Shown here: positions 1-64,000 of the stretch, one piece after another
Layout of the letters: the number at the start of each line of letters is the position of its first letter
Numbering within the stretch: position 1 is the first letter of the stretch
Assembly: GCF_030812675.1 (NCBI RefSeq)
Contig: NZ_JAUSTE010000015.1
Coordinates: forward strand, 1-64,000
Source of the DNA: Sinomonas atrocyanea
Lineage (GTDB): Bacteria; Actinomycetota; Actinomycetes; Actinomycetales; Micrococcaceae
Direction of reading: 5' to 3'
Length of the DNA stretch: 64,000 nt
Program-made: the position numbers and the translations under genes
Notes under the pieces: generated by a model
Seen by the model: only the letters and a program-made list of their open reading frames with translations
What the model was told of the DNA's origin: nothing
Databases searched by the model: none

Positions 1-2017
<2,017 letters not shown>

Positions 2018-2100
2018 GAGTCACCTCCTGGGAGTCACCTTCTGGGAGTCACTTCCCGGCGGTTCGGCCGGCAGGAGGTGACCTTCAGGAGGTGACCCCC
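2018..2100. repeat. direct and inverted 14-nt repeats behind tgt
   Basis: Three head-to-tail 14-nt units of the form GAGTCACCTYCTGG (2018-2031, 2032-2045, 2046-2059, the last diverged) start directly after the tgt stop. Two units in the opposite sense, AGGAGGTGACCTTC and AGGAGGTGACCCCC, follow at 2073-2100. The halves can pair into a large hairpin. It precedes a simpler terminator hairpin. Confidence 0.8.
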
Positions 2101-2116
2101 AGACGGGGGGGCGGGA

Positions 2117-2149
2117 CGGACGACGGCGGGTGGCACCCGCCGTCGTCCG
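2117..2149. terminator. bidirectional hairpin between tgt and the MFS gene
   Basis: A perfect 15-bp stem (CGGACGACGGCGGGT, loop GGC, then its complement) lies between two convergent genes. There is no clear T-run on either side, as is common in high-GC actinobacteria. Its ACGACGGCGGG stem sequence recurs in other terminators of this window. Confidence 0.8.
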
Positions 2150-2155
2150 CCCGCC

Positions 2156-3388
2156 TCAGCGGCGGCGGGCGGCGAGGAGCACGGCCGCGCCGGTGCCGGC
2201 GAAGAAGGCGATGACCGCCACGAGCACCGCCACGAGCGGCGGGGTCCAGGACGCGGCGGCGCTGTGGATACCCCCCAGCAGGGTCGGGGCGATGGCCGCG
2301 ACGCCGTACCCGGTTCCCTGCACGATCGCGGACATCCGCCCCGCGGCGGCCTGGTCGCGGGCCACCGTGAGGATCGCCGTGAAGATGAAGGTGATGCCGC
2401 CGCCCTGCGCGGCGCCGCCGAGCGAGCTCCACAGGGCCCACAGGCCGGGCTGAAGCAGCAGCCCGAGCGGGACCGTGAGCCAGAGGATGCCCAGTGCGGC
2501 CACGGTGGCTCGGGAGCCCGCGTACCGGGCGAGCAGCGGGGTGCCGAGCGCGCCGAGGATGGCCATGATCTGGAACAGCGAGGCCCCGGCCCCGGCGCCC
2601 GCCGCGCTGAGCCCTAGTTCGTCGGTGAGAAGGCTCGGCAGCCACGCGGTGATGCCGTAGTAGGAGAACGCCTGGCCGCCGAACCCGAAGGCGAGCGCGA
2701 CGGTGACCGCGCCGGTGCGGCGCGCCCGCGGCGCGGCGTGGTCCGAGGCGGTCGCGGCCCCCTCCGGCCGCAGGGCCCGCCGCACCCCCACCGCGGCGAC
2801 CCAGACCATGAGCGCCACGAGCGCGAAGAGTGCGCTCGCGGCCAGGGCCACGCGCCAGCCGGTCGCCGCGGCCAGCGGCGCGGTGGCCACGGACGTCACG
2901 AACGAGCCGACGTTGAGCGCCGCGGTGTACACGCCCATGGCCATCCCCTGACGGGCCTGGGTGAAGTCTCGCCGGATGATCAGCGGCACGGCGATGTTGC
3001 CGACCGTGATCGCCACCCCGAGCACCACGGTGCCCAGCATCACCACGGCGGTGCCGTCGAGGGACCGGATAAGGACGCCGGCGAGGACTCCCGCCAACGT
3101 CAGTGTCACGGCCATCTCCGCCCCGAAACGCCGGGCGCACAGGGACGCGAGCGGCGCGGCGAGGGCGAAGCACAGCACGGGGATGCCGGTGAGCAGGCCG
3201 AGTTCCCCGGCGGAGAGCCCGAGGTCCCCCTCGAGGGCCCTGGCCACGGGGGCGACCGCCACGAAGGGGCCGCGCATGGTGAGCGCGATGAGGCCGATCG
3301 AGACCAGGAGGAGCCACGCGGCGGCGGCCCTCGGGTGGCCGGTCTGACGGGGCGAGGAATGCGCGGGGGGCTGGGGACGGGGGCTCAT
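2156..3388 (-). CDS. MFS transporter, CynX/NimT-like
   Basis: Integral membrane protein of about 410 residues with twelve predicted hydrophobic segments, starting AAAWLLLVSIGLIALTMRGPF. The RGPF-x-AVAPV segment near helix 1 and the overall pattern match the CynX/NimT (cyanate and 2-nitroimidazole transporter) branch of the major facilitator superfamily. Proton-driven export or uptake of a small organic solute is the family role; the substrate cannot be read from sequence. ATG at 3388 is preferred, but an in-frame GTG lies at 3406 and neither has a strong ribosome-binding site. The gene lies downstream of the MHS transporter on the same strand, separated from it by a strong hairpin. Confidence 0.8.
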   Translation of the reverse strand: MSPRPQPPAHSSPRQTGHPRAAAAWLLLVSIGLIALTMRGPFVAVAPVARALEGDLGLSAGELGLLTGIPVLCFALAAPLASLCARRFGAEMAVTLTLAGVLAGVLIRSLDGTAVVMLGTVVLGVAITVGNIAVPLIIRRDFTQARQGMAMGVYTAALNVGSFVTSVATAPLAAATGWRVALAASALFALVALMVWVAAVGVRRALRPEGAATASDHAAPRARRTGAVTVALAFGFGGQAFSYYGITAWLPSLLTDELGLSAAGAGAGASLFQIMAILGALGTPLLARYAGSRATVAALGILWLTVPLGLLLQPGLWALWSSLGGAAQGGGITFIFTAILTVARDQAAAGRMSAIVQGTGYGVAAIAPTLLGGIHSAAASWTPPLVAVLVAVIAFFAGTGAAVLLAARRR

Positions 3389-3491
3389 CACTCTCGTTCG
3401 TATCACGGCGGCGGCGCGGGGGTCTCCTGCATCTCAGTCTCCGGGAAGGCGCCGGTCCTCGGAGGACGGGGGCCTCCCCCGGGAGGTGGAA

Positions 3492-3531
3492 GTCCTGTGC
3501 CTGCGGCCCCCAGCGGCCGCAGGCACAGGAC
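3492..3531 (-). terminator. terminator hairpin after the MHS transporter gene
   Basis: A perfect 17-bp stem (GTCCTGTGCCTGCGGCC and its complement) with a 6-nt loop starts 18 nt past the stop codon of the MHS transporter gene. It should insulate that gene from the downstream MFS gene. Confidence 0.8.
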
Positions 3532-3548
3532 GGATCGTGGTGCGGAGG

Positions 3549-5000
3549 CTAGCCGAGGCGCGAGGGCGAGTGCCCGGCGTCGTCCGCGCTGGCCGGCGCG
3601 CTCCCCACGCCCGCAGAGACGGGGTCCACGGGCGTGAGGTCCCGGTCGAGGTGCGTCTCCTGCCGGCGGGAGGGCAGGAAGAAGATGTACACGACGAGGG
3701 AGATCACGATCGTGATCGTCACGTAGGTGAACAGCCACTCCTTGTGCCCGGCGCTCGAGAGCCACTCCCCGATGAACGGCACGGTTCCGCCGAAGAGGGA
3801 GTTGGCGACGGCGTAGCCCAGGCCCACGCCGAGGGCGCGCACAGAGGCGGGGAACATCTCGGCCTTCACGATCGCGCTGATCGACGTGTAGTTGATGACG
3901 ATCATGAGGCCAGCCAGCATGAGCCAGAACGCGATGGCCGGGTCCTTGACGCCGGCGAGCGTGGACATGATCGGCCAGGTGAAGATCGCGCCGAGGACGC
4001 CGAAGACGATGAGCTGGAGCTTGCGGCCGATCTTGTCGGAGAGCAGGCCGAACAGCGGGTGCAGGATCATGTAGACGAACAGGGCCCAGAAGTTGATGAC
4101 CGAGGTCTGCGTCTTCGGGATGTGCGAGACGTTGTTCATGAAGCTGAGGATGTAGGTGGTGTACAGGTAGAACGCGCACGTTCCGCCCATGGTGAGGAAC
4201 ACGACCACGACGAACGGCTTCCAGTGCTTCGTGAAGAGCAGCTTGAGGGTTCCGGGCTCGACGGCCTCGAACTCGCCGCGCTCGCCGCGCGCCTCGGACG
4301 CCGCGGCGGCGGCCTTGGCAGCAGCCACCTGCTCCTTGGAGATCGTCTCGTCCATGGTGCGCCGCAGCCACAGGACGATCAGGGCGGCGACTGCGCCGAT
4401 CGCGAACGGCACTCGCCAGCCCCAGGCCTTCAGGTCCGCGTCGCCGAGGGTCGACTGGAGCACCACGAGGGTCAGCAGGGCCAGGACCTGGCCGCCCACG
4501 AGGGTCACGTACTGGAAGCTCGAGAAGAAGCCGCGCCGCTTGGACGTGGCGACCTCGGACATGTACGTGGCGGCCGTGCCGTACTCGCCGCCCACCGAGA
4601 AGCCCTGGAGCAGGCGGGAGAAGTACATCAGGACCGTGGACCACATGCCGATCTGCGCGATGCCGGGCATCACGGCGACGAGGAGCGAGCCCACGCCCAT
4701 GAGGGACACGCTCAGCGTGAGCGCCGCGCGGCGGCCATTGCGGTCCGCGTACCGGCCGAAGAACCACGAGCCCACCGGGCGCATGAGGAACGTCAGGGCG
4801 AAGGTCAGGTAGGCGTCGATCTGCGCCTGGACCGGGTCCTTGCTGTTGAAGAAGTAGGTCGCGAAGTACGCCGAGAACGCCGCGTAGACGTACAGGTCGT
4901 ACCACTCGATGAGGTTTCCGGCTGACCCTTTCAGGGTGTTGGCGACGGCTCGCCGGGTCCGGGCAGCGCTGCCCGCAGACCCCTGGTGTGCAATGCTCAT
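3549..5000 (-). CDS. MHS-family (metabolite:H+ symporter) MFS transporter, alpha-ketoglutarate permease-like
   Basis: The 483-residue protein has the metabolite:H+ symporter signatures: GNLIEWYDLYVYAAF in helix 1, then RPVGSWFFGRYADRNGRR and RLLQGFSVGGEYG. These are typical of KgtP, ProP and ShiA relatives that import di/tricarboxylates, betaines or shikimate with protons. The length is normal for the family. The gene is transcribed away from the response regulator gene, with 117 bp between the start codons. A carboxylate taken up by this transporter may therefore be the signal read by the adjacent TAXI protein and two-component system. Alpha-ketoglutarate-like specificity is the best guess only. 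Confidence 0.85.
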   Translation of the reverse strand: MSIAHQGSAGSAARTRRAVANTLKGSAGNLIEWYDLYVYAAFSAYFATYFFNSKDPVQAQIDAYLTFALTFLMRPVGSWFFGRYADRNGRRAALTLSVSLMGVGSLLVAVMPGIAQIGMWSTVLMYFSRLLQGFSVGGEYGTAATYMSEVATSKRRGFFSSFQYVTLVGGQVLALLTLVVLQSTLGDADLKAWGWRVPFAIGAVAALIVLWLRRTMDETISKEQVAAAKAAAAASEARGERGEFEAVEPGTLKLLFTKHWKPFVVVVFLTMGGTCAFYLYTTYILSFMNNVSHIPKTQTSVINFWALFVYMILHPLFGLLSDKIGRKLQLIVFGVLGAIFTWPIMSTLAGVKDPAIAFWLMLAGLMIVINYTSISAIVKAEMFPASVRALGVGLGYAVANSLFGGTVPFIGEWLSSAGHKEWLFTYVTITIVISLVVYIFFLPSRRQETHLDRDLTPVDPVSAGVGSAPASADDAGHSPSRLG

Positions 5001-5086
5001 GGACTAGGACGCTAGGCGTGACCGCGTTCACAGCCCAAGCTGGGGCACCCATTCCTAACACTTCCTTAAGTCTTCGCCCGAGCGGG

Positions 5087-5092
5087 TAGTCT
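5087..5092 (+). promoter_or_regulatory. possible -10 element for the two-component operon
   Basis: TAGTCT lies 25 nt before the response regulator start codon. No convincing -35 hexamer is seen at the right distance, which suggests activator-dependent transcription, perhaps by the regulator itself. The 117-bp divergent region also contains CTTAAG. Weak call. Confidence 0.35.
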
Positions 5093-5117
5093 CGGGGGCG
5101 GACAGTGGAGGGACCTG

Positions 5118-5810
5118 ATGCGAGTGCTCATCGTCGAGGACGACGACGCGATGGCCTCCGCGCTGCTGGCCTCCGTCCGCTCGGCGGGCCACGACGCGGC
5201 CCGGGTCGGCCGCGGCGCGGACGCGCTCCTCGTGCACCGGGAGCACGACGCGATCCTGCTGGACCTCGGCCTGCCCGACATGGACGGCCTCGACGTGCTG
5301 CGCAAGCTGCGCCAGGTCACCGACGTGCCGCTGCTGATCCTCACCGCCCGGGACGACGAGCGCAGCGTGGTCCTCGGACTCCGCTCCGGGGCGGACGACT
5401 ACCTCGTCAAGCCGGTCAAGCTCGTCGAGCTCCTGGCCCGGATCGAGGCCGTGGCCCGGCGCGTCGCCCGCGGAGGGGGTTCGGACCCGCACCGGATCGA
5501 GCTCGGCGAGGTCAGCATCGACCTCGATCGGCGCGTCGCCGCCGTCGGCCCCCGCGCCCTGAATCTCACCGCCACGGAGTACGAGCTGCTCGCCCTGCTC
5601 GCCAGGCACGCCGGCTCGGTGGTCACGCGGGAGCAGATCCTCGACACCCTCTGGGGCGACGCCTTCGTGGCCTCGTCCCGGTCGCTGGACGTGCACCTGA
5701 CGGGGCTTCGGTCCAAGCTCATGCTGCCGGGCTTCATCATCAACGTCCGCGGTGTGGGGTACCGCGTCGAGGGCCCGGCACGCGCCCCCTCCGGCGGCGG
5801 CCGCCGGTGA
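5118..5810 (+). CDS. OmpR/PhoB-type response regulator (TctD-like)
   Basis: The 230-residue protein has an N-terminal receiver domain (residues 1-115) with the acidic pocket VEDDD, phospho-acceptor Asp49 in LLDLGLPDMDG, and Lys98 in DDYLVKPVK. A C-terminal winged-helix DNA-binding domain follows (about 130-220), ending in the typical VRGVGYRVE wing. The start is supported by GGAGG 6 nt before the ATG. It overlaps the histidine kinase gene by 4 nt (GTGA). Its likely targets are its own operon and the divergent MHS transporter gene; that is inference from position. Confidence 0.92.
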   Translation: MRVLIVEDDDAMASALLASVRSAGHDAARVGRGADALLVHREHDAILLDLGLPDMDGLDVLRKLRQVTDVPLLILTARDDERSVVLGLRSGADDYLVKPVKLVELLARIEAVARRVARGGGSDPHRIELGEVSIDLDRRVAAVGPRALNLTATEYELLALLARHAGSVVTREQILDTLWGDAFVASSRSLDVHLTGLRSKLMLPGFIINVRGVGYRVEGPARAPSGGGRR

Positions 5811-7339
5811 GGCTGCGCGTCCTGGGCGTCCTGAGCCTGTTCTCGGTGCTCATCGTCGTCGCGGTCTCCGCCTCGATCCTCGCCTCGGTCGGCCGCGAGC
5901 TCACCCAGGAGCTGCAGATCAACCGGGTGGCGGCCCTCAACCGCTTCGCGCAGGTCGCGGACGATGCCGCCTCCAGCGGGGACACGGCCCAGCTCCAGCG
6001 CGAGATGGACCGCTATTCGGCCCTGTACGGCGAAGGGATCGTGGTCCGCACCCCGCAGGCCACGCTCACCTCCGGCGGCCTCAGCGCCGACCGCCCGGAT
6101 GTGCGGGAGGCTGCCGCCCGCGCCCAGCTCAACCTCAGCGACACCGCGCTCGAGCCGGTCCAGCCGTTCGGCCCCGCCTCCGAGGTGATCGCCCGCTCCT
6201 ACGGCACGGCGAGCCAGGTGCTCGGCGAGGCCGTGCTCGACGTCGACCTGGCCGCCGCCGAACAGAAGCTGCGGGAGCGCTGGCTCCTCGTCGCGTTCGG
6301 GTCCATGGCGGTGTGGGCCCTGCTGCTCGCAGGCGCCGGGCGGCTCACGGGCTGGGTCCTGCGCCCCGTCCACCGGCTCACCGCCGCGGTGATCGCGTTC
6401 GAGGAGTCCGAGCGCGCCACACGGCTGCGCGAGGACGGGCCGCCGGAGCTGCAGCGGCTGAGCAGGGCCTTCTCGGCGATGGCCGAGCACGTGGGCGCGT
6501 CCATGCAGGCGCAGCGCCAGCTCATCGCGGACGCCTCCCACCAGCTGCGCAACCCGATCGGGGCGCTGCGGCTGAGGACCGACCTCCTGGCCCTCGAGCT
6601 GGACACCCCGGCCCAGCGGGAAGCTGCGGCCGGGGTGACGCGGGAGCTCGAGCACGTCGAGGACATCCTGGACGGCATGCTGCGGCTGGCCTCCGCGGAG
6701 CACCGGGTCCGCGAGGGCTCGGTCGGGGGCGCCGCGGGGCCCGCGATGGGAGGGCGCACCGAGGTGCTCGACCCGTGGTCGGTGCTGCAGGACGCCGTGG
6801 AGCGCGCCGCCCCGGCGGCCCTCCGCAGCGGCGCCCGGCTGGAACTCGCCGAGGCCCCTGCGGCGCCGCCGAGGCTCGCCTGCAACCGCTCCGACCTGGC
6901 GGACATGGTCGGGGAACTGCTCGAGAACGCGATCAAGTACGCCGGCGCGCCCGGCGCCAGGATCACCGCCGGGGCGGTCCTGCGGAGCGGTGCGGTCGCG
7001 GTGGAGGTCGCCGACGATGGCCCCGGCCTTACCGCCGAGGAGCGCGCGGCCTCGACGACCCGATTCTGGCGCTCGCCCGAGCACAGCGGCTCCCGCGGCA
7101 CCGGGCTGGGCCTGGCCATCGTCGAGCAGCTGGCCGAGGCGAACGGCGGACGGCTGGTCCTCGCGGCGGGCAGCCCCCGCGGCCTCGTCGCGCGGGTCGA
7201 GTTCCCCGCCGCGCCCACCCCTGCGCACGACGGCGGCCTCCCGCACCCCGGCGCGGACGGCGCCGGCGGCGCCGGCGGCGTCGGCGGCCCCGCGGATGCC
7301 GGCGATGCCACGGCGGGCGGGGAGGACGTCCATGGCTGA
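5807..7339 (+). CDS. sensor histidine kinase (TctE-like)
   Basis: The 510-residue membrane kinase starts at a GTG overlapping the regulator stop codon. One helix (about 8-28), an extracytoplasmic sensor region of some 130 residues and a second helix (about 160-182) come first. A HAMP-like linker follows, then the H-box with His245 in DASHQLRNPIGALR, and a HATPase domain with the N-box LLENAIKYAG and G-boxes DDGPGL and GTGLGLAIV. The layout matches OmpR-coupled kinases such as TctE. The C-terminal 50 residues are a Gly/Ala/Pro-rich tail. The gene overlaps the TAXI gene by 8 nt, so sensor and binding protein are translationally linked; the TAXI protein may present ligand to the sensor region. 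Confidence 0.9.
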   Translation: MRLRVLGVLSLFSVLIVVAVSASILASVGRELTQELQINRVAALNRFAQVADDAASSGDTAQLQREMDRYSALYGEGIVVRTPQATLTSGGLSADRPDVREAAARAQLNLSDTALEPVQPFGPASEVIARSYGTASQVLGEAVLDVDLAAAEQKLRERWLLVAFGSMAVWALLLAGAGRLTGWVLRPVHRLTAAVIAFEESERATRLREDGPPELQRLSRAFSAMAEHVGASMQAQRQLIADASHQLRNPIGALRLRTDLLALELDTPAQREAAAGVTRELEHVEDILDGMLRLASAEHRVREGSVGGAAGPAMGGRTEVLDPWSVLQDAVERAAPAALRSGARLELAEAPAAPPRLACNRSDLADMVGELLENAIKYAGAPGARITAGAVLRSGAVAVEVADDGPGLTAEERAASTTRFWRSPEHSGSRGTGLGLAIVEQLAEANGGRLVLAAGSPRGLVARVEFPAAPTPAHDGGLPHPGADGAGGAGGVGGPADAGDATAGGEDVHG

Positions 7340-8348
7340 ACGCCGCTCCCCCGCCGGTCTCCCGCCGACCCGGCGGACGGTGCTGCGGACAGGCCTGGCT
7401 GCCGGGCTCGCGGGCCTGGCCCTGCCCGCAGCGGCCGCCTGTGCGCCCGGCCCGCCGGCCGAGGCCCTCAGGGTGGCCGGCGGGGAGCAGGGCGGCTTCT
7501 ACCTCGAGTTCGCAACCCTCCTTGCGGCCTCCCTCCAGCGGCACGGCGTGGCCCGGACGGCCTCCGCCCTCGAGACCGGCGGGAGCCTCGACAACCTGGA
7601 CCGCCTCGCCAGCGGCGGGGCGACGCTCGCGATCGCCCTCTCGGATGCCGCCGCAGACCGCCTCCGCACCCAGCGGATGCTCGCGCTCGGGAAGGTGTAC
7701 GAGAACTACCTGCACTGCCTGGTCCGCGCGGACAGCGGCATCACGGTCCCCGCAGACCTCGCGGGCCGGACCGTGGCCGTGGGCGACCCCCGCTCCGGCA
7801 CGTCCCTCACGGCCGCCAGGCTCCTCGCGGCCGCGGGACTCGCCACGGCCCCCTCCTCCGCGGCGCACCGGCCGGATCCGCTCCCCCCGCGGACCGTCGG
7901 CGCCGTGGGGCTCGGCCTCAACCAGGGCCTGGCCGCACTGCATGACGGCGCGGTCGAGGCGCTCTTCTGGTCCGGCGGCGTGCCCACGGCGGCCATCACG
8001 GCCTTCGCAGGGGCGACGAGGGCGCGGCTGCTTGACCTCTCCGAGCTCCTCCCGGCACTGCGGTCCCGGTTCGGGGCGTTCTACGACCGGGTGCTCATCC
8101 GGGAGGACAGCTACGCGGGGGTCCCGGCGACCTGGACCGTCGGCGTCGCGAACCTCCTCCTGTGCCGTGAGGACCTGTCCGCGGACGTGGCCCGCGCCGC
8201 CGTCGGCCTGTTGCTCGAGCACTCGGCCGAGCTGGTCCCGGCGGCGAGCCGAGGGGTCCAGTACCTCAGCCCCGAGACGCTCATCAGCACCGCGGGAGTG
8301 CCCCTGCACCCGGGCGCCGAGGACGCCTACCGGATCTTCCACGGTTGA
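7332..8348 (+). CDS. TAXI-family solute-binding lipoprotein, orphan of TRAP permease
   Basis: The 338-residue protein starts inside the kinase gene. Its N-terminus has a Tat-like RRTVLRTGL motif, a hydrophobic stretch and a lipobox-like AAAC, so it should be exported and lipid-anchored. The mature part begins RVAGGEQGGFYLEFATLLA and contains LAGRTVAVGDPRSGTSLTA, the fold signatures of TAXI (TRAP-associated extracytoplasmic immunogenic) binding proteins of about 320 residues. TAXI proteins normally feed DctM-type permeases, but none lies here. The tight overlap with the kinase suggests a sensory accessory role for a small carboxylate. Confidence 0.85.
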   Translation: MAERRSPAGLPPTRRTVLRTGLAAGLAGLALPAAAACAPGPPAEALRVAGGEQGGFYLEFATLLAASLQRHGVARTASALETGGSLDNLDRLASGGATLAIALSDAAADRLRTQRMLALGKVYENYLHCLVRADSGITVPADLAGRTVAVGDPRSGTSLTAARLLAAAGLATAPSSAAHRPDPLPPRTVGAVGLGLNQGLAALHDGAVEALFWSGGVPTAAITAFAGATRARLLDLSELLPALRSRFGAFYDRVLIREDSYAGVPATWTVGVANLLLCREDLSADVARAAVGLLLEHSAELVPAASRGVQYLSPETLISTAGVPLHPGAEDAYRIFHG

Positions 8349-8349
8349 G

Positions 8350-10503
8350 TCAGGCACCCGCCCTGCCGCGCGCCGGCCACCAGGTGCGCTCGCCGAGGTC
8401 GTAGCAGAGGGCGGGAACGAGGAGCGAGCGGACCAGGACCGTGTCCAGCAGGACGCCGAAGGCCACGATGAAGCTGATCTGCGCCAGGAACAGCACGGGG
8501 AGCACACCCAGCGCCGCGAACGTCGCGGCGAGCACCACCCCGGCCGAGGTGATCACCCCGCCGGTGGCCCGCAGACCCCGCAGGATCCCCTCGTGCGTGC
8601 CGTGCCGCAGCGACTCCTCGCGCACTCTGCTCATGAGGAAGATGTTGTAGTCGACCCCGAGGGCCACGAGGAACACGAACCCGAACAGCGGCACCGAGGC
8701 GTCGGCGCCCGGGAAGTGGAACAGCCCGTTGAAGACGAACGCGGAGACGCCGAGCGCCGCGGCGAACGAGGCGACCACCGTGCCCACGAGCAGCACGGGC
8801 GCCACGAGGGAGCGCAGCAGGAGCATGAGGATCACCAGGATCACGGCGAGGACCACGGGGATGATGAGGTTGCGATCGCGGATCGTGGTCTCGTTCGTGT
8901 CCAGGGCCACGGCGGTCGGGCCGCCCACGAGGACGTCGCCGTGCCATCCCGACGCACCGATGTCCGCGCGCAGCCTCTTCACGGTCTCCTCGGCCGCGGC
9001 CGACTCCGGCGCGTCCGAGAGCGTCGCCTCGAGCATCACCAATCCGTCGACGGCGGTCCCCGCCTGCCGCACGGTGCTCACTCCCCGCTCGTGGCTGAGG
9101 AGGCGCACGACGCCGTCCTTCCGGTCCGCGGGTGCGACGACGACGGCAGGTTCGCCGGCCCCGGCCGGGAAGTGGGCGGCGAGGGCCGCCTGGCCGTCCC
9201 GGGCGTCGGAGTGTCCCACCACGAAGTCGCTGCTCGGCACGCCGTCCGCCTTGAAGGCGGCAGCCCCGGCGCCCAGGGCGAGGAGGACCACGAGGGATCC
9301 CGCCCACACGGTCCTCGGCCTCGCCGAGACCAGCCTGGAGACCCGGTGCCAGAGGCCCCGGGGCCTCGACTCCGCCGGGCCGCTCTCCGCCGCCGTCGTG
9401 GCGCGCTCGACCACACTCTTACCGGGCCAGTACGCCACGCGTCCGGCCCAGTACAGGAGGGCCGGCAGCAGGGTGAGCGAGGCGACGTAGGCGAAGCCGA
9501 TCCCGATCGCCGCGACCGGCCCGAGCGCCTTGTTCGCGTTGAGGTCGGAGAGCGTCAGGCACAGGACCGCGGCGATCACGGTCCCCGCCGAGGCACTGAC
9601 GGGTTCGAAGGAGCCGCGCAGCGCCGCCCAGGTGGCCGCCCAGGTGCTCTCGTGCAGGGCGAGCTCCTCCCGGTACCGGGAGACGTACAGGAGCGAGTAG
9701 TCGGTGGCCGCGCCGATCACGAGGATCATGAGGATTCCCTGCGTCTGGCCGGAGAGCAGCAGCATGCCCGCCTTGGCCAGGGCGACCACGAGGGCCATCG
9801 CCCCGGTCAGCGCCATCAGGGAGGTGCCGAGCACCATGAGCGGCAGCAGCGGCGAGCGGTACACGATCACCAGGATCAGGAGCACCACGGCGAGGGCGAC
9901 CGCGAGCAGGAGACCGTCGAGGCCGCTGAAGGCCCCGGAGATGTCGGCGGAGAGCCCGGCTGGACCTGTGACGTTCACGACCACGCCCGCGGGGGACTGG
10001 CCGGCCAGCTGGGCGCGCACGTGCGTGACGGTCTCCGCGACCTTGACGCCCCGGCCGGGGTCGTTGGGCTGCACGGGGATGAAGGCCGTCGCCGCCCTCC
10101 CGTCCTGGGAGGGCAGGAGACGCGGAGTGCCGCCGGGGATCCGGTCCGAGGCGACGCCTGCCTCTCCCGCGAGGCCCGCGACGAGGCCGGTCAGTGTGCG
10201 CAGGTCGTCCGGCGTCAGCGTCGTGGCCTTGGTGAAGACGATGGTGGCCGGAATGGCGTTGCCGTCGCGGAACTTCTTCTCGAGGTCCTGGACCTGCGTG
10301 GCTTCGGCGCTGGCCGGCAGGTGCTCCGAGGCGTCATTGACGGCGACCTTGCCCACCTCGCCGAAGGCGCGGCCGCCGAGTCCGAAGACGGCGAGCCAAG
10401 CCAGGATCAGGACGGCGGGCAGGAGGATGCGGAGCCATCGCGGCGGGCGGAAACGCGGTGCGGAACGGGGCGAACGGGCTGTTCGGGATGCAGTGGTGGT
10501 CAC
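8350..10503 (-). CDS. MMPL-family RND transporter
   Basis: The 717-residue protein has the two-fold MMPL/RND design. After helix 1 (LRILLPAVLILAWLAVFGLGG) there is a periplasmic-type loop to about residue 170, then five or six helices including GAATDYSLLYVSRYREEL. A second soluble loop and a matching helix set with ALGVDYNIFLMSRVREE follow. The Asp-Tyr pairs in these helices are the proton-relay positions of actinobacterial MmpL-type exporters. Substrates in the family include lipids and drugs. It starts at GTG 10503, 35 nt after a CGNR regulator gene on the same strand, so control by that regulator is likely. It ends 1 nt from the TAXI gene in convergent orientation. Confidence 0.88.
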   Translation of the reverse strand: MTTTASRTARSPRSAPRFRPPRWLRILLPAVLILAWLAVFGLGGRAFGEVGKVAVNDASEHLPASAEATQVQDLEKKFRDGNAIPATIVFTKATTLTPDDLRTLTGLVAGLAGEAGVASDRIPGGTPRLLPSQDGRAATAFIPVQPNDPGRGVKVAETVTHVRAQLAGQSPAGVVVNVTGPAGLSADISGAFSGLDGLLLAVALAVVLLILVIVYRSPLLPLMVLGTSLMALTGAMALVVALAKAGMLLLSGQTQGILMILVIGAATDYSLLYVSRYREELALHESTWAATWAALRGSFEPVSASAGTVIAAVLCLTLSDLNANKALGPVAAIGIGFAYVASLTLLPALLYWAGRVAYWPGKSVVERATTAAESGPAESRPRGLWHRVSRLVSARPRTVWAGSLVVLLALGAGAAAFKADGVPSSDFVVGHSDARDGQAALAAHFPAGAGEPAVVVAPADRKDGVVRLLSHERGVSTVRQAGTAVDGLVMLEATLSDAPESAAAEETVKRLRADIGASGWHGDVLVGGPTAVALDTNETTIRDRNLIIPVVLAVILVILMLLLRSLVAPVLLVGTVVASFAAALGVSAFVFNGLFHFPGADASVPLFGFVFLVALGVDYNIFLMSRVREESLRHGTHEGILRGLRATGGVITSAGVVLAATFAALGVLPVLFLAQISFIVAFGVLLDTVLVRSLLVPALCYDLGERTWWPARGRAGA

Positions 10504-10537
10504 CCTTCGACGCTACGGAGCGGGCCGGCCGGTTCCA

Positions 10538-10885
10538 TCAACCGAACAGTTGATCCCGCTCCCGCCGCCGCCTGGCCTTCGCCCGGCTCGAGCAGGTGGC
10601 GGAACAGTAGCGTCCACGCCCATCGCGGCTCCGGTCGAAGAACCGCAGCGCGCACTGCGGGTCTGCGCAGTGGACCAGGCGCGAGCGGAGGCCGCCGGCG
10701 GCGATGCCCAGGGCTGCGGCCGTCAGGGGGGCCGCGAGCTGCGGAAGGAACTCGGCCTTCCGTGCCATCATCCGCGGCCGGCAGTGCGCGTCGAGGCCCT
10801 CTGTCTCGGGCTCCCATCCGAGTCGGCGCCGGACCTGTGCCATGTAGCGTCGACAGCGTCCCCGATGTCGCGAGGAGCACGCCAT
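10538..10885 (-). CDS. CGNR zinc-finger protein, shortened
   Basis: The 115-residue protein ends in the zinc-finger pattern CADPQCALRFFDRSRDG-x-GRYCSATCSSRAKARRR, close to the CGNR signature (C-x4-C ... C-x3-C with -RAKA-). Full-length CGNR regulators are about 180-200 residues with an N-terminal ABATE ligand domain. Here most of that domain is missing and CGNR reads CSSR. The ATG at 10885 has GAAGGGAG 10 nt upstream and is preferred over an in-frame TTG at 10921. The gene probably forms an operon with the MMPL transporter and may control it through the palindrome just upstream. It could instead be a decaying regulator. Confidence 0.7.
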   Translation of the reverse strand: MACSSRHRGRCRRYMAQVRRRLGWEPETEGLDAHCRPRMMARKAEFLPQLAAPLTAAALGIAAGGLRSRLVHCADPQCALRFFDRSRDGRGRYCSATCSSRAKARRRRERDQLFG

Positions 10886-10906
10886 GGGCAAGACACTCCC
10901 TTCTGG

Positions 10907-10943
10907 AAGGTAACCGGTCAAGTGGTGTTTGACGGGTTACCTT
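10907..10943. promoter_or_regulatory. palindromic operator before the CGNR-MMPL operon
   Basis: Two 15-nt arms, AAGGTAACCGGTCAA (10907-10921) and TTGACGGGTTACCTT (10929-10943), are complementary at 14 of 15 positions with a 7-nt spacer. The site lies 22 nt upstream of the CGNR start codon, where a dimeric repressor would block transcription. The left arm read on the minus strand contains TTGACC, which may double as a -35 box. Confidence 0.65.
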
Positions 10944-11066
10944 TCCGCGGCACTCATGCCGCATCTGCTCGCGGCCTGCGCACAGCCAGCTTCCTGAGAT
11001 CCCCAAGCTTTGGGCGTATCGTGAAGAGGCGAGTTGATACACACCACCGTCGCCGGGGAGGACATC

Positions 11067-11345
11067 ATGGGCCTTTTCAAGAAGCACGGACCTGCTGCGC
11101 AGGAACCCACGGTCGGCGCGGAGGGCGCAGCCGTCGAGAGCACGGCCATGGAGAGCACCGCCACCGACAACGCTGTCCCGCAGCCCGCTGCGAAGGGGCG
11201 CCCCAAGCGGGAGGTCCATGCGTTCCGCCAGGTCCCGCCCTATGAGATGAACGAGGAGCTCGCCGAGCGCATCGCCATGCGTGCCTACGGGGACCAGGAC
11301 CACGACGGCCGGCCGGACATCCCGGCCGCACCCTTCCCCGGCTAG
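11067..11345 (+). CDS. small acidic hypothetical protein
   Basis: The 92-residue product begins MGLFKKHGPA, has an Ala/Thr/Glu-rich low-complexity middle and a more structured end with HAFRQVPPYEMNEELAERIAM followed by DQDHDGRPDIP. GGGGAGGA lies 4-5 nt before the ATG, which supports translation from here, although a TTG 33 nt upstream is also in frame. No membrane segment or known domain is recognised; function unknown. Its TAG shares the palindrome CTAG with the stop codon of the converging ramB gene, so the two genes overlap by 3 nt. Confidence 0.65.
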   Translation: MGLFKKHGPAAQEPTVGAEGAAVESTAMESTATDNAVPQPAAKGRPKREVHAFRQVPPYEMNEELAERIAMRAYGDQDHDGRPDIPAAPFPG

Positions 11346-12850
11346 CTGCCCGAGTGCGCCTCGAGGAATGAATAGACCTCGGTCTCGTCGACGCCGGGGA
11401 ACGCGCCGGGCGGCATGGCAGCGAGCAGGTGCGAGTGGGCCCGGGCCGACGGCCAGGCGTTCCCGGCCCAGTGCTCGCTGAGCTCGGCCGGCGGCCTGCG
11501 GCAGCAGTCGGGATCGGGGCAGCGTGAGACCGCCCGCGCCGTCGTCTCCCTCCCGCGGAACCACTTCACATGGTGGTACGGGACGCCGATGCTGAGCGAG
11601 AACTCACCGCTCGCGCTCCTCTCCGTCCTGGCCGTGCACCAGAAGGTCCCGGTCACCGTGTCGGTGTACTGGCTGTACGAGCTGAACTTGTCCGGCACCT
11701 CGAACACCGCGCGGCTCGTCCAGGCCCGGCAGGAGGGCTGGCCCTCGATGGCCCCGGTGTGATCCATCGGGAAGTTCACGCCGTCGTTCTCGTAGGCCTT
11801 GTAGATGATGCCGGACTGGTGGGTCTTCTGGAAGTGGGTCGTGAGCCCCAGATGCTGGGTCGCGAGGTTCGTGAACCGGTGGGCGGCGGTCTCGTAGCTC
11901 ACCGAGAACGCGTCACGGAGGTCGTCGACCGAGATCTCCTTGGCCGCCTTGGCCCGCTGCAGGAAGTCGACCGTGGCCTGCTCCGGCAGCAGGAGCGCAG
12001 CGGCGAAGTAGTTCGTCGCCACCCGCTGGGCCAGGAAGTCACCATAGGACCGCGGCGTCTCGTGGCCCAGGACGTAGTGGCCGAGCGCCTGGAGCAGCAC
12101 GGACCGGGGATCGTGGTCCGAGCGCTGGTTGTGGGTGAGGTAAATCCTGCGATTCTTCAGGTCGGTCACGCTGCGGGTCGAATGCGGCAGGTCCCCCACG
12201 TGGTAGAGCGTGAACCCGAGGTGCGTGGCGATGTCGGAGATGGTGTGCTGGCTCAGCGGCCCCGAGGTGTAGCCCACCTGGGCGAGGACCTTCTGGGCCT
12301 CGGCCTCGTACTCGGGGAAGTAGTTGCCCCGGTCGCGCATCATGCGGCGCAGTTCGCCGTTCGCGCGCCGTGCCTCCTCGGGCGTGGCCACCTGCTCGTT
12401 CATCTTCCGCTCCAGCTCGCGCAGCAGCCCGAGCTGGGACTCGAGCACATCGAGCGGCAGCCGCGAGCTGATGCGGACCTTGGGCAGGTTCAGGTTCTCG
12501 TACAGGGGGCTGCGCTGGTAGCGCTCGAGCTCGATCTCGAGGGCCGCCCGGCGGGTGGGCGGCTCCGTCCCGAGCAGGGCGTCGACGCCGACGCCGAGGG
12601 CGCCCGCGAGCTGCGTCAGGAGGCTCAGCTTCGGCTCGCGCTTGCCGTTCTCGATGAGGCTCAGCTGGCTCGCCGCGGCGCCGGCGGCGGCCCCCAGCTC
12701 GTCCAGCGTGAGCCCCGCGGCCTTCCGCAGGTGCCTGATCCTGCGGCCGAGGCTGATGACGTCGATCCCACTGCTCTGGGCATCGGGAGGAGGCCCGGCG
12801 GGGCGGCTCCACGACGAGCGGGCGGGGGCGGACGGCGTCGTACGCGGCAT
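11342..12850 (-). CDS. ramB: RamB-type XRE regulator of acetate metabolism
   Basis: The 502-residue protein has an N-terminal XRE helix-turn-helix (about residues 33-88, [20 protein letters not shown]...[13 protein letters not shown]). A central IrrE/ImmA-like region with [10 protein letters not shown] and a C-terminal DUF2083-type domain with a cysteine cluster ([11 protein letters not shown]) follow. This is the layout of Corynebacterium and Mycobacterium RamB/ScfR proteins, which repress or activate glyoxylate-shunt genes in response to acetate, propionate or acyl-CoA status. Its position divergent from aceA with a 123-bp shared region supports the call. The IrrE motif lacks the catalytic Glu of HExxH (HYVLGH), so proteolysis is unlikely. 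Confidence 0.88.
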
Positions 12851-12973
12851 TTCTTGAGAATACGTGAAGATCTGTGTTTCTTTCCAGCACTCTTCTCTGT
12901 TGGAGGGCTTGCAGACCCGGAAAAGTTGTTCTCACGAAGAAGCCATCAGGCACCGAGTCGAAGGAGACCCGCC
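12851..12973. promoter_or_regulatory. divergent ramB-aceA control region
   Basis: This 123-bp stretch is clearly AT-richer than its surroundings and holds both start signals. The palindrome TTCTTGAGAA lies at the ramB end and AAGGAG sits 8 nt before the aceA ATG. It is the expected binding place for RamB; I do not identify a specific RamB box. Confidence 0.55.
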
Positions 12974-14308
<1,335 letters not shown>

Positions 14309-14316
14309 CAGGCAGC

Positions 14317-14362
14317 ACGACGGCGGGTGGGCCGGCACGCTTAGCCGGCCCACCGCCGTCGT
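14317..14362 (+). terminator. intercistronic hairpin between aceA and aceB
   Basis: A 19-bp stem with one bulged G (ACGACGGCGGGTGGGCCGGC, 7-nt loop, then the complementary arm) lies 8 nt after the aceA stop. Because aceB follows immediately in the same direction, it probably acts as an attenuating or partial terminator, or stabilises the aceA transcript. Confidence 0.7.
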
Positions 14363-14381
14363 ACACCACCAGGAGACCGCC

Positions 14382-16064
14382 ATGAACAGCTTCAGCACTG
14401 AGACCACGATCAACGGCGTGACGATCACCGCCCAGCCCATCGCCCGGCAGCGGGAGATCCTCACCCCGGACGCCCTCGAGTTCGTCGCCCGCCTGCACCG
14501 AGCCACCGCCGAGCGCCGCCAGGAGCTCCTCGAGGCCCGCCACGCGCGCCGCGCCGAGATCGCCCGCGGCGGCGATCCGCGCTTCCTGGGCGAGACGGAG
14601 GAGATCCGCAACGACCCGAACTGGCGGGTCGCCCCGCCCGCGCCGGGTCTGACGGACCGCCGGGTCGAGATCACGGGGCCGGTGGACCGGAAGTCGACCG
14701 TCAACGCGCTCAACTCGGGCGCCAACGTGTGGCTGGCCGACATGGAGGACTCCCTCACGCCGTCCTGGCGCAACCTCATCCAGGGCCAGATCAACCTCCT
14801 GGACGCGCTGCGCGGCGGAATCGACTTCACGATGGGCGAGGGCCCCACGCGCAAGGAGTACCGGCTCAAGCCGTTCGAGGAGCGGCCCACCACCGTGCTG
14901 CGTCCGCGCGGCCTGCACCTGCCCGAGAAGAACATGCTCGTGGACGGCAAGCCTGTGGCCGGCGGCATCATGGACTTCGGGCTGTACTTCTTCCACAACG
15001 CGGCCCGGCTCACCGCGCTCGGCCACGGCCCCTACTTCTACCTGCCCAAGGTCGAGAACCGGCTCGAGGCGCGCCTCTGGAACGACGTGTTCGTCCTCGC
15101 CCAGGACCTCCTCGGCATCCCGCAGGGGACCATCCGGGCCACGGTGCTCATCGAGACCATCACGGCGGCGTTCGAGATGGAGGAGATCCTGTGGGAGCTC
15201 CGCGACCACGCCGCCGGGCTCAACGCCGGCCGGTGGGACTACATCTTCTCCATCATCAAGAACTTCCGGACCCGCGGGCCGCGCTTCGTGCTCCCGGACC
15301 GGGACCAGGTGACCATGGCGCAGCCGTTCATGCGCGCCTACACCGAACAGCTCGTGCGGGCGTGCCACCGCCGCGGCGCCATGGCGATCGGCGGCCCGGC
15401 CGCGTACGTCCCGAGCCGGCGTGACCCCGCGGCCAATGCCGAGGCCCTCCTGGCGACCCGTGCGGACAAGCTCCGCGACGCCGAGGACGGGTTCGACGGC
15501 GCGTGGGTGGCGCACCCCGAGTTCGTCTCCGTGGTCCGCGACGCGTTCGACAGCGTGCTGGGCGAGAAGCCGAACCAGCTGGACCGGCTCCGCGAGGACG
15601 TCATCCCGGACGACCGCGCGCTGATCGACCTGAGCACGTGCCGCGGCACGATCACGGAGGAGGGCATCCGCAACAACATCGAGGTGGGCATCCGCTACAT
15701 CGAGACGTGGCTGCGGGGCAACGGCGCCGTGGCGATCCAGGGCCTCATGGAGGACGCCGCGACGGCCGAGATCTCCCGCTCGCAGATCTGGCAGTGGATC
15801 TACGCCCGCGCCATCACGGACCAGGGCGAGATCGTGAGCCGCGAGTGGGTCGAGGAGCTGCTCGACGAGGAGTTCCACAAGCTCGAGCGCTTCGACGGCG
15901 ACCGCTTCCGCGACGCCCGCGAGCTGTTCGGCGAGGTCGCCCTCGGCGCCGAGTTCCCGACGTTCCTCACGATGCCCGCCTACGCACGGTACCTGTGCGA
16001 GACGGCGGGCAAGGAGGACGAGTACGAGGCCGGACTGCCCGAGCGGCAGTTCGCGGCGGCCTAG
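14382..16064 (+). CDS. aceB: malate synthase A
   Basis: Condenses glyoxylate with acetyl-CoA to malate, completing the glyoxylate shunt with the adjacent aceA. The 560-residue length fits isoform A, not the 720-residue GlcB. Motifs include TTVLRPRGLHLPEKN (with the catalytic Arg), YFYLPKVENRLEARLWND, and the family signature LRDHAAGLNAGRWDYIFSII. AGGAG lies 6 nt before the ATG. Control by RamB together with aceA is likely from context. Confidence 0.97.
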   Translation: MNSFSTETTINGVTITAQPIARQREILTPDALEFVARLHRATAERRQELLEARHARRAEIARGGDPRFLGETEEIRNDPNWRVAPPAPGLTDRRVEITGPVDRKSTVNALNSGANVWLADMEDSLTPSWRNLIQGQINLLDALRGGIDFTMGEGPTRKEYRLKPFEERPTTVLRPRGLHLPEKNMLVDGKPVAGGIMDFGLYFFHNAARLTALGHGPYFYLPKVENRLEARLWNDVFVLAQDLLGIPQGTIRATVLIETITAAFEMEEILWELRDHAAGLNAGRWDYIFSIIKNFRTRGPRFVLPDRDQVTMAQPFMRAYTEQLVRACHRRGAMAIGGPAAYVPSRRDPAANAEALLATRADKLRDAEDGFDGAWVAHPEFVSVVRDAFDSVLGEKPNQLDRLREDVIPDDRALIDLSTCRGTITEEGIRNNIEVGIRYIETWLRGNGAVAIQGLMEDAATAEISRSQIWQWIYARAITDQGEIVSREWVEELLDEEFHKLERFDGDRFRDARELFGEVALGAEFPTFLTMPAYARYLCETAGKEDEYEAGLPERQFAAA

Positions 16065-16153
16065 GCCGCCACCGCCCGAAGACTTCCCGGACCCCGCACG
16101 CTTCAATCGCAACAGGCACCCCGAAGGACGGGGGCGGGGGCACCGGGAAACCC

Positions 16154-16202
16154 GTTGAGGGGCCATCCTGCGTAGTGGTGCTGCGCAGGGCGGCCCCTCA
16201 AC
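16154..16202. terminator. bidirectional hairpin after aceB
   Basis: Arms GTTGAGGGGCC-ATCCTGCG (16154-16172) and CGCAGGGC-GGCCCCTCAAC (16184-16202) pair with two mismatches. It lies between the convergent aceB gene and the membrane-protein gene. The outer arm GTTGAGGGG matches the start of the 21-bp repeat family at 58268-58384. Confidence 0.75.
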
Positions 16203-16228
16203 CCTTGTCCGCCCACCCCCTCCGGCGG

Positions 16229-16723
16229 CTAGTGCGGGAAGACGAGCTCGCCGATGAGGAAGTAGAGCGCGAACAGCGCCGGGAGCATCGTCAGCAGCAC
16301 GAGCACGGAACGCTCCGCGCGGCGGAACCACGCGACCGCGGCCACGACACCCGCGGCGATCGCGGCCAGGAAGCCCAGGACCACGACATTGGAGGCGGCG
16401 ACCATCGGGCCTTCGACCGTGGCCGCGAGCTGCATCAGCGTGGCCGGCAGCGCGACGGCCAACACGAGGCCGGCCGCGGCGAGCCCCACCGCCCACCACC
16501 CCAGCCGCGTGCGGGGCCTGACGCCCAGCCTGCTGTGGGTCGCGGAGAGCCGAGAGGCGGCCGCGAGGAGCACGGCGAGCACGGCGACCATGAACCCGAT
16601 CGTGTAGACCCAGGCCTTCTCCACGTCCGGCGGGACGAAGAAGACCGCCGCGAAGAGCCCGAAGGCAACGAGCCCCGCGCCCCCGGCGATCCGGAATGCC
16701 CAGTTCCTGGTGAGCGTCGTCAT
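16229..16723 (-). CDS. hypothetical five-helix membrane protein
   Basis: The 164-residue product has about five hydrophobic helices (first IAGGAGLVAFGLFAAVFFV, last SVLVLLTMLPALFALYFLIGELVF) and very short loops. No catalytic or transport motif is recognised. ATG 16723 is chosen because GAGG lies 8 nt upstream and the reading frame upstream of it is arginine-rich non-protein-like sequence. It is divergent from the DsbA-family gene; the shared region contains an inverted repeat. Function unknown. Confidence 0.75.
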   Translation of the reverse strand: MTTLTRNWAFRIAGGAGLVAFGLFAAVFFVPPDVEKAWVYTIGFMVAVLAVLLAAASRLSATHSRLGVRPRTRLGWWAVGLAAAGLVLAVALPATLMQLAATVEGPMVAASNVVVLGFLAAIAAGVVAAVAWFRRAERSVLVLLTMLPALFALYFLIGELVFPH

Positions 16724-16780
16724 CGCTCCCACCTCGTCCCTCTGGACCGGAGATCCCGGCGGATCCGGCGTTCCCGGCAC

Positions 16781-16806
16781 CTTCTTTCTACATCTCGTAG
16801 AAGAAG
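16781..16806. promoter_or_regulatory. inverted repeat in a divergent promoter region
   Basis: Arms CTTCTTTCTAC and GTAGAAGAAG flank ATCTC (one-base bulge). It sits between the membrane-protein gene and the FrnE-like gene, 60 nt before the latter, and is AT-richer than its surroundings. An operator for a redox or stress regulator is possible; the regulator is not known. Confidence 0.4.
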
Positions 16807-16866
16807 CGCGCAAGAGTCCGGCGGCCCGGCAGGAATAGCGGCGCCGGCGGAGGGCTTGCACAGGAT

Positions 16867-17607
16867 ATGAACGTTGACATCTGGTCCGACATCGCCTGCC
16901 CGTGGTGCTTCATCGGCAAGCGCCGCTTCGAGAAGGCCCTCTCCGGCTTCCCCCACCGTGACCAGGTCACCGTGACGTGGCACAGCTATCAGCTGGACCC
17001 GAGCCTTCCCGAGCACTATGACGGCACCGAGCTCGAGTACCTCTCCGAGCGCAAGGGCATGCCCGCGGACCGCGTGGCCCAGATGTTCGCCCAGGTCACC
17101 CAGGTCGCCGCCGACGAAGGGCTGCACTACGACTTCGGCAGCATCGTGGTGGCCAACTCGCAGTCGGGGCACGAGCTGCTCCACCTGGCCAAGGCCAAGG
17201 ACGCCGAAGGCGCCCGCGGGACCGCCGACGCCGTGAAGGAGGCGCTGCTCTCGGCGCACTTCGAGCACGGGGAGGACATCGGCTCCCGGGAGGTGCTGGT
17301 CCGGCTCGGCACGGCGGCCGGGCTCGACGCCGGCGAGATCACCGCCGCGCTCGACGCCGGGACGTACCGCGACTCGGTGGCGGCGGACATCCGCCAGGCC
17401 CAGGCGATCGGCATCCAGGGCGTGCCCTTCTTCGTCCTCGACAGCAAGTACGGCGTCTCCGGTGCCCAGCCGCCCGAGCTGTTCGCACAGGCCCTCGAGA
17501 CGGCGTGGCGCGAGGCGAACCCGCTCGTCATGGTGAGCCCCGCCGCGGCGGCCACGGACGACGAGGGGCTCGACGGCGCGGCCTGCGGCCCCGACGGCTG
17601 CGCGTAG
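16867..17607 (+). CDS. DsbA-family oxidoreductase, FrnE-like
   Basis: The 246-residue protein starts directly with a thioredoxin-fold strand and the redox motif CPWC (Cys11, Cys14) in SDIACPWCFIGKRR. A helical insertion (about 60-160) follows, then the cis-Pro strand GIQGVPFFVLDSKYGVSGAQ, as in FrnE of Deinococcus and 2-hydroxychromene-2-carboxylate-isomerase-like proteins. There is no signal peptide, so it should act in the cytosol as a disulfide oxidoreductase in oxidative stress. The tail carries an extra Cys pair (CGPDGC), a feature also seen in FrnE. It ends 4 nt from the converging Rv2629-like gene. Confidence 0.88.
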   Translation: MNVDIWSDIACPWCFIGKRRFEKALSGFPHRDQVTVTWHSYQLDPSLPEHYDGTELEYLSERKGMPADRVAQMFAQVTQVAADEGLHYDFGSIVVANSQSGHELLHLAKAKDAEGARGTADAVKEALLSAHFEHGEDIGSREVLVRLGTAAGLDAGEITAALDAGTYRDSVAADIRQAQAIGIQGVPFFVLDSKYGVSGAQPPELFAQALETAWREANPLVMVSPAAAATDDEGLDGAACGPDGCA

Positions 17608-17611
17608 GCCC

Positions 17612-18712
17612 CTACCAGCGCAGGAGCGCAGCGGCGGCGGACCCGCCGTCGAGCGCGCCGGACGGCACCAGGACGGTGTCCGCGTTGGTGAGGACAGCGG
17701 CGCGGAGGAGGGCGGCTGCCGCATCGGCCTGGCCCAGCGTCGGCGCGCCCACCGCTCCGTCCTCCGACTCGGCGACCCACGGTTCGGCACCCAGCGCGAG
17801 CAGGCTCCGGCCCTCGATCTCCTCCGGGCAGAGGACCAGCGTGCCGACCCGGGCCTCGCGCAGCGCGTTGACGGTCTCCGCCCAGCCGCCGGCCGAGCTG
17901 CGCCCGATCCCGTCGGCCACCCGCGTGAGCGCGTCCTGCGCCCGGCGGCCTGCCGCCTCGGCGACCACGGCGTCGACCTCCTCGGCGAACCGCTCCTGGT
18001 CGGCGCCGGGGGCGGATGAGTTCATGTCCACAGGCTGGGCAAGGCCGGCCGCCCGCTCGCTCAGCGCATCCCGCACCATGAGCCGCGCGCGCTCGTCGCC
18101 CGCCAGGACCACGAGCTGGACCCCGCCCTCCTCGACGATCCGGTTCACCTCCGCCGCGACCTCGGCGCCGTTGCGCCGCCAGACCTCCTCGGTGCGGTGC
18201 TGGTACTTGCCCTGGGAGTAGCCCCCGAGGGGAACCTTGGTGAGGTTCTCGGTGTCGCCGTGGAGCTCCTCGCTGGCCATGGCGCCCCGGGCGGAAGCCC
18301 GGTACCGCCCGATCTCCGCATCGGCCCGCTCCGCCTGCACGAGCAGGTACTCGACGTCCGAGTTCTGCACCTCGGCGAGCGGCACCAGGTTGGGGATCGG
18401 GCCGACCTCGACATCGGCGCGCGCGGGGGCGCCCGGCAGCAGCTCGTTGACCGCCACACGGCCGTTGCGGATCAGCACGAACCGGGAGACCGGCCCGGGT
18501 TCCCCGATGGCAGCCCACTCGAGCTGCTCGGCCGCGCGGGCGTCGGCCTCCGAGCCGCCGGCTTCGGTGACGGCCCGGGAGACGTTGGTGGCGAGCACCT
18601 CGGTGGCCTCGTGCGTGGCCACCGTCCCGGTGCTGACCTCCGCGTGGACGGTGCACCAGGGACCGGATTCACGCAGCGTCTCGGCGAGGCTCTTCAGCGA
18701 CAGCATCCTCAC
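17612..18712 (-). CDS. Rv2629-like protein (baeRF2/Vms1-Ankzf1 release-factor-like family)
   Basis: The 366-residue soluble protein belongs to the actinobacterial Rv2629 family, placed in the bacterial/archaeal eRF1-like superfamily related to Vms1/ANKZF1 peptidyl-tRNA hydrolases. Family features are the central GGYSQGKYQHRTEEVWRRN segment and the later VVLAGDERARLMVRDAL strand-helix. A role in ribosome rescue or hypoxic persistence is suggested for the family but not shown. Start: GTG 18712 overlaps the upstream DUF1918 stop codon as GTGA, with GAAGG 7 nt before it; ATG 18706 is the alternative. The pairing with DUF1918 points to a shared stress role. Confidence 0.8.
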   Translation of the reverse strand: MRMLSLKSLAETLRESGPWCTVHAEVSTGTVATHEATEVLATNVSRAVTEAGGSEADARAAEQLEWAAIGEPGPVSRFVLIRNGRVAVNELLPGAPARADVEVGPIPNLVPLAEVQNSDVEYLLVQAERADAEIGRYRASARGAMASEELHGDTENLTKVPLGGYSQGKYQHRTEEVWRRNGAEVAAEVNRIVEEGGVQLVVLAGDERARLMVRDALSERAAGLAQPVDMNSSAPGADQERFAEEVDAVVAEAAGRRAQDALTRVADGIGRSSAGGWAETVNALREARVGTLVLCPEEIEGRSLLALGAEPWVAESEDGAVGAPTLGQADAAAALLRAAVLTNADTVLVPSGALDGGSAAAALLRW

Positions 18713-18897
18713 CCACCCACCTTCTCGACCGAGAAGTCTCCGCCCGGGAAGACCATGGTCTCGTGGCCGTCGTCGAACCGGACGAGGTACGGCGGCTCGC
18801 CGTGGGCGCCCCTGACTTCGATGATTTCCCCGTGCCGGTCCTTCGATTCCACGGTCCGGCCACGGATGACGATCCGATCCCCTTGTACTGCGTTCAC
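18709..18897 (-). CDS. DUF1918 domain protein
   Basis: A 62-residue protein with the DUF1918 pattern GDRIVIRGRTVESKDRHGEI, then VRFDDGHETMVFPGGD, a compact SH3-like beta barrel. Function is unknown for the family; nucleic-acid or small-molecule binding is only a guess. The GTG start is preceded by AAGGAGGTGATCC, an unusually long match to the 16S rRNA 3' end, implying very strong initiation. It is the first gene of a two-gene operon with the Rv2629-like gene (4-nt overlap). Confidence 0.85.
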   Translation of the reverse strand: MNAVQGDRIVIRGRTVESKDRHGEIIEVRGAHGEPPYLVRFDDGHETMVFPGGDFSVEKVGG

Positions 18898-18899
18898 GG

Positions 18900-18918
18900 C
18901 GGATCACCTCCTTCCCCG
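18900..18918 (-). promoter_or_regulatory. extended Shine-Dalgarno site
   Basis: On the minus strand the bases before the DUF1918 GTG read AAGGAGGTGATCC-GCC. Thirteen consecutive bases match the complement of the conserved 16S 3' end (GGATCACCTCCTT), while typical sites use 4-7. It supports the GTG start and suggests a highly translated or translationally controlled mRNA. Confidence 0.7.
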
Positions 18919-19012
18919 AGGGTAAGGAGGCCCGTCCGGGGGGAGGAAGGGCCGAGAGACCCTTCTGCCCGTGCCCCTTGCGCGCCGGTGCCGGGGCGGA
19001 TAGGAGTGAGGA

Positions 19013-19651
19013 ATGGAGAGCGAACACAGGCCCGGTCCCTCGGAATTCTGGGACGAGTTCTATGCGGAGCGGCAGCGCGTCTGGAGCGGGAAGCCCAACG
19101 GCGCCCTCGTGCGCGAGGTGGGCGCCGTGGCGCCCGGCAGGGCCATCGACCTCGGCTGCGGCGAGGGCGCCGACGCCATCTGGCTCGCCGAGCGGGGGTG
19201 GACCGTGACCGGCGTGGACGTCTCTGCCGTCGCCCTGGGGCGCGCCGCCGGGCACGCGGAGGAGGCCGGCGTCGCCGACCGCGTCACCTGGCTCGCGCGC
19301 GACCTCGCCGAGTGGGAGCCCGAGGAGGCCTACGACCTCGTGACCGCCTCGTTCCTCCACTCCCCCGTCGAGTTCCCCCGCGAGCGCGTGCTGCTCGCCG
19401 CGACCCGCGCCGTCGCGCCGGGCGGACTGCTGTTCGTGGTGGGCCACACGGCGTTCCCGCCGTGGTCGCGCCACCCGCACGACGTGCACATGCCGTCCGC
19501 GGACGAGCTCGCCGCCTCGCTGGGCCTGCGCGCCGACCGGTGGGAGATCGAGACGAGCACGTCCGAGGGGCGCGAGGCGACCGGCCCCGAGGGGCAGAGG
19601 GCGGTGCTCACCGACGCCATCCTCAAGGCCAGGCGCCGGGCCGCCGATTAA
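19013..19651 (+). CDS. class I SAM-dependent methyltransferase
   Basis: The 212-residue protein has the Rossmann methyltransferase motif I AIDLGCGEGADAIWLAERGW (about residues 43-62), motif II VTGVDVSAVAL, and the acidic DLAEWEPEEAYDLVTASF motif. It resembles the small TehB/thiopurine-type methyltransferases, often involved in detoxification. The substrate is not determinable. AGGAGTGAGG precedes the ATG. It stands alone, divergent from the DUF1918 operon. Confidence 0.85.
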   Translation: MESEHRPGPSEFWDEFYAERQRVWSGKPNGALVREVGAVAPGRAIDLGCGEGADAIWLAERGWTVTGVDVSAVALGRAAGHAEEAGVADRVTWLARDLAEWEPEEAYDLVTASFLHSPVEFPRERVLLAATRAVAPGGLLFVVGHTAFPPWSRHPHDVHMPSADELAASLGLRADRWEIETSTSEGREATGPEGQRAVLTDAILKARRRAAD

Positions 19652-19720
19652 AAAGCATCCCGTATGCTGATTTAAGCTCGGAGGGAAACGATCTCTCTTG
19701 ACCCCCGAGGTGGATGCAGC

Positions 19721-20152
19721 ATGGCTGGAGCAACGGCCGTCCTGGTGGCGGCGGCGTTCGTGTGGCTGGGCATGGTCCTGGCGATCTCCTTCATCGAGGC
19801 GCCGCTGAAGTTCAGCGCCCCGGGCATCACGATCGAGCTCGGCGTGGGAATCGGCCGGCTCGTGTTCAGGGCGCTCAACCTCGTCGAGTGCGTGCTCGCC
19901 GCGGCGGTGCTCCTCGCACTGGCCCTCGGCGGGGCGGCCCCGTCGGCGCCGAGGTGGCCGCTCGGCGCCGTGCTCGCGGTGATCATCGCGCTCGACGTCG
20001 CGTGGCTCCGGCCGCGGATGGACCGCCGGGTGACCGGCGGGAAGCTGAGCGAGAGCATGCCCCGGCACACGCTGCACTTCACCTACGTGGGGCTCGAGCT
20101 GCTCAAGGTCGCAGGCCTGGTCTGGCTCGGGGTCCTGGGGCTCGCGGGCTGA
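19721..20152 (+). CDS. conserved four-helix membrane protein
   Basis: The 143-residue product has four predicted helices with the conserved-looking loops ISFIEAPLKFSAPGITIELG and MPRHTLHFTYVGLELLKV between them. It resembles small uncharacterised integral membrane proteins of the DUF4149-like type, but I am not certain of the family. GAGGTGGATGCAGC leads into the ATG. The 69-bp upstream region is AT-rich and contains AGCAT-CCCGT-ATGCT (19654-19668), a possible operator or promoter element. Convergent with the acyl-CoA dehydrogenase gene. Confidence 0.7.
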   Translation: MAGATAVLVAAAFVWLGMVLAISFIEAPLKFSAPGITIELGVGIGRLVFRALNLVECVLAAAVLLALALGGAAPSAPRWPLGAVLAVIIALDVAWLRPRMDRRVTGGKLSESMPRHTLHFTYVGLELLKVAGLVWLGVLGLAG

Positions 20153-20165
20153 AACCTCCGGTGCC

Positions 20166-21302
20166 TCAGCCCTCGAGCAGCTGGCGGCCCACGATCAGGC
20201 GCATGATCTCGTTGGAGCCCTCGAGGATCTGGTGCACGCGCAGGTCCCGGGCGATCTTCTCGATGCCGTACTCGTGGAGGTACCCGTAGCCGCCGTGGAG
20301 CTGGATGGCCTGGTCTGCCACCCGGTACCCGGCGTCGGTGCACACCCGCTTGGCGGTCGCGCACAGGCGCAGGGCATCTGGCGCCCCGCGGTCCAGCGCG
20401 TCGGCGGCGACCCGCAGCAGGGCGCGGCCGGCCTCGAGCTCCATCGCCATGTCCGCGACGGCGAACCGGAGCGCCTCCAGATCCGCCAGCCGCTCGCCGA
20501 ACGCCGTGCGCTCCTTCAGGTACGCGATGGTCTTCTCGAGTGCCGCCTGGCCGCCGCCGAGCGAGCAGGCCGCGATGTTGAGGCGGCCCCCGTTGAGGCC
20601 CTTCATCGCGATGCCGAAGCCCTGGCCCTCGGTGCCGAGCCGCGCGGACTCGGGCACGCGGACGTTCCGGAGGACCACCTGGGCGGTAGGCTGGGCGTTC
20701 CAGCCCATCTTCTTCTCGTTCGCGCCGAAGGACAGGCCCGGGGCGCCGGCGGGGACGAGGAACGCCGTGATGCCGGCGTGCCCGGTGTCCGCGGTGCGGG
20801 CCATGACGAGGTAGAGCTCCGAGTGGCCGGCACCGGAGATGAACTGCTTGACGCCGTTGAGCACGTAGTCCCCGCCCTCGCGCACGGCCTTGGTGGTGAG
20901 GGCGCCCGCGTCCGAGCCGGCGCCGGGCTCGGTGAGGCAGTAGCTGCTGAGGGCCTCCATCGTGATCAGCCGCGGGAGCCACCGCTCCTTCTGCTCCGGG
21001 GAGCCGAAGGTGTCGACCATCCAGACCACCATGTTGTGGATCGAGATGTAGGCGGCGATCGTGGGATCGGCCTTGGCGAGCTCCTCGAAGATCAGCACGG
21101 CGTCCGAGCGGGTCAGCGCCGAGCCGCCGTGCTCCTCGCCGGTGTAGATCCCGCCCAGGCCCAGCTCGCCGGCCTCGCGCAGCACGTCGACCGGGAAGTG
21201 CTTCTCGGCGTCCCACGCGAGGGCGTGCGGCGCGAGCCGGCCTGCCGCGAAGTCCCGCACCGTGTCGACGAGGGCCCGCTGGTCCTCCGTGAGTTCGAAC
21301 AT
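20166..21302 (-). CDS. acyl-CoA dehydrogenase, isobutyryl-CoA-dehydrogenase-like
   Basis: A soluble FAD flavoprotein of 378 residues that makes a trans-2-enoyl-CoA. It shows LTEPGAGSDAGALTTKA and YVLNGVKQFISGA (FAD and substrate binding), QLHGGYGYLHEYGIEKIARDLRV, and the catalytic base region QILEGSNEIMR with Glu361. Length and sequence are closest to short branched-chain enzymes (isobutyryl-/2-methylbutyryl-CoA dehydrogenase), which would place it in valine or isoleucine breakdown. No other gene of that pathway is adjacent. It is followed downstream only by the convergent membrane-protein gene. Confidence 0.88.
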   Translation of the reverse strand: MFELTEDQRALVDTVRDFAAGRLAPHALAWDAEKHFPVDVLREAGELGLGGIYTGEEHGGSALTRSDAVLIFEELAKADPTIAAYISIHNMVVWMVDTFGSPEQKERWLPRLITMEALSSYCLTEPGAGSDAGALTTKAVREGGDYVLNGVKQFISGAGHSELYLVMARTADTGHAGITAFLVPAGAPGLSFGANEKKMGWNAQPTAQVVLRNVRVPESARLGTEGQGFGIAMKGLNGGRLNIAACSLGGGQAALEKTIAYLKERTAFGERLADLEALRFAVADMAMELEAGRALLRVAADALDRGAPDALRLCATAKRVCTDAGYRVADQAIQLHGGYGYLHEYGIEKIARDLRVHQILEGSNEIMRLIVGRQLLEG

Positions 21303-21378
21303 GTGCCCATCATGGCCGCGCGGGGCGGGGAAAGCACGGATTCGCCACGCGGCCCTGCCGGCGGCGGGCGAGGCGGCG

Positions 21379-22596
21379 CTACCCCGCGCTCGCCGCGGCG
21401 AGCGTGGCCTCGACGCCGGCCGGGGAGAGGACGTGCTGGGAGACGAGCTGGCTCGCGCCCATGACGGCGGCCCGCTCGCCCGCGCGGGAGAGGCCGATCC
21501 GCAGGTTCGTGGTCGCCAGCGGCGGCGAGCGGTGGTAGACCACCTCGCGCACCCCGGCCATGACGTACTCCCCCGCGGCGGCCACCGAGCCGCCGATCAC
21601 GATCACGCTGGGGTTGAGCAGGTTCACGCACGTGGCGAGCACCTCGCCGATGTCCCGCCCGGCCTGCCGCAGCGCCTGGACCGCGGCGATGCTGCCGCGC
21701 GAGGCGAGCTCCACGACGTCGGCCCCCGTGGCCGCCTCGACGCCCTGGGCGGCGAGGGAACGGGCGACGGCGGCTCCGGACGCGAGCGCCTCGAGGCACC
21801 CGACGTTGCCGCAGCGGCAGACGACGTCGGCGCCGCGTGCCACACGGACGTGGCCGAGGTCGCCTGCGGTGCCGTCGGCGCCGCGCTGGAGCTGGCCGCT
21901 CGAGATGATCCCGGACCCGATGCCGGTGGCCACCTTGATGAAGAGCAGGTCGTCCACCCCGGGCCAGAACGCGGCCCGCTCGCCGAGGGCCATGATGTTC
22001 ACGTCGTTGTCGACCAGGACCGGCACGGGCAGCGAGCGCTGGACGAACCCGACCACGTCGAACCCGTCCCAGCCGGGCATGATCGGCGGCTTCACCGGCC
22101 GCCCGGTCGCGTGCTCCACGGGCCCCGGCAGCCCGATGCCCACGCCGGCGAGCTGCGACTGGGGGCGCTTGCTGTCGGCGAGGAGCCTGCGCGCGGAGTC
22201 GACCACGTAGCCGAGCACCGCTTCGGGCCCCTGGGCGACCGGCATCTGGGCCCGCCGCTCGGCCAGCACCTCGCCGTTGAGGTCGGTGAGGGCCACGCGC
22301 ACGTGGCTCGCTCCGACGTCGACCGCGAGGACGGTGCGCGCCTGCGGGTGGAAGGCGAAGCGCGACGGCGGGCGGCCGCCGCTCGAGAGGGCCTCGCCGA
22401 CGGACACCACGAGGCCGGAGCCCAGGAGGAGGTCCACCTTGCCCGCCACCGTGGAGCGGGCGAGGCCCGTGGTCATGGCGAGCTCGGCGCGCGTCCACGG
22501 CCTGCCGTCGCGCAGCAGCTGGAAGAGGTCGCCGGCGCGGCCGAGGCTGCCGCCGGCCTCGGGGGCCGCGGGCTGGGCGCTGGGTGGCGACGTCAT
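21379..22596 (-). CDS. ROK-family transcriptional regulator
   Basis: The 405-residue protein combines an N-terminal winged helix-turn-helix (about 18-80, ELAMTTGLARSTVAGKVDLL) with a ROK kinase-fold domain. That domain has the ATP-site strand LAVDVGASHVRVAL, GVGIGLPGPVE, and the zinc site GHVRVARGADVVCRCGNVGCLEAL. Such NagC/XylR-type regulators sense a sugar or sugar phosphate and repress sugar operons. It is divergent from the nine-gene carbohydrate operon with a 152-bp shared region containing a good promoter, so it is the most likely repressor of that operon. Confidence 0.9.
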   Translation of the reverse strand: MTSPPSAQPAAPEAGGSLGRAGDLFQLLRDGRPWTRAELAMTTGLARSTVAGKVDLLLGSGLVVSVGEALSSGGRPPSRFAFHPQARTVLAVDVGASHVRVALTDLNGEVLAERRAQMPVAQGPEAVLGYVVDSARRLLADSKRPQSQLAGVGIGLPGPVEHATGRPVKPPIMPGWDGFDVVGFVQRSLPVPVLVDNDVNIMALGERAAFWPGVDDLLFIKVATGIGSGIISSGQLQRGADGTAGDLGHVRVARGADVVCRCGNVGCLEALASGAAVARSLAAQGVEAATGADVVELASRGSIAAVQALRQAGRDIGEVLATCVNLLNPSVIVIGGSVAAAGEYVMAGVREVVYHRSPPLATTNLRIGLSRAGERAAVMGASQLVSQHVLSPAGVEATLAAASAG

Positions 22597-22632
22597 GCCT
22601 CAGTGATAGCACGCCCCCTTCTGGATGTCACT

Positions 22633-22646
22633 CGCACCAAAGTGCG
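22633..22646. promoter_or_regulatory. possible ROK operator
   Basis: CGCAC-CAAA-GTGCG is a perfect inverted repeat with a 4-nt centre, inside wider arms GTCAC (22627-22631) and GTGAC (22658-22662). It lies just upstream of the -35 box of the carbohydrate operon and 37 bp from the ROK start codon. A dimeric regulator here could control both directions. Confidence 0.5.
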
Positions 22647-22668
22647 CCGATGATGTTGTGACTTTTGC

Positions 22669-22697
22669 TTGACGCTCGGCATAAGTGCTCCTAGGCT
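22669..22697 (+). promoter_or_regulatory. sigma-A-type promoter of the carbohydrate operon
   Basis: TTGACG (22669-22674) and TAGGCT (22692-22697) are separated by 17 nt, close to the actinobacterial housekeeping consensus. Transcription would start near 22704, some 45 nt before the first ATG. Confidence 0.75.
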
Positions 22698-22748
22698 CCG
22701 AGTGAGGCAGCTCACAGGGACTGCCAGCCGAGCGTCGAGGAGCTCCAG

Positions 22749-23813
22749 ATGCCACAGCCCGGAGAAGCCGCCGGATCCCCCACGATCGGCGTCGGCTTCC
22801 TCGGAGCGGGCCCCGTCACCCAGGCCATCCACCTCCCGAGCCTCGCCCGCCTGGGCGAGGCCTTCCACGTCGCCCACGTCATGGACGTGGACGCCGCGGT
22901 CGCGTCGGCCGTCGCGGCCAGGGTCGGCGCGGCGCCGTCGGCCTCCATGGACGCACTGCTCGGCGATCCCGCCGTCGACGTGGTCGCGATCTGCAGCCCG
23001 CACCAGTTCCACGCCGCCCAGGTCATCGCCGCGTGCCGCGCGGGCAAGAAGGCCGTGCTGTGCGAGAAGCCGTTCGCCGTCTCCGCCGAGGAGGCGGCCG
23101 AGATCGCCGCCGTCTCCGCCGAGACCGGCGTGCCGATCCTCGTCGGCGCGATGCACACCTTCGACCCCGGCTGGCTCGCCGCCGAGGAGCTCATGGGCGA
23201 CCTGCCCCGGACCGCGCACACGCTGCGATCCTCGATCGTGCTGCCCCCGAACGCCCGCTTCGAGGACTTCGCGACCGAGGTGATCGCCCGCCCCGCCGCC
23301 CCCCACCGGGACCTGGGCGACCCCGCCGTCGTCGCCGCGATGCTCGAGGGCGGCATCCTGGGCCTCGCAATCCACGACCTTCCCCTCGTGCGCCGCTTCG
23401 TGCCGGACTTCGCGGACCTCGAGGTCCTGCGCGCCGAGATCGTGCGGCCGTTCGGCTACGTCATCCTCGTGCGCGCCGGGGGCCGGACCATCGAGCTCAC
23501 CGCCGCGATGACGTCCACCTGGAAGCCGGACTGGACCTTCGAGGCCGTGGGGCCCGACTCGGCGCTCACGGTCACGTTCACACCCTCGTACGTCCAGGCC
23601 GGCTCCGCGGTCGCCGAGCTCACCACCGGGGGCCGCACCCGGACCGCCGGGCCGTTCGGGCACAACGGCTACGAGGGCGAGTGGCGGCGGATCGCCGGCA
23701 TCGTGGCGGGCACGGAGCGCGCCCCGGAGGCCGCCGCACTCATCGACGACCTCCGCTTCGCCCTCGCGATCGTCGACGGCACCCGCTCCCACATCACGGA
23801 GGCCGCCGCATGA
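22749..23813 (+). CDS. Gfo/Idh/MocA-family oxidoreductase (first of three)
   Basis: A 354-residue NAD(P)-dependent dehydrogenase with the Rossmann motif GVGFLGAGPVTQAIHLP (about 14-30). The family EKP motif is in AVLCEKPFAVS (Glu106-Lys107-Pro108, Lys being catalytic) and is followed by an alpha/beta substrate domain. The usual G-x-H-x3-D region reads GGILGLAIHDLPLVRRF. GAGGAG lies 6 nt upstream of the ATG. First gene of the operon, overlapping the next by 4 nt. Oxidation or reduction of a sugar or cyclitol is the family role; it is the most divergent of the three homologues here. Confidence 0.88.
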   Translation: MPQPGEAAGSPTIGVGFLGAGPVTQAIHLPSLARLGEAFHVAHVMDVDAAVASAVAARVGAAPSASMDALLGDPAVDVVAICSPHQFHAAQVIAACRAGKKAVLCEKPFAVSAEEAAEIAAVSAETGVPILVGAMHTFDPGWLAAEELMGDLPRTAHTLRSSIVLPPNARFEDFATEVIARPAAPHRDLGDPAVVAAMLEGGILGLAIHDLPLVRRFVPDFADLEVLRAEIVRPFGYVILVRAGGRTIELTAAMTSTWKPDWTFEAVGPDSALTVTFTPSYVQAGSAVAELTTGGRTRTAGPFGHNGYEGEWRRIAGIVAGTERAPEAAALIDDLRFALAIVDGTRSHITEAAA

Positions 23814-24616
23814 GCCCGCACCCCACGTTCACGGCCAGCGACGCCTCGGCCCCCGGTCTCGCCGAGATCGCCGCCTCGCTCCCGCTCTCGCTCGCCCCCG
23901 CCGACGCCGACGCGGCGCCGCAGCTCGCGGCGGTCGCCGGGTCGCCCGGATGGGCCCGGCGCGCCGGCGAGCTGCTCGCCGCCGACGCCCTCGCCGTCGT
24001 CGTCGGCCCGCCTACGGCGCACGACGACGCCACCCACCTCCCGGACGACGACGCCGGACGGGCAGTGATCGCCTGGGAATTCGCCTCCAATCCCGGGGTG
24101 GCCGCCGCGGCCGAGGCCGCGGGGCCGCTGCGGAGGCGCGCGGTGCTGGCCGAGTGCCGGGTCACCGTGCCCGACGCCGCCCTCCTCGACGGGGCGCTCC
24201 TCGATGCGCTCACGGCCTGCGGGCGGGTCTTCAGCGCGTTCGGCTCCCTCGGGGCGCTCCACGCCGGCCCCGGCGGGCGGCACTACGCCGGCCGGCTTGA
24301 CGGCGGGGCCCCGCTCTCGCTCGCCCTCGTCGTCAGCGCCGCCGCGCCCGCGGCCCTGTCCCTGCGCCTCCTGACCGAGGACGGCGGCCTCACCGCTTAC
24401 GTGCCGTCCGCCGCCACGGCTGCCCCGGCCGAGACCCGGATCGTCGGTCCGGACGGCGAGCGGCTGCTGCCGACCCTCTGGGAGACGTCCCGCCGCGCCA
24501 GCTGGCGGCGGGCCATTGCCCTCGCCGCCGGGGGCTCGGCCTCCGGGGACGTCGCCGAGTTCCACCGCACGGCCGCGCTCGTCCCGCCTCCGGCGGGCGG
24601 CGCGGGCCGCCCCTGA
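23810..24616 (+). CDS. hypothetical protein in the carbohydrate operon
   Basis: A 268-residue Ala/Leu/Asp-rich soluble protein, not recognised. It begins at the ATGA overlap with the preceding dehydrogenase gene, with GGAGG 7 nt upstream, so the two are co-translated. It lacks a signal peptide, membrane segments and known catalytic motifs. Short conserved-looking stretches are VIAWEFASNPGVAAAAEAAG, VFSAFGSLGALHAGPGG and LLPTLWETSRRASWRRAI. It may be a partner or chaperone of the first dehydrogenase, or a divergent oxidoreductase C-domain. Function unknown. Confidence 0.7.
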   Translation: MSPHPTFTASDASAPGLAEIAASLPLSLAPADADAAPQLAAVAGSPGWARRAGELLAADALAVVVGPPTAHDDATHLPDDDAGRAVIAWEFASNPGVAAAAEAAGPLRRRAVLAECRVTVPDAALLDGALLDALTACGRVFSAFGSLGALHAGPGGRHYAGRLDGGAPLSLALVVSAAAPAALSLRLLTEDGGLTAYVPSAATAAPAETRIVGPDGERLLPTLWETSRRASWRRAIALAAGGSASGDVAEFHRTAALVPPPAGGAGRP

Positions 24617-24671
24617 GTTCCCGTTTCGACCGCCATCCATCCGAGCACCTCAATGACGAAGGACACACGCC

Positions 24672-25979
24672 ATGACCGCTTCCCGCACCACGTTCTCCCG
24701 CAGGGGCTTCCTCGGCCTCGCCGCCGCGGCCGCCGCCGTACCCGCGCTCGCGGCGTGCGGCGGCGGCTCCGCCTCCGGCGGGGGCAACGGGGAGATCAAG
24801 TTCTGGGACATGCCGTGGGGCACCCCGGCCTACAACGACGCGGCGAAGAAGCTCGTCGAGGGCTACCAGCCGGCCTCCGGCAACCTCAAGGCGAACTACC
24901 AGATCATCCAGTGGAACAACTTCTACCAGACGTTCTCCTCGGCCATCGCGTCCAAGACCGGCCCCGCCGTCTCGACCGGCGGCGGCTTCCAGGCCTTCCA
25001 GTTCGACCAGCAGGGGCAGATCGCCCACGCCGACGGCGTGATCGACGCAATGAAGAAGAACGGGATGTACGACGACCTCCTGCCCGGCGTCCTCGATCCG
25101 TTCAAGTCCGCCAACGGGTACGTCGCGGTCCCGTGGCAGCTGGACATGCGCGTCTTCTGGTACCGCAAGTCGCTCTTCGACCAGGCGGGCGTGGCCCTGC
25201 CGAAGGACTGGGCCACGCTGCTCGAGGCGGGCAAGGCGCTCAAGAAGATCGGGGCGTTCGGCTTCATGACCGGTGCCGGAGCCGGCAACAACTACGGCAA
25301 CCACTCGATGATCATGATGATGGTCAACAACGGCGGCGGCGTCTGGTCCAAGGACGGCCAGCTCGACCTCATGAACGACCGCAACGTCGAGGCCATCGAA
25401 TTCCTGCTCGAGCTGCGTTCCAACGGCATCATCGACCCCGCCTGCCTGGGCTACACGACGGACAACATGTCGGCGCAGTGGAAGGACAAGAAGGCCGGGT
25501 TCGGGCTCTTCCAGGTCGGGGTGCCCCAGCGCGTGGGCGACACCTCCGGCGACATCATGGTCGCCGACCCGATCGCCGGGCCGCACGGGGACAAGGCCAC
25601 GATCGTCTTCCCGAACAACATCATGATGTACAAGAACACCCCCTCGCAGGCGTCCTCGGAGGCCTTCCTGGTCAACTACCTCGGCCAGCTCAAGGAGCTC
25701 TGGAAGCAGAAGCTCATGAACTCGCTGCCGGTCTTCAAGTCGATCACCGAGATCCCGGAGTTCGCCAACGATCCGAACAACGTCAAGATCGTCAAGGACT
25801 GGCAGCCCATCGCCAAGACCTTCGCCGCCCAGGGCTCCGCCCTCAACGCCAACCTCGCAGCGCTGGACGGCGGCCAGGCCCTGAACCAGTTCACGCAGAC
25901 GGTCCTCACCGGCCAGACGGACGCCAAGAGCGCGCTGCAGACGTTCCAGACCAGCCTCCAGTCGGTCATCAAGTCCTGA
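24672..25979 (+). CDS. carbohydrate ABC transporter substrate-binding lipoprotein
   Basis: The 435-residue cluster B (MalE-like) binding protein has a Tat-type SRRGFLGL motif at residues 10-17 and a lipobox ALAAC, followed by a Gly/Ser linker. The mature part begins EIKFWDMPWGTPAYNDAAKK. The hinge-region pattern GVALPKDWATLLEAGKAL is typical of sugar-binding components. The many aromatic residues (for example WNNFYQTF and VFWYRKSLF) suit sugar stacking. It is followed by two permease genes. Confidence 0.92.
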   Translation: MTASRTTFSRRGFLGLAAAAAAVPALAACGGGSASGGGNGEIKFWDMPWGTPAYNDAAKKLVEGYQPASGNLKANYQIIQWNNFYQTFSSAIASKTGPAVSTGGGFQAFQFDQQGQIAHADGVIDAMKKNGMYDDLLPGVLDPFKSANGYVAVPWQLDMRVFWYRKSLFDQAGVALPKDWATLLEAGKALKKIGAFGFMTGAGAGNNYGNHSMIMMMVNNGGGVWSKDGQLDLMNDRNVEAIEFLLELRSNGIIDPACLGYTTDNMSAQWKDKKAGFGLFQVGVPQRVGDTSGDIMVADPIAGPHGDKATIVFPNNIMMYKNTPSQASSEAFLVNYLGQLKELWKQKLMNSLPVFKSITEIPEFANDPNNVKIVKDWQPIAKTFAAQGSALNANLAALDGGQALNQFTQTVLTGQTDAKSALQTFQTSLQSVIKS

Positions 25980-25993
25980 CCGGGGTGCCCACC

Positions 25994-26950
25994 ATGACAT
26001 CAACAGCCGGCATCGCCCGGGCCCGCAAGGGCCTGGGCCCGGGCGGCCCCGGCCGCGCCGCAGAACCCAATCGGAGGAGCAGGCTCAGCACCCAGGCGAA
26101 GCGGACCTTCTTCTGGCTCCTCCTGCCCTCGGTCATCCTGCTCGTCCTCATCCACGGCTACCCGCTCGTGTACGCCGCGGTCCAGGCCACGCACAACGGG
26201 TCCCTCATCGAGACCGGCCAGTTCGTGGGGCTCGAGAACTTCGCCGCCGTGCTGAACTCGCCGAAGTTCTGGAAGGCCGCCGAGTTCACGCTCGTCTTCA
26301 CCATCGTGGGCGTGTTCGGCTCGTGGCTCGTGGGCATGGGCCTGGCCCTGCTGCTGCGAACCCGCATCCCCGCGGGCGGTACGTTCAAGGTGCTCCTCCT
26401 GTTGCCCTGGGTCGTGCCCATCGTGGTCTCCTCGACGGCGTGGAACTGGCTCGTGGCCACGCCGACGAGCCCGATCCCCACGATCTTCCGGGCGCTCGGC
26501 CTCGGCGCGCCCTACTTCCTCGCCGACCCGACGCTCGCCGCCATCATGGTGTGCCTGTTCAAGGTGTGGGTCAGCTTCCCCTTCATGATGATGATGACGA
26601 GCTCCGCCCTGGCCTCCGTGGACGGCACCGTCTACGAGGCGGCGAGCATGGACGGGGCCACCCGCTGGCAGCAGTTCACCGGCATCACGCTGCCGCTGAT
26701 CGCGCGCTCCACCTACATCTCGTGGATCCTCATGACGATCTTCTGCGTCAACGACTTCCCGACGATCTACCTCCTCACCGGCGGCGGACCGGTCGACGCG
26801 ACCACCTCGCTCGTGGTGCTGGCCTACCGCACGGTGTTCCAGGACTTCCAGACCGGCACCGGCGTGGCGATCGCCTTCCTCATGACCATGACCCTCGTGG
26901 TGGTCTCAGCCCTCCTCTACCGCCAGATCCGAAAGTCGAGCGTCGAATGA
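25994..26950 (+). CDS. sugar ABC transporter permease, MalF type
   Basis: The 318-residue inner-membrane protein has six helices and the EAA loop YEAASMDGATRWQQFTGITLP, which contacts the ATPase. The N-terminal 40 residues are basic and unstructured. It starts 14 nt after the binding-protein gene and overlaps the next permease gene by 4 nt (ATGA). It forms the translocation channel as a heterodimer with the next product. Confidence 0.92.
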   Translation: MTSTAGIARARKGLGPGGPGRAAEPNRRSRLSTQAKRTFFWLLLPSVILLVLIHGYPLVYAAVQATHNGSLIETGQFVGLENFAAVLNSPKFWKAAEFTLVFTIVGVFGSWLVGMGLALLLRTRIPAGGTFKVLLLLPWVVPIVVSSTAWNWLVATPTSPIPTIFRALGLGAPYFLADPTLAAIMVCLFKVWVSFPFMMMMTSSALASVDGTVYEAASMDGATRWQQFTGITLPLIARSTYISWILMTIFCVNDFPTIYLLTGGGPVDATTSLVVLAYRTVFQDFQTGTGVAIAFLMTMTLVVVSALLYRQIRKSSVE

Positions 26951-27855
26951 GCACCGTCCTGCACACGCACACGGCCACCGCTGCAGGCGGGGTTAACGCC
27001 GACGGAACGGGCGCGCGGCCCTCCCGGAAGCGCCGCACCGTTTCCGAGGCCGACCTGCGCGGGCGCTGGTGGCGCTTCGCGCTCATCCTCGCGATCACCG
27101 CCGTGGTCCTCATCCCGATCCTCGTCGTCGTGGTCCTCGCCTTCAGCCCGTCGTCGACGAGCAGCTCCACGGGGCCCACGTTCGAGAACTTCACGAACGT
27201 GTTCCAGGAGACCCTGGCCTCGACCTGGCTCAAGAACAGCCTCGTCGTGACCCTCGCGACCGTCCTCGTCTCCGTGGCGGTCGCCGCGCCGGCCGGCTAC
27301 GTGCTCTCCCGTGGGCGCAGCCGCGCCGTGGCAGGGTATTCGCTGCTGCTGTTCGTCATGCAGTCGCTGCCGATCATCACCTCGGTGGTCCCGCTGTTCA
27401 TCCTCTTCGCGACGATGGGCCTCGTGGACAACCTCCTGGGCCTGACGATCGTCTACGTGGCCTCCACGATGACCGTGGCGACCTGGATGATGGCCGCCTA
27501 CTTCGACTCGATCCCGGCCAGCCTCGAGGAGGCCTCCTGGATCGACGGGTGCTCGGTCTTCGGCTCGTTCCGGAAGATCGTGCTGCGCAACAGCCTCCCC
27601 GGCGTGCTCTCGACCGCGATCTTCGCCTTCCTCCTGGCCTGGAACGACTACCTCGTGGCCATCGTGTTCCTGCGCTCGAACGAGATCTTCACCCTCCCCA
27701 TGGGCGTGCAGTCGTTCTTCCAGCAGAACCAGACCGACTGGGGCGGCGTGATGGCCCTCGCCGTCGTGATGATGCTCCCGCCGATCATCGTCTTCGCCGC
27801 GCTGAACAAGTACTTCAGCGTGGGCGGCATCGGCGGCTCGCTCGCCGGCCGCTGA
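26947..27855 (+). CDS. sugar ABC transporter permease, MalG type
   Basis: The 302-residue inner-membrane protein has six helices and the EAA loop LEEASWIDGCSVFGSFRKIVL. A 40-residue hydrophilic N-terminus precedes helix 1. It is the partner of the upstream permease. No nucleotide-binding subunit is encoded in the operon, so a shared MsiK/UgpC-type ATPase from elsewhere in the genome must energise uptake, as is usual for actinobacterial sugar importers. Confidence 0.92.
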   Translation: MSTVLHTHTATAAGGVNADGTGARPSRKRRTVSEADLRGRWWRFALILAITAVVLIPILVVVVLAFSPSSTSSSTGPTFENFTNVFQETLASTWLKNSLVVTLATVLVSVAVAAPAGYVLSRGRSRAVAGYSLLLFVMQSLPIITSVVPLFILFATMGLVDNLLGLTIVYVASTMTVATWMMAAYFDSIPASLEEASWIDGCSVFGSFRKIVLRNSLPGVLSTAIFAFLLAWNDYLVAIVFLRSNEIFTLPMGVQSFFQQNQTDWGGVMALAVVMMLPPIIVFAALNKYFSVGGIGGSLAGR

Positions 27856-27912
27856 CACGCCCTCCTCCCCCAGCACTCCCCCGCCCACGACCTCTGAGAG
27901 GACACTGTCCCC

Positions 27913-28680
27913 ATGACGTACTCCGTGCAGCTCTACTCCGTCCGCGACGCGATCGAGGCGGACCTCCCGGGCACGATCGCCCGGCTGGCCCAGATCGGCT
28001 ACACCCAGGTGGAGCCCTACAACTTCGCCGCCCGCGCCGACGAGCTCGCCGCGGCCTTCGCCGAGCACGGCATCACGGCCCCGACGGCGCACGCGCCGCT
28101 GCTGTCCGCAGACCAGGACGAGATCTTCGCCGCGGCGACGCGGCTGGGCATCGGCACCGTGATCGACCCGTACCTTCCCGCCGAGCACTGGCAGGACGAG
28201 GCGACCATCCGCGACACGGCGGCCCGGCTCAACGCCGCCGCCAAGAAGGGCGCCGAGCACGGCATCCGCGTGGGCTACCACAACCACGACTGGGAGATCT
28301 CCTCCAGAATCGGGGGCACCACAGCGCTCGAGTTCTTCGCGGGGCTGCTCGACCCCGAGCTCGTCCTCGAGGTCGACACCTACTGGGCCGCCGTGGGCGG
28401 GGAGGACCCCGCCGCGCTCCTGGCGCGCCTCGGCGACCGCGTCGTCGCGCTCCACCTCAAGGACGGGCCGGTGGACCACGACAAGAAGGCCCAGCTCCCC
28501 GCGGGCCAGGGCCGGCTCGACATCTGGGGCGTCATCGCCGCCGCGACGAGCCTCGAGGTCGGCGTCGTGGAGTTCGACGACTACGCGGGGGACATCTTCG
28601 AGGGCGTCGCGGAGTCCCTGCGCTACCTTGAGGCCGGCGAGCCGTCGTCGGCCGAGGCGGCCTCGGGGGCCGCGAAGTGA
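27913..28680 (+). CDS. sugar phosphate isomerase/epimerase family TIM barrel (first)
   Basis: The 255-residue AP2Ec-type barrel has metal-site candidates GYHNHDWE (His123, His125), EVDTYW (Asp155), HLKDG (His181, Lys183) and VEFDDY (Glu220). These proteins (IolE/IolI and hydroxypyruvate-isomerase relatives) catalyse divalent-metal-dependent isomerisation, dehydration or elimination on keto sugars. GAGAGGAC lies upstream of the ATG. It overlaps the next dehydrogenase gene by 4 nt (GTGA). In a 3-keto sugar route it could be the eliminase or the hydratase. Confidence 0.88.
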   Translation: MTYSVQLYSVRDAIEADLPGTIARLAQIGYTQVEPYNFAARADELAAAFAEHGITAPTAHAPLLSADQDEIFAAATRLGIGTVIDPYLPAEHWQDEATIRDTAARLNAAAKKGAEHGIRVGYHNHDWEISSRIGGTTALEFFAGLLDPELVLEVDTYWAAVGGEDPAALLARLGDRVVALHLKDGPVDHDKKAQLPAGQGRLDIWGVIAAATSLEVGVVEFDDYAGDIFEGVAESLRYLEAGEPSSAEAASGAAK

Positions 28681-29795
28681 GCCGCGGGCCGGTCGGCGTC
28701 GCCGTCATCGGCGCGGGCGTCATCTCCAAGCAGTACCTCGACAACCTCACCGCGTTCCCCGACGTGAAGGTCCACGTCATCGCCGACCTCTTCCCCGAGA
28801 CGGCCAAGGCCCGCGCCGAGGAGTACGGGATCGCCGAGCACGGCACCCCGGAGCTCGCGCTGAATCACCCCGACGTGGAGATCATCGTCAACCTCACGAT
28901 CCCGGCCGCGCACGTCGAGGTCGCCACCGCCGCCGTCCGGGCGGGCAAGCACGTGTGGACGGAGAAGCCGTTCTCCCTCGACCGCGCCAGCGGCCTCGCG
29001 CTCCTGAAGGAGGCGGACGACGCCGGCCTGCGGCTCGGGTGCGCGCCGGACACCTTCCTCGGCGCGGGCCTGCAGACCGCCCGGCGCGTGATCGAGCGGG
29101 GCGACATCGGCGTCCCGCTCACGGCCCAGACGGTCTTCCAGACCCCGGGCCCGGAGTCCTGGCACCCGAACCCCGCGTTCCTGTTCCAGCCGGGCGCCGG
29201 CCCGCTGTTCGACATGGGGCCGTACTACCTCACGGCCCTCGTCCAGACCTTCGGCAGCGTGCGCCGGGTCGCCGCCGTGGGCTCGACGTCGCGCGCCACC
29301 CGCGTGATCGGCTCGGGCCCGAAGGCGGGCGAGGAGTTCACCGTGGAGGTCCCCACGCACGTGAGCGCCCTGGCCCAGTTCGAATCGGACGCGTCCTCCC
29401 ACAGCATCTTCAGCTTCGAGTCCCCCCGGACCCGGATGGGCTTCGTGGAGATCACCGGGACCGAGGCGACCCTGTCGCTGCCGGACCCGAACTACTTCGA
29501 CGGCGAGCTGCAGATCTGCAGGGCCGGCGAGAAGGAGTGGACCGCCGTCCCCACGGCCGGCCCCGCCAACGGGCGCGGCATGGGCGTGCTGGACATGGCC
29601 CGCTCGATCCGGGCCCGCCAGCCCCACCGCGCCACCGGGCAGCTGGCCTACCACGTGCTCGACACCATGGTCTCGATCGCGGAATCGGTCGACTCCGGCG
29701 AGTTCGTCCCGGTGGCGAGCAGCGCGCCGTCGTCCGCTCCCCTGCCCGAGGACTGGGCGCCCACCAAGGCGACCCTGGACGGGGTCCGGGCATGA
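28677..29795 (+). CDS. Gfo/Idh/MocA-family oxidoreductase (second)
   Basis: A 372-residue NAD(P)-dependent dehydrogenase that starts at a GTG overlapping the previous stop. The Rossmann motif is VAVIGAGVISKQYLDN, and the EKP motif is in HVWTEKPFSLD (Glu96-Lys97-Pro98). The substrate domain has PLFDMGPYYLTALVQTFG, where family members often have a G-x3-D-x2-H-type signature. It overlaps the third dehydrogenase gene by 4 nt (ATGA). In a 3-keto sugar pathway it would suit the final reductase or the first oxidation. Confidence 0.88.
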   Translation: MSRGPVGVAVIGAGVISKQYLDNLTAFPDVKVHVIADLFPETAKARAEEYGIAEHGTPELALNHPDVEIIVNLTIPAAHVEVATAAVRAGKHVWTEKPFSLDRASGLALLKEADDAGLRLGCAPDTFLGAGLQTARRVIERGDIGVPLTAQTVFQTPGPESWHPNPAFLFQPGAGPLFDMGPYYLTALVQTFGSVRRVAAVGSTSRATRVIGSGPKAGEEFTVEVPTHVSALAQFESDASSHSIFSFESPRTRMGFVEITGTEATLSLPDPNYFDGELQICRAGEKEWTAVPTAGPANGRGMGVLDMARSIRARQPHRATGQLAYHVLDTMVSIAESVDSGEFVPVASSAPSSAPLPEDWAPTKATLDGVRA

Positions 29796-30931
29796 GCCCC
29801 GGGACCGGGGCCCTCGGGGTCGCGGTGATCGGGTACGCGTTCATGGGCCGGGCCCACTCGCACGCGTGGCGCAACGTCTCTGCATTCTTCGACGTCCCGG
29901 CCATCGAGCAGAGGGTCCTCGTGGGCCGCCACGCCCAGGACGTCGCCGAGGCCGCCGCGAAGCACGGCTGGGCCGAGTCCGCGACCGACTGGCGCGAGGT
30001 GATCGCCCGCGACTACGTGCACATCGTGGACATCTGCGCCCCGGGGTGGATGCACGCCGAGATCGCCGTCGCCGCGCTCGAGGCGGGCAAGCACGTGCTC
30101 GTGGAGAAGCCGCTCGCCAACACCCTGGCCGAGGCGGAGCGGATGGCCGAGGCCGCCCGCGCGGCGCGGGGGCGCGGCGTCGCCTCGATGGTCGGCTTCA
30201 CGTACCGGCGCGTCCCGGCGCTCGCGTACGCGAAGCAGCTCATCGCGGCCGGGCGCCTCGGCACGGTCCGGGAGGTCCGCGCCTCCTACCTGCAGGACTG
30301 GCTCGCCGACGAGGAGGCGCCCATGACGTGGCGGCTGCGCAAGGAGACGGCTGGCTCCGGGGCGCTCGGGGACATCGCCTCCCACGCGGTCGACCAGGTC
30401 CAGTACCTCCTCAACGACACCGTCACGGAGGCCTCCGGCCGGCTGCACACGTTCGTGGGCCGCCGGCCCGGCCCGGACGGGCCCGAGGATGTGACGGTCG
30501 ACGACGCCGCCTGGGCCACGCTGTCTCTCGCCTCCGGGGCGGTCGCCTCGGTCGAGGTCTCCCGCGTGGCGACGGGGCGGAAGAACTCCCTGCGGATCGA
30601 GGTCTACGGCTCCGGCGGCGCGCTCGCCTTCGACCTTGAGCGGCCCGGCGAGCTCGAGTTCCTCGACGCCACCGCGCCGGCCGAAGAACAGGGCTTCCGC
30701 CGGATCGTCGTGACCGAGCCCAGCCACCCCTACATGGGCGCCTGGTGGCCGCAGGGCCACATGATCGGCTGGGAGCACGCCTTCACCCATCAGGCGCGCG
30801 ACTTCCTGCTGGCGATCCGGGACGGGAACGCCCCGTCGCCCTCGTTCGAGGACGGCCTGCAGGTCCAGCGCGTCCTCGCCGCCATCGAGGAGTCCGCCGC
30901 CGCCAAGTCCGCCACCGTCCACGTCGGCTGA
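29792..30931 (+). CDS. Gfo/Idh/MocA-family oxidoreductase (third), levoglucosan-dehydrogenase-like
   Basis: A 379-residue dehydrogenase. The N-terminus VAVIGYAFMGRAHSHAWRNVSAFF resembles the G-x-G-FMG-x-AHS-x-A-x-R pattern of C3-sugar dehydrogenases such as levoglucosan dehydrogenase. EKP lies in HVLVEKPLANT (Glu105-Lys106-Pro107), and the catalytic-domain signature is GALGDIASHAVDQVQYLL with Asp and His. The recognition is by memory of motif pattern, so the substrate remains open (anhydro sugar, glucoside or cyclitol). An epimerase gene follows 48 bp downstream. Confidence 0.85.
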   Translation: MSPGTGALGVAVIGYAFMGRAHSHAWRNVSAFFDVPAIEQRVLVGRHAQDVAEAAAKHGWAESATDWREVIARDYVHIVDICAPGWMHAEIAVAALEAGKHVLVEKPLANTLAEAERMAEAARAARGRGVASMVGFTYRRVPALAYAKQLIAAGRLGTVREVRASYLQDWLADEEAPMTWRLRKETAGSGALGDIASHAVDQVQYLLNDTVTEASGRLHTFVGRRPGPDGPEDVTVDDAAWATLSLASGAVASVEVSRVATGRKNSLRIEVYGSGGALAFDLERPGELEFLDATAPAEEQGFRRIVVTEPSHPYMGAWWPQGHMIGWEHAFTHQARDFLLAIRDGNAPSPSFEDGLQVQRVLAAIEESAAAKSATVHVG

Positions 30932-30947
30932 GCGAAGACCCCACGCT

Positions 30948-30967
30948 GGTCGAGCGAAGTAGAAACC
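30948..30967. repeat. GGTCGAGCGAAG-type intergenic element
   Basis: GGTCGAGCGAAGTAGAAACC lies in the 48-bp gap between the third dehydrogenase and second isomerase genes. It is a near-palindromic element (GGT-CGA ... -GAAACC) of a type scattered between actinobacterial genes. Related sequence is repeated inside dnaX (39300-39533). Confidence 0.55.
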
Positions 30968-30979
30968 CTAGGAGATCCC

Positions 30980-31984
30980 ATGCCCCGCCCGTTCACCCTG
31001 TTCACCGGCCAGTGGGCCGACCTGACGCTCGAGGAGGTCGCCGGGCTCGCCGCGGGCTGGGGCTACGACGGCCTCGAGATCGCCGTCTCCGGCGAGCACC
31101 TCGACGCCGCCCGCTGGGACGATCAGGCGTACGTCGACGAGCGCCTGGGCATCCTCGCCCGCCACGGCCTGGAGCTCTACGCGATCTCGAACCACCTCAA
31201 GGGCCAGGCCGTGTGCGACGACCCGATCGACTTCCGCCACCAGGGAATCGTCGGCTCCGCCGTCTGGGGCGACGGCGACCCCGAAGGCGTCCGGCGCCGC
31301 GCCGCCGAGGACCTCAAGGACACCGCCCGCCTGGCCAGGGCGCTCGGGGTCAAGACCGTGGTCGGGTTCACCGGCTCGAGCATCTGGCAGTACGTGGCCA
31401 TGTTCCCGCCCGTCCCCGCCGCCGTGATCGACGCCGGCTACCAGGACTTCGCCGACCGCTGGAACCCCATCCTGGACGTCTTCGACGAGTGCGGGGTCCG
31501 GTTCGCCCACGAGGTCCACCCCTCCGAGATCGCCTACGACTACGTCACCACCCAGCGCGCCCTCGAGGCCATCGGGCACCGGCCCGCGTTCGGACTGAAC
31601 TGGGACCCCTCCCACATGATGTGGCAGGGCCTGGACCCCGTCGCGTTCATCACCGACTTCCCCGACCGGATCTACCACGTGGACTGCAAGGACACCCGGA
31701 TGCGCATGGGCAACGGCCGGGCCGGGATCCTCTCCTCCCACCTGCCCTGGGGCGACCCCCGCCGCGGCTGGGACTTCGTCTCCGCCGGCCGCGGCGACGT
31801 CCCCTGGGAGGACTGCTTCCGCGCCCTGACCGCCATCGGCTACGACGGGCCCATCTCGGTCGAATGGGAGGACGCCGGCATGGACCGCCTCGTCGGGGCC
31901 CCCGAGGCCCTCGCCGCCCTGAAGAAGTTCGACTTCGCCCCCGCCACCGCCTCCTTCGACGCCGCCTTCAGCAACCAGACCTGA
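30980..31984 (+). CDS. sugar phosphate isomerase/epimerase family TIM barrel (second)
   Basis: The 334-residue barrel is longer than its paralogue upstream. Candidate metal ligands are Glu178 (HEVHPSEI), Asp209 and His212 (NWDPSHMM), His233 (YHVDCKD) and Glu295 (VEWEDAG). The length and pattern resemble the catalytic subunits of C-glycoside deglycosidases and eliminases of 3-keto glycosides, but no DUF6379-type small subunit is seen. AGGAG lies 5 nt before the ATG. Last enzyme gene of the operon. Confidence 0.88.
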   Translation: MPRPFTLFTGQWADLTLEEVAGLAAGWGYDGLEIAVSGEHLDAARWDDQAYVDERLGILARHGLELYAISNHLKGQAVCDDPIDFRHQGIVGSAVWGDGDPEGVRRRAAEDLKDTARLARALGVKTVVGFTGSSIWQYVAMFPPVPAAVIDAGYQDFADRWNPILDVFDECGVRFAHEVHPSEIAYDYVTTQRALEAIGHRPAFGLNWDPSHMMWQGLDPVAFITDFPDRIYHVDCKDTRMRMGNGRAGILSSHLPWGDPRRGWDFVSAGRGDVPWEDCFRALTAIGYDGPISVEWEDAGMDRLVGAPEALAALKKFDFAPATASFDAAFSNQT

Positions 31985-32029
31985 CCCCGCGCCCGACGCG
32001 CCGTGGAGCAGCGGGCCCTAAGCCTCTGC

Positions 32030-32058
32030 CATTTTTGGTGACACATCGCCGTAAAATG
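32030..32058. promoter_or_regulatory. palindrome over the TetR promoter
   Basis: CATTTTTGGTGA and TCGCCGTAAAATG form an imperfect inverted repeat. Its right arm contains TAAAAT (32052-32057), a likely -10 box only 6 nt before the start codon. This suggests an autoregulated and possibly leaderless or short-leader mRNA. Confidence 0.5.
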
Positions 32059-32063
32059 AAGGT

Positions 32064-32702
32064 ATGCCCCGCATCCAGGCCGAGTCGAACGCAGCCCAGC
32101 GAGCGCTCACGCAGCGCCGGATCCTCGACGCGTTCGGCCAGCTCCTGTTCACCCGCGGGCTGCCCGGGCTGACGATGACGGATGTCGCCCGCCAGGCCGG
32201 GGTCGGCCGGACTGCCGTGTACAACTACTACGCGGACATGGAGGAGCTGCTGATCGGCTACGCGCTCGACGAGACCGGTCGCTTCCTCGGCGACCTCAAG
32301 GCCAAGCTGTCGGGGCTCGAGAATCCGATCGACCGCCTGGCCGTGTACATCCGCGCGCAGGTCGAGGACCTCTCCCGCCGCCATCTGCCTCCCGGGCCGG
32401 CCATGCGGGCGGTGCTCTCGCCGTCGTCCTTCGCCAAGCTGGGCGACCACGTCGGCGAGCTCAACGCACTCCTGACCCAGATCCTCCGCGATGCGATGGC
32501 GCAGGGCTACCTCCCCGAGGCGGACGTCGACGAACTCGTGGGGCTCGTGCACGGCTCCCTGACGGCGAGCGCCGACCGGGGCCGCGGCGAGGACGAGGCG
32601 CCCGACGACGACGCCGAGCGCCGCACGGACGCCACCGTCCGCTTCATCCAGCTCGGCGTGGGCGCCAGGTTCGACCCCGAGGGCCGGCCCGTGCGCCGCT
32701 GA
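32064..32702 (+). CDS. TetR-family transcriptional regulator
   Basis: A 212-residue regulator. The N-terminal helix-turn-helix (about 17-63) reads RRILDAFGQLLFTRGLPGLTMTDVARQAGVGRTAVYNYY in two segments, with the typical T-x-x-x-VA-x-x-AGV pattern. The C-terminal ligand domain is all-helical and ends in an Asp/Glu/Arg-rich segment. A palindrome covers its own promoter, suggesting autorepression. It is 79 bp downstream of the carbohydrate operon in the same direction and may add a second control to it, or regulate an unrelated target. Confidence 0.88.
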   Translation: MPRIQAESNAAQRALTQRRILDAFGQLLFTRGLPGLTMTDVARQAGVGRTAVYNYYADMEELLIGYALDETGRFLGDLKAKLSGLENPIDRLAVYIRAQVEDLSRRHLPPGPAMRAVLSPSSFAKLGDHVGELNALLTQILRDAMAQGYLPEADVDELVGLVHGSLTASADRGRGEDEAPDDDAERRTDATVRFIQLGVGARFDPEGRPVRR

Positions 32703-32735
32703 ACCGCGGCGCCGCCCCCAGCGCCCCGGCAGTGC

Positions 32736-33371
32736 TCAGCCGCCGGCGCCCGGAGTCGCGGTCGGCACCGTGCACAGGATGGGGCCGGGCGTCTGGTCGA
32801 CGAGCTTCGGGTCGGCCAGGGCCTTGAAGGCCGGACCGAGGATGAGGTCGACGCTCGCGTCCGCCCTGCCGTCGCGCACGTAGATGCTTCCCGGGACGTT
32901 GCGCTGGAGCGTGAACGCGGCGGCCTCCCCTGCGAAGCCGCCGCGCACCACCGCGGTGGCGCCGACGGCGAGGCGCTCGTTGCCCACATTCTTCACGGCG
33001 AAGGCGCGCTTCTTGAGTTCGCCGCCGATCTGGTTGGCGAGGCCGTCCCTGCCGGTCGCGTTGAGCACGTTGACCGTGACCTTGGCGGGCGGCAGGTAGT
33101 CGTACTTGCCGGCGGGGCAGGTGGCGACGGTGGGCTGGGAGGCCGGCTGCGGGAGGGTCAGGCGCCCGGAGATGACAGCCCAGGCCGTGGCCGCCCCGGC
33201 GACCACGAGGCCCACGAGGAGGGTGATCGCGATGCCGTGGCGGATCCTGCGCCACGTGCGGCTCGCCCGCTCGCTCGAGTCGGGCTCCTCCTCGAACTGG
33301 GTGCGCAGCTCCGTGCCGCTCACCACGTGGTGTCCGTGGTACTGGCTCAGGTCCTGGGGGCGGCGGGACAC
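32736..33371 (-). CDS. LytR C-terminal domain membrane protein
   Basis: A 211-residue single-pass protein. An acidic cytosolic N-terminus (about 45 residues) is followed by one helix (GIAITLLVGLVVAGAATAWAV) and an outer LytR_C domain containing KVTVNVLNATGRDGLANQIGG and ELKKRAFAVKNVGNE. Stand-alone LytR_C proteins are common in actinobacteria and act at the cell wall in an unknown way. GTG start. It follows the small VapB-like gene by 7 nt, so they share a transcript. Confidence 0.85.
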   Translation of the reverse strand: MSRRPQDLSQYHGHHVVSGTELRTQFEEEPDSSERASRTWRRIRHGIAITLLVGLVVAGAATAWAVISGRLTLPQPASQPTVATCPAGKYDYLPPAKVTVNVLNATGRDGLANQIGGELKKRAFAVKNVGNERLAVGATAVVRGGFAGEAAAFTLQRNVPGSIYVRDGRADASVDLILGPAFKALADPKLVDQTPGPILCTVPTATPGAGG

Positions 33372-33378
33372 GGTGGCC

Positions 33379-33678
33379 TCACGCGTCGAGGTCCAGGATG
33401 CGGGCGTGGATGGCGGTGCGCTGGTGCAGCGCCGTGCGGACCGCCCGGTGGAGGCCGTCCTCGAGGTACAGCACGCCCTTGTACTGGACCACGTGCGGGA
33501 ACAGGTCCCCGAAGAACGTCGAATCCTCGGCGAGCAGCGCCTCGAGGTCGAGCGTGCGCTTGGTGGTCACGAGCTCGTCCAGCCGCACCGGGCGCGGCGG
33601 GAGGGCGGCCCAGTCCTTCGGCGTGTTGTAGCCATGGTCCGGGTAGGGGCGCCCCTCGCCCACCGCTTTGAAAATCAC
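33379..33678 (-). CDS. small conserved protein, VapB-antitoxin-like label in relatives
   Basis: A 99-residue protein starting MIFKAVGEGRPYPDHG, followed by RPVRLDELVTTKRTLDLEALL. Similar actinobacterial proteins are often labelled VapB-family antitoxin. There is no adjacent PIN-domain toxin, so a toxin-antitoxin role is not supported by context. The GTG start has only GGAG 2 nt upstream, and TAGGCT lies 9 nt before it, which may mean a near-leaderless message. Divergent from the HAD hydrolase gene. Confidence 0.6.
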   Translation of the reverse strand: MIFKAVGEGRPYPDHGYNTPKDWAALPPRPVRLDELVTTKRTLDLEALLAEDSTFFGDLFPHVVQYKGVLYLEDGLHRAVRTALHQRTAIHARILDLDA

Positions 33679-33795
33679 GGCTCCAGCCTAGGCGCGCGGG
33701 GATCGGGGCCGCAGCGCCGCGGAGCGCGGCGGCGGGCATTGTGGCCAAACGGTTACTCGCGTTCCCGGCGGCCGTCCCGATGGGAGAATGGGGCC

Positions 33796-34686
33796 ATGGA
33801 GACCGCACCGCCCTTTGCCCTGCTGCTCGACGTGGACGGCCCGATCGCGAGCCCCGTGACGCGCACCGTGAAGCCCGAGATCATCGCCCTCCTGAACGAG
33901 CTCGGCGCGGCCGGGATTCCGATCGTCTTCAACACGGGCCGCTCGGACGCGTTCATCCGGGGGCAGGTGATGGACCCCATGGTCGCCGCGGGCATGTCCG
34001 AGGACCTCATGGTGCACGCCGTGTGCGAGAAGGGCGCCACGTGGTTCTCCTTCACCGCCCACGGCGCGGGCACGGTGCACGTGGACCACGGCCTGGCGGT
34101 GCCCTCCGCGTTCGCCGACGACGTCCGCGGGCTGGTGGCCGCGAGCTACAGCGGCCACATGTTCTTCGACGAGACGAAGCGCGCCATGGTCTCGGTGGAG
34201 CAGCGCGTGGACGTCTCCAACGCCGACTACCGCGCCGAGCAGGAGCGCTTCGACGCCGACGCGATGCGCCTCATGGCGCGCCACGGCCTCGGCGCCACGC
34301 GGCTGGACCACCACGTGCCCGGCAGCGACGACTCGGTGGACTACCGGGTGGACCCCACGATCATCTCGACCGACATCGAGTCGGTGCGCCTGGGCAAGGA
34401 CCTCGGCGCCGCCCGCGCCTGCGAGCGCCTGCGCCGGGACGGGATCGTGCCCGAGGCCTGGTACACGATGGGCGATTCGCGCACCGACTATGCGATGGCG
34501 GACTGGCTGCACCACAACGACCACACTGTGGCGCACGTCGACGTCCGCCCCGCGGACGGCGTGCCGGAGAAGCCCTACCAGATCCTCACGTCCGCCTACC
34601 TGGGCCTGGGCCCGGAGGTGATCCACGACGACGCCGGCCTCGCCTTCCTGACGCGGTGGCGGGACGCGCTGGCCCTCGCCGGCTGA
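33796..34686 (+). CDS. HAD-family hydrolase
   Basis: A 296-residue phosphatase-type protein. Motif I is LLLDVDGPIAS (Asp12 nucleophile, Asp14), motif II NTGRSD, and motif IV GDSRTDYAMADW near the C-terminus, with a Cof-type cap insertion between. This is the layout of type IIB sugar-phosphate or trehalose-phosphatase-like HADs. The natural substrate is unknown. GGAGAATGGGGCC lies directly before the ATG. Divergent from the 99-residue protein gene. Confidence 0.82.
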   Translation: METAPPFALLLDVDGPIASPVTRTVKPEIIALLNELGAAGIPIVFNTGRSDAFIRGQVMDPMVAAGMSEDLMVHAVCEKGATWFSFTAHGAGTVHVDHGLAVPSAFADDVRGLVAASYSGHMFFDETKRAMVSVEQRVDVSNADYRAEQERFDADAMRLMARHGLGATRLDHHVPGSDDSVDYRVDPTIISTDIESVRLGKDLGAARACERLRRDGIVPEAWYTMGDSRTDYAMADWLHHNDHTVAHVDVRPADGVPEKPYQILTSAYLGLGPEVIHDDAGLAFLTRWRDALALAG

Positions 34687-34698
34687 CCCGCCGCGCTC

Positions 34699-35202
34699 TC
34701 AGGCGGCCGGGACCTCCGCGGGGAGGACTGCCTCGATTGCTGAGCGGAGCTCCGCGGAGTCCGGCTCCACCGAGGAGCGGAACCGCCCCACCACCTGGCC
34801 CTCGGGGTCCACGAGGAACTTCTCGAAGTTCCACTTGACCTTCTCCCCGAGGTCGTCCCCGGCGGGGTACTGGGTGAGCGCGGCGTAGAGCGGATGCTGG
34901 TTCTTGCCGAGGACGTCGGACTTGGCGGCGAGCGGGAAGGTGACGCCGAAGTTGACCCGGCAGAACTCCTCGATCTCCTCGGCCGTTCCCGGCTCCTGCC
35001 CCGCGAACTGGTTGCAGGGGACCCCGAGGACCACGAGCCCGCGGTCCCTGAATTCGCGGTGGAGGGCCTCGAGGCCGTCGTACTGGCGGGTGTACCCGCA
35101 CTTCGAGGCGACGTTCACCACGAGCACAGCGTGGTGCGCGAACGCGCCGAAGGTCGTCTCGGTGCCGTCGTTGAGGGTCAGGGCAATCTCGTGCAGGCTC
35201 AC
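34699..35202 (-). CDS. glutathione peroxidase-family thiol peroxidase
   Basis: A 167-residue cytosolic peroxidase. The peroxidatic Cys35 is in NVASKCGYTRQYDGL, followed by the family motifs GVPCNQFAGQEPG and KWNFEKFLVDPEGQ, which supply Gln, Trp and Asn of the tetrad. It is a Cys (not selenocysteine) enzyme. In actinobacteria, which lack glutathione, it would be reduced by thioredoxin or mycothiol-linked proteins. GTG start. Converges on the HAD gene with a 12-bp gap. Confidence 0.93.
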   Translation of the reverse strand: MSLHEIALTLNDGTETTFGAFAHHAVLVVNVASKCGYTRQYDGLEALHREFRDRGLVVLGVPCNQFAGQEPGTAEEIEEFCRVNFGVTFPLAAKSDVLGKNQHPLYAALTQYPAGDDLGEKVKWNFEKFLVDPEGQVVGRFRSSVEPDSAELRSAIEAVLPAEVPAA

Positions 35203-35224
35203 CGGCCCAGTCTAGGCTCCCGGG

Positions 35225-36400
35225 TCAGCAGGGCTGTGGTGCGGTCGCGGTGGGCGTCGGGCTGGGGGTCGGCGACGGCGTGGCGGGCGCCGTCGGGACC
35301 GCCGTCGCGACGCAGGTGGGGAGCGCCGTTGCGGTGATCGCCGGGGCGGAGGCCGTGGTCCCGGCGGAGGGCGTCGGGGTGGGCGTCGCGCTCGGGGTGG
35401 GGGTCGGCGTCGGCTGCGGAGTGGACCCCACCGTGGGCGTCGGCGTCGGCGTCGGGGTCGGCGCGGGGGCCTTGCTCGGGGCGGGCGACGGCGTGGGGCT
35501 GGCCGTGCTGGGCGCGGAACCGGCCGCAGGCGGCGGCACCGCGACGGTGCTCGGCGGGGCGGCGGGCGGCCCGGCCGGCGTCGGGTCCTTGAGCGGCGGC
35601 GGGGTCGGCGCCGTCGGGGCCCGGGTGATGCTCTCGCCCGGTGCGGGCTCGGCGGTGAGGACGGGAATGGCCCAGTCCTGCCGCTCGTTGGTCGACTTGC
35701 CGTCCTTCGGCGTGTAGTCGGTGACCTGGACGGGGCCGAGCGGGCCCTGCTGCGAGATGGGGATCAGCGTGAAGCTCATCGGGTCGACGTACTTGCCGTC
35801 CTTGATGGTCTCGAAGTGCAGGTGGCACCCGATCGCGGACCCGGTCTCGCCGACCAGCCCGATGACCTGGCCCACCTCCACCGACTCGCCGGTCTTCACG
35901 GCGGCGCCGAGCATGTGGTTGTAGGTGGTGACGAGCCCGTCGCCGTGGTCGATCTCGACCCGGTTCCCGCCGCCCCAGGGGTGCCAGCCCGCGGCCCGGA
36001 CCACGCCCGCATCGGCCGCGTAGACGGGGGTGCCGCACGGTGCGGCGAAGTCCTGTCCCCAGTGGAACTCCCCCGGCTGCCCGTTCAGGGGGCTGACCCG
36101 GTATCCGAACCCGGACGTGGGGGTGAGCGTGGTCAGCGGCGCGTAGAGCTTCCCCTCCGCCGGCCGGTGCATGTCCGTCTGCGCGACGATCACCGGCGAG
36201 ACGTGGCCCGCCGCGAGCGAGCCGACCGCCGTCCTGTAGAACGGGACGACGGCGCCGGGGTCGGCGGTGACCGGACCCGGGAAGACATCGTCCGCGAGCG
36301 CCGGAGCGGCGCTGAAGACCAGGACGGCTGCCGCCGCCGCGATGCCGGCGCCGGTCCGGGCGCGCAGGCGGGACAAGGACGCAAAGAGGCCACGGGCCAT
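35225..36400 (-). CDS. secreted M23 (LytM) peptidase with Pro-Thr tail
   Basis: The 391-residue product has a signal peptide (GIAAAAAVLVFSAAPALA). The zinc peptidase domain shows HWGQDFAAPCGTPVYAA (His, Asp), NRVEIDHGDGLVTTYNHM and the catalytic HLHFE. About 150 C-terminal residues are low-complexity Pro/Thr/Ala/Ser with PTPTPTP runs, a wall-spanning or glycosylated stalk, ending in Cys. All expected LytM ligands are present, so an active peptidoglycan endopeptidase is likely. ATG 36400 has GGGGAG 4 nt upstream; a TTG lies 12 nt further up. Confidence 0.9.
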   Translation of the reverse strand: MARGLFASLSRLRARTGAGIAAAAAVLVFSAAPALADDVFPGPVTADPGAVVPFYRTAVGSLAAGHVSPVIVAQTDMHRPAEGKLYAPLTTLTPTSGFGYRVSPLNGQPGEFHWGQDFAAPCGTPVYAADAGVVRAAGWHPWGGGNRVEIDHGDGLVTTYNHMLGAAVKTGESVEVGQVIGLVGETGSAIGCHLHFETIKDGKYVDPMSFTLIPISQQGPLGPVQVTDYTPKDGKSTNERQDWAIPVLTAEPAPGESITRAPTAPTPPPLKDPTPAGPPAAPPSTVAVPPPAAGSAPSTASPTPSPAPSKAPAPTPTPTPTPTVGSTPQPTPTPTPSATPTPTPSAGTTASAPAITATALPTCVATAVPTAPATPSPTPSPTPTATAPQPC

Positions 36401-36515
36401 CAGACTCCCCAATCAGTCGTGGCGCCGCCGCAGCCCGGCGCACCCTCACATTGTCAGCACCGCCGCCCCCGCGTGGCTAGGGCCGGTGGCCTGTGGATCG
36501 GCTGGGAATTGCACG

Positions 36516-36660
36516 CTAGGGCCGCGCCGTGAAGGGCAGGACCAGCCGGGAGGGGTGCTGGGCGTCGCGGTAGATCGCGAAGGGGTACGCCGCGACAGCG
36601 CTCAGCGGGATCGCGCGGTGGCCGCCGGCACCACCCGGGTGACCTTCACGCGTCCTAGCC
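36516..36660 (-). pseudogene. possible short coding remnant
   Basis: On the minus strand a frame ends IPLSAVAAYPFAIYRDAQHP and stops at 36516. It has protein-like composition but no start codon, because a stop precedes it by about 50 codons. A GTG in another frame (VKVTRVVPAATAR) runs into a stop after 15 codons, compatible with an old frameshift. No family is recognised. The rest of the 385-bp stretch between the M23 gene and the tRNA shows only a hairpin at 36729-36760. Confidence 0.25.
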
Positions 36661-36728
36661 GTCCCGCACGGACCTCATGAAGGACTGCTCTGCGACGAGG
36701 GCTGAGCCGACGACGCCCCGCAGATGCA

Positions 36729-36760
36729 GAACACCCCCGGTCGGCAGACCGGGGGTGTTC
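36729..36760. terminator. perfect hairpin downstream of tRNA-Ser
   Basis: GAACACCCCCGGTC, loop GGCA, and the full complement form a 14-bp stem. It starts 26 nt past the tRNA 3' end on the minus strand, where it should end the tRNA transcript. A T-containing TCCTTGTCCTT follows on the plus strand. Confidence 0.75.
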
Positions 36761-36785
36761 TCCTTGTCCTTCGGACATCCACGCG

Positions 36786-36870
36786 CGGAGGATGGGGGAT
36801 TTGAACCCCCGAGGGCGTTAACCCAACACGCGTTCCAGGCGTGCGCCATAGGCCGCTAGGCGAATCCTCC
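36786..36870 (-). tRNA. tRNA-Ser (anticodon GGA)
   Basis: Read on the minus strand: acceptor stem GGAGGAT pairs with ATCCTCC, with G as discriminator base. The anticodon arm CACGC-CTGGAAC-GCGTG gives anticodon GGA, decoding UCC and UCU. A long variable arm typical of serine tRNAs follows, then the T arm with GGTTCAAAT. The 85-nt length fits. The 3' CCA is not encoded. A perfect hairpin lies downstream. Confidence 0.95.
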
Positions 36871-36942
36871 AGGTGTGCTCGCAAGAGCAGGCTCCAGAAT
36901 ACCCGACGGCGGCGCGAGCGCCGAATCGGGGTGCCGAGGCCG

Positions 36943-36996
36943 CGCACGACGGCGGCGACCCGCCCTCCGCCCGAGGCGGGCACCCGCCGTCGTGCG
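36943..36996 (-). terminator. hairpin after the lipoprotein gene
   Basis: Arms CGCACGACGGCGGCGACCCGCC and its near complement (19 of 22 pairs) enclose a 10-nt loop, starting 8 nt past the stop codon of the lipoprotein gene. It shares the ACGACGGC stem sequence of other terminators here. Confidence 0.75.
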
Positions 36997-37003
36997 CACC
37001 GCC

Positions 37004-37789
37004 TCAGGCGTAGGCGAGGCTCAGGAAGAGCGCGCGCAGCTGCTCTCCCTCAGGGCCCGCGTACCAGGCCTTCGCCGCGCCGATGCTCCCGAAGGGCGCG
37101 TCGGTGAAGACCACGTGCGCCAGCAGGAAGCCGTTGGGGAGCTCGACCGCGCCGCCCGTCGTCGCCGTGTCCGAGGCGCTGAGCGGCCCCGATTCGATGC
37201 CCATGCTGTACCACGTGCGGCCGTCCGGGGTTGTGTCCGCATAGAAGGCGTAGACCGCCTGGCCGCGCTGGTCCGGAAGGGGCACCTTGGCCTGCTCGAT
37301 GATGGTCCGACTGCCCACGGGCCCCGCCGCCCCGCCCGCGTACATGCCGGAGTGGACGGTGGCGAGCTCGTTGCCGGTCGCGTCGCGCACCGTGGCGATC
37401 TTCGAGTCCAGGCCTCCGTCGGGGAGCGTGGGGCCCTGCGCCACGCTCACGGTCCAGCCGGCCGGGTACTCGAACGAGAGGTGGCCGTCGGGGAATGTGA
37501 ACTTCTTCAGGGCCGGGGCCGGTGCCGCCGGCGCGGGCGCCGACGGGGCGGCAGAGGGCGCGGCGCTGCTCGGAGGCGCCGCGGTCGCGAGTCCCGTGGC
37601 CGATGCCGTCGCGGAGGCGGAGGCGGAGGCCGATGCCGGCGTCGCCGTCGACGCCGGCGTGGTGCCGCTGGGCGATGGAGCCCCTCCCCCGCACCCTGCC
37701 AGTGCGAGGGCCGCGATGGCCCCGACCATCCCGGCGCCGAGCCTGCGGGCCCCCGCCCGCCCGGCCCCCACAGATGCGATGTTTCCCAC
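37004..37789 (-). CDS. hypothetical lipoprotein
   Basis: A 261-residue exported protein with signal peptide and lipobox ALAGC, followed by a Ser/Ala/Thr/Pro-rich linker of about 70 residues. A folded domain then starts KKFTFPDGHLSFEYPAGWTV. That beginning resembles PsbP-like or DUF4245-type surface lipoproteins of actinobacteria, but the match is loose. GTG 37789 has AGGGGG 6 nt upstream. The open frame extends further upstream only through the SRP RNA gene and is not coding there. Function unknown. Confidence 0.75.
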   Translation of the reverse strand: MGNIASVGAGRAGARRLGAGMVGAIAALALAGCGGGAPSPSGTTPASTATPASASASASATASATGLATAAPPSSAAPSAAPSAPAPAAPAPALKKFTFPDGHLSFEYPAGWTVSVAQGPTLPDGGLDSKIATVRDATGNELATVHSGMYAGGAAGPVGSRTIIEQAKVPLPDQRGQAVYAFYADTTPDGRTWYSMGIESGPLSASDTATTGGAVELPNGFLLAHVVFTDAPFGSIGAAKAWYAGPEGEQLRALFLSLAYA

Positions 37790-37927
37790 GATTTTCCCCC
37801 TGGTGCTGCTGGTGTGCGGCCCCGGGTGCGGGGCCTGATGACTGCATATCACGGGGGCGTGCGGCGACCTGCGTGTCGCGCCCGCACACGCCGCGGGACC
37901 CGATTCGGGCCTCGCCCGGAACTGGGC

Positions 37928-37933
37928 TACGAT
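37928..37933 (+). promoter_or_regulatory. -10 box of the SRP RNA gene
   Basis: TACGAT lies 9 nt before the expected 5' end of the SRP RNA, the right distance for a -10 hexamer. A -35 box is not obvious (TTCGGG at 37904-37909 is a weak candidate). Confidence 0.5.
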
Positions 37934-37941
37934 GGATCCCA

Positions 37942-38028
37942 GCCCCTCATGTGGCGTCATCCTGCTGAACTCCCCCAGGACCGGAAGGTAGCAAGGGTAA
38001 GTGGGCTCTGGCGGGTGCATGAGGGGCC
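37942..38028 (+). ncRNA. ffs: small signal recognition particle RNA (4.5S type)
   Basis: The conserved domain IV hairpin is present: CAGGACCGGAAGGTAGCAAG with a GGAA tetraloop, the asymmetric internal loops, and the closing GGGTAAGTGGGCTCTGG. The outer helix is GCCCCTCATG (37942-37951) with CATGAGGGGC (38018-38027), followed by CTTTT as terminator. It scaffolds Ffh for co-translational membrane targeting. The position directly before dnaX is typical of actinobacteria. Confidence 0.93.
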
Positions 38029-38087
38029 TTTTCCGTACCTGTGGATAACCGGGCTGGGTGTCGGCCCCGATTGGTAGGGTTTCTGAC

Positions 38088-40994
38088 GTGAATGCTCCAG
38101 CTGCCCTCTACCGCCGGTATCGGCCGGACACGTTCCAGGACGTGATCGGGCAGGAGCACGTGACCGAGCCGCTCATGACGGCGCTGCGGAAGAACCGCGT
38201 CAACCACGCCTACCTGTTCTCCGGGCCGCGCGGCTGCGGCAAGACCACCTCGGCGCGCATCCTGGCCCGCTGCCTCAACTGCGAGCAGGGCCCCACTCCG
38301 GAGCCGTGCGGGGTCTGCCCGAGCTGCGTCGAGCTCGCGCGCGGGGGCGCCGGCTCGCTCGACGTCATCGAGATCGACGCCGCCAGCCACGGCGGGGTGG
38401 ACGACGCGCGCGACCTCCGCGAGCGCGCCACCTTCGCCCCGGTCCGCGACCGCTACAAGATCTTCATCATCGACGAGGCCCACATGGTGACCTCGGCCGG
38501 GTTCAACGCGCTCCTGAAGATCGTCGAGGAGCCGCCCGAGCACATCAAGTTCATCTTCGCCACCACCGAGCCGGACAAGGTCATCGGCACCATCCGCTCG
38601 CGCACGCACCACTACCCGTTCCGGCTCGTGCCGCCCGAGCCTCTCATGGCGTACCTCGAGCAGCTGTGCACGGCGGAGCATGTGCCGGTCGCGCCGGGCG
38701 TGCTCTCGCTCGTGGTCCGCGCCGGCGGCGGCTCTGTGCGCGACTCCCTGTCCGTGCTCGACCAGCTCATGGCCGGCGCCGGGACGGGCGGGATCGACTA
38801 CGAGCTCGCCGTCGCGCTCCTCGGGTACACGCACGCGGCCCTGCTCGACGATGTGGTGGACGCCATGGCCGCCGGTGATTCCGGCACGGTGTTCCGCGCC
38901 GTCGACCGGGTCATCCAGACCGGCCACGATCCGCGCCGCTTCGTCGAGGACCTGCTCGAGAGGTTCCGCGACCTCATCATCGTCCAGGCGCTGCCGGACG
39001 CTGCCGAGTCGATCCTGCGGGGCATTCCCGCGGACCAGCTCGCGCGCATGCGCGTCCAGGCACAGAACCTCGGCGCGGCGGAGCTGTCCCGGGCCGCCGA
39101 CGTCACCAACGGCGCCTTCAACGAGATGACGGGTGCGACCTCACCGCGCCTGCACCTCGAGCTCCTGTGCGCGCGCCTCATGCTCCCCGCGGCCGATGCG
39201 ACCGAGCGGGGCTGGGCGGCGCGCGTCGATCGGCTCGAGCGGCGCCTCTCCTTCGCGCACGACGACGACCGGCCGGCCTCCGCTGCACCTGCGGTGGACG
39301 CGCGGAGCGAACCCCCGGTGGCCGAGCGGAGCGAAGCGGAGTCGAAGCCCGCCCCCGCACCCGCCATCCCGGTGGTTGAGCGGAGCGAACCCCCGGTGGT
39401 CGAGCGGAGCGAAGCGGAGTCGAAGCCCGCCCCCGCACCCGCCGCCCCGGTTGCCGAGCGGAGCGAACCCCCGGTGGTTGAGCGGAGCGAAGCGGAGTCG
39501 AAACCCGCCCCCGCACCCCAGCCGGCCCCCGCGGCACCAGAGCCCGGCGACCGCCCGGCACCCGAGGCGCAGCATGGCGGCGCGGGCAGCGTGGAGATGT
39601 TCCGCCGCGCCTGGCCGGACATCCTCGACACCCTCGCGAAGGTCAAGCGCAGCACCTGGGCGCTCGTGGGACCGAACGCGTCGGTCGCCGGCTTCGATGG
39701 CCGTACCCTGGCGCTCGCCTTCGGCACCTCCGGCCTGGCCTCGGCCTTCAGCCGCGGCGACCACTCGGCGAACCTGCACACGGCGATCACGTCGGTGCTC
39801 GGCGTCGACTGCCAGATCGATGCCGTCACGGGCGGCAACGGCCCCGGTGCCCCCGCGGCAGGGGGCGGGCAGCGCCCAAAAGCGCCCGCTGAGCCGCGTC
39901 GGGGCACGCCTGCGCCCGAAACCGCCCCGCGCCCGGAGCCGTCCGCCCAGGGTGCGGCCGAGCCGGCGGCCAGCAGCGCCCCCGCAGAGCCCGCGGACGC
40001 GTCCTCGGTCGGCGCCGCCCCGTCCGCTGCGGACATCGCCTGGGGCCTTGCGCCGGAACCTCAGCCCGCGCCCTCCGCGCAGCAGGCTCCCCCCCAGACA
40101 GCGCCCGCACCGGACTCGGCCCCCCAGGCTCCGCGGACGCCCGCAGCCCAGGGCCCGCGTCCCGCTGCGGCGACTCCCCAGGCCGGGGCCTCCCCGCGGG
40201 ACTCGGCACCCGGGAACCCCTCGCGGCAGGATGCTGCCGCGGGCCGCCCGGCGGCCCCTGCCCCGCGCCCTGCCGCCGCCAGCCCCTATGACGACATCCC
40301 CTTCTCCGATGAGGAGCCGCCCGGCGACTGGGACGAGCCGTACCCCGAGGATGACGGCCGCCCCGCTCCCCGGCGTCCCTCCCAGTCCCCCGCGCCCGTG
40401 TCCCGGCCGCAGGCACCGGCGGCCCCCGGCGCTGGTGCGCCCGCCCAGGAGCCCCGAGGACCGCGGCACGAGGCCCCCGCCGAGGCCCCGAAGGATCCCT
40501 GGGCCTACGCCCGGGAGAGCACCCCCGGCGTCTGGAGCATCGGCACAGAGCCGAACACCCGCTCCGACGACGCTCCCGCGGGGGCCAGCCCGGCGTCGTC
40601 GTCCGCACCCGGCGCGTCGTCCGCATCGGGCGGGGCCGCGTCGCTCCAGCCGACGGGCGCCCCCCGCCAGGCCCCGGCCGCCACGGCGGTCGCCGCCCAG
40701 CCGGCCTACGAGCCCGCCGCGGCCCAGCCGCCCCAGCGCGCACCCTCCGGCCAGCCCGACGCGGGCCGGAAGCTGAGCATGTACGAGCGGCTCAGCCGCA
40801 AGGCCGCCGCGGAACAGGCGCAGGCCCAGCCCCAGCAGGCGCCGCCGCGGGAGTACGTCGAGGACATCGCGAGCGCGGACGACGAGACGATCGAGCACTC
40901 CGCCCTGTTCGGGCGCGCGGCCGTCGAGCGCATTCTGGGTGGAAAGCTCATCGAGGAGCGGGGCCTGGACGGCACTGTCATTCCCCCGCGGTAG
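38088..40994 (+). CDS. dnaX: DNA polymerase III subunit gamma/tau
   Basis: The clamp-loader ATPase of the replisome, 968 residues. Walker A is GPRGCGKT (46-53), the zinc module is Cys65, Cys74, Cys77 and Cys80, Walker B is IIDEAH (127-132), and the sensor/SRC motif is TIRSRTHHYPFRL. Domain III follows to about residue 400, then a very long Pro/Ala/Ser-rich linker (400-930) and a conserved tail SALFGRAAVERILGGKLIEE. GTG 38088 fits homology; an in-frame GTG lies 30 nt upstream. Residues 405-482 are three perfect-length 26-residue repeats encoded by 78-bp DNA repeats. recR follows 9 nt later. Confidence 0.95.
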   Translation: MNAPAALYRRYRPDTFQDVIGQEHVTEPLMTALRKNRVNHAYLFSGPRGCGKTTSARILARCLNCEQGPTPEPCGVCPSCVELARGGAGSLDVIEIDAASHGGVDDARDLRERATFAPVRDRYKIFIIDEAHMVTSAGFNALLKIVEEPPEHIKFIFATTEPDKVIGTIRSRTHHYPFRLVPPEPLMAYLEQLCTAEHVPVAPGVLSLVVRAGGGSVRDSLSVLDQLMAGAGTGGIDYELAVALLGYTHAALLDDVVDAMAAGDSGTVFRAVDRVIQTGHDPRRFVEDLLERFRDLIIVQALPDAAESILRGIPADQLARMRVQAQNLGAAELSRAADVTNGAFNEMTGATSPRLHLELLCARLMLPAADATERGWAARVDRLERRLSFAHDDDRPASAAPAVDARSEPPVAERSEAESKPAPAPAIPVVERSEPPVVERSEAESKPAPAPAAPVAERSEPPVVERSEAESKPAPAPQPAPAAPEPGDRPAPEAQHGGAGSVEMFRRAWPDILDTLAKVKRSTWALVGPNASVAGFDGRTLALAFGTSGLASAFSRGDHSANLHTAITSVLGVDCQIDAVTGGNGPGAPAAGGGQRPKAPAEPRRGTPAPETAPRPEPSAQGAAEPAASSAPAEPADASSVGAAPSAADIAWGLAPEPQPAPSAQQAPPQTAPAPDSAPQAPRTPAAQGPRPAAATPQAGASPRDSAPGNPSRQDAAAGRPAAPAPRPAAASPYDDIPFSDEEPPGDWDEPYPEDDGRPAPRRPSQSPAPVSRPQAPAAPGAGAPAQEPRGPRHEAPAEAPKDPWAYARESTPGVWSIGTEPNTRSDDAPAGASPASSSAPGASSASGGAASLQPTGAPRQAPAATAVAAQPAYEPAAAQPPQRAPSGQPDAGRKLSMYERLSRKAAAEQAQAQPQQAPPREYVEDIASADDETIEHSALFGRAAVERILGGKLIEERGLDGTVIPPR
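39300..39533. repeat. three in-frame 78-bp tandem repeats in dnaX
   Basis: Units start at 39300, 39378 and 39456 and differ at only a few bases. Each contains the motif GAGCGGAGCGAA twice, the second time extended to GAGCGGAGCGAAGCGGAGTC followed by GAARCCC. Each unit encodes RSEPPVxERSEAESKPAPAP plus six further residues. The core resembles the intergenic element at 30948-30967, suggesting insertion of such an element followed by tandem duplication. Confidence 0.9.
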
Positions 40995-41003
40995 CGTAGT
41001 GGG

Positions 41004-41603
41004 GTGTATGAAGGCGCAGTCCAAGACCTGATCGACGAGCTCGGCAGGCTCCCCGGCATCGGCCCCAAGTCGGCCCAGCGGCTCGCCTTCCACATCCTGG
41101 AGGCCGACGCGGAGGACATGAAGCGCCTCGCCGCCGCGATCGTGGGCGTCAAGGAGCGCGTGAAGTTCTGCCAGATCTGCGGGAACGTCTCGGAGCAGGA
41201 CACGTGCGCGATCTGCCGCGACCCACGCCGGGACCCGAGCGTGATCTGTGTGGTGGAGGAGTCGAAGGACGTCCTCGCCGTGGAGCGCACCCGCGCCTAC
41301 CGGGGCCGGTACCACGTGCTCGGCGGCGCCATCAATCCGATCGCGGGGATCGGCCCGGACCAGCTGCGCATCCGCGAGCTGCTCACCCGGCTCAACGACG
41401 AGCAGGTCACCGAGATCATCCTGGCCACGAACCCGAACCTCGAGGGCGAGGCCACGTCCACGTACCTGGCGCGCATGCTCAAGTCCATCGGGGTCAAGGT
41501 CACCCGCCTCGCCTCCGGGCTCCCTGTGGGCGGCGACCTCGAGTACGCGGACGAGGTCACCCTGGGCCGGGCCTTCGAGGGCCGGCGCAGCGCCATCGGC
41601 TGA
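41004..41603 (+). CDS. recR: recombination mediator RecR
   Basis: A 199-residue protein that loads RecA with RecF/RecO at gaps. It has the helix-hairpin-helix [18 protein letters not shown], the C4 zinc finger [16 protein letters not shown], and the Toprim domain with [16 protein letters not shown] and [17 protein letters not shown]. Full length. GTG start with a weak ribosome-binding site 9 nt after dnaX, so co-transcribed with it, the usual arrangement. Confidence 0.96.
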
Positions 41604-41681
41604 GCGGGCGGCCATAATAGCGCACCGGCGGTTCATGACAGATTGTTAAGCGCCCGCGCGAAGCTGACGCATGCTGGATCC

Positions 41682-42707
41682 ATGAGCACTGCACGCACGT
41701 CCATCCCGGTCCTCGACCTCTCGACCGCGAGGGGCGCCGACGGCGCCTTCACCGCCGAGTTCCTCGACGCGCTGCGCGACGCGACCCACAGCGTCGGCTT
41801 CTTCCAGATCGTCGGCTACGGGGGCCGGCCGGGCCAGGATCAGGAGCTCCTCGACACGGTCGCCGAGTTCTTCCGCCTGCCCCTCGAGGACCGGCTCGCC
41901 CTCGACAACCGCAACTCCGCCCAGTTCCGCGGCTACACGCGGCTGGGCACCGAGGTGACCCGCGGCCGCGCGGACGCCCGCGAGCAGATCGACTACGGGC
42001 CCGAGCGCACGCCGCTCGAGCACGTCCCCGACGACCGGCCCTACCTGCGCCTCCAGGGGCCCAACCAGTGGCCCGCAGCCTTCCCCGCCCTCGAGAAGGC
42101 CGCGATGGAATGGGCCGAGCTCATGTCCGTGGTCGGCGCAGAGCTCCTCTCCGCGATCTCCGTCTCGCTCGGGCTGCCCGAGGACCACTTCGCGGAGCCC
42201 TTCGCCGGGACGCCGGCGTGGATGGGCAAGCTCGTGCACTACGTCGGGACCGGAGTGGTCCCCGAGGCTGGCCAGCAGGGCGTGGGCCTCCACGCCGACT
42301 ACGGCTTTGTCACCCTGCTGCTGCAGGACCAGGTCGGCGGCCTCGAGGTCCAGCCGTACGGGCAGGAGGAGTGGATCGACGTCCCGCCCACGCCGGGCGC
42401 GCTCGTGGTGAATCTGGGCGAGATGCTCGAGGTCGCCACGGACGGCTACCTCATGGCCACGATCCACCGCGTCACCGCACCCCCGGCCGGGGTGGACCGC
42501 TACTCCGTGCCGTTCTTCTGGTCCCCGCGCCTGGACGCCGTGATCGACAAGGTCGAGCTGCCCGCCGACCTCGCCGCCCAGGCCCGCGGTGTCTCGGACG
42601 ATCCCGACAACCCAATGCTCTCCTCCTACGGCGAGAACGTCCTCAAGGGGTGGCTGCGCGCCCATCCGCAGACCGCGCGGATCCACTACCCCGAACTCGC
42701 GGGGTAG
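41682..42707 (+). CDS. 2OG-Fe(II) oxygenase, isopenicillin N synthase-like
   Basis: A 341-residue non-haem iron oxygenase. The DIOX_N region (PVLDLSTARG ... SVGFFQIVGYG) is followed by the jelly-roll core with the iron triad H-x-D ... H in GLHADYGFVTLLLQD and ATIHRVTAPP, and the 2-oxoglutarate-binding R-x-S in DRYSVPFFWSP. All ligands are present, so it should be active. Related bacterial enzymes hydroxylate or decarboxylate small molecules. The substrate is unknown and there is no biosynthetic cluster nearby. It lies between recR and lysC as a single gene. Confidence 0.88.
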   Translation: MSTARTSIPVLDLSTARGADGAFTAEFLDALRDATHSVGFFQIVGYGGRPGQDQELLDTVAEFFRLPLEDRLALDNRNSAQFRGYTRLGTEVTRGRADAREQIDYGPERTPLEHVPDDRPYLRLQGPNQWPAAFPALEKAAMEWAELMSVVGAELLSAISVSLGLPEDHFAEPFAGTPAWMGKLVHYVGTGVVPEAGQQGVGLHADYGFVTLLLQDQVGGLEVQPYGQEEWIDVPPTPGALVVNLGEMLEVATDGYLMATIHRVTAPPAGVDRYSVPFFWSPRLDAVIDKVELPADLAAQARGVSDDPDNPMLSSYGENVLKGWLRAHPQTARIHYPELAG

Positions 42708-42792
42708 CGGTCACAATTCACCCGGCTCTGGGGCCGAAGCGTAAACTGGCTGGGACCCCTGAAGTGTCTAGCCCCCCTGTGAGTGTGCCCGC

Positions 42793-44106
42793 ATGTCGTT
42801 GCCCCTCGAAGTGCCTGCCCGGCAGCTGATCGTCCAGAAGTTCGGCGGCTCCTCCGTCGCGGACGCGGACGGCATCAAGCGGGTGGCCCAGCGCGTGGTG
42901 GAGACGCAGCGCGCCGGCAACGAGGTCGTCGTCGTGGTCTCGGCGATGGGCGACACCACGGACGAGCTCCTCGACCTCGCGTCCGAGATCACCGACAGCG
43001 CCCCGGCGCGCGAGATGGACATGCTCCTCTCCGCCGGCGAGCGCATCTCGATGGCGCTCCTGGCGATGGCCATCACCCAGCTCGGCGCGCGGGCGCAGTC
43101 GTTCACCGGCTCGCAGGCCGGCATGATCACCGACGGCATCCACGGCAAGGCCCGCATCATCGACGTGGATCCGCACCGCGTCCGGACGGCCCTGGACAAG
43201 GGCAACATCGCGATCGTCGCGGGCTTCCAGGGCATGAGCCGCGAGAGCCACGACATCACGACCCTGGGCCGCGGCGGCTCGGACACCACTGCCGTGGCGC
43301 TCGCGGCCGCGCTCGACGCCGACGTCTGCGAGATCTACACGGATGTGGACGGCGTCTACACGGCCGACCCCCGGGTGGTCCCGGCCGCGAAGAAGATCGA
43401 CCGCATCTCGAGCGAGGAGATGCTCGAACTCGCGGCCTCCGGCGCCAAGATCCTCCACCTGCGCTGCGTCGAGTACGCGCGCCGTTTCGGGGTACCTCTT
43501 CATGTGAGGTCCTCGTTCAGCCAGCATGAAGGGACCTGGGTGCTGCCCAGCCCCGATGACAAGATCACCATCAGCGAGGGAGTCGCCTTGGAACAGCCCA
43601 TCATCTCCGGCGTCGCGCACGACCGCTCCGAGGCCAAGGTCACCGTGGTGGGCGTCCCGGACATCCCCGGCAAGGCCGCCGCGATCTTCCAGGTCATCGC
43701 CAAGGCGCACGCCAACGTCGACATGATCGTGCAGAACATCTCGACGTTCGGGCGCGGCAAGACGGACATCTCGTTCACGCTCCCCATCGTCGAGGGCGCG
43801 GACGCGCTCGAGGCGCTCAAGGCGGCCCAGGGCGAGATCGGCTTCGAGGACATCGAGTACAACGCCGAGATCGGCAAGCTCTCCCTCATCGGCGCCGGCA
43901 TGCGCTCCAACCCCGGCGTGTCGGCAACGTTCTTCCAGGCGCTCTCGGATGCCGGGATCAACATCAACATGATCTCGACCTCGGAGATCCGCATCTCCGT
44001 GGTCACCCGGGCCGACCTCCTCGACGCCGCCGTGCGCGCGATCCACTCGGCCTTCAACCTCGACGCCGAGTCCGAGGCCACCGTCTACGGCGGCACCGGC
44101 CGCTGA
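42793..44106 (+). CDS. lysC: aspartate kinase
   Basis: First enzyme of the aspartate family (Lys, Thr, Met, diaminopimelate). The 437-residue product has the kinase motif [11 protein letters not shown] (Lys16-Phe-Gly-Gly), [14 protein letters not shown] and [24 protein letters not shown]. Two C-terminal ACT domains start [17 protein letters not shown] and [17 protein letters not shown] and confer feedback control by Lys/Thr. At TTG 43588 (codon 266), GAGGGAG lies 5 nt upstream, exactly where Corynebacterium and Bacillus enzymes start their separate beta subunit. The usual partner asd does not follow. Confidence 0.95.
43576..43590 (+). promoter_or_regulatory. internal ribosome-binding site and TTG start for the LysC beta subunit
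   Basis: GAGGGAG (43576-43582), 5-nt spacer, then TTG in the lysC frame. Translation from here gives 172 residues starting [20 protein letters not shown], aligned with known beta-subunit starts of alpha2-beta2 aspartokinases. Confidence 0.6.
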
Positions 44107-44137
44107 GGCCTCCGCCGGCCGGGCCGCAGCCGGAAGC

Positions 44138-44185
44138 ACGACGACGGCCGGCACCTTCCGTGCGGAAGGTGCCGGCCGTCGTCGT
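44138..44185. terminator. bidirectional terminator after lysC
   Basis: A perfect inverted repeat of 23 bp per arm (ACGACGACGGCCGGCACC at the outer end) with only TG between. It lies 32 nt after lysC and 18 nt after the converging small gene, serving both. One of the strongest hairpins in the window. Confidence 0.85.
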
Positions 44186-44202
44186 CCTCGCCCGAGGCGG
44201 AG

Positions 44203-44433
44203 TCAGTGGTGGGTCATCGGGGGCCTCTCGTCCTTGCGGACGGCGTAGTGGTGTCCCTCGGAGTCGGTCTCGACGTCGAACGTCAGCAGCTCGGACTCGG
44301 AGGCCTGCTCGAAGTCGTCGTGCTTGTGGACCACCGGCGCTCCGATGTCGCTGTGCGATGCGGGCCCCCAGACCGCAGCGGCGCGGTCGGTGAGGTGCGT
44401 GAAGGCATCGAGCACCCTGTGCGAGTGGGGCAT
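44203..44433 (-). CDS. small protein of unknown function (paralogue A)
   Basis: A 76-residue hydrophilic protein with VWGPASHSDIGAPV in the middle and TFDVETDSEGHHYAVRKD near the end. The ATG is preceded by AAAGGGGGTGAT, a strong ribosome-binding site. It shares a motif order (aromatic-GPA-x-x-S then F-x-x-x-T-x-x-x-G-x-x-Y-x-V-x-KD) with the next gene upstream, so the two look like paralogues in one operon, 58 bp apart. No known domain recognised. Confidence 0.7.
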   Translation of the reverse strand: MPHSHRVLDAFTHLTDRAAAVWGPASHSDIGAPVVHKHDDFEQASESELLTFDVETDSEGHHYAVRKDERPPMTHH

Positions 44434-44491
44434 CTCGTATCACCCCCTTTCGGTACGGGCATTGTACGCCCGGGGGTGATCGGGGGGATGG

Positions 44492-44716
44492 TCAGCGCAG
44501 CGACTGGTCCCCGGGGTCCTTCGGGACCACGTAGGTGCTGCCGTCGGGACGCGTGACGGTCTCGAACTGCTGCGCCTCGGCCTCGCGCTGGAGCAGGAGG
44601 CTCTTGTTCGCCTCGGTCATCTCGTGCGTGGCCGAGCTGCGGTTCGCGGGGCCGAAGAAGAAGCGCAGCTTCCCCGTGGCACGCATGAACCTCTGGGCGA
44701 AGTTCTCCTCCGACAT
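44492..44716 (-). CDS. small protein of unknown function (paralogue B)
   Basis: A 74-residue protein with FFFGPANRSSAT in the middle and QQFETVTRPDGSTYVVPKD near the end. GGAAGGAAAGACGCC precedes the ATG. It shares its motif order with the next gene downstream. The N-terminal half is basic and amphipathic (FAQRFMRATGKLRFFFG). It is divergent from the OhrR/MarR gene, with a palindromic operator between them, so it may be under that regulator's control. Confidence 0.7.
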   Translation of the reverse strand: MSEENFAQRFMRATGKLRFFFGPANRSSATHEMTEANKSLLLQREAEAQQFETVTRPDGSTYVVPKDPGDQSLR

Positions 44717-44762
44717 GGCGTCTTTCCTTCCTCACACCGGATACCCAGATAGTACCCTCATT

Positions 44763-44776
44763 ATTAGTGGACTAAT
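44763..44776. promoter_or_regulatory. palindromic operator for the MarR-type regulator
   Basis: ATTAGT-GG-ACTAAT is a perfect 14-bp palindrome in an AT-rich patch, 27 nt before the MarR start codon and 47 nt before the divergent small gene. Size and AT-richness fit MarR/OhrR operators. Confidence 0.6.
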
Positions 44777-44802
44777 TAATCGAAGGTCATCGAAAGGCCA
44801 CA

Positions 44803-45258
44803 ATGAACGACGACGACCTCCTCCTCGAGCGGCAGCTCTGCTTCGCGCTCAGTGTCGCGAGCCGCAGCGTCGTGGCCTCCTACAGGCCCGTGCTCGAGAA
44901 GCTCGGCCTCACCCATCCGCAGTACCTCGTGATGCTGGCCCTCTGGGAGCGGTCCCCGCGCACTGCGAAGGACATCAGCGAGGCCCTCCTCCTCGAACCC
45001 GCCACCGTCACCCCGCTGCTCAGGCGGCTCGAGGACGCCGGATTCGTCACGCGGGCGCGGCAGCAGGGCAACGAGCGCGCTCTCGACGTCGCCCTGACAC
45101 CCAGGGGCCGCGCCCTGCGGGAGCAGGCCCTCGCGGTGCCCACCACGATGATGGCCCGGCTCGGGATCAGCCGGGAGGAGGCGGCCGAGCTCCACGGCTC
45201 GATGATGCGCCTCATCGCCGCCGCGCAGGCCAGCCGCGAGGCCGAAGCCGCCGTCTGA
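44803..45258 (+). CDS. MarR-family regulator, OhrR-like
   Basis: A 151-residue winged-helix dimer. The N-terminus LLLERQLCFALSVASRSVV carries Cys13 in the position of the peroxide-sensing cysteine of OhrR, followed by LGLTHPQYLVMLALWE and the wing RARQQGNERALDVALTPRG. OhrR proteins repress the peroxidase gene ohr and respond to organic hydroperoxides. No ohr gene is adjacent, so the target may be the divergent small genes or itself. GAAAGG lies 5 nt before the ATG. Confidence 0.87.
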   Translation: MNDDDLLLERQLCFALSVASRSVVASYRPVLEKLGLTHPQYLVMLALWERSPRTAKDISEALLLEPATVTPLLRRLEDAGFVTRARQQGNERALDVALTPRGRALREQALAVPTTMMARLGISREEAAELHGSMMRLIAAAQASREAEAAV

Positions 45259-45344
45259 TTCCGCTCCCCTCCCCTCCCGCACCGTGGAGGGCCCCCGCGC
45301 AGCCGGCCGTGGCACAGTGGAGACATCACGCCAGGAGGGAAGCC

Positions 45345-45875
45345 ATGCGGTTCATCGGTCGTCTCGCGGTCCCATCACTGCTGGGGCTGGCCGCCGCCAC
45401 CGTGGTGCTCGCCGCGTGCGCCCCGGGGCCGCAGCGCCCGCCGGGAGGCGGCCCTTCGCAGCCGTCCGCATCGTCGAATCCCTCCGCGGCCGCACCGGGC
45501 GCCGTCCCGTCCAGCACCGCCGGCCGCACCCCGGGCGCGGCCACAGCGGAGCTGCAGGTCGTCGTCGTGCGTGCCCCCGGCGAGCCCGAGCAGCGGTGGA
45601 CGCTGCGCTGCTCCGGCGCCGACCTGCTCCCGGGAAGCACCCATCCCACCGGGGCCGCGGCCTGTGCCCTGGTAGCCGCGCGCCCGGAGGTGCTCGCCCC
45701 GCCACCCAAGGATCAGGTGTGCACCCAGCAGTACGGCGGCCCGGAGGTCGCCACCGTGACGGGAACGGTGAACGGGACGCCCGTGGACCGGCGGTTCACC
45801 CGCACCGACGGCTGCGGGATCTCGGCCTGGAAGGTCGCGGTCCCCCTCCTCGGCGCGCCGGGCGGCGCCGTCTAG
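45345..45875 (+). CDS. subtilisin-inhibitor-like (SSI family) lipoprotein
   Basis: A 176-residue exported protein with signal peptide, lipobox VLAAC (Cys25) and a Pro/Ser/Gly-rich linker to about residue 65. A domain with four cysteines follows: LRCSG, GAAACALV, DQVCTQQYGGPEVATVTG and RTDGCGIS. The pattern (THPTGAAACALVAARPE, then CTQQYGGPEVATVTGTVNG) is that of Streptomyces subtilisin inhibitor, whose two disulfides hold a reactive loop against subtilisin-like proteases. Unlike classic SSI it appears membrane-anchored. A secreted subtilase gene lies 1.2 kb away. AGGAGGGAAGCC precedes the ATG. Confidence 0.75.
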   Translation: MRFIGRLAVPSLLGLAAATVVLAACAPGPQRPPGGGPSQPSASSNPSAAAPGAVPSSTAGRTPGAATAELQVVVVRAPGEPEQRWTLRCSGADLLPGSTHPTGAAACALVAARPEVLAPPPKDQVCTQQYGGPEVATVTGTVNGTPVDRRFTRTDGCGISAWKVAVPLLGAPGGAV

Positions 45876-45932
45876 CCGCAGCCTGTCCCGCCCAGTGGTG
45901 CGGGCCCCGAGACCTCGGGGGATAATTGACCG

Positions 45933-46880
45933 ATGCCCTCCCCCGCCCCCAGCCCCGCTGCGTCCGTGTGCGCCGTCCTGGCGCAGGACGAGTGGCTCCC
46001 GCGCGCTCAGGCCCATGCTGCGCGGGCGGCACGCTTCGCCGAGCCGTTCGTCGACCGGCGCAACGCGCGCAGGAAGCACCCGATCGAGGACTTCCTCTTC
46101 ACGTACTACACCCACAAGCCCGGGCAGCTGGGCCGCTGGCACCCGGGCGCAGGGGTTGCCCTCGTGGGCGAGGCCGTGCGGGAGCGCCTGGACTGGAAGC
46201 ACTACCGCCCCCTCACCCCCGACGAGCGCGCGGCGGCCGGGATCCCGGAGGATGCCCCGGCCGTGGTGCTCGACCTGCCCGAGTACGCCGCCGAGCGGGA
46301 AGAGACGGTCCGGTTCTGCGGGATCATCCTGCGCGGAACAGCATCCCGCCCTGCGAACTTCGGCTGCTTCGGGCTGCACGAGTGGGCGATGGCGTACCGG
46401 AGCGAGAAGTTCGGGATCCGGCACGAGTACCTTCCGCTGCGGCTCGGCGCGGACGGGACGGACCGGGTGGTCGAGGAGCACCGCATCCGCTGCACGCACT
46501 TCGACGCGTTCCGCTTCTACTCGCCGGACGCCGCCCCGCTCAACGAACTCCAGCCCACCCGCGCCAGCCAGCGCGACCTCGAGCAGCCCGGCTGCCTCCA
46601 CGCCAACATGGACCTCTACAAGTGGGCGTACAAGCTCGGCCCCGCCGTCCCTGGCGAGCTGCTCATGGACTGCTTCGAGCTCGCGTGGCGCGTGCGGACC
46701 ATGGACATGCAGGCCTCTCCGTACGACCTCTCAGACTGGGGCTTCGAGCCGATTCCGATCGAGACGCCGGCCGGGAAGGCCGCGTACGTCGAGGCCCAGC
46801 GCGGCTTCGCCTCCGAGGCGGCGGCCCTGCGGGAGCGGCTCACCGCAGCGCTCGCGCCCCTCGAGGCCGTCCTCGCCTGA
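45933..46880 (+). CDS. conserved protein, labelled 3-methyladenine DNA glycosylase in related actinobacteria
   Basis: A 315-residue soluble protein with conserved segments HPIEDFLFTYYTHKPGQL, RWHPGAGVAL, FGLHEWAMAY and GCLHANMDLYKWAYKLGP. From memory, this actinobacterial family is usually annotated as 3-methyladenine DNA glycosylase, but I see no helix-hairpin-helix AlkA or AAG active-site motif, so the label should be treated with caution. The His/Trp/Tyr-rich conserved patches suggest a metal- or nucleotide-binding enzyme. Single gene, convergent with the subtilase gene, with a hairpin between. Confidence 0.6.
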   Translation: MPSPAPSPAASVCAVLAQDEWLPRAQAHAARAARFAEPFVDRRNARRKHPIEDFLFTYYTHKPGQLGRWHPGAGVALVGEAVRERLDWKHYRPLTPDERAAAGIPEDAPAVVLDLPEYAAEREETVRFCGIILRGTASRPANFGCFGLHEWAMAYRSEKFGIRHEYLPLRLGADGTDRVVEEHRIRCTHFDAFRFYSPDAAPLNELQPTRASQRDLEQPGCLHANMDLYKWAYKLGPAVPGELLMDCFELAWRVRTMDMQASPYDLSDWGFEPIPIETPAGKAAYVEAQRGFASEAAALRERLTAALAPLEAVLA

Positions 46881-46955
46881 GGCACCTAGCCCTTGGACGG
46901 GCGCGCGCTGCGGCGGAGCTGACTCCCCGACGCTGGAAGTGGCTCCTCGACGCGG

Positions 46956-46999
46956 ACTGCCCCGCAGCCTCCGTCGTGCGACGGCTGCTGCGGGGCAGT
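46956..46999. terminator. bidirectional cruciform-like terminator
   Basis: Arms ACTGCCCCGCAGC (46956-46968) and GCTGCGGGGCAGT (46987-46999) enclose an inner hairpin CCGTCG-TG-CGACGG. It lies between the convergent conserved-protein and subtilase genes. Confidence 0.75.
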
Positions 47000-47067
47000 C
47001 CTCGGGTGCGGCCACCGGGCCTTCCGCCGGGGCCCGGTCTCCACTCCGTGGCCCTGGGGTCAGCGGG

Positions 47068-50000
47068 TCACTGGCCGGGGACCCTGTCTGCGGTCGACAT
47101 CGTCGGGGCGCCGGCCGGGGCCGAGGCCGCCGCTCCGGAGCCGACCGTGAGATCGACCCAGCTCGTCACTCCGCTCGAGCCGAACGTCAGCCGGCCCATG
47201 TAGGCGCCGGCGGAGAGCCCGTTCCAGGCCAGGGTCTCCGTGGCCTGGCTGCCGTTGGCTGCCACGATCGGGTTAGGGGTCACGGTCGCGTTCCCGGCAT
47301 CGCCGGCCCAGGCGGCCGCCTGGATCACGGCGTCCGTGGCGCCGTTCCCCGGCGACGCGAAGAGGTTGGCGATGATGTAGTACGTGCCCGCGATCGGGTT
47401 CGGGATCTCGAGCGACTCGCTCGCGGACCCGGTGGCAGCGGTGAGCTGCTTGAGGCCGCCGGAGCCGTTGGGTGCGAGGACGTACATGTCCCAGTCGGTC
47501 CTGCTGTCCGCGGCCTTGAGCACGAACCGGGCGGTCTTCTGGCCCGCCGGCACCGCAACCGAGACCAGCCCGTTGGAGGCGTCGTTGGCCCCGGCGACGG
47601 GTCCGGGAACCTTGGTGACGGCCTTCTGGGCGACCGGCGCGAGGCCCTCGAGGCCCACCGGGATCGGGCTGTTGGAGCCCGAGGTCATGGTGAACGTGCC
47701 GGACCCGGTTCCCGTGGCCGAGGAGAAGCTGTAGGCGGGGTCCACCTTGGCCTCGACCGGGCGGATCGCGATCGGCGAGGTCACCGTGCGCGGGCCGACC
47801 CATGAGAGCGAGCCCGTGGTGAAGGTGCCGTTGGGCGCCGAGACGTTCTTGATGGTGATCGTGACCTCGCGGGTCTGGCCCGCCTTCGCGAAGTTCAGCG
47901 CCTGCGGCTCGACGTGGAAGTCGATCCCGGGCAGGTTCACCTTGGGCCGGTAGAGGCCCGGCACCAGGGCCGTGATCTTCCGCGTGACCTGGACCTCGCC
48001 CACGAGGGAGCCGAGGGCGAAGGAGGGCAGGTTGACGTCCTTCGCCTCGACCGAGCCGGCCTGCGGCGCGCCGGTCGGGTAGCCCTGGCCGTTGAGGAAC
48101 GCGAGCCAGTCCTTGGCCCCGGCGTTGTACACGAGGCCGGGATCGGTGACCTTGGTGGTGTCCACGTGGCCGGCGCCGCCGTCGAACGGGTTGGCGTCCG
48201 GGGTGCCGTCCGCGTTGACCAGCGGGTACGCCGTGGTCATCATCGCGGACTTGACCATGGCCGGCGTCCATGCCGGGTTCTTACCGAGCACGAGGGCGCC
48301 CACGCCGGCGATGTGCGGGGAGGCCATGGAGGTGCCGGACATGAAGCCGAACTGCTCGCCGTTGTTCGCGATCGGGGAGACGCCCGCGAGGACGTTCACG
48401 CCCGGGGCGGAGACGTCCGGCTTGAGCAGGTCCCCGCCGGAGGCGAGCGAGGGCCCGCGCGAGGAGAACCCGGCGATCTGCGGCGCCGGGCTGGCCGGCT
48501 TGCCGGTGAGGTCGCCCTTGACGAGGCTCACGGTCAGCGCCGGGTCCGCGGCGACCTTGGCCTTGAGCGCGGGTCCGTCGGGGGCGTTGACGTGGATCGT
48601 CGGGACCGAGTGGAGGTCGGAGTCCTCGGAGCTCGGGGTCAGGTTGACCAGGACCATCCCCACGCCGCCGGCCCGCTTGACCTCGGCGCTCTTGTCCACG
48701 CGGGCGTTGACGCCGCGGTCGCACACGACGACCTTGCCGGTCACCCTGGCCGGGTCGAGGGTGCCCGCCATGCAGAGGTTGGCGTCCTGCGCCCCGGACG
48801 CCGCGGCGTCCGCGGCCAGGACCGGCTGCTTGTCCTTGACCTCGCCGCTCATCACGGTCGCCCCCCGGTACTTGGAGCCGTCGGAGAGCACGACGGTGCC
48901 GACGAGGTCGCCCGGGAAGGTGCTGGCGGCGACCGAGGTCACCCACGGCGCGGCGTGGTTGACCGTCGAGGGGGTCGGGCCGGAGTTGCCGGCCGAGTTC
49001 GCCACGAAGATCCCGGCGGAGGCGGCGTTGAGGAACGCGAGCGCCACCGGGTCCGTGGTCGAGTTCGTGTTCCCCGAGATCGAGTAGTTGAGGACGTCCA
49101 CGCCGTCCGTGATCGCCGCGTCGATGGCCGCGACCGAGGAGGAGGAGTAGCAGCCGCCCGTGTTGGGGTCGTCGTCTTCCCAGCAGACCTTGTAGACGGC
49201 GACCTTGGCGGCCGGCGCAACTCCGGAGCTGACACCGAAGTCGGTGCCGGAAATGCTCATGTGCACGTCCGCGTTGCCCGCGGCGGTCGACGCCGTGTGC
49301 GTGCCGTGGGAGCCGACGTCCACCGGGGAGATGAGCTCCTCCGGGGCGCGGTGCTCGGGGGCGACGCTGGCCAGGAAGGGTTCGGCGAAGTATCGCGCGG
49401 AGAGCACCTTGGAGTTGCACGCTGACCCGTCGAACGCGGCACCGGTCCCCTGGCCGGGCTGGCATTCGCCCTTGAACGTCTGGCCGTCGCCCTTGAGCAT
49501 GGCGACGGTGCCGTCGGCATCGCGGTACGGGACCCCGACCTTCGGCTTGGCCCCGGGGGCCAGGGGCGTGACCGGATCGCCCGTGAGGAACGGGTTGCTC
49601 GGGGTGTAGCCCGTGTCGATGACGCCCACCACGGTGCCCCTGCCCGCGTTGTCCTTGCCCCCGAACTGGGTGGCCCAGGCCCCCTGCGGGCCCGTGAGCT
49701 TCATGAAGTCGTTGGAGGTGTAGTCCGGCGCCAGCTGCTCGTCCTTGGCGACAGTGAGGACCTTGGAGTCCTTGGCGAGGGAGGCTGCCTGCGCGCCGGT
49801 GAGCGTGGCAGTGAAGCCGTTGAGCGCGGTCGTGAACTGCTGCCCGATCTTCACGGCATGCTTGCCGGCCACGTCGCGCTGGGCCCTGCGCAGGTGCGCG
49901 TCGTACGCCTTGACGTTGGGGGCGCCCGCGTCGACCTTGCGGCCGTTGCCCGGCTTGGTCGGCGCGTAGCCGGGCGTGCCGCCGTCGTAGGCGGCCACGG

Positions 50001-50208
50001 CCTGCTCGGCGAGCACCACGATGTAGCGCCCGTCCTCGTAGACCTTGCCGGTGTCGGCGGACGGCGCAGCCGACGGTGCGGCCGGCGCGATGTCCGGCGC
50101 GGCGTGCGCGGGCGCGGCCGCGACACTGAAGGCGAGCGGGATGCCGACGGCGAGCGCAGCCAGGCGCTGCCGACGCGGCCCGGCGCCGCGAAGGGGTTGT
50201 CTCTTCAC
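47068..50208 (-). CDS. secreted subtilisin-like S8 protease with PA domain
   Basis: A 1046-residue exported protease. A signal peptide (LAVGIPLAFSVAAAPAHAA) and I9-type propeptide (about 60-160) come first. The S8 catalytic domain has Asp198 (VIDTGY), His301 (GSHGTHTAS), oxyanion Asn408 (NSAGNSG) and Ser627 (GTSMASPH), with a protease-associated insertion at about 430-560. A plant-subtilase-like Fn3 domain and a C-terminal pre-peptidase-type beta domain (KTARFVLKAADSRTDWDMYV) follow. GTG start with AAAGG 9 nt upstream. It is presumably extracellular and scavenges peptides. An SSI-like lipoprotein gene lies nearby. Confidence 0.94.
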   Translation of the reverse strand: MKRQPLRGAGPRRQRLAALAVGIPLAFSVAAAPAHAAPDIAPAAPSAAPSADTGKVYEDGRYIVVLAEQAVAAYDGGTPGYAPTKPGNGRKVDAGAPNVKAYDAHLRRAQRDVAGKHAVKIGQQFTTALNGFTATLTGAQAASLAKDSKVLTVAKDEQLAPDYTSNDFMKLTGPQGAWATQFGGKDNAGRGTVVGVIDTGYTPSNPFLTGDPVTPLAPGAKPKVGVPYRDADGTVAMLKGDGQTFKGECQPGQGTGAAFDGSACNSKVLSARYFAEPFLASVAPEHRAPEELISPVDVGSHGTHTASTAAGNADVHMSISGTDFGVSSGVAPAAKVAVYKVCWEDDDPNTGGCYSSSSVAAIDAAITDGVDVLNYSISGNTNSTTDPVALAFLNAASAGIFVANSAGNSGPTPSTVNHAAPWVTSVAASTFPGDLVGTVVLSDGSKYRGATVMSGEVKDKQPVLAADAAASGAQDANLCMAGTLDPARVTGKVVVCDRGVNARVDKSAEVKRAGGVGMVLVNLTPSSEDSDLHSVPTIHVNAPDGPALKAKVAADPALTVSLVKGDLTGKPASPAPQIAGFSSRGPSLASGGDLLKPDVSAPGVNVLAGVSPIANNGEQFGFMSGTSMASPHIAGVGALVLGKNPAWTPAMVKSAMMTTAYPLVNADGTPDANPFDGGAGHVDTTKVTDPGLVYNAGAKDWLAFLNGQGYPTGAPQAGSVEAKDVNLPSFALGSLVGEVQVTRKITALVPGLYRPKVNLPGIDFHVEPQALNFAKAGQTREVTITIKNVSAPNGTFTTGSLSWVGPRTVTSPIAIRPVEAKVDPAYSFSSATGTGSGTFTMTSGSNSPIPVGLEGLAPVAQKAVTKVPGPVAGANDASNGLVSVAVPAGQKTARFVLKAADSRTDWDMYVLAPNGSGGLKQLTAATGSASESLEIPNPIAGTYYIIANLFASPGNGATDAVIQAAAWAGDAGNATVTPNPIVAANGSQATETLAWNGLSAGAYMGRLTFGSSGVTSWVDLTVGSGAAASAPAGAPTMSTADRVPGQ

Positions 50209-50671
50209 GCGATGAGACCTTTCACTGGGGCGATGTGACGTCCGCCACGGGGCGGAGTGACACCCAAGCTACCCGAAGCGACTGCTTCACACCAGTAATT
50301 TCTCGGCTGCGTCACGGCTTGTTCACAGGACTGTCACAGGAGTGCCGCAGAAAATACCGGGATCGACGCGTCCGCCATGGGCGGATCAAAAGAAAACGCA
50401 AATCTGACCTATTTTTCAGGCGCTTCTGCCCTAGCGGCGGAGTATATTTCTGGGTACTTCTTCAGTCCTCTTGAGTACGACGACGACATGCAAGGAGGCA
50501 CAGGCAGCGAGGGATGCAGACGCCGGAACACCGCAGCTGGGCTGAAGGCCTCGAGCCCCGAGCGGTCCGGATCCGAAGAGGCCGGATTTCACGTCAATCA
50601 CTCAACAGAAACCAGATGCCAACGAGGGGCGCGCCAGTGACGGCGCGCCCCTCTCTTGTGGCTTCGCGCCC
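50209..50671. other. 463-bp AT-richer intergenic region
   Basis: No convincing gene. The stretch 50340-50480 is markedly poorer in GC than the rest of the window and includes AAAAGAAAACGCAAATC and GAGTATATTTCTGG. It holds the promoter of the subtilase gene on the minus strand. A TATATT box on the plus strand (50443-50448) and a strong hairpin followed by TCTT (50624-50657) could bound a plus-strand small RNA of about 200 nt. Short reading frames here lack ribosome-binding sites. Confidence 0.6.
50624..50653. terminator. perfect hairpin terminator
   Basis: GAGGGGCGCGCC, loop AGTGAC, then the full complement (12-bp stem), followed on the plus strand by TCTTGT. It lies 19 nt past the stop codon of the YchJ-like gene on the minus strand. 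The T-run is on the plus-strand side, so it may also end a plus-strand transcript from the preceding gap. Confidence 0.8.
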
Positions 50672-51088
50672 TCAGTCCGCGTCGGCCTCACCGTCGAGGT
50701 AGAGCCACGACCCGCCCTCGCGCACGAACCGGGAGTGCTCGCGCTGGACCCCGCGCACCGCGCCATCGCGCCAGTGCGCCGCGAAGTCGACCGTCCCCTC
50801 CGTGTCGAACGGGCCGCCGGCACTGACGCGGACGACGTCGAGGCGTCGCCACTGCGTGGTCCCGTCGAGTTCCAGCGTGGCCGGGCGGGTGGACGGGTGC
50901 CAGGTGGCGAGCAGGTAGTCGGCCATCTCCGGCCCCCCGACGGCGAAGGCGCTGTAGCGCGAGCGCATGAGCGCCTCCGCCGTCGGGGCGGCCGCGCCGT
51001 GCGCGCGGCCCTGGTGGAACCGGCCGCAGCAGGAGCCGTAGGTGTCGCCGCTGCCGCAGGGGCAGCGGGAGTCGGTGTCGAGGGCCAT
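50672..51088 (-). CDS. YchJ/SEC-C metal-binding protein
   Basis: A 138-residue cytosolic protein with an N-terminal SEC-C zinc motif (CPCGSGDTYGSCCGRFH), the segment ALMRSRYSAFAVGG characteristic of YchJ, then WHPSTRP and a cystatin-like/NTF2-like domain (DFAAHWRDGAVRGVQREHS). Function is unknown; SEC-C zinc knuckles in SecA bind SecB or ribosomes. ATG 51088 is chosen because the frame upstream is non-homologous Arg/Pro-rich sequence. Divergent from the pur operon. Confidence 0.85.
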   Translation of the reverse strand: MALDTDSRCPCGSGDTYGSCCGRFHQGRAHGAAAPTAEALMRSRYSAFAVGGPEMADYLLATWHPSTRPATLELDGTTQWRRLDVVRVSAGGPFDTEGTVDFAAHWRDGAVRGVQREHSRFVREGGSWLYLDGEADAD

Positions 51089-51282
51089 GCCGACCAGCGT
51101 AGCGAGGCGGCGCTCCACGCTGGGAAGCGCCCCCTCGATCCGGCTGCCGGCCCCGCAGGTGCGCCCGCCACGGGCGCCCCGGGCGGCCGGCCGCCACGCC
51201 GGGCGGCCTGTGGCCCGCGTCACCGCCGGGCGCCCGCTGCTTCATGAGGGACCCGGGTCGCGGGCCGGCGGGACCCCTCCGG

Positions 51283-51288
51283 TAGAAT
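51283..51288 (+). promoter_or_regulatory. -10 box of the purSQL operon
   Basis: TAGAAT lies 39 nt before the purS ATG, in the only clearly promoter-like part of the 238-bp gap. No good -35 is seen. GGGACCCGGGTC and GGCGGGACCC just upstream form a GC-rich inverted repeat that could be a control site. Confidence 0.5.
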
Positions 51289-51326
51289 TGGGGTGCCCCC
51301 TCCCCTATCCACAGGAGCCTGTCCCG

Positions 51327-51623
51327 ATGCCGCGGATCGTTGTCGACGTCATGCCCAAGCCCGAGATCCTCGACCCGCAGGGGAAGGCCATCGTCGGCGC
51401 CCTGCCGCGGCTGGGCTTCACCGCCTTCAGCGGAGTGCGCCAGGGCAAGCGCTTCGAGCTGACCGTGGACGGACCCGTGACCGAGGAGATCCTCGAGCAG
51501 GCCCGCAACGCGGCCGCGACGATGCTCTCCAACCCCGTCATCGAGGACGTCGTCAACGTCGAGGTCCTGCCCGAGGACGGCGCCGAGGTGCGCGCGGACG
51601 CCGACGCCGCCGAGGTGGACTGA
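51327..51623 (+). CDS. purS: FGAM synthase subunit PurS
   Basis: A 98-residue PurS, the small dimeric subunit bridging PurQ and PurL in the three-part formylglycinamidine ribonucleotide synthase of purine synthesis. It begins [21 protein letters not shown], with [20 protein letters not shown] in the middle, both typical. The Asp/Glu-rich tail is longer than in Bacillus. AGGAG lies 10 nt before the ATG. First gene of purS-purQ-purL. Confidence 0.95.
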
Positions 51624-51627
51624 CCAC

Positions 51628-52407
51628 ATGAGCGAGACTCCCCTGATCGCAGACCTGCGCGGGCCCGAGGCGGCACCGCTCTCCGGTGCCAAGATCGGCG
51701 TCGTGACCTTCCCGGGCACGCTCGACGACCGCGACGCCGCGCGCGCGGTCCGCCTCGCGGGCGCGACCCCGGTCCCGCTCTGGCACGCCGACGACTCGCC
51801 CACCGCGCTCGGCGACGTCGACGCCGTCGTGCTCCCCGGCGGCTTCTCCTACGGCGACTACCTCCGCGCCGGCGCGATCGCCCGGTTCGCGCCCCTGATG
51901 GGCCGGATCGTCGACGCCGCGAACTCGGACGCCAAGCTGCCCGTGCTCGGCATCTGCAACGGCTTCCAGGTCCTCACCGAGAGCCACCTCCTGCCGGGCT
52001 CGATGATCAAGAACGACCACCTCAAGTTCATCTGCCGCGACCAGGTGCTGCGGGTCGAGAACGCCTCCACCGCGTGGACCACCCAGTACGAGGTCGGCCA
52101 GGAGATCACGATCGTCCTGAAGAACCAGGACGGCCAGTACGTCGCGGACGAGAAGACGCTCGACGAGCTCGAGGGCGAGGGCCGGGTCGCCTTCCGCTAC
52201 GTCGGCTGGAACCCGAACGGGTCGCGCCGCAACATCGCCGGCATCACCAACGCCGCCGGCAACGTGGTGGGCCTCATGCCGCACCCCGAGCACGCCGTCG
52301 AGCCCGGCTTCGGGCCCCTCAGCGCCGACTCCGGCGACTACTCGACCGACGGGCTCGGGTTCTTCACGTCCGTCCTGACCACGCTCGTCGCAGGGGGCAC
52401 CAAGTGA
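51628..52407 (+). CDS. purQ: FGAM synthase subunit PurQ (glutaminase)
   Basis: A 259-residue class I glutamine amidotransferase supplying ammonia to PurL. The nucleophile Cys110 is in [10 protein letters not shown], and His and Glu are in [10 protein letters not shown]. The N-terminus [19 protein letters not shown] is typical of PurQ. It starts 4 nt after purS and overlaps purL by 4 nt (GTGA). Confidence 0.97.
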
Positions 52408-54731
52408 CCGCAGGGAACAACGCAGTGACCGCCCGCAAGTTCAACATCGACACCGTCGAGCACGCGGCGCAGACGCCGGAGACCGAGCTGCCCTGGGCCG
52501 AGCTCGGCCTCAAGGAGAACGAGTTCCAGGAGATCGTCAAGCTCCTCGGCCGCCGCCCCACCGCCGCCGAGCTCGCCATGTACTCGGTGATGTGGAGCGA
52601 GCACTGCTCCTACAAGTCCTCCAAGGTGCACCTGCGCCAGTTCGGCGAGAAGCTCACCGACGAGATGAAGAAGGACATGATGGTGGGCATCGGCGAGAAC
52701 GCCGGTGTGACCGACCTCGGCGACGGCTGGGCCGTCACGTTCAAAGTGGAGTCCCACAACCACCCCTCCTTCGTCGAGCCCTACCAGGGCGCGGCCACCG
52801 GCATCGGCGGGATCGTCCGCGACATCATCTCGATGGGTGCACGGCCCGTCGCCGTCATGGACCCGCTGCGCTTCGGCGCGGTCGACCACCCCGACACTGC
52901 CCGCCTCGTGCACGGGATCGTCTCCGGGATCGGCGGCTACGGCAACTCGCTCGGCCTGCCGAACATCGGCGGCGAGGTCGTGTTCGACTCGGTCTACCAG
53001 GCCAACCCGCTCGTGAACGCGCTCGCCGTCGGCGTCCTCCGCCACGAGGACCTGCGCCTCGCCAACGCCTCCGGCGTGGGCAACAAGGTGGTCCTCTTCG
53101 GCGCCCGCACGGGCGGCGACGGGATCGGCGGCGCCTCGGTGCTCGCCTCCGAGTCGTTCGACGACTCCAAGCCGTCCAAGCGGCCCGCCGTCCAGGTCGG
53201 CGACCCGTTCGCCGAGAAGGTGCTCATCGAGTGCTGCCTCGAGCTGTTCAAGCACTCCCTCGTCGAGGGCATCCAGGACCTCGGGGCCGCGGGCATCTCC
53301 TGCGCCACGAGCGAGCTCGCGTCCAACGGCGAGGGCGGCATGCAGGTCGAGCTGACCGATGTACTCCTGCGCGACCCCACCCTGACCCCGGGCGAGATCC
53401 TCATGTCCGAGTCGCAGGAGCGCATGATGGCGGTCGTGACGCCCGAGAACGTCGCCGCGTTCGAGAAGGTCATGGACAAGTGGGACGTCGAGTACTCGTG
53501 GCTCGGCGAGGTCACGGACACCGGCCGCCTCATCATCACGTGGGACGGCGAGACGATCGTGGACGTCGACCCGCGCACCGTGGCCCACGAGGGTCCCGTC
53601 TACCACCGCCCGTTCCACCGCCCGGAGTGGCTCGACGGCGTCCAGGCGGACACCTTCCGCGCCTCGGAGGCCGGCAAGGGCCTGCCCGCCACCGGCGAGG
53701 AGCTCAAGGCCGCCGTGCTCGAGCTCATGGCGAGCCCGAACATGTGCGACAAGTCGTGGGTGACCAGGCAGTACGACCACTACGTGGGCGGCAACACGGC
53801 CCTCGCCTCCCCCGACGACGCCGGCGTGGTCCGCGTCGACGAGGAGACCGGCATGGGGGTAGGCCTCTCCACGGACGCCAACGGCCGCTACGCCTACCTC
53901 GACCCGTACACCGGAGCGCAGCTCGCCCTCGCCGAGTCCTACCGCAACGTCGCCACCTCGGGCGCCGTGCCGATGGCCGTCACCGACTGCCTCAACTTCG
54001 GCTCCCCCGAGGACCCCGAGGTCATGTGGCAGTTCGCCGAAGCCGTCCGCGGCCTCGCCGACGCCTGCCAGGTCCTCGGCATCCCGGTCACCGGCGGCAA
54101 CGTCTCCCTCTACAACCAGACGGGCACCACGCCGATCCACCCCACCCCGGTGGTCGGCGTCCTCGGCCGGTTCGACGACGTGGCCCGCCGCACGCCCTCG
54201 GGCTGGCAGAGGAACGCGGACGGGCAGGCGGTCTACCTGCTCGGCGCCACGCGCGACGAGCTCGACGGCTCCGAGTTCGCCAACCTCCGCGGCCACCTCG
54301 GCGGGCTCCCGCCGGCGCTCGACCTCGAGGCGGAGAAGACGCTCGGCGCGATCCTCATCAACGCCTCGCGGGACGGCATGATCGACTCGGCCCACGACCT
54401 CTCCGAGGGCGGCCTCGCCGCGGCCCTGTCCGAGATGGTGCTGCGCTTCGGCGTGGGGGCCCGGGTGGCGCTCGGGGACCTGTGCGAGCGGGACGGCGTG
54501 GACGCGTTCACGGCGCTCTTCTCCGAGTCCCAGGGACGCGCGCTCGTCGCCGTGCCGCGCTCGGAGGAGGTCCGGTTCAACGACATGGCCTCCGCCCGGA
54601 ACTACCCGGTGGTGCGCCTGGGCATCGTGGACGTGCTCGCGACCAGCCTCGAGGTGCAGGGCCTGTTCGACCTGCCGATCGACGAGCTCCGCGAGGCCCA
54701 CGAGGGGACCCTTCCGAAGTACTTCGGCTGA
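52404..54731 (+). CDS. purL: FGAM synthase subunit PurL
   Basis: The 775-residue small-type PurL, ATP-dependent synthase of step 4 of purine synthesis. Characteristic segments are [55 protein letters not shown] and [15 protein letters not shown] 52404 overlaps the purQ stop as GTGA; a second in-frame GTG lies 21 nt on. Acts as a complex with PurS and PurQ. Full length. Confidence 0.97.
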
Positions 54732-54756
54732 CCCGGGCCCGACGAGGCAGACCACG

Positions 54757-57192
54757 GTGGCCCCGCCAGAGGACAGAGCGCGTTCCGACGCCGCGTCCCC
54801 GGCGGGGCCGCTGCCGTCCACGGCGCCCCCGGACCTCGGGCTCGACGCCGCCGCCGTGGCCGAGCGCGAGGCCGCCGGGCTCGTGAACACCCTGGACCGG
54901 CACACCTCCCGGCCGGTGTGGCAGATCGCGCGGAGCCACCTCTTCACCGTCTTCAACCTCATTCTGGGCCTGTGCGGGGCCACGCTCGTGGCGCTGGGCC
55001 GCTGGCTGGACCTCATGTTCCTCGCCGCCGCGGCGGCGAACATCACCATCGGCTTCGTCCAGGAGCTGCAGGCCAAGCGCCGGCTGGACCGCCTCGCGGT
55101 GCTCGAGCAGAGCCCGGTCCGGGTGCTCCGGTCCGGTGCCCCCGCGGAGGTGGCGCCCGATCGGGTGGTGATGGACGACGTCGTGCTCCTCCGCCGCGGC
55201 GACCAGATCCCGGTGGACGGCACGGTGCTGGGCGCCGAGGAGCTCGACGTGGACGAGTCGATGCTCACCGGCGAGTCGGTGCCCGTGTCCAAGGCCGTCG
55301 GCTCGTCGGTCTCCTCCGGCTCGTCGGTGGTCGCTGGCCACGGCAGCATCCGCGTGACGGCCCTCGGGGCCGGTTCCCGCGCCGAGCGGCTCACGGCCGA
55401 GGCGCGGCGCTTCACCGAGGTCGGGTCCGAGCTCCGGGACGCCCTGGCCCGGGTGGTCCGCTGGATCAGCCTGGTGATCGTGCCCATGATCGCCGTGGTG
55501 CTCAACGGCCAGCTGCAGGCTGCCGGCGGATGGGCGGCGTCCTTCGAGTCCGGCGCCTGGCGCGACGCCCTCGTGGCAGCGGTCGCCTCCGTGACCATCA
55601 TGGTCCCGCAGGGCCTCGCCCTCCTGACCACTGTCTCGTTCGCCGTCGCGGCCGTGCGCCTCGCCCGCGGGCGCGTCCTGGTCGAGGAGCTCGCCGCCGT
55701 CGAGGTGCTCGCCCGCGTGGACGTGCTGTGCTTCGACAAGACGGGGACCCTCACCGAGGGCGGGATCCATGTCGAGGACGCGTTCCCCGTGCACGGGCCG
55801 GCCGGACCGCTGCCGGGCTGGGACCGTGCCCTTGCCTGGATCGGCGCGGACCCGGACGCGAATCCCACCGCGGCGGCCCTGGCCGAGCGGTTCTCGGCGC
55901 CGCCGGACCGCGCCCCCTCCCGGGTCATCCCGTTCTCGTCCGCCCGGCGCTGGAGCGCGGTCCAGTTCGACGGCGGCACGGCAGACGGCGCGTGGCTGCT
56001 CGGCGCCCCCGAGACCCTGCTCGGACAGGACCCGGGCTCCGCCCCGGCCCGGCAGGCAGCGGCCGAGGCCGCGGTGCGGGGGCTGCGCGCCGTGGTCCTG
56101 TGCCGTGCCGACCGGCTCCCCGCGGGCGGTGCGCTGCCCGCCCGGGTGCGGGCCGCCGTCGTGCTCGCCTTCCGCGAGCGCCTGCGTCCCGACGCGGCCG
56201 AGACCCTCGCCTACTTCCGTGAGCAGGGGGTGGACCTCAAGGTCGTCTCGGGGGACAGCCCGGGCACGGTCGCCGCCGCGGCGAGGGCGGCGGGAATGGA
56301 CGCGGCGGACCCGGTGGACGCGCGGACGCTGCCCGAGGATCCTGCTCAGCTGGCGGACGCACTCGAGCGGCACAGCGTCTTCGGCCGGGTCGGGCCGGAG
56401 CAGAAGAGGGCCATGGTGCGGGCCCTGCAGGCGCGCGGCCACGTCGTGGCGATGACCGGGGACGGGGTGAACGACGCGCTCGCGCTCAAGGCAGCGGACC
56501 TCGGGATCGCCATGGGCACGGCCGCCCCGGCGACCAAGGCGGTGGCCCGGCTCGTGCTCCTCGACGGCCGCTTCTCGCGACTGCCGGCGGTGGTCGCGGA
56601 GGGGCGGCAGGTCATCGCCAACATCGAGCGGGTCTCCCGGCTGTTCCTGACCAAGACCGTCTACGCGTTCCTGCTGGGGATCAGCTTCGGCGCGCTGGCC
56701 TGGGCGTTCCCGTTCCTGCCGCGGCAGCTCTCGACCTCGGACTTCCTCATGCTGGGCTTCCCGGCCTCCGTGCTGGCCCTCCTGCCCAACACCCGCCGCT
56801 ACGTGCCGGGCTTCCTGCGGCGCGCGGTCACGGCCGCGGTGCCCTCGGGCCTCGCGATGGCGGTCGCGATCCTGGGGGTGTACGCGTACGGCCGGTGGGC
56901 CACGGACGCCTCCCAGGAGCAGATCGAGGCGGCAGCGTTCATCACCCTCACCGTGAGCGGACTCTGGGTCCTCGTCATCGCGGCGCGCCCGCTCACCCGC
57001 TGGCGGCTGCTCCTCGTGGGATCCATGTACGCCGGAACGGTTGCCGTGCTGACGGTGCCCGCCTCCCTCCAGTACCACCAGCTCGCGGACCCGGACGCGC
57101 AGCTGACCCTCGCGGCCCTTGCCTTCGCCGCCGGCGCCTGCGTGGTCATCGAGGCGGCCCACCAGGTGCTCAGGCGCCGCCTTCGGGCGTGA
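54757..57192 (+). CDS. P-type ATPase, CtpE-like calcium transporter
   Basis: An 811-residue cation pump. The actuator loop has [15 protein letters not shown], the helix-4 motif is [17 protein letters not shown], the phosphorylation site is [11 protein letters not shown] (Asp327), and the hinge is [29 protein letters not shown] instead of the PEGL of SERCA pumps, together with the overall pattern, resembles Mycobacterium CtpE, reported as a calcium importer. GTG start, 25 nt after purL. The last 23 nt overlap the end of the convergent alcohol dehydrogenase gene. Confidence 0.88.
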
Positions 57193-58192
57193 CCTCGAGG
57201 ACGGCGGCCCCGGTGATCCTGTCGCCGGCGAGGTCCGCGAGCGCCCGGTCCGCCTCCTCGAAGGCGTAGGGCACCGTGGTGGTGCGCACGGGGATCTCGG
57301 CCGCCAGCCGGAAGAACTCCTCGCCGTCCGCGCGCGTGTTGGCGGTGACGCTGCGCAGCTGCCGCTCCTGGAAGAGGTGCTCCTGGTAGTTCAGGGACGG
57401 GATGTCGCTGAGGTGGATTCCGGCGACGGCCAGGGTCCCGCCGCGGTCCAGAGCGGCCAGGGCGGGCGGGACGAGCGTGCCCACGGGCGCGAAGAGGATC
57501 GCCGCATCGAGCTTCTCGGGCGGCTCCTCGTCGGCGCCGCCGGCCCACACGGCGCCCAGGTCCAGCGCGAGCTGCCGGGCCTCCGGGGCGCGCGTCATGA
57601 CGTAGACGGACGCGCCGCGGTGCAGTGCGAGCTGCGCGGTGATGTGGGCGCTGCCGCCGAACCCGTAGATCCCGAGCCGGCCGCCGTCCGGGAGCGCGGC
57701 CCGCTGCAGCGCCCGGTAGCCGATGATGCCCGAGCACAGCAGCGGCGCGGCCTCGCGGTCGCTGAACGCGCCCGGGATCGGGTAGGCGAAGTCCTCGCGC
57801 ACGACGGCGAGCTCCGCGTACCCGCCGTCGTCGTCCCACCCGGTGAAGCGGGGTGCTGTGCAGAGGTTCTCGCGGCCGGTGCGGCAGAACCGGCAGGTCC
57901 CGCAGGTGCCGCGCAGCCAGGCGATGCCGACGCGATCGCCGGGCTGGAAGCGGGTGGCGCCGGGACCGAGCGCCTCGACGCGGCCCACGGCCTCGTGGCC
58001 GGGGATGACGCCGTGGTGCCGTGGGTCCAGGTCCCCTTCGGCGAGGTGCAGATCGGTGCGGCACACGCCGCAGGCCGAGACGCGCACCAGGACCTCCCCC
58101 GGGCCCGGGACGGGATCAGGCCGCTCGCCGAACGCCAGCGGCCCGTGGCTGCCGCCCGCCGGTCCCGGCCGGTCCACCCACCACGCGCGCAT
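57170..58192 (-). CDS. zinc-dependent alcohol dehydrogenase
   Basis: A 340-residue medium-chain dehydrogenase. Catalytic zinc ligands are in [15 protein letters not shown] and [11 protein letters not shown]. The structural zinc site is [15 protein letters not shown], and the coenzyme motif is [17 protein letters not shown]. It is close to AdhA-type enzymes of actinobacteria (zinc-binding alcohol dehydrogenase family protein), which oxidise ethanol and other primary alcohols with NAD(P). ATG 58192 directly starts the conserved [11 protein letters not shown]. An array of 21-bp repeats lies 76-193 bp upstream of its start. Confidence 0.9.
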
Positions 58193-58267
58193 GGCGCCAT
58201 TCTCGCGCGGCGGCGCCCTGGCAGGACAGGGGCAACCGCCCCCCTGCACCCCCTACGTGCACCCCCC

Positions 58268-58384
58268 TACGTTGAGGGGTCACCTCCCAACGTTGAGGGG
58301 TCACATCCCTACGTTGAGGGGTCACATCCCTACGTTGAGGGGTCACATCCCTGACCATTCAACGCAGGGACATGACCCCTCAAC
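58268..58384. repeat. array of 21-bp repeats, four direct and one inverted
   Basis: Four head-to-tail 21-bp units beginning TACGTTGAGGGGTCACATCC lie at 58268-58288, 58289-58309, 58310-58330 and 58331-58351. The first two differ at single positions. An inverted copy follows at 58364-58384 (GGGACATGACCCCTCAAC inside it). The array has no spacers, so it is not CRISPR. It lies between the amylase stop codon and the alcohol dehydrogenase start, on the upstream side of the latter. Confidence 0.9.
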
Positions 58385-58403
58385 TAGAGGAGGGCGATGC
58401 TTC

Positions 58404-61400
58404 TCAGCCCGAGACGATGGTGACGAGGTGCGTGGTCGGGTCGTACCGGAAGGCCACCGGGCCGCCCGGATGGTCGAAGCCGATGTTCGGCCCGTTGAGG
58501 GCACCGTTGGTCCCGTAGTTCACGTCCCACGACCCGTTGAGCGCCGCCTTGAACGAGTACGAACCTGCAGGCAGCGAGCCGAGCCTCAGGATCCAGCCCT
58601 GCGAGCGCGGGTCCCACGTGGCCGCCGTCCCGGTGCACCCCGGGTCCCAGTCGCCCGCACACCCCGCGAGGTGCTGGTAGGTACCGGGGAAGTTCACCGA
58701 GGAGGGCTGGGTGGCCGGCTGGCCCGCCACCACGAGGTGGGTCGAGTCGTTGTAGCTGAACACGACGGTGCCCCCGGGGTGGTCGAGGGAGATGTTGGGC
58801 CCGTTCGGTGCGCCGCCCATCCCGTAGTTGACGTCCCAGGACTTGTTGAGCGCGGCCTTGAAGGAGTAGCTGCCCTGCGGGAGCGTGTACGTCCCGCGCC
58901 AGACCCCCTGCGCTGGATCGAACGCCAGCTGCGCCTGCGGGCACGCGGGCTGCCAGTCGCCCGGGCAGCCCATCGCCGTGTTGAGCGTCCCGGCCACCGC
59001 CACGGCCGACGGCTGGGCCGCGTGCTCTGACACCGAGGTCCCGTGGGTGTCCTGCCGGTAGGTGAAGGTGAGCCGTCCGCCGGGGTGGGTGAGCGTGATG
59101 TTAGCCCCGTTGGGCGTCCCTCCGTCGCCGTAGTTCTGGGTCCAGGACCCGTTGAGCGCCGTCTTGAACTGGTACGTCCCGGCAGGGAGGTCGAGGGTGA
59201 GGCGCCACTCGGAGGCGATCGGGTCGTACTGGGCCATGGTGGCCTGGCACGCCGGGTCCCAGTCGCCGGCGCAGCCGGCGAGGTGCTGGATGTCACCGGC
59301 CACGGTCACGGAGAGCGGCTGCGGCGCGGGGCCCTTGGGCGCGTCCGGGTCGACCGGCGTGGGCACGACGGCGGAGGCGGTCGCCGACGTGGCGGTGTGG
59401 CCCGCGTTGTCGAGCGAGATGGCCCGGTACTCGAGCGGGGTGCCCGGCGTCATGCCCTTCGTGGCGTCGAAGACCTGGTACGGGTAGGTGTCGTCGGTGC
59501 CGATGTTGTGCCATTGACCGGCGGCTCCCGCGGCACCGGGGACCCTGGCCTGGAAGGTGACCTCGTAGAACGAGTCATGCGGCAGGTCCGCGGTGACGTT
59601 GACGCGCGTGTTGTCACCGCCGGCCGCGGCCGGGGCGCCGAGGGTGGGCACGGGGGCTGCGGCCGAGTCGGGGATGCGGCCCGCGGACTCGTAGACCACC
59701 GCGGAGAAGGCGGGGACTGTCACGGTCAGCGTCTTGTCCGCCGCGGTCTTGAGCCGGTCCGCGGCGCCCTCACCGAACACCTTCGCGAACGGACGCTGGG
59801 CGATGTAGGTGGGCACGGCGGCGGTGCGGGCCGCGGCGGTGTTGTTCAGGGCCACGACGTACTCGCGCTGGGCGGCCGCGTCGATGCGCGAGAACGCGTA
59901 CACGCCGGGCGTCGTCTCGGCGTACCGGTCCTGGTGGGCGCCCGTGCGGAGGGCCGGGTTCTCCTTGACCACCTTCGCGAGGTCCGCGATCGAGGTGTAG
60001 AGCGGATGCGTGGTGACGTAGTTGTCCGAGGCGTGCGTCGCCGTCGTCCCCAGGAGCGGATCGGCGAGGTACTCCGGGGTCTTCGACGCGAACATGTCCT
60101 GCCGCGCGAGCTGGTCCCCGCCGGTGCCGGTGAAGCCCTGCTCGTCGCCGTAGTAGACGATCGGGTTGCCGCGGGAGAAGTACATGAGCTCGTTGGCGAG
60201 CCGGTCGCGGGCCACCTTCTCGGCGTCGGACGCCGTCGGGTTGTCCTGGTCGATGAAGGAGCCGATCCGGCCCATGTCATGGTTCCCGAGGAATGTGGGC
60301 AGCTGGTACACGTTCGAGGTCGCGGTCGTGTACCAGTCGTCGCCCTGGAAGAGCTTCTGCAGCGTGGTGGCGGGCGAGGAGGCCGAGGCGTAGGAGCGCG
60401 CCGCCTGCTGGAACGGGAAGTCGAGCACGGCCTGGACCTTGTCGGAGGTGGTGAACTTCGAGGTGAAGTCGCGCGAGGTGTCGTAGACCTCGCCGAACAT
60501 GAAGAAGTCCTTCTTCCCGACGGAGTGGGCGTAGTCGAGGATCGCCGGCGAGAACTTCTGCCAGAACGCGTCGTTGACGTGCTTCATCGTGTCGATCCGG
60601 AAGCCGTCGATCCCGAAGTCCCCGATCCACTTCTTGTACACGTCGATGAAGCCGTTGAGGACCTTCGGGTTCTCGGTGAAGAGGTCGTCGAGGCCCGAGA
60701 AGTCCCCGTAGTTGGCGCTCTCCCCCGCGAAGGTCGAGTCGCCGCGGTTGTGGTAGAGGCTCACGTCGTTGAGCCAGGCGGGGACCTTGACGTCCTGCTC
60801 GCCGGCGGGGATGTACGGGTGGTACGGGAAGGATGTGGCCGGGTCCATGGCGGGGAAGCTCGGCTGGTCGGCGACTGCGGCGTCGTCGAACGCCGTCCCC
60901 GAGGCGTCCTTGTACGGGGAGGCGGTCTTGCTCAGGTAGGGCATGCGGGAGCCCTCCTGGTACTTGATGACGTCCGCCGTGTGGTTGGTGATGATGTCGA
61001 AGTAGACCTTCATGCCCCGCGCGTGCGCCTTCGTGATGAGGTCGCCGAGCTCGGCGTTCGTGCCGAGGTGCGGGTCGATCTGGGTGAAGTCGGTGATCCA
61101 GTAGCCGTGGTAGCCGGCGCTGTGGTCCTCGGGCTGGACGGCCTTGTTCTTGAAGCTGGGGGTGAGCCAGATGGCCGTGGCGCCCAGGCCCTGGATGTAG
61201 TCCAGCTTGCCGGTCAGGCCCTTGAGGTCGCCGCCGTGGTAGAAGCCCTTGTTGGTCGGGTCGAAGCCGGAGACCATCGGATCCGCGCCGAGGCCGCCCT
61301 GGTCGTTGGCCGCGGTGCCGTTGGCGAAGCGGTCCGTCATCACGAAGTAGTAGTTCTCGGTGCCCGCCGCCGTCCGGAACGAATGCGCCGCCCCGGGGCC

Positions 61401-61544
61401 ACCGGCGTCGGACGACGGCGGCGGGGCGGCCGTCGCGGTCGCGGCACCGCCGAGGGCGAGGGCGGCGGCGAGGACGACGGCGGTGCTGGCCGCCGTCGCC
61501 CTCGGGGAGCGGGCGGGGCGCGGGCAGACAGGGCGGTACCGCAT
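58404..61544 (-). CDS. secreted alpha-amylase (GH13) with three X25-type modules
   Basis: A 1046-residue extracellular glycosidase. After a signal peptide (STAVVLAAALALGGAATATAA), the GH13 barrel carries the catalytic set Asp318 (GFRIDTMKHV), Glu352 (FMFGEVYD) and Asp423 (FLGNHDMGR), plus DIITNHT. A C-terminal beta domain and a linker domain follow. The last 305 residues are three roughly 100-residue repeats, each with a G-C-x-GDW-x-P-x-C and FK-x-ALN-x-SW motif, typical of the X25 modules of bacterial pullulanases. It hydrolyses starch-like glucans. GGAGG lies 5 nt before the ATG. Confidence 0.93.
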   Translation of the reverse strand: MRYRPVCPRPARSPRATAASTAVVLAAALALGGAATATAAPPPSSDAGGPGAAHSFRTAAGTENYYFVMTDRFANGTAANDQGGLGADPMVSGFDPTNKGFYHGGDLKGLTGKLDYIQGLGATAIWLTPSFKNKAVQPEDHSAGYHGYWITDFTQIDPHLGTNAELGDLITKAHARGMKVYFDIITNHTADVIKYQEGSRMPYLSKTASPYKDASGTAFDDAAVADQPSFPAMDPATSFPYHPYIPAGEQDVKVPAWLNDVSLYHNRGDSTFAGESANYGDFSGLDDLFTENPKVLNGFIDVYKKWIGDFGIDGFRIDTMKHVNDAFWQKFSPAILDYAHSVGKKDFFMFGEVYDTSRDFTSKFTTSDKVQAVLDFPFQQAARSYASASSPATTLQKLFQGDDWYTTATSNVYQLPTFLGNHDMGRIGSFIDQDNPTASDAEKVARDRLANELMYFSRGNPIVYYGDEQGFTGTGGDQLARQDMFASKTPEYLADPLLGTTATHASDNYVTTHPLYTSIADLAKVVKENPALRTGAHQDRYAETTPGVYAFSRIDAAAQREYVVALNNTAAARTAAVPTYIAQRPFAKVFGEGAADRLKTAADKTLTVTVPAFSAVVYESAGRIPDSAAAPVPTLGAPAAAGGDNTRVNVTADLPHDSFYEVTFQARVPGAAGAAGQWHNIGTDDTYPYQVFDATKGMTPGTPLEYRAISLDNAGHTATSATASAVVPTPVDPDAPKGPAPQPLSVTVAGDIQHLAGCAGDWDPACQATMAQYDPIASEWRLTLDLPAGTYQFKTALNGSWTQNYGDGGTPNGANITLTHPGGRLTFTYRQDTHGTSVSEHAAQPSAVAVAGTLNTAMGCPGDWQPACPQAQLAFDPAQGVWRGTYTLPQGSYSFKAALNKSWDVNYGMGGAPNGPNISLDHPGGTVVFSYNDSTHLVVAGQPATQPSSVNFPGTYQHLAGCAGDWDPGCTGTAATWDPRSQGWILRLGSLPAGSYSFKAALNGSWDVNYGTNGALNGPNIGFDHPGGPVAFRYDPTTHLVTIVSG

Positions 61545-61660
61545 GGAGACCTCCAGGGAAGCAGTGACCCCGCCCACTATGGTCCATGTCACACGACGTG
61601 ACAAGGAGGTCATGCCCGCGTCGCTCGACAGCATGGAGGCCGGGTGCCACCATCGTGGTC

Positions 61661-62110
61661 ATGACCTCCAGTGCGCCCGCCGACCCGCGGCTGCGGGACC
61701 TGGCCCTGCTGCGGCGCGTGCGGGACCGCATCGACAGGGAGTACGCCGAGCCGCTCAACGTCGAGGCGCTCGCGCGCGGCATCCACGTCTCGGCCGGCCA
61801 CCTGAGCCGCCAGTTCCGGGCCGCCTACGGCGAGTCGGTCTACCAGTACCTGATGACCCGGCGCATCGAGCGGGCCATGGCGCTGCTGCGGGTCGGCGCG
61901 CTCAGCGTCACCGAGGTCTGCTTCGCCGTCGGCTTCTCCTCCCTGGGCACGTTCAGCACCCGCTTCGCCGAGCTGGTCGGGGTCCCGCCGAGCGTGTACC
62001 GCGACCAGGGCGCCGACGTCAGTGCGGGCATGCTCCCGTGCATCGCCAAGCAGGTCACCAGACCGATCAGGAATCAAGAAGCACGGCTCCCGGTGGCGTA
62101 CGTACCGTGA
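61661..62110 (+). CDS. AraC-family regulator (DNA-binding domain only)
   Basis: A 149-residue protein with just the two helix-turn-helix units of AraC (about 20-115): PLNVEALARGIHVSAGHLSRQFRAAYGESVYQY and SVTEVCFAVGFSSLGTFSTRF in sequence. There is no N-terminal sensor domain. ATG 61661 fits homology but lacks a clear ribosome-binding site; GTG 61655 is possible. It precedes a VOC protein gene by 4 nt, a common AraC-glyoxalase pairing in actinobacteria, and is divergent from the amylase gene. Confidence 0.85.
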   Translation: MTSSAPADPRLRDLALLRRVRDRIDREYAEPLNVEALARGIHVSAGHLSRQFRAAYGESVYQYLMTRRIERAMALLRVGALSVTEVCFAVGFSSLGTFSTRFAELVGVPPSVYRDQGADVSAGMLPCIAKQVTRPIRNQEARLPVAYVP

Positions 62111-62114
62111 AGCC

Positions 62115-62524
<410 letters not shown>

Positions 62525-62525
<1 letters not shown>

Positions 62526-62917
62526 TGTGCCACCCCGCCTGGGCCCCGGCCCGCGCGCCCGCGCCGTGCCCGCGCGAGCTCGTGCGGGTGCGGCGCCTCC
62601 GGGATCTGATCGACCGGGACGGCGCGAGGAGGGTCCGGGCCGCGCACGACGACCGGCGGCTCCCGCTCGACGTCGCGGCCCTCGCCCTGGCGGCGTGCTC
62701 CGGCATCCCCCCGGCGCAGCTCACGCGCGAGTTTATGCGCGGATACGGGGTGTCGCCGGAGGAGTACGCCTCTGCCGGGGGCCCGGCGGCGCTGGGTCTC
62801 CCTCCGAGCGTCGCTGGCCTCCGCGGCGTCCGCGGCGTCCGCGGCGTCCGCGGCGTCCGCGGAGAGGAAATGCCCTGCCCTTCGGTCATTGCCCCGGCCT
62901 TCAGCGCAGGGCTCTGA
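62525..62917 (+). pseudogene. truncated AraC-like fragment with 9-bp repeat tail
   Basis: A 130-residue frame beginning at TGATG after the VOC gene. Residues 19-82 (RVRRLRDLIDRDGARRV ... LALAACSGIPPAQLTREF) align by pattern with the first helix-turn-helix of the nearby AraC protein. The second unit is missing and replaced by Gly-Val-Arg repeats from four copies of the 9-bp unit GCGGCGTCC (62823-62858). The stop lies inside a long hairpin. It may be a decayed duplicate or a small single-HTH protein. Confidence 0.55.
62823..62858. repeat. four tandem 9-bp repeats
   Basis: GCGGCGTCC repeated four times without change, followed by a partial copy. In the AraC-like frame they read as Gly-Val-Arg repeats. 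A slippage-prone simple repeat. Confidence 0.9.
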
Positions 62918-62935
62918 CCGAAGCGCAGGGCATTT
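62868..62935. terminator. long hairpin after the AraC-VOC operon
   Basis: Arms of 21 nt (starting AAATGCCCTGCCC, ending GCGCAGGGCATTT) match at 20 of 21 positions around a 26-nt loop that itself contains GCAGGGC. The right arm includes the stop codon of the truncated AraC-like frame. It probably ends the AraC-VOC transcript. Confidence 0.75.
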
Positions 62936-62962
62936 GGGCGACGCCTGCGGATCCGGGGTCTG

Positions 62963-62980
62963 CTCAGGGTGAACCCTGAG
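62963..62980. promoter_or_regulatory. 18-bp palindrome
   Basis: CTCAGGGT-GA-ACCCTGAG is a perfect palindrome 35 bp before the next start codon. CATAAT (63003-63008) lies downstream of it, 7 nt from the GTG, and looks like a -10 box. The arrangement suggests a regulated, near-leaderless promoter. Confidence 0.5.
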
Positions 62981-63014
62981 GACGCGCACGGCGGCCGGCG
63001 CCCATAATGGGACG

Positions 63015-63476
63015 GTGACCACCCCCGGCAACGCCCCTCGGCGGAATCCCTACCGGGACCCCAGCGCCTACTGGCCCGACGGGGTCCCGCCCGGCGCCGC
63101 CGCGTCCGGCCGCGGGCTGGACGGGCTCCTGCCGGACGGCAGCCGCCGCGGCGAGGTCGTCCGCGCTGGCGGGGAACCGGTGTCGGCCGCCCCGGCCCGA
63201 CAGCGGCGGGCATCCGAGCGGAGGCCGCCCAAGCCCGTCTCCCGGCTCGCCACCGGCCTGGGCGGGGTCGCGCTCGGCCTCGGCTTCCTGGCCCTGACCC
63301 TCGGCACCGTTCCGTGGATCGGCGCCTTCCTTGCCGCCGGCCCCCTCCTGGGCTCGGCCTTCGCGGCATGGGGATCCTTCGCCCGCTCCAAGGTGCGGGC
63401 GGCGCGGGTGTCGGCGATGGCGGTCGCGGGGGTCGCGCTGAGCGCGCTGCACGTGCTCATGCTCTTCGTGCGCTGA
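63015..63476 (+). CDS. hypothetical two-helix membrane protein
   Basis: A 153-residue product: about 75 hydrophilic Pro/Arg/Gly-rich residues, then two or three helices (ATGLGGVALGLGFLALTLG, FLAAGPLLGSAFAAWGSFA, SAMAVAGVALSALHVLML). The layout resembles DUF4190-type proteins of actinobacteria. GTG start with no ribosome-binding site, but CATAAT 7 nt upstream points to a leaderless message. Function unknown. Convergent with the DUF503 gene. Confidence 0.7.
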   Translation: MTTPGNAPRRNPYRDPSAYWPDGVPPGAAASGRGLDGLLPDGSRRGEVVRAGGEPVSAAPARQRRASERRPPKPVSRLATGLGGVALGLGFLALTLGTVPWIGAFLAAGPLLGSAFAAWGSFARSKVRAARVSAMAVAGVALSALHVLMLFVR

Positions 63477-63499
63477 GCCGTCTGCAGTCCGGCCGCGGG

Positions 63500-63793
63500 T
63501 CAGTCGTCGCTGCGTGCCTCGCGCCGGCGGGCGCTGAGCAGCTCAGCCTCCGGGCGCGCCGCGACGAAGCGTTCGACGGCGTCGAGCACCTCCACGGCGT
63601 GCGCCCGGTCCGCGCTCACGAGGGCGGCGCCGATCCGTGCCCGCCGATGCAGGTCCAGGTCCCCGACCTCGGCGGCCGAGACGTCGAACCGGCGGCGCAG
63701 CTCCGCGACAATCGGCCGCACCAGGGAGCGCTTCTCCTTGAGCGAGTGCACGTCGCCGAGGAGCAGGTCGAACTCGATCCAGGCGATCCACAT
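63500..63793 (-). CDS. DUF503 (YlxP-like) protein
   Basis: A 97-residue protein: MWIAWIEFDLLLGDVHSLKEKRSLVRPIV, with the DUF503 core L-x-x-x-HSLKEKR, followed by AELRRRFDVSAAEVGDLDLHRRARIG. Small ferredoxin-like fold, often encoded near rbfA and infB in Firmicutes, function unknown. The ATG at 63793 begins the conserved region; the frame upstream of it is not homologous. Start signals are weak. Confidence 0.82.
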   Translation of the reverse strand: MWIAWIEFDLLLGDVHSLKEKRSLVRPIVAELRRRFDVSAAEVGDLDLHRRARIGAALVSADRAHAVEVLDAVERFVAARPEAELLSARRREARSDD

Positions 63794-63826
63794 GCGCCCA
63801 TTGTCCAGCGGGAAGCACCCGCTCTG

Positions 63827-63847
63827 TAGGGACATGACCCCTCAACG
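63827..63847. repeat. single inverted copy of the 21-bp repeat
   Basis: TAGGGACATGACCCCTCAAC plus G is the reverse complement of the 58268-58384 unit at 19 of 21 positions. It lies 34 bp upstream of the DUF503 start, again in an upstream intergenic position. Confidence 0.8.
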
Positions 63848-63916
63848 CTGGGGGCTGGGGCGGGAGGTGCGGACGCCCGGGTGCGGACGGCGGGGGCGGG
63901 GTCGGCGGGGACGGCC

Positions 63917-64000
63917 TCAGAGGACACCGAGGCGGGCGAGGCGCCTCCGGGCGGCGGCCTCGCTCGGTGCCATCGGGCCGAGGGCACGGCCGACGACGGC
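63917..64000 (-). CDS. 3' end of an unidentified gene
   Basis: The minus-strand frame entering at the window edge reads VGRALGPMAPSEAAARRRLA before ending in RLGVL and a TGA at 63917. The Arg/Ala-rich ending with a regular helix looks like the C-terminus of a real protein, and it is followed by non-coding sequence up to the DUF503 gene. The product cannot be identified from 27 residues. Confidence 0.45.
   Translation of the reverse strand, partial: AVVGRALGPMAPSEAAARRRLARLGVL

Follow-up and report, generated by a model that had tools for sequence, protein, structure and literature searches.

A ROK-linked operon of Sinomonas atrocyanea predicted to cleave a glucoside without hydrolysis, with a putative pseudo-oxidoreductase

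A modest number of known systems cleave glycosides non-hydrolytically, via 3-keto sugars. Within a 64,000-nucleotide stretch of the Sinomonas atrocyanea genome (the window) we describe a further candidate, and consider it probable that this operon, under ROK control, takes up a glucoside (probably a D-glucoside with an O-linkage) and frees glucose from it without hydrolysis, with gfo1 and unk268 together forming a heteromeric oxidoreductase. Pfam assignments and conservation of the locus bear out the gene content proposed in an initial sequence-only reading, i.e. three Gfo/Idh/MocA proteins, two TIM barrels and a sugar importer alongside a divergent ROK regulator:

21379..22596, minus strand: ROK-family regulator, divergent (PF00480, 204 bits)
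22597..22748, no strand: ROK/operon intergenic control region (sequence read)
22749..23813, plus strand: gfo1, Gfo/Idh/MocA oxidoreductase (PF01408, 77.2 bits; GxGxxG, EKP Lys107, His209)
23810..24616, plus strand: unk268, degenerate Gfo/Idh protein, apparently a pseudo-oxidoreductase (start overlaps the gfo1 stop, ATGA)
24672..25979, plus strand: SBP, solute-binding lipoprotein of a sugar ABC importer (PF01547, SBP_bac_1, 77 bits)
25994..26950, plus strand: perm1, sugar ABC importer permease 1 (from reading and position; 78-99% identity across 53 complete loci)
26947..27855, plus strand: perm2, sugar ABC importer permease 2 (PF00528, BPD_transp_1, 66 bits)
27913..28680, plus strand: TIM1, predicted 3-keto-O-glucoside beta-eliminase (PF01261; 8bvk, AtOGE, 75 bits)
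28677..29795, plus strand: gfo2, predicted 3-keto-sugar oxidoreductase (PF01408, 57.8 bits, and PF22725; EKP Lys97, FDMGPYY at 178)
29792..30931, plus strand: gfo3, predicted NAD-dependent glucoside C3-dehydrogenase (PF01408, 74.9 bits; Lys106, Asp194, His198)
30980..31984, plus strand: TIM2, predicted 2-hydroxy-3-keto-glucal hydratase (PF01261; 2zds 529 bits, 8ro4 145 bits)
32064..32702, plus strand: TetR-family regulator, a neighbour (PF00440, TetR_N)

Composition and conservation of the operon

The Pfam scan took in 10 of the 11 proteins of the locus, perm1 being left out, and gfo1, gfo2 and gfo3 all exceeded the PF01408 cut-off of 24 bits. Other than ROK, no kinase or glycoside-hydrolase family was matched by these ten proteins, so that the earlier claim of an operon with neither activity holds, bar the ROK protein itself, which also matches sugar-kinase models at scores far under their cut-offs. 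A search of the window for a convincing ROK operator returned only 6-nt palindromes.

All nine genes from gfo1 to TIM2 are present in 53 of 81 distinct gfo1 loci (best 80 of 94 kept), a sample biased by its gfo1 queries, three of which were first found through unk268. A locus was counted as complete when every gene except unk268 was found at ≥60% identity; 51 of the 53 complete loci also carry the ROK gene (≥60% identity). Such recurrence sets the arrangement apart from chance. The loci come mostly from the Arthrobacter group. Several of the 28 remaining loci stop at a contig edge. The TetR gene, found in 3 of the 81 loci (best 80 of 94 kept), lies outside the conserved unit. gfo2 is evidently not always needed: it is undetected in loci L021, L051 and L092, and in L084 two short pieces are what is left of it, while these four loci keep gfo1, TIM1, gfo3 and TIM2. 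In locus L091, gfo1 is frameshifted.

The predicted oxidise-eliminate-hydrate-reduce route

On the route that we infer, as to its reactions, its substrate and the allocation of the Gfo enzymes to steps, gfo3 would use NAD+ to oxidise the glucosyl unit at C3, and TIM1, as a metal-dependent eliminase, would expel the aglycone to leave 2-hydroxy-3-keto-D-glucal. TIM2 would hydrate the latter to 3-keto-D-glucose, which could be reduced to glucose by gfo2, by the gfo1-unk268 pair or by gfo3 working in reverse; gfo3 alone might catalyse both of the redox reactions, in which case gfo1-unk268 and gfo2 could act on something else, e.g. the aglycone. Both 2-hydroxy-3-keto-glucal and 3-keto-glucose are described as intermediates of the levoglucosan (PMC7676230) and C-glycoside (PMC10628242) routes. 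That the operon encodes an enzyme set of this kind had been suggested at the outset, and the sequence comparisons support it, placing gfo3 in the LgdA/LgdC clade, TIM1 with AtOGE and TIM2 with a hydratase.

Among solved structures TIM1 is closest to AtOGE (8bvk), from the Agrobacterium O-glycoside pathway that also comprises AtHYD and a Gfo reductase (PMC10628242), and the active site is kept: H123, H125, D155 and H181 of TIM1 align with H132, H134, D163 and H189 of AtOGE, residues whose roles are described in the same paper, and the catalytic His and metal ligands are invariant in all seven aligned TIM1 sequences. TIM1 E220 probably corresponds to AtOGE E233, beyond the aligned part. TIM2 is related to 8ro4, a '2-hydroxy-3-keto-glucal hydratase' that we take to be of the AtHYD type; the first reading had credited both TIM barrels with full metal ligands, which stands for TIM1, whilst in TIM2 Asp235 takes the place of one His of 8ro4, a difference that counts against the predicted hydratase role. 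Unlike the Agrobacterium pathway, the window operon lacks the flavoenzyme GlycDH (no GMC or FAD family was matched by the 10 of 11 locus proteins scanned), C3 oxidation is predicted to depend on NAD and a Gfo/Idh enzyme, and the gfo1-unk268 pair is extra. C-glycoside deglycosidase operons, with CGD alpha/beta and a pyranose-oxidase-like oxidase, share with it either TIM2 (L169) or gfo3-TIM2 (L137, L138, L167 and L168, in which these two genes adjoin CGDB), but the window eliminase is TIM1, and the CGDB beta subunit (PF19906) was found neither in the 10 scanned window proteins nor in the genome itself; a C-glycoside substrate was dropped because CGDB is missing.

The same four-step logic is followed by the levoglucosan pathway, lgdA-lgdB1-lgdB2-lgdC, of Bacillus smithii (PMC7676230) and in its Paenarthrobacter form (PMC10066097). 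In the Gfo tree, for which the translation frame was picked by blastp, gfo3 groups with lgdA (95/97) and with lgdC (100/99), lying on the LgdA side; its matches to solved structures include 4h3v (455 bits) and 6a3f (282 bits), and it adjoins TIM2 in 48 of 59 TIM2 loci. This closeness to levoglucosan dehydrogenase could indicate a second operon for levoglucosan or another 1,6-anhydro sugar, as could the presence of TIM2 in lgd operons, where a near-copy of this predicted hydratase stands beside lgdA in three genomes. In Paenarthrobacter strain LG01, moreover, levoglucosan is reported to increase the proteins encoded by two regions of the genome (PMC10066097); the lgd locus of this strain is without TIM2 in the 19.5 kb examined, with an operon of the window type on the same contig. 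We nevertheless regard a levoglucosan operon as very unlikely. gfo3 reaches only 322.6-326.9 bits against the levoglucosan-dehydrogenase equivalog model NF052479, under the cut-off of 650, whereas an LgdA encoded in another operon scores 750.9 bits and is the sole protein of the genome over that cut-off; of 23 genomes that bear this operon or a near version of it, only 9 yielded lgdA, one of them in a copy with an internal stop. These two observations tell against the anhydro sugar put forward in the initial reading. TIM1 is not LgdB1-like, having no match above 60 bits in lgd locus L008, home of an LgdB1-type gene, and none above 80 bits in L008, L117 and L118. The window operon has no lgdC, the lgdC rows of the tree forming a clade (100/99) that excludes gfo1 and gfo2, and it adds gfo2 and the gfo1-unk268 pair. 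The importers also differ on reading the sequences, with two permeases and no ATPase here against an ATPase and one permease in the lgd operon. A literature search found no paper joining Sinomonas with levoglucosan.

An operon for inositol or a related polyol, using oxidation and dehydration of the IolG/IolE type, was likewise considered, as all five enzymes weakly match IolG or IolE models and as gfo2, although a clade of its own (100/100), has an IolG-like row of the same genome as its tree neighbour (93/91). In Agrobacterium, too, the gfo1-unk268 pair adjoins an IolE-like TIM barrel in place of TIM1 (IolE 121 bits against a cut-off of 290). However, the best window scores against the NCBIfam models are 119.6 for IolG (cut-off 355) and 43.7 for IolE (cut-off 290), the IolG-like rows fall outside the gfo1, gfo2 and gfo3 clades (two sit weakly next to gfo1, 78/80), and TIM1 and TIM2 are closer to eliminase and hydratase structures, such that we find an inositol operon scarcely credible. 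The firm IolG/IolE clustering named beforehand as grounds for abandoning the route was accordingly not seen.

The gfo1-unk268 pair

unk268 is apparently a dehydrogenase that has decayed, and many bacteria have kept it paired with a related and seemingly intact gfo1. Its listing as a new component had been correct, whilst its kind, a degenerate Gfo/Idh protein, had not been guessed. The window protein has no Pfam match and PF01408 is absent from the families matched by 59 unk268 relatives; matches of these to PA (16/59) and DUF6193 (14/59) were set aside as noise, being scattered and weak (best E 0.0028). Against PDB sequences the unk268 profile gives just three matches, of Gfo/Idh type and weak (E 0.066, 0.08 and 0.48), and the assignment accordingly rests on hhalign, an ORF search and the fold. 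In the ORF search the profile reached gfo1, and neither gfo2 nor gfo3; the predicted fold is that of Gfo/Idh, with 3db2, 5ya8, 6a3f and 4h3v among the matches. Unlike Gfo/Idh/MocA chains, which span 299-382 residues in the listed structures, unk268 has 268 residues and is without the catalytic Lys (K in 0 of 59 relatives at the EKP position), and most members lack GxGxxG (GxGxx[GAP] in 6 of 59, compared with 24 of 26 gfo1 homologues).

The usual Gfo/Idh catalytic set is Lys-Asp-His. gfo1, which forms its own clade (100/100), lacks the Asp in a residue comparison of 26 homologues, and its activity is therefore putative. The two genes overlap by four bases (-4) in 76 of the 81 loci (best 80 of 94 kept), and adjacency with start-stop overlap recurs on Agrobacterium plasmids. 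An apparent gfo1-unk268 fusion in locus L087 was rejected, as a run of N separates the genes. Among 385 genomes of the class of a Novosphingobium genome, unk268 was found in that genome only, a count that is a lower bound because few candidates were scored per genome, the Agrobacterium type being missed or not drawn.

We infer a physical association of gfo1 with unk268; gfo1 would hold the cofactor site of the heteromer, and unk268, as a decayed subunit, may help to shape the active site or lie over it. A brief literature search found no pseudoenzyme subunit described in the Gfo/Idh family. That unk268, rather than being an enzyme subunit, acts independently in binding, as a chaperone or in regulation while retaining the fold seems to us rather unlikely: it would suit the rapid evolution of unk268 (28-79% identity across the 53 complete loci, against 64-86% for gfo1; dN/dS 0.39-0.41 with the two nearest relatives, the highest in the operon), but accords poorly with the conserved adjacency and overlap, on Agrobacterium plasmids also, and with a profile that reaches gfo1 alone of the three oxidoreductases. 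We think it very unlikely that gfo1 is itself an NAD-dependent glycosidase, one that oxidises, eliminates and re-reduces within a single Gfo/Idh active site, with the TIM barrels serving a second substrate. The unk268 fold matches do include Arthrobacter and Flavobacterium glycoside hydrolases that depend on NAD (8qc5, 8qc6, 8qc8), yet these chains are not among the 60 listed of 73 gfo1 sequence matches; gfo1 lacks the usual Asp, and the TIM barrels beside it vary.

A hydratase common to several operons

TIM2 copies in separate operons evolve in concert. The gene has 98.8% DNA identity to a copy beside lgdA, and copies cluster by genome in three genomes with two, two and three copies (supports 0.993, 0.989 and 0.990), near-identity being limited to the gene with 0-14 bases before and 1-10 after it. 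The other TIM2-bearing operons in these genomes are of the levoglucosan type, with lgdA, an LgdB1-type gene and lgdC as neighbours, and, in genome G784, of the C-glycoside type, encoding CGDB and an enzyme that resembles pyranose oxidase. TIM2 has relatives in 140 of the 394 genomes of the class, a breadth that would allow the family other functions.

These data suggest TIM2 as a candidate hydratase gene for levoglucosan degraders without LgdB2. A wider proposal, which we put forward tentatively and with less than even confidence, is that gfo1-unk268 represents a family of heteromeric oxidoreductases in which a fast-evolving, cofactor-less duplicate tunes the choice of glycoside, within a modular system whose C-glycoside, levoglucosan and O-glucoside eliminases feed one hub hydratase, its copies kept alike by gene conversion.

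The operon type would be a widespread addition to the systems that cleave glycosides through 3-keto sugars, and a hydratase common to levoglucosan and C-glycoside operons would allow the pathway intermediate to be guessed from genetics alone. The pseudo-dehydrogenase, for its part, would be a pseudoenzyme subunit with a bearing on how substrate range is set.

Layout and conservation of the operon

Neighbouring genes of the operon, with the ROK regulator gene on the minus strand and the nine genes from gfo1 to TIM2 on the plus strand, overlap or stand close together. The plus-strand order is gfo1, unk268, SBP (solute-binding protein), perm1, perm2, TIM1, gfo2, gfo3, TIM2. Pfam was run on ten of the eleven proteins (all except perm1, and including the neighbouring TetR); it backed the family assignments and returned no family for the window's unk268, a degenerate Gfo/Idh protein paired with the oxidoreductase gfo1. 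Importers of the two-permease kind without their own ATPase can borrow an ATPase.

The nearest named relatives of the operon are from Sinomonas; compared with S. atrocyanea DS1018 (L017), tblastn identity was 86% for gfo1 and 79-99% for the remaining genes, so Sinomonas is the probable source of the window. A scan of genome contigs with the gfo1 alignment, of which the best 80 of 94 related loci were retained, gave together with L016 a set of 81 distinct loci (L014 and L015 duplicate L047 and L082). All nine genes are present in 53 of these 81, each except unk268 at no less than 60% identity, and the ROK gene was found in 51 of the 53 complete loci; absences in the other loci are partly due to contig ends. 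At L027 and L069 gfo3 and TIM2 stand as a separate unit adjoining a ROK gene. Gene-by-gene searching of the gfo1 loci did not detect gfo2 in L021, L051 or L092, and in L084 (15866-16058) all that is left of gfo2 between TIM1 and gfo3 is two short pieces, which looks like a gene in the course of being lost, or an assembly fault. Two of the loci without gfo2 (L021, L092) are from Streptomyces genomes, and the 78-86% identity of their gfo1 and TIM2 suggests horizontal transfer. Upstream of gfo1 in L028 (9847-9872) lies an 8-nt inverted repeat (ACTTTTGC, arms 10 bases apart), possibly part of a ROK site, one arm of which also occurs in the window near 22670.

Dehydrogenases and TIM barrels

Gfo/Idh enzymes usually carry a Lys-Asp-His set. 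A tree built from 30 Gfo rows groups gfo3 with the levoglucosan dehydrogenase LgdA, the reductase LgdC and a further own-genome row, gfo_C7d, in a clade supported at 100/99; within it, gfo3 joins LgdA and gfo_C7d at 95/97 and forms its own group at 76/94. Its nearest structure is 4h3v (455 bits), followed by levoglucosan dehydrogenase 6a3f (282 bits). The other two oxidoreductases, gfo1 and gfo2, form separate clades (100/100 each). Three IolG-like rows from the own genome fall outside the gfo1, gfo2 and gfo3 clades, one adjoining gfo2 (93/91) and two weakly adjoining gfo1 (78/80). The own genome's best IolG-like matches lie in a second cluster dense in Gfo/Idh and PF01261 genes, on C7 (L009, 1-20000, and L010).

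PF01261 enzymes bind metal. TIM1, the predicted 3-keto-O-glucoside beta-eliminase, aligns with 8bvk, 8tcs and 8tcd, of which 8bvk is AtOGE; its H125 aligns to the catalytic His134, and its H123, D155 and H181 to the metal ligands His132, Asp163 and His189, as these residues are given in PMC10628242. For TIM2, the predicted hydratase, 2zds ('putative DNA-binding protein') scored 529 bits and 8ro4, deposited as 2-hydroxy-3-keto-glucal hydratase, 145 bits; unlike 8ro4, TIM2 has an Asp in the position of one His.

The gfo1-unk268 pair in other bacteria

Agrobacterium plasmids (L119; L120, pTiCFBP4996) encode LacI, a solute-binding protein, two permeases, an ATPase, a TIM barrel, gfo1 and a 'hypothetical protein', followed in L120 by a gfo2-type gene. 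These hypothetical proteins match the unk268 profile (E 2e-15 and 2.7e-14), and the barrel is IolE-like (121 bits, cut-off 290).

L120 6105-10135 (pTiCFBP4996): TIM barrel, gfo1, unk268-like protein and gfo2 type, behind a sugar importer
L119 7138-9814: TIM barrel, gfo1 and unk268-like protein, behind a sugar importer

A barrel also precedes gfo1 in L016 (IolE-like, 112 bits), in L090 (related at 45% to the Agrobacterium barrel) and in L083 and its kin L085-L088 (a putative barrel), as do PF01261 proteins in L075 and L082. The barrel of L082, from Jiangella (9107-10000), opens on reading with a putative Tat-type signal peptide, so that one pathway step there may lie outside the cytoplasm. At L137, L138 and L122 the gfo1-unk268 pair adjoins ROK and genes resembling, on reading, those for the breakdown of aromatic compounds; in L137 and L138 a gene for the C-glycoside deglycosidase beta subunit (CGDB), gfo3 and TIM2 are nearby. 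Random genome draws show unk268 to be rare: among 394 genomes from the own class, a profile found it in 10 (three being weak partial matches) and a single-sequence query in 7 (three partial), and in the class of the Novosphingobium genome G398 it occurred in one of 385, a lower bound.

A predicted hydratase gene common to several operons

Among the 23 genomes with the operon or a close form, TIM2 was found in 22, the sole miss being G800, whose TIM2 is in two pieces in L060. Because lgdA was found in just nine of the 23 (matches with E no higher than 1e-150; the gene may be missed in draft genomes), the operon's substrate is not levoglucosan alone. CGDB was found in eight of the 23; none was found in the own genome. 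An O-linked D-glucoside would best fit the OGE-like eliminase. A 3-keto pathway of broad scope is known from gut bacteria.

The own genome also encodes a levoglucosan dehydrogenase (751 bits, cut-off 650), on a contig other than the window's, in an lgd operon together with genes of the LgdB1 and LgdC types and a further copy of TIM2.

window 30980-31984, plus strand: TIM2, operon copy, near-identical to the lgd copy
L008 7151-8155: TIM2, lgd-operon copy, near-identical to the window copy
L169 2589-9419: C-glycoside-type operon of Sinomonas sp. ASV486, with pyranose-oxidase-like enzyme, CGDB, second PF01261 protein, LgdC-like Gfo and third TIM2 copy

The first two share 98.8% DNA identity; they align over the gene plus the 14 bases ahead of its start and the 4 that follow its stop, and their flanks show no further match within 1.5 kb on either side. 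The same gene-limited near-identity recurs in G396 (97.9%) and, in G784, links three TIM2 genes (95.9-96.9%), one each in a window-type, an lgd and a C-glycoside-type operon, the third operon combining TIM2 with CGDB, a pyranose-oxidase-like enzyme and a second PF01261 protein that we read as a putative CGD alpha. In G396 and G784 the operon copy and the lgd copy additionally have one 68% identical stretch in common upstream, which fits the kinship of the gfo3 and lgdA genes. Copies are closer within one genome than to their positional counterparts, as between the own genome and G396 (operon copies 96.0%, lgd copies 94.6%), and a FastTree tree sets off the own-genome pair (0.993), the G396 pair (0.989) and the G784 trio (0.990), branching order within the trio being supported at just 0.379. 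TIM2 adjoins gfo3 in 48 of 59 TIM2 loci (23 of 29 from the class draw), and gfo3-TIM2 follow CGDB in L137, L138, L167 and L168. PMC7676230 and PMC10628242 describe the levoglucosan and C-glycoside routes as having 2-hydroxy-3-keto-glucal and 3-keto-glucose as intermediates, the second of which is presumed in the levoglucosan paper. Since operons for both routes have TIM2 in common, it is simplest to suppose that the window operon produces the same intermediate.

For strain LG01 on levoglucosan, PMC10066097 describes two induced regions, and it reports no LgdB2. Across 19.5 kb at the strain's lgd locus (L117) no TIM2 is seen; the nearer of two TIM2 relatives (81%) lies in a window-type operon (L028) on the same contig, and the second (67%) on another contig. 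The L028 protein is a candidate for the LgdB3 named in that paper, and, with TIM2 present in this operon and not in those 19.5 kb of the lgd locus, the window-type operon of LG01 may lend its hydratase to levoglucosan degradation.
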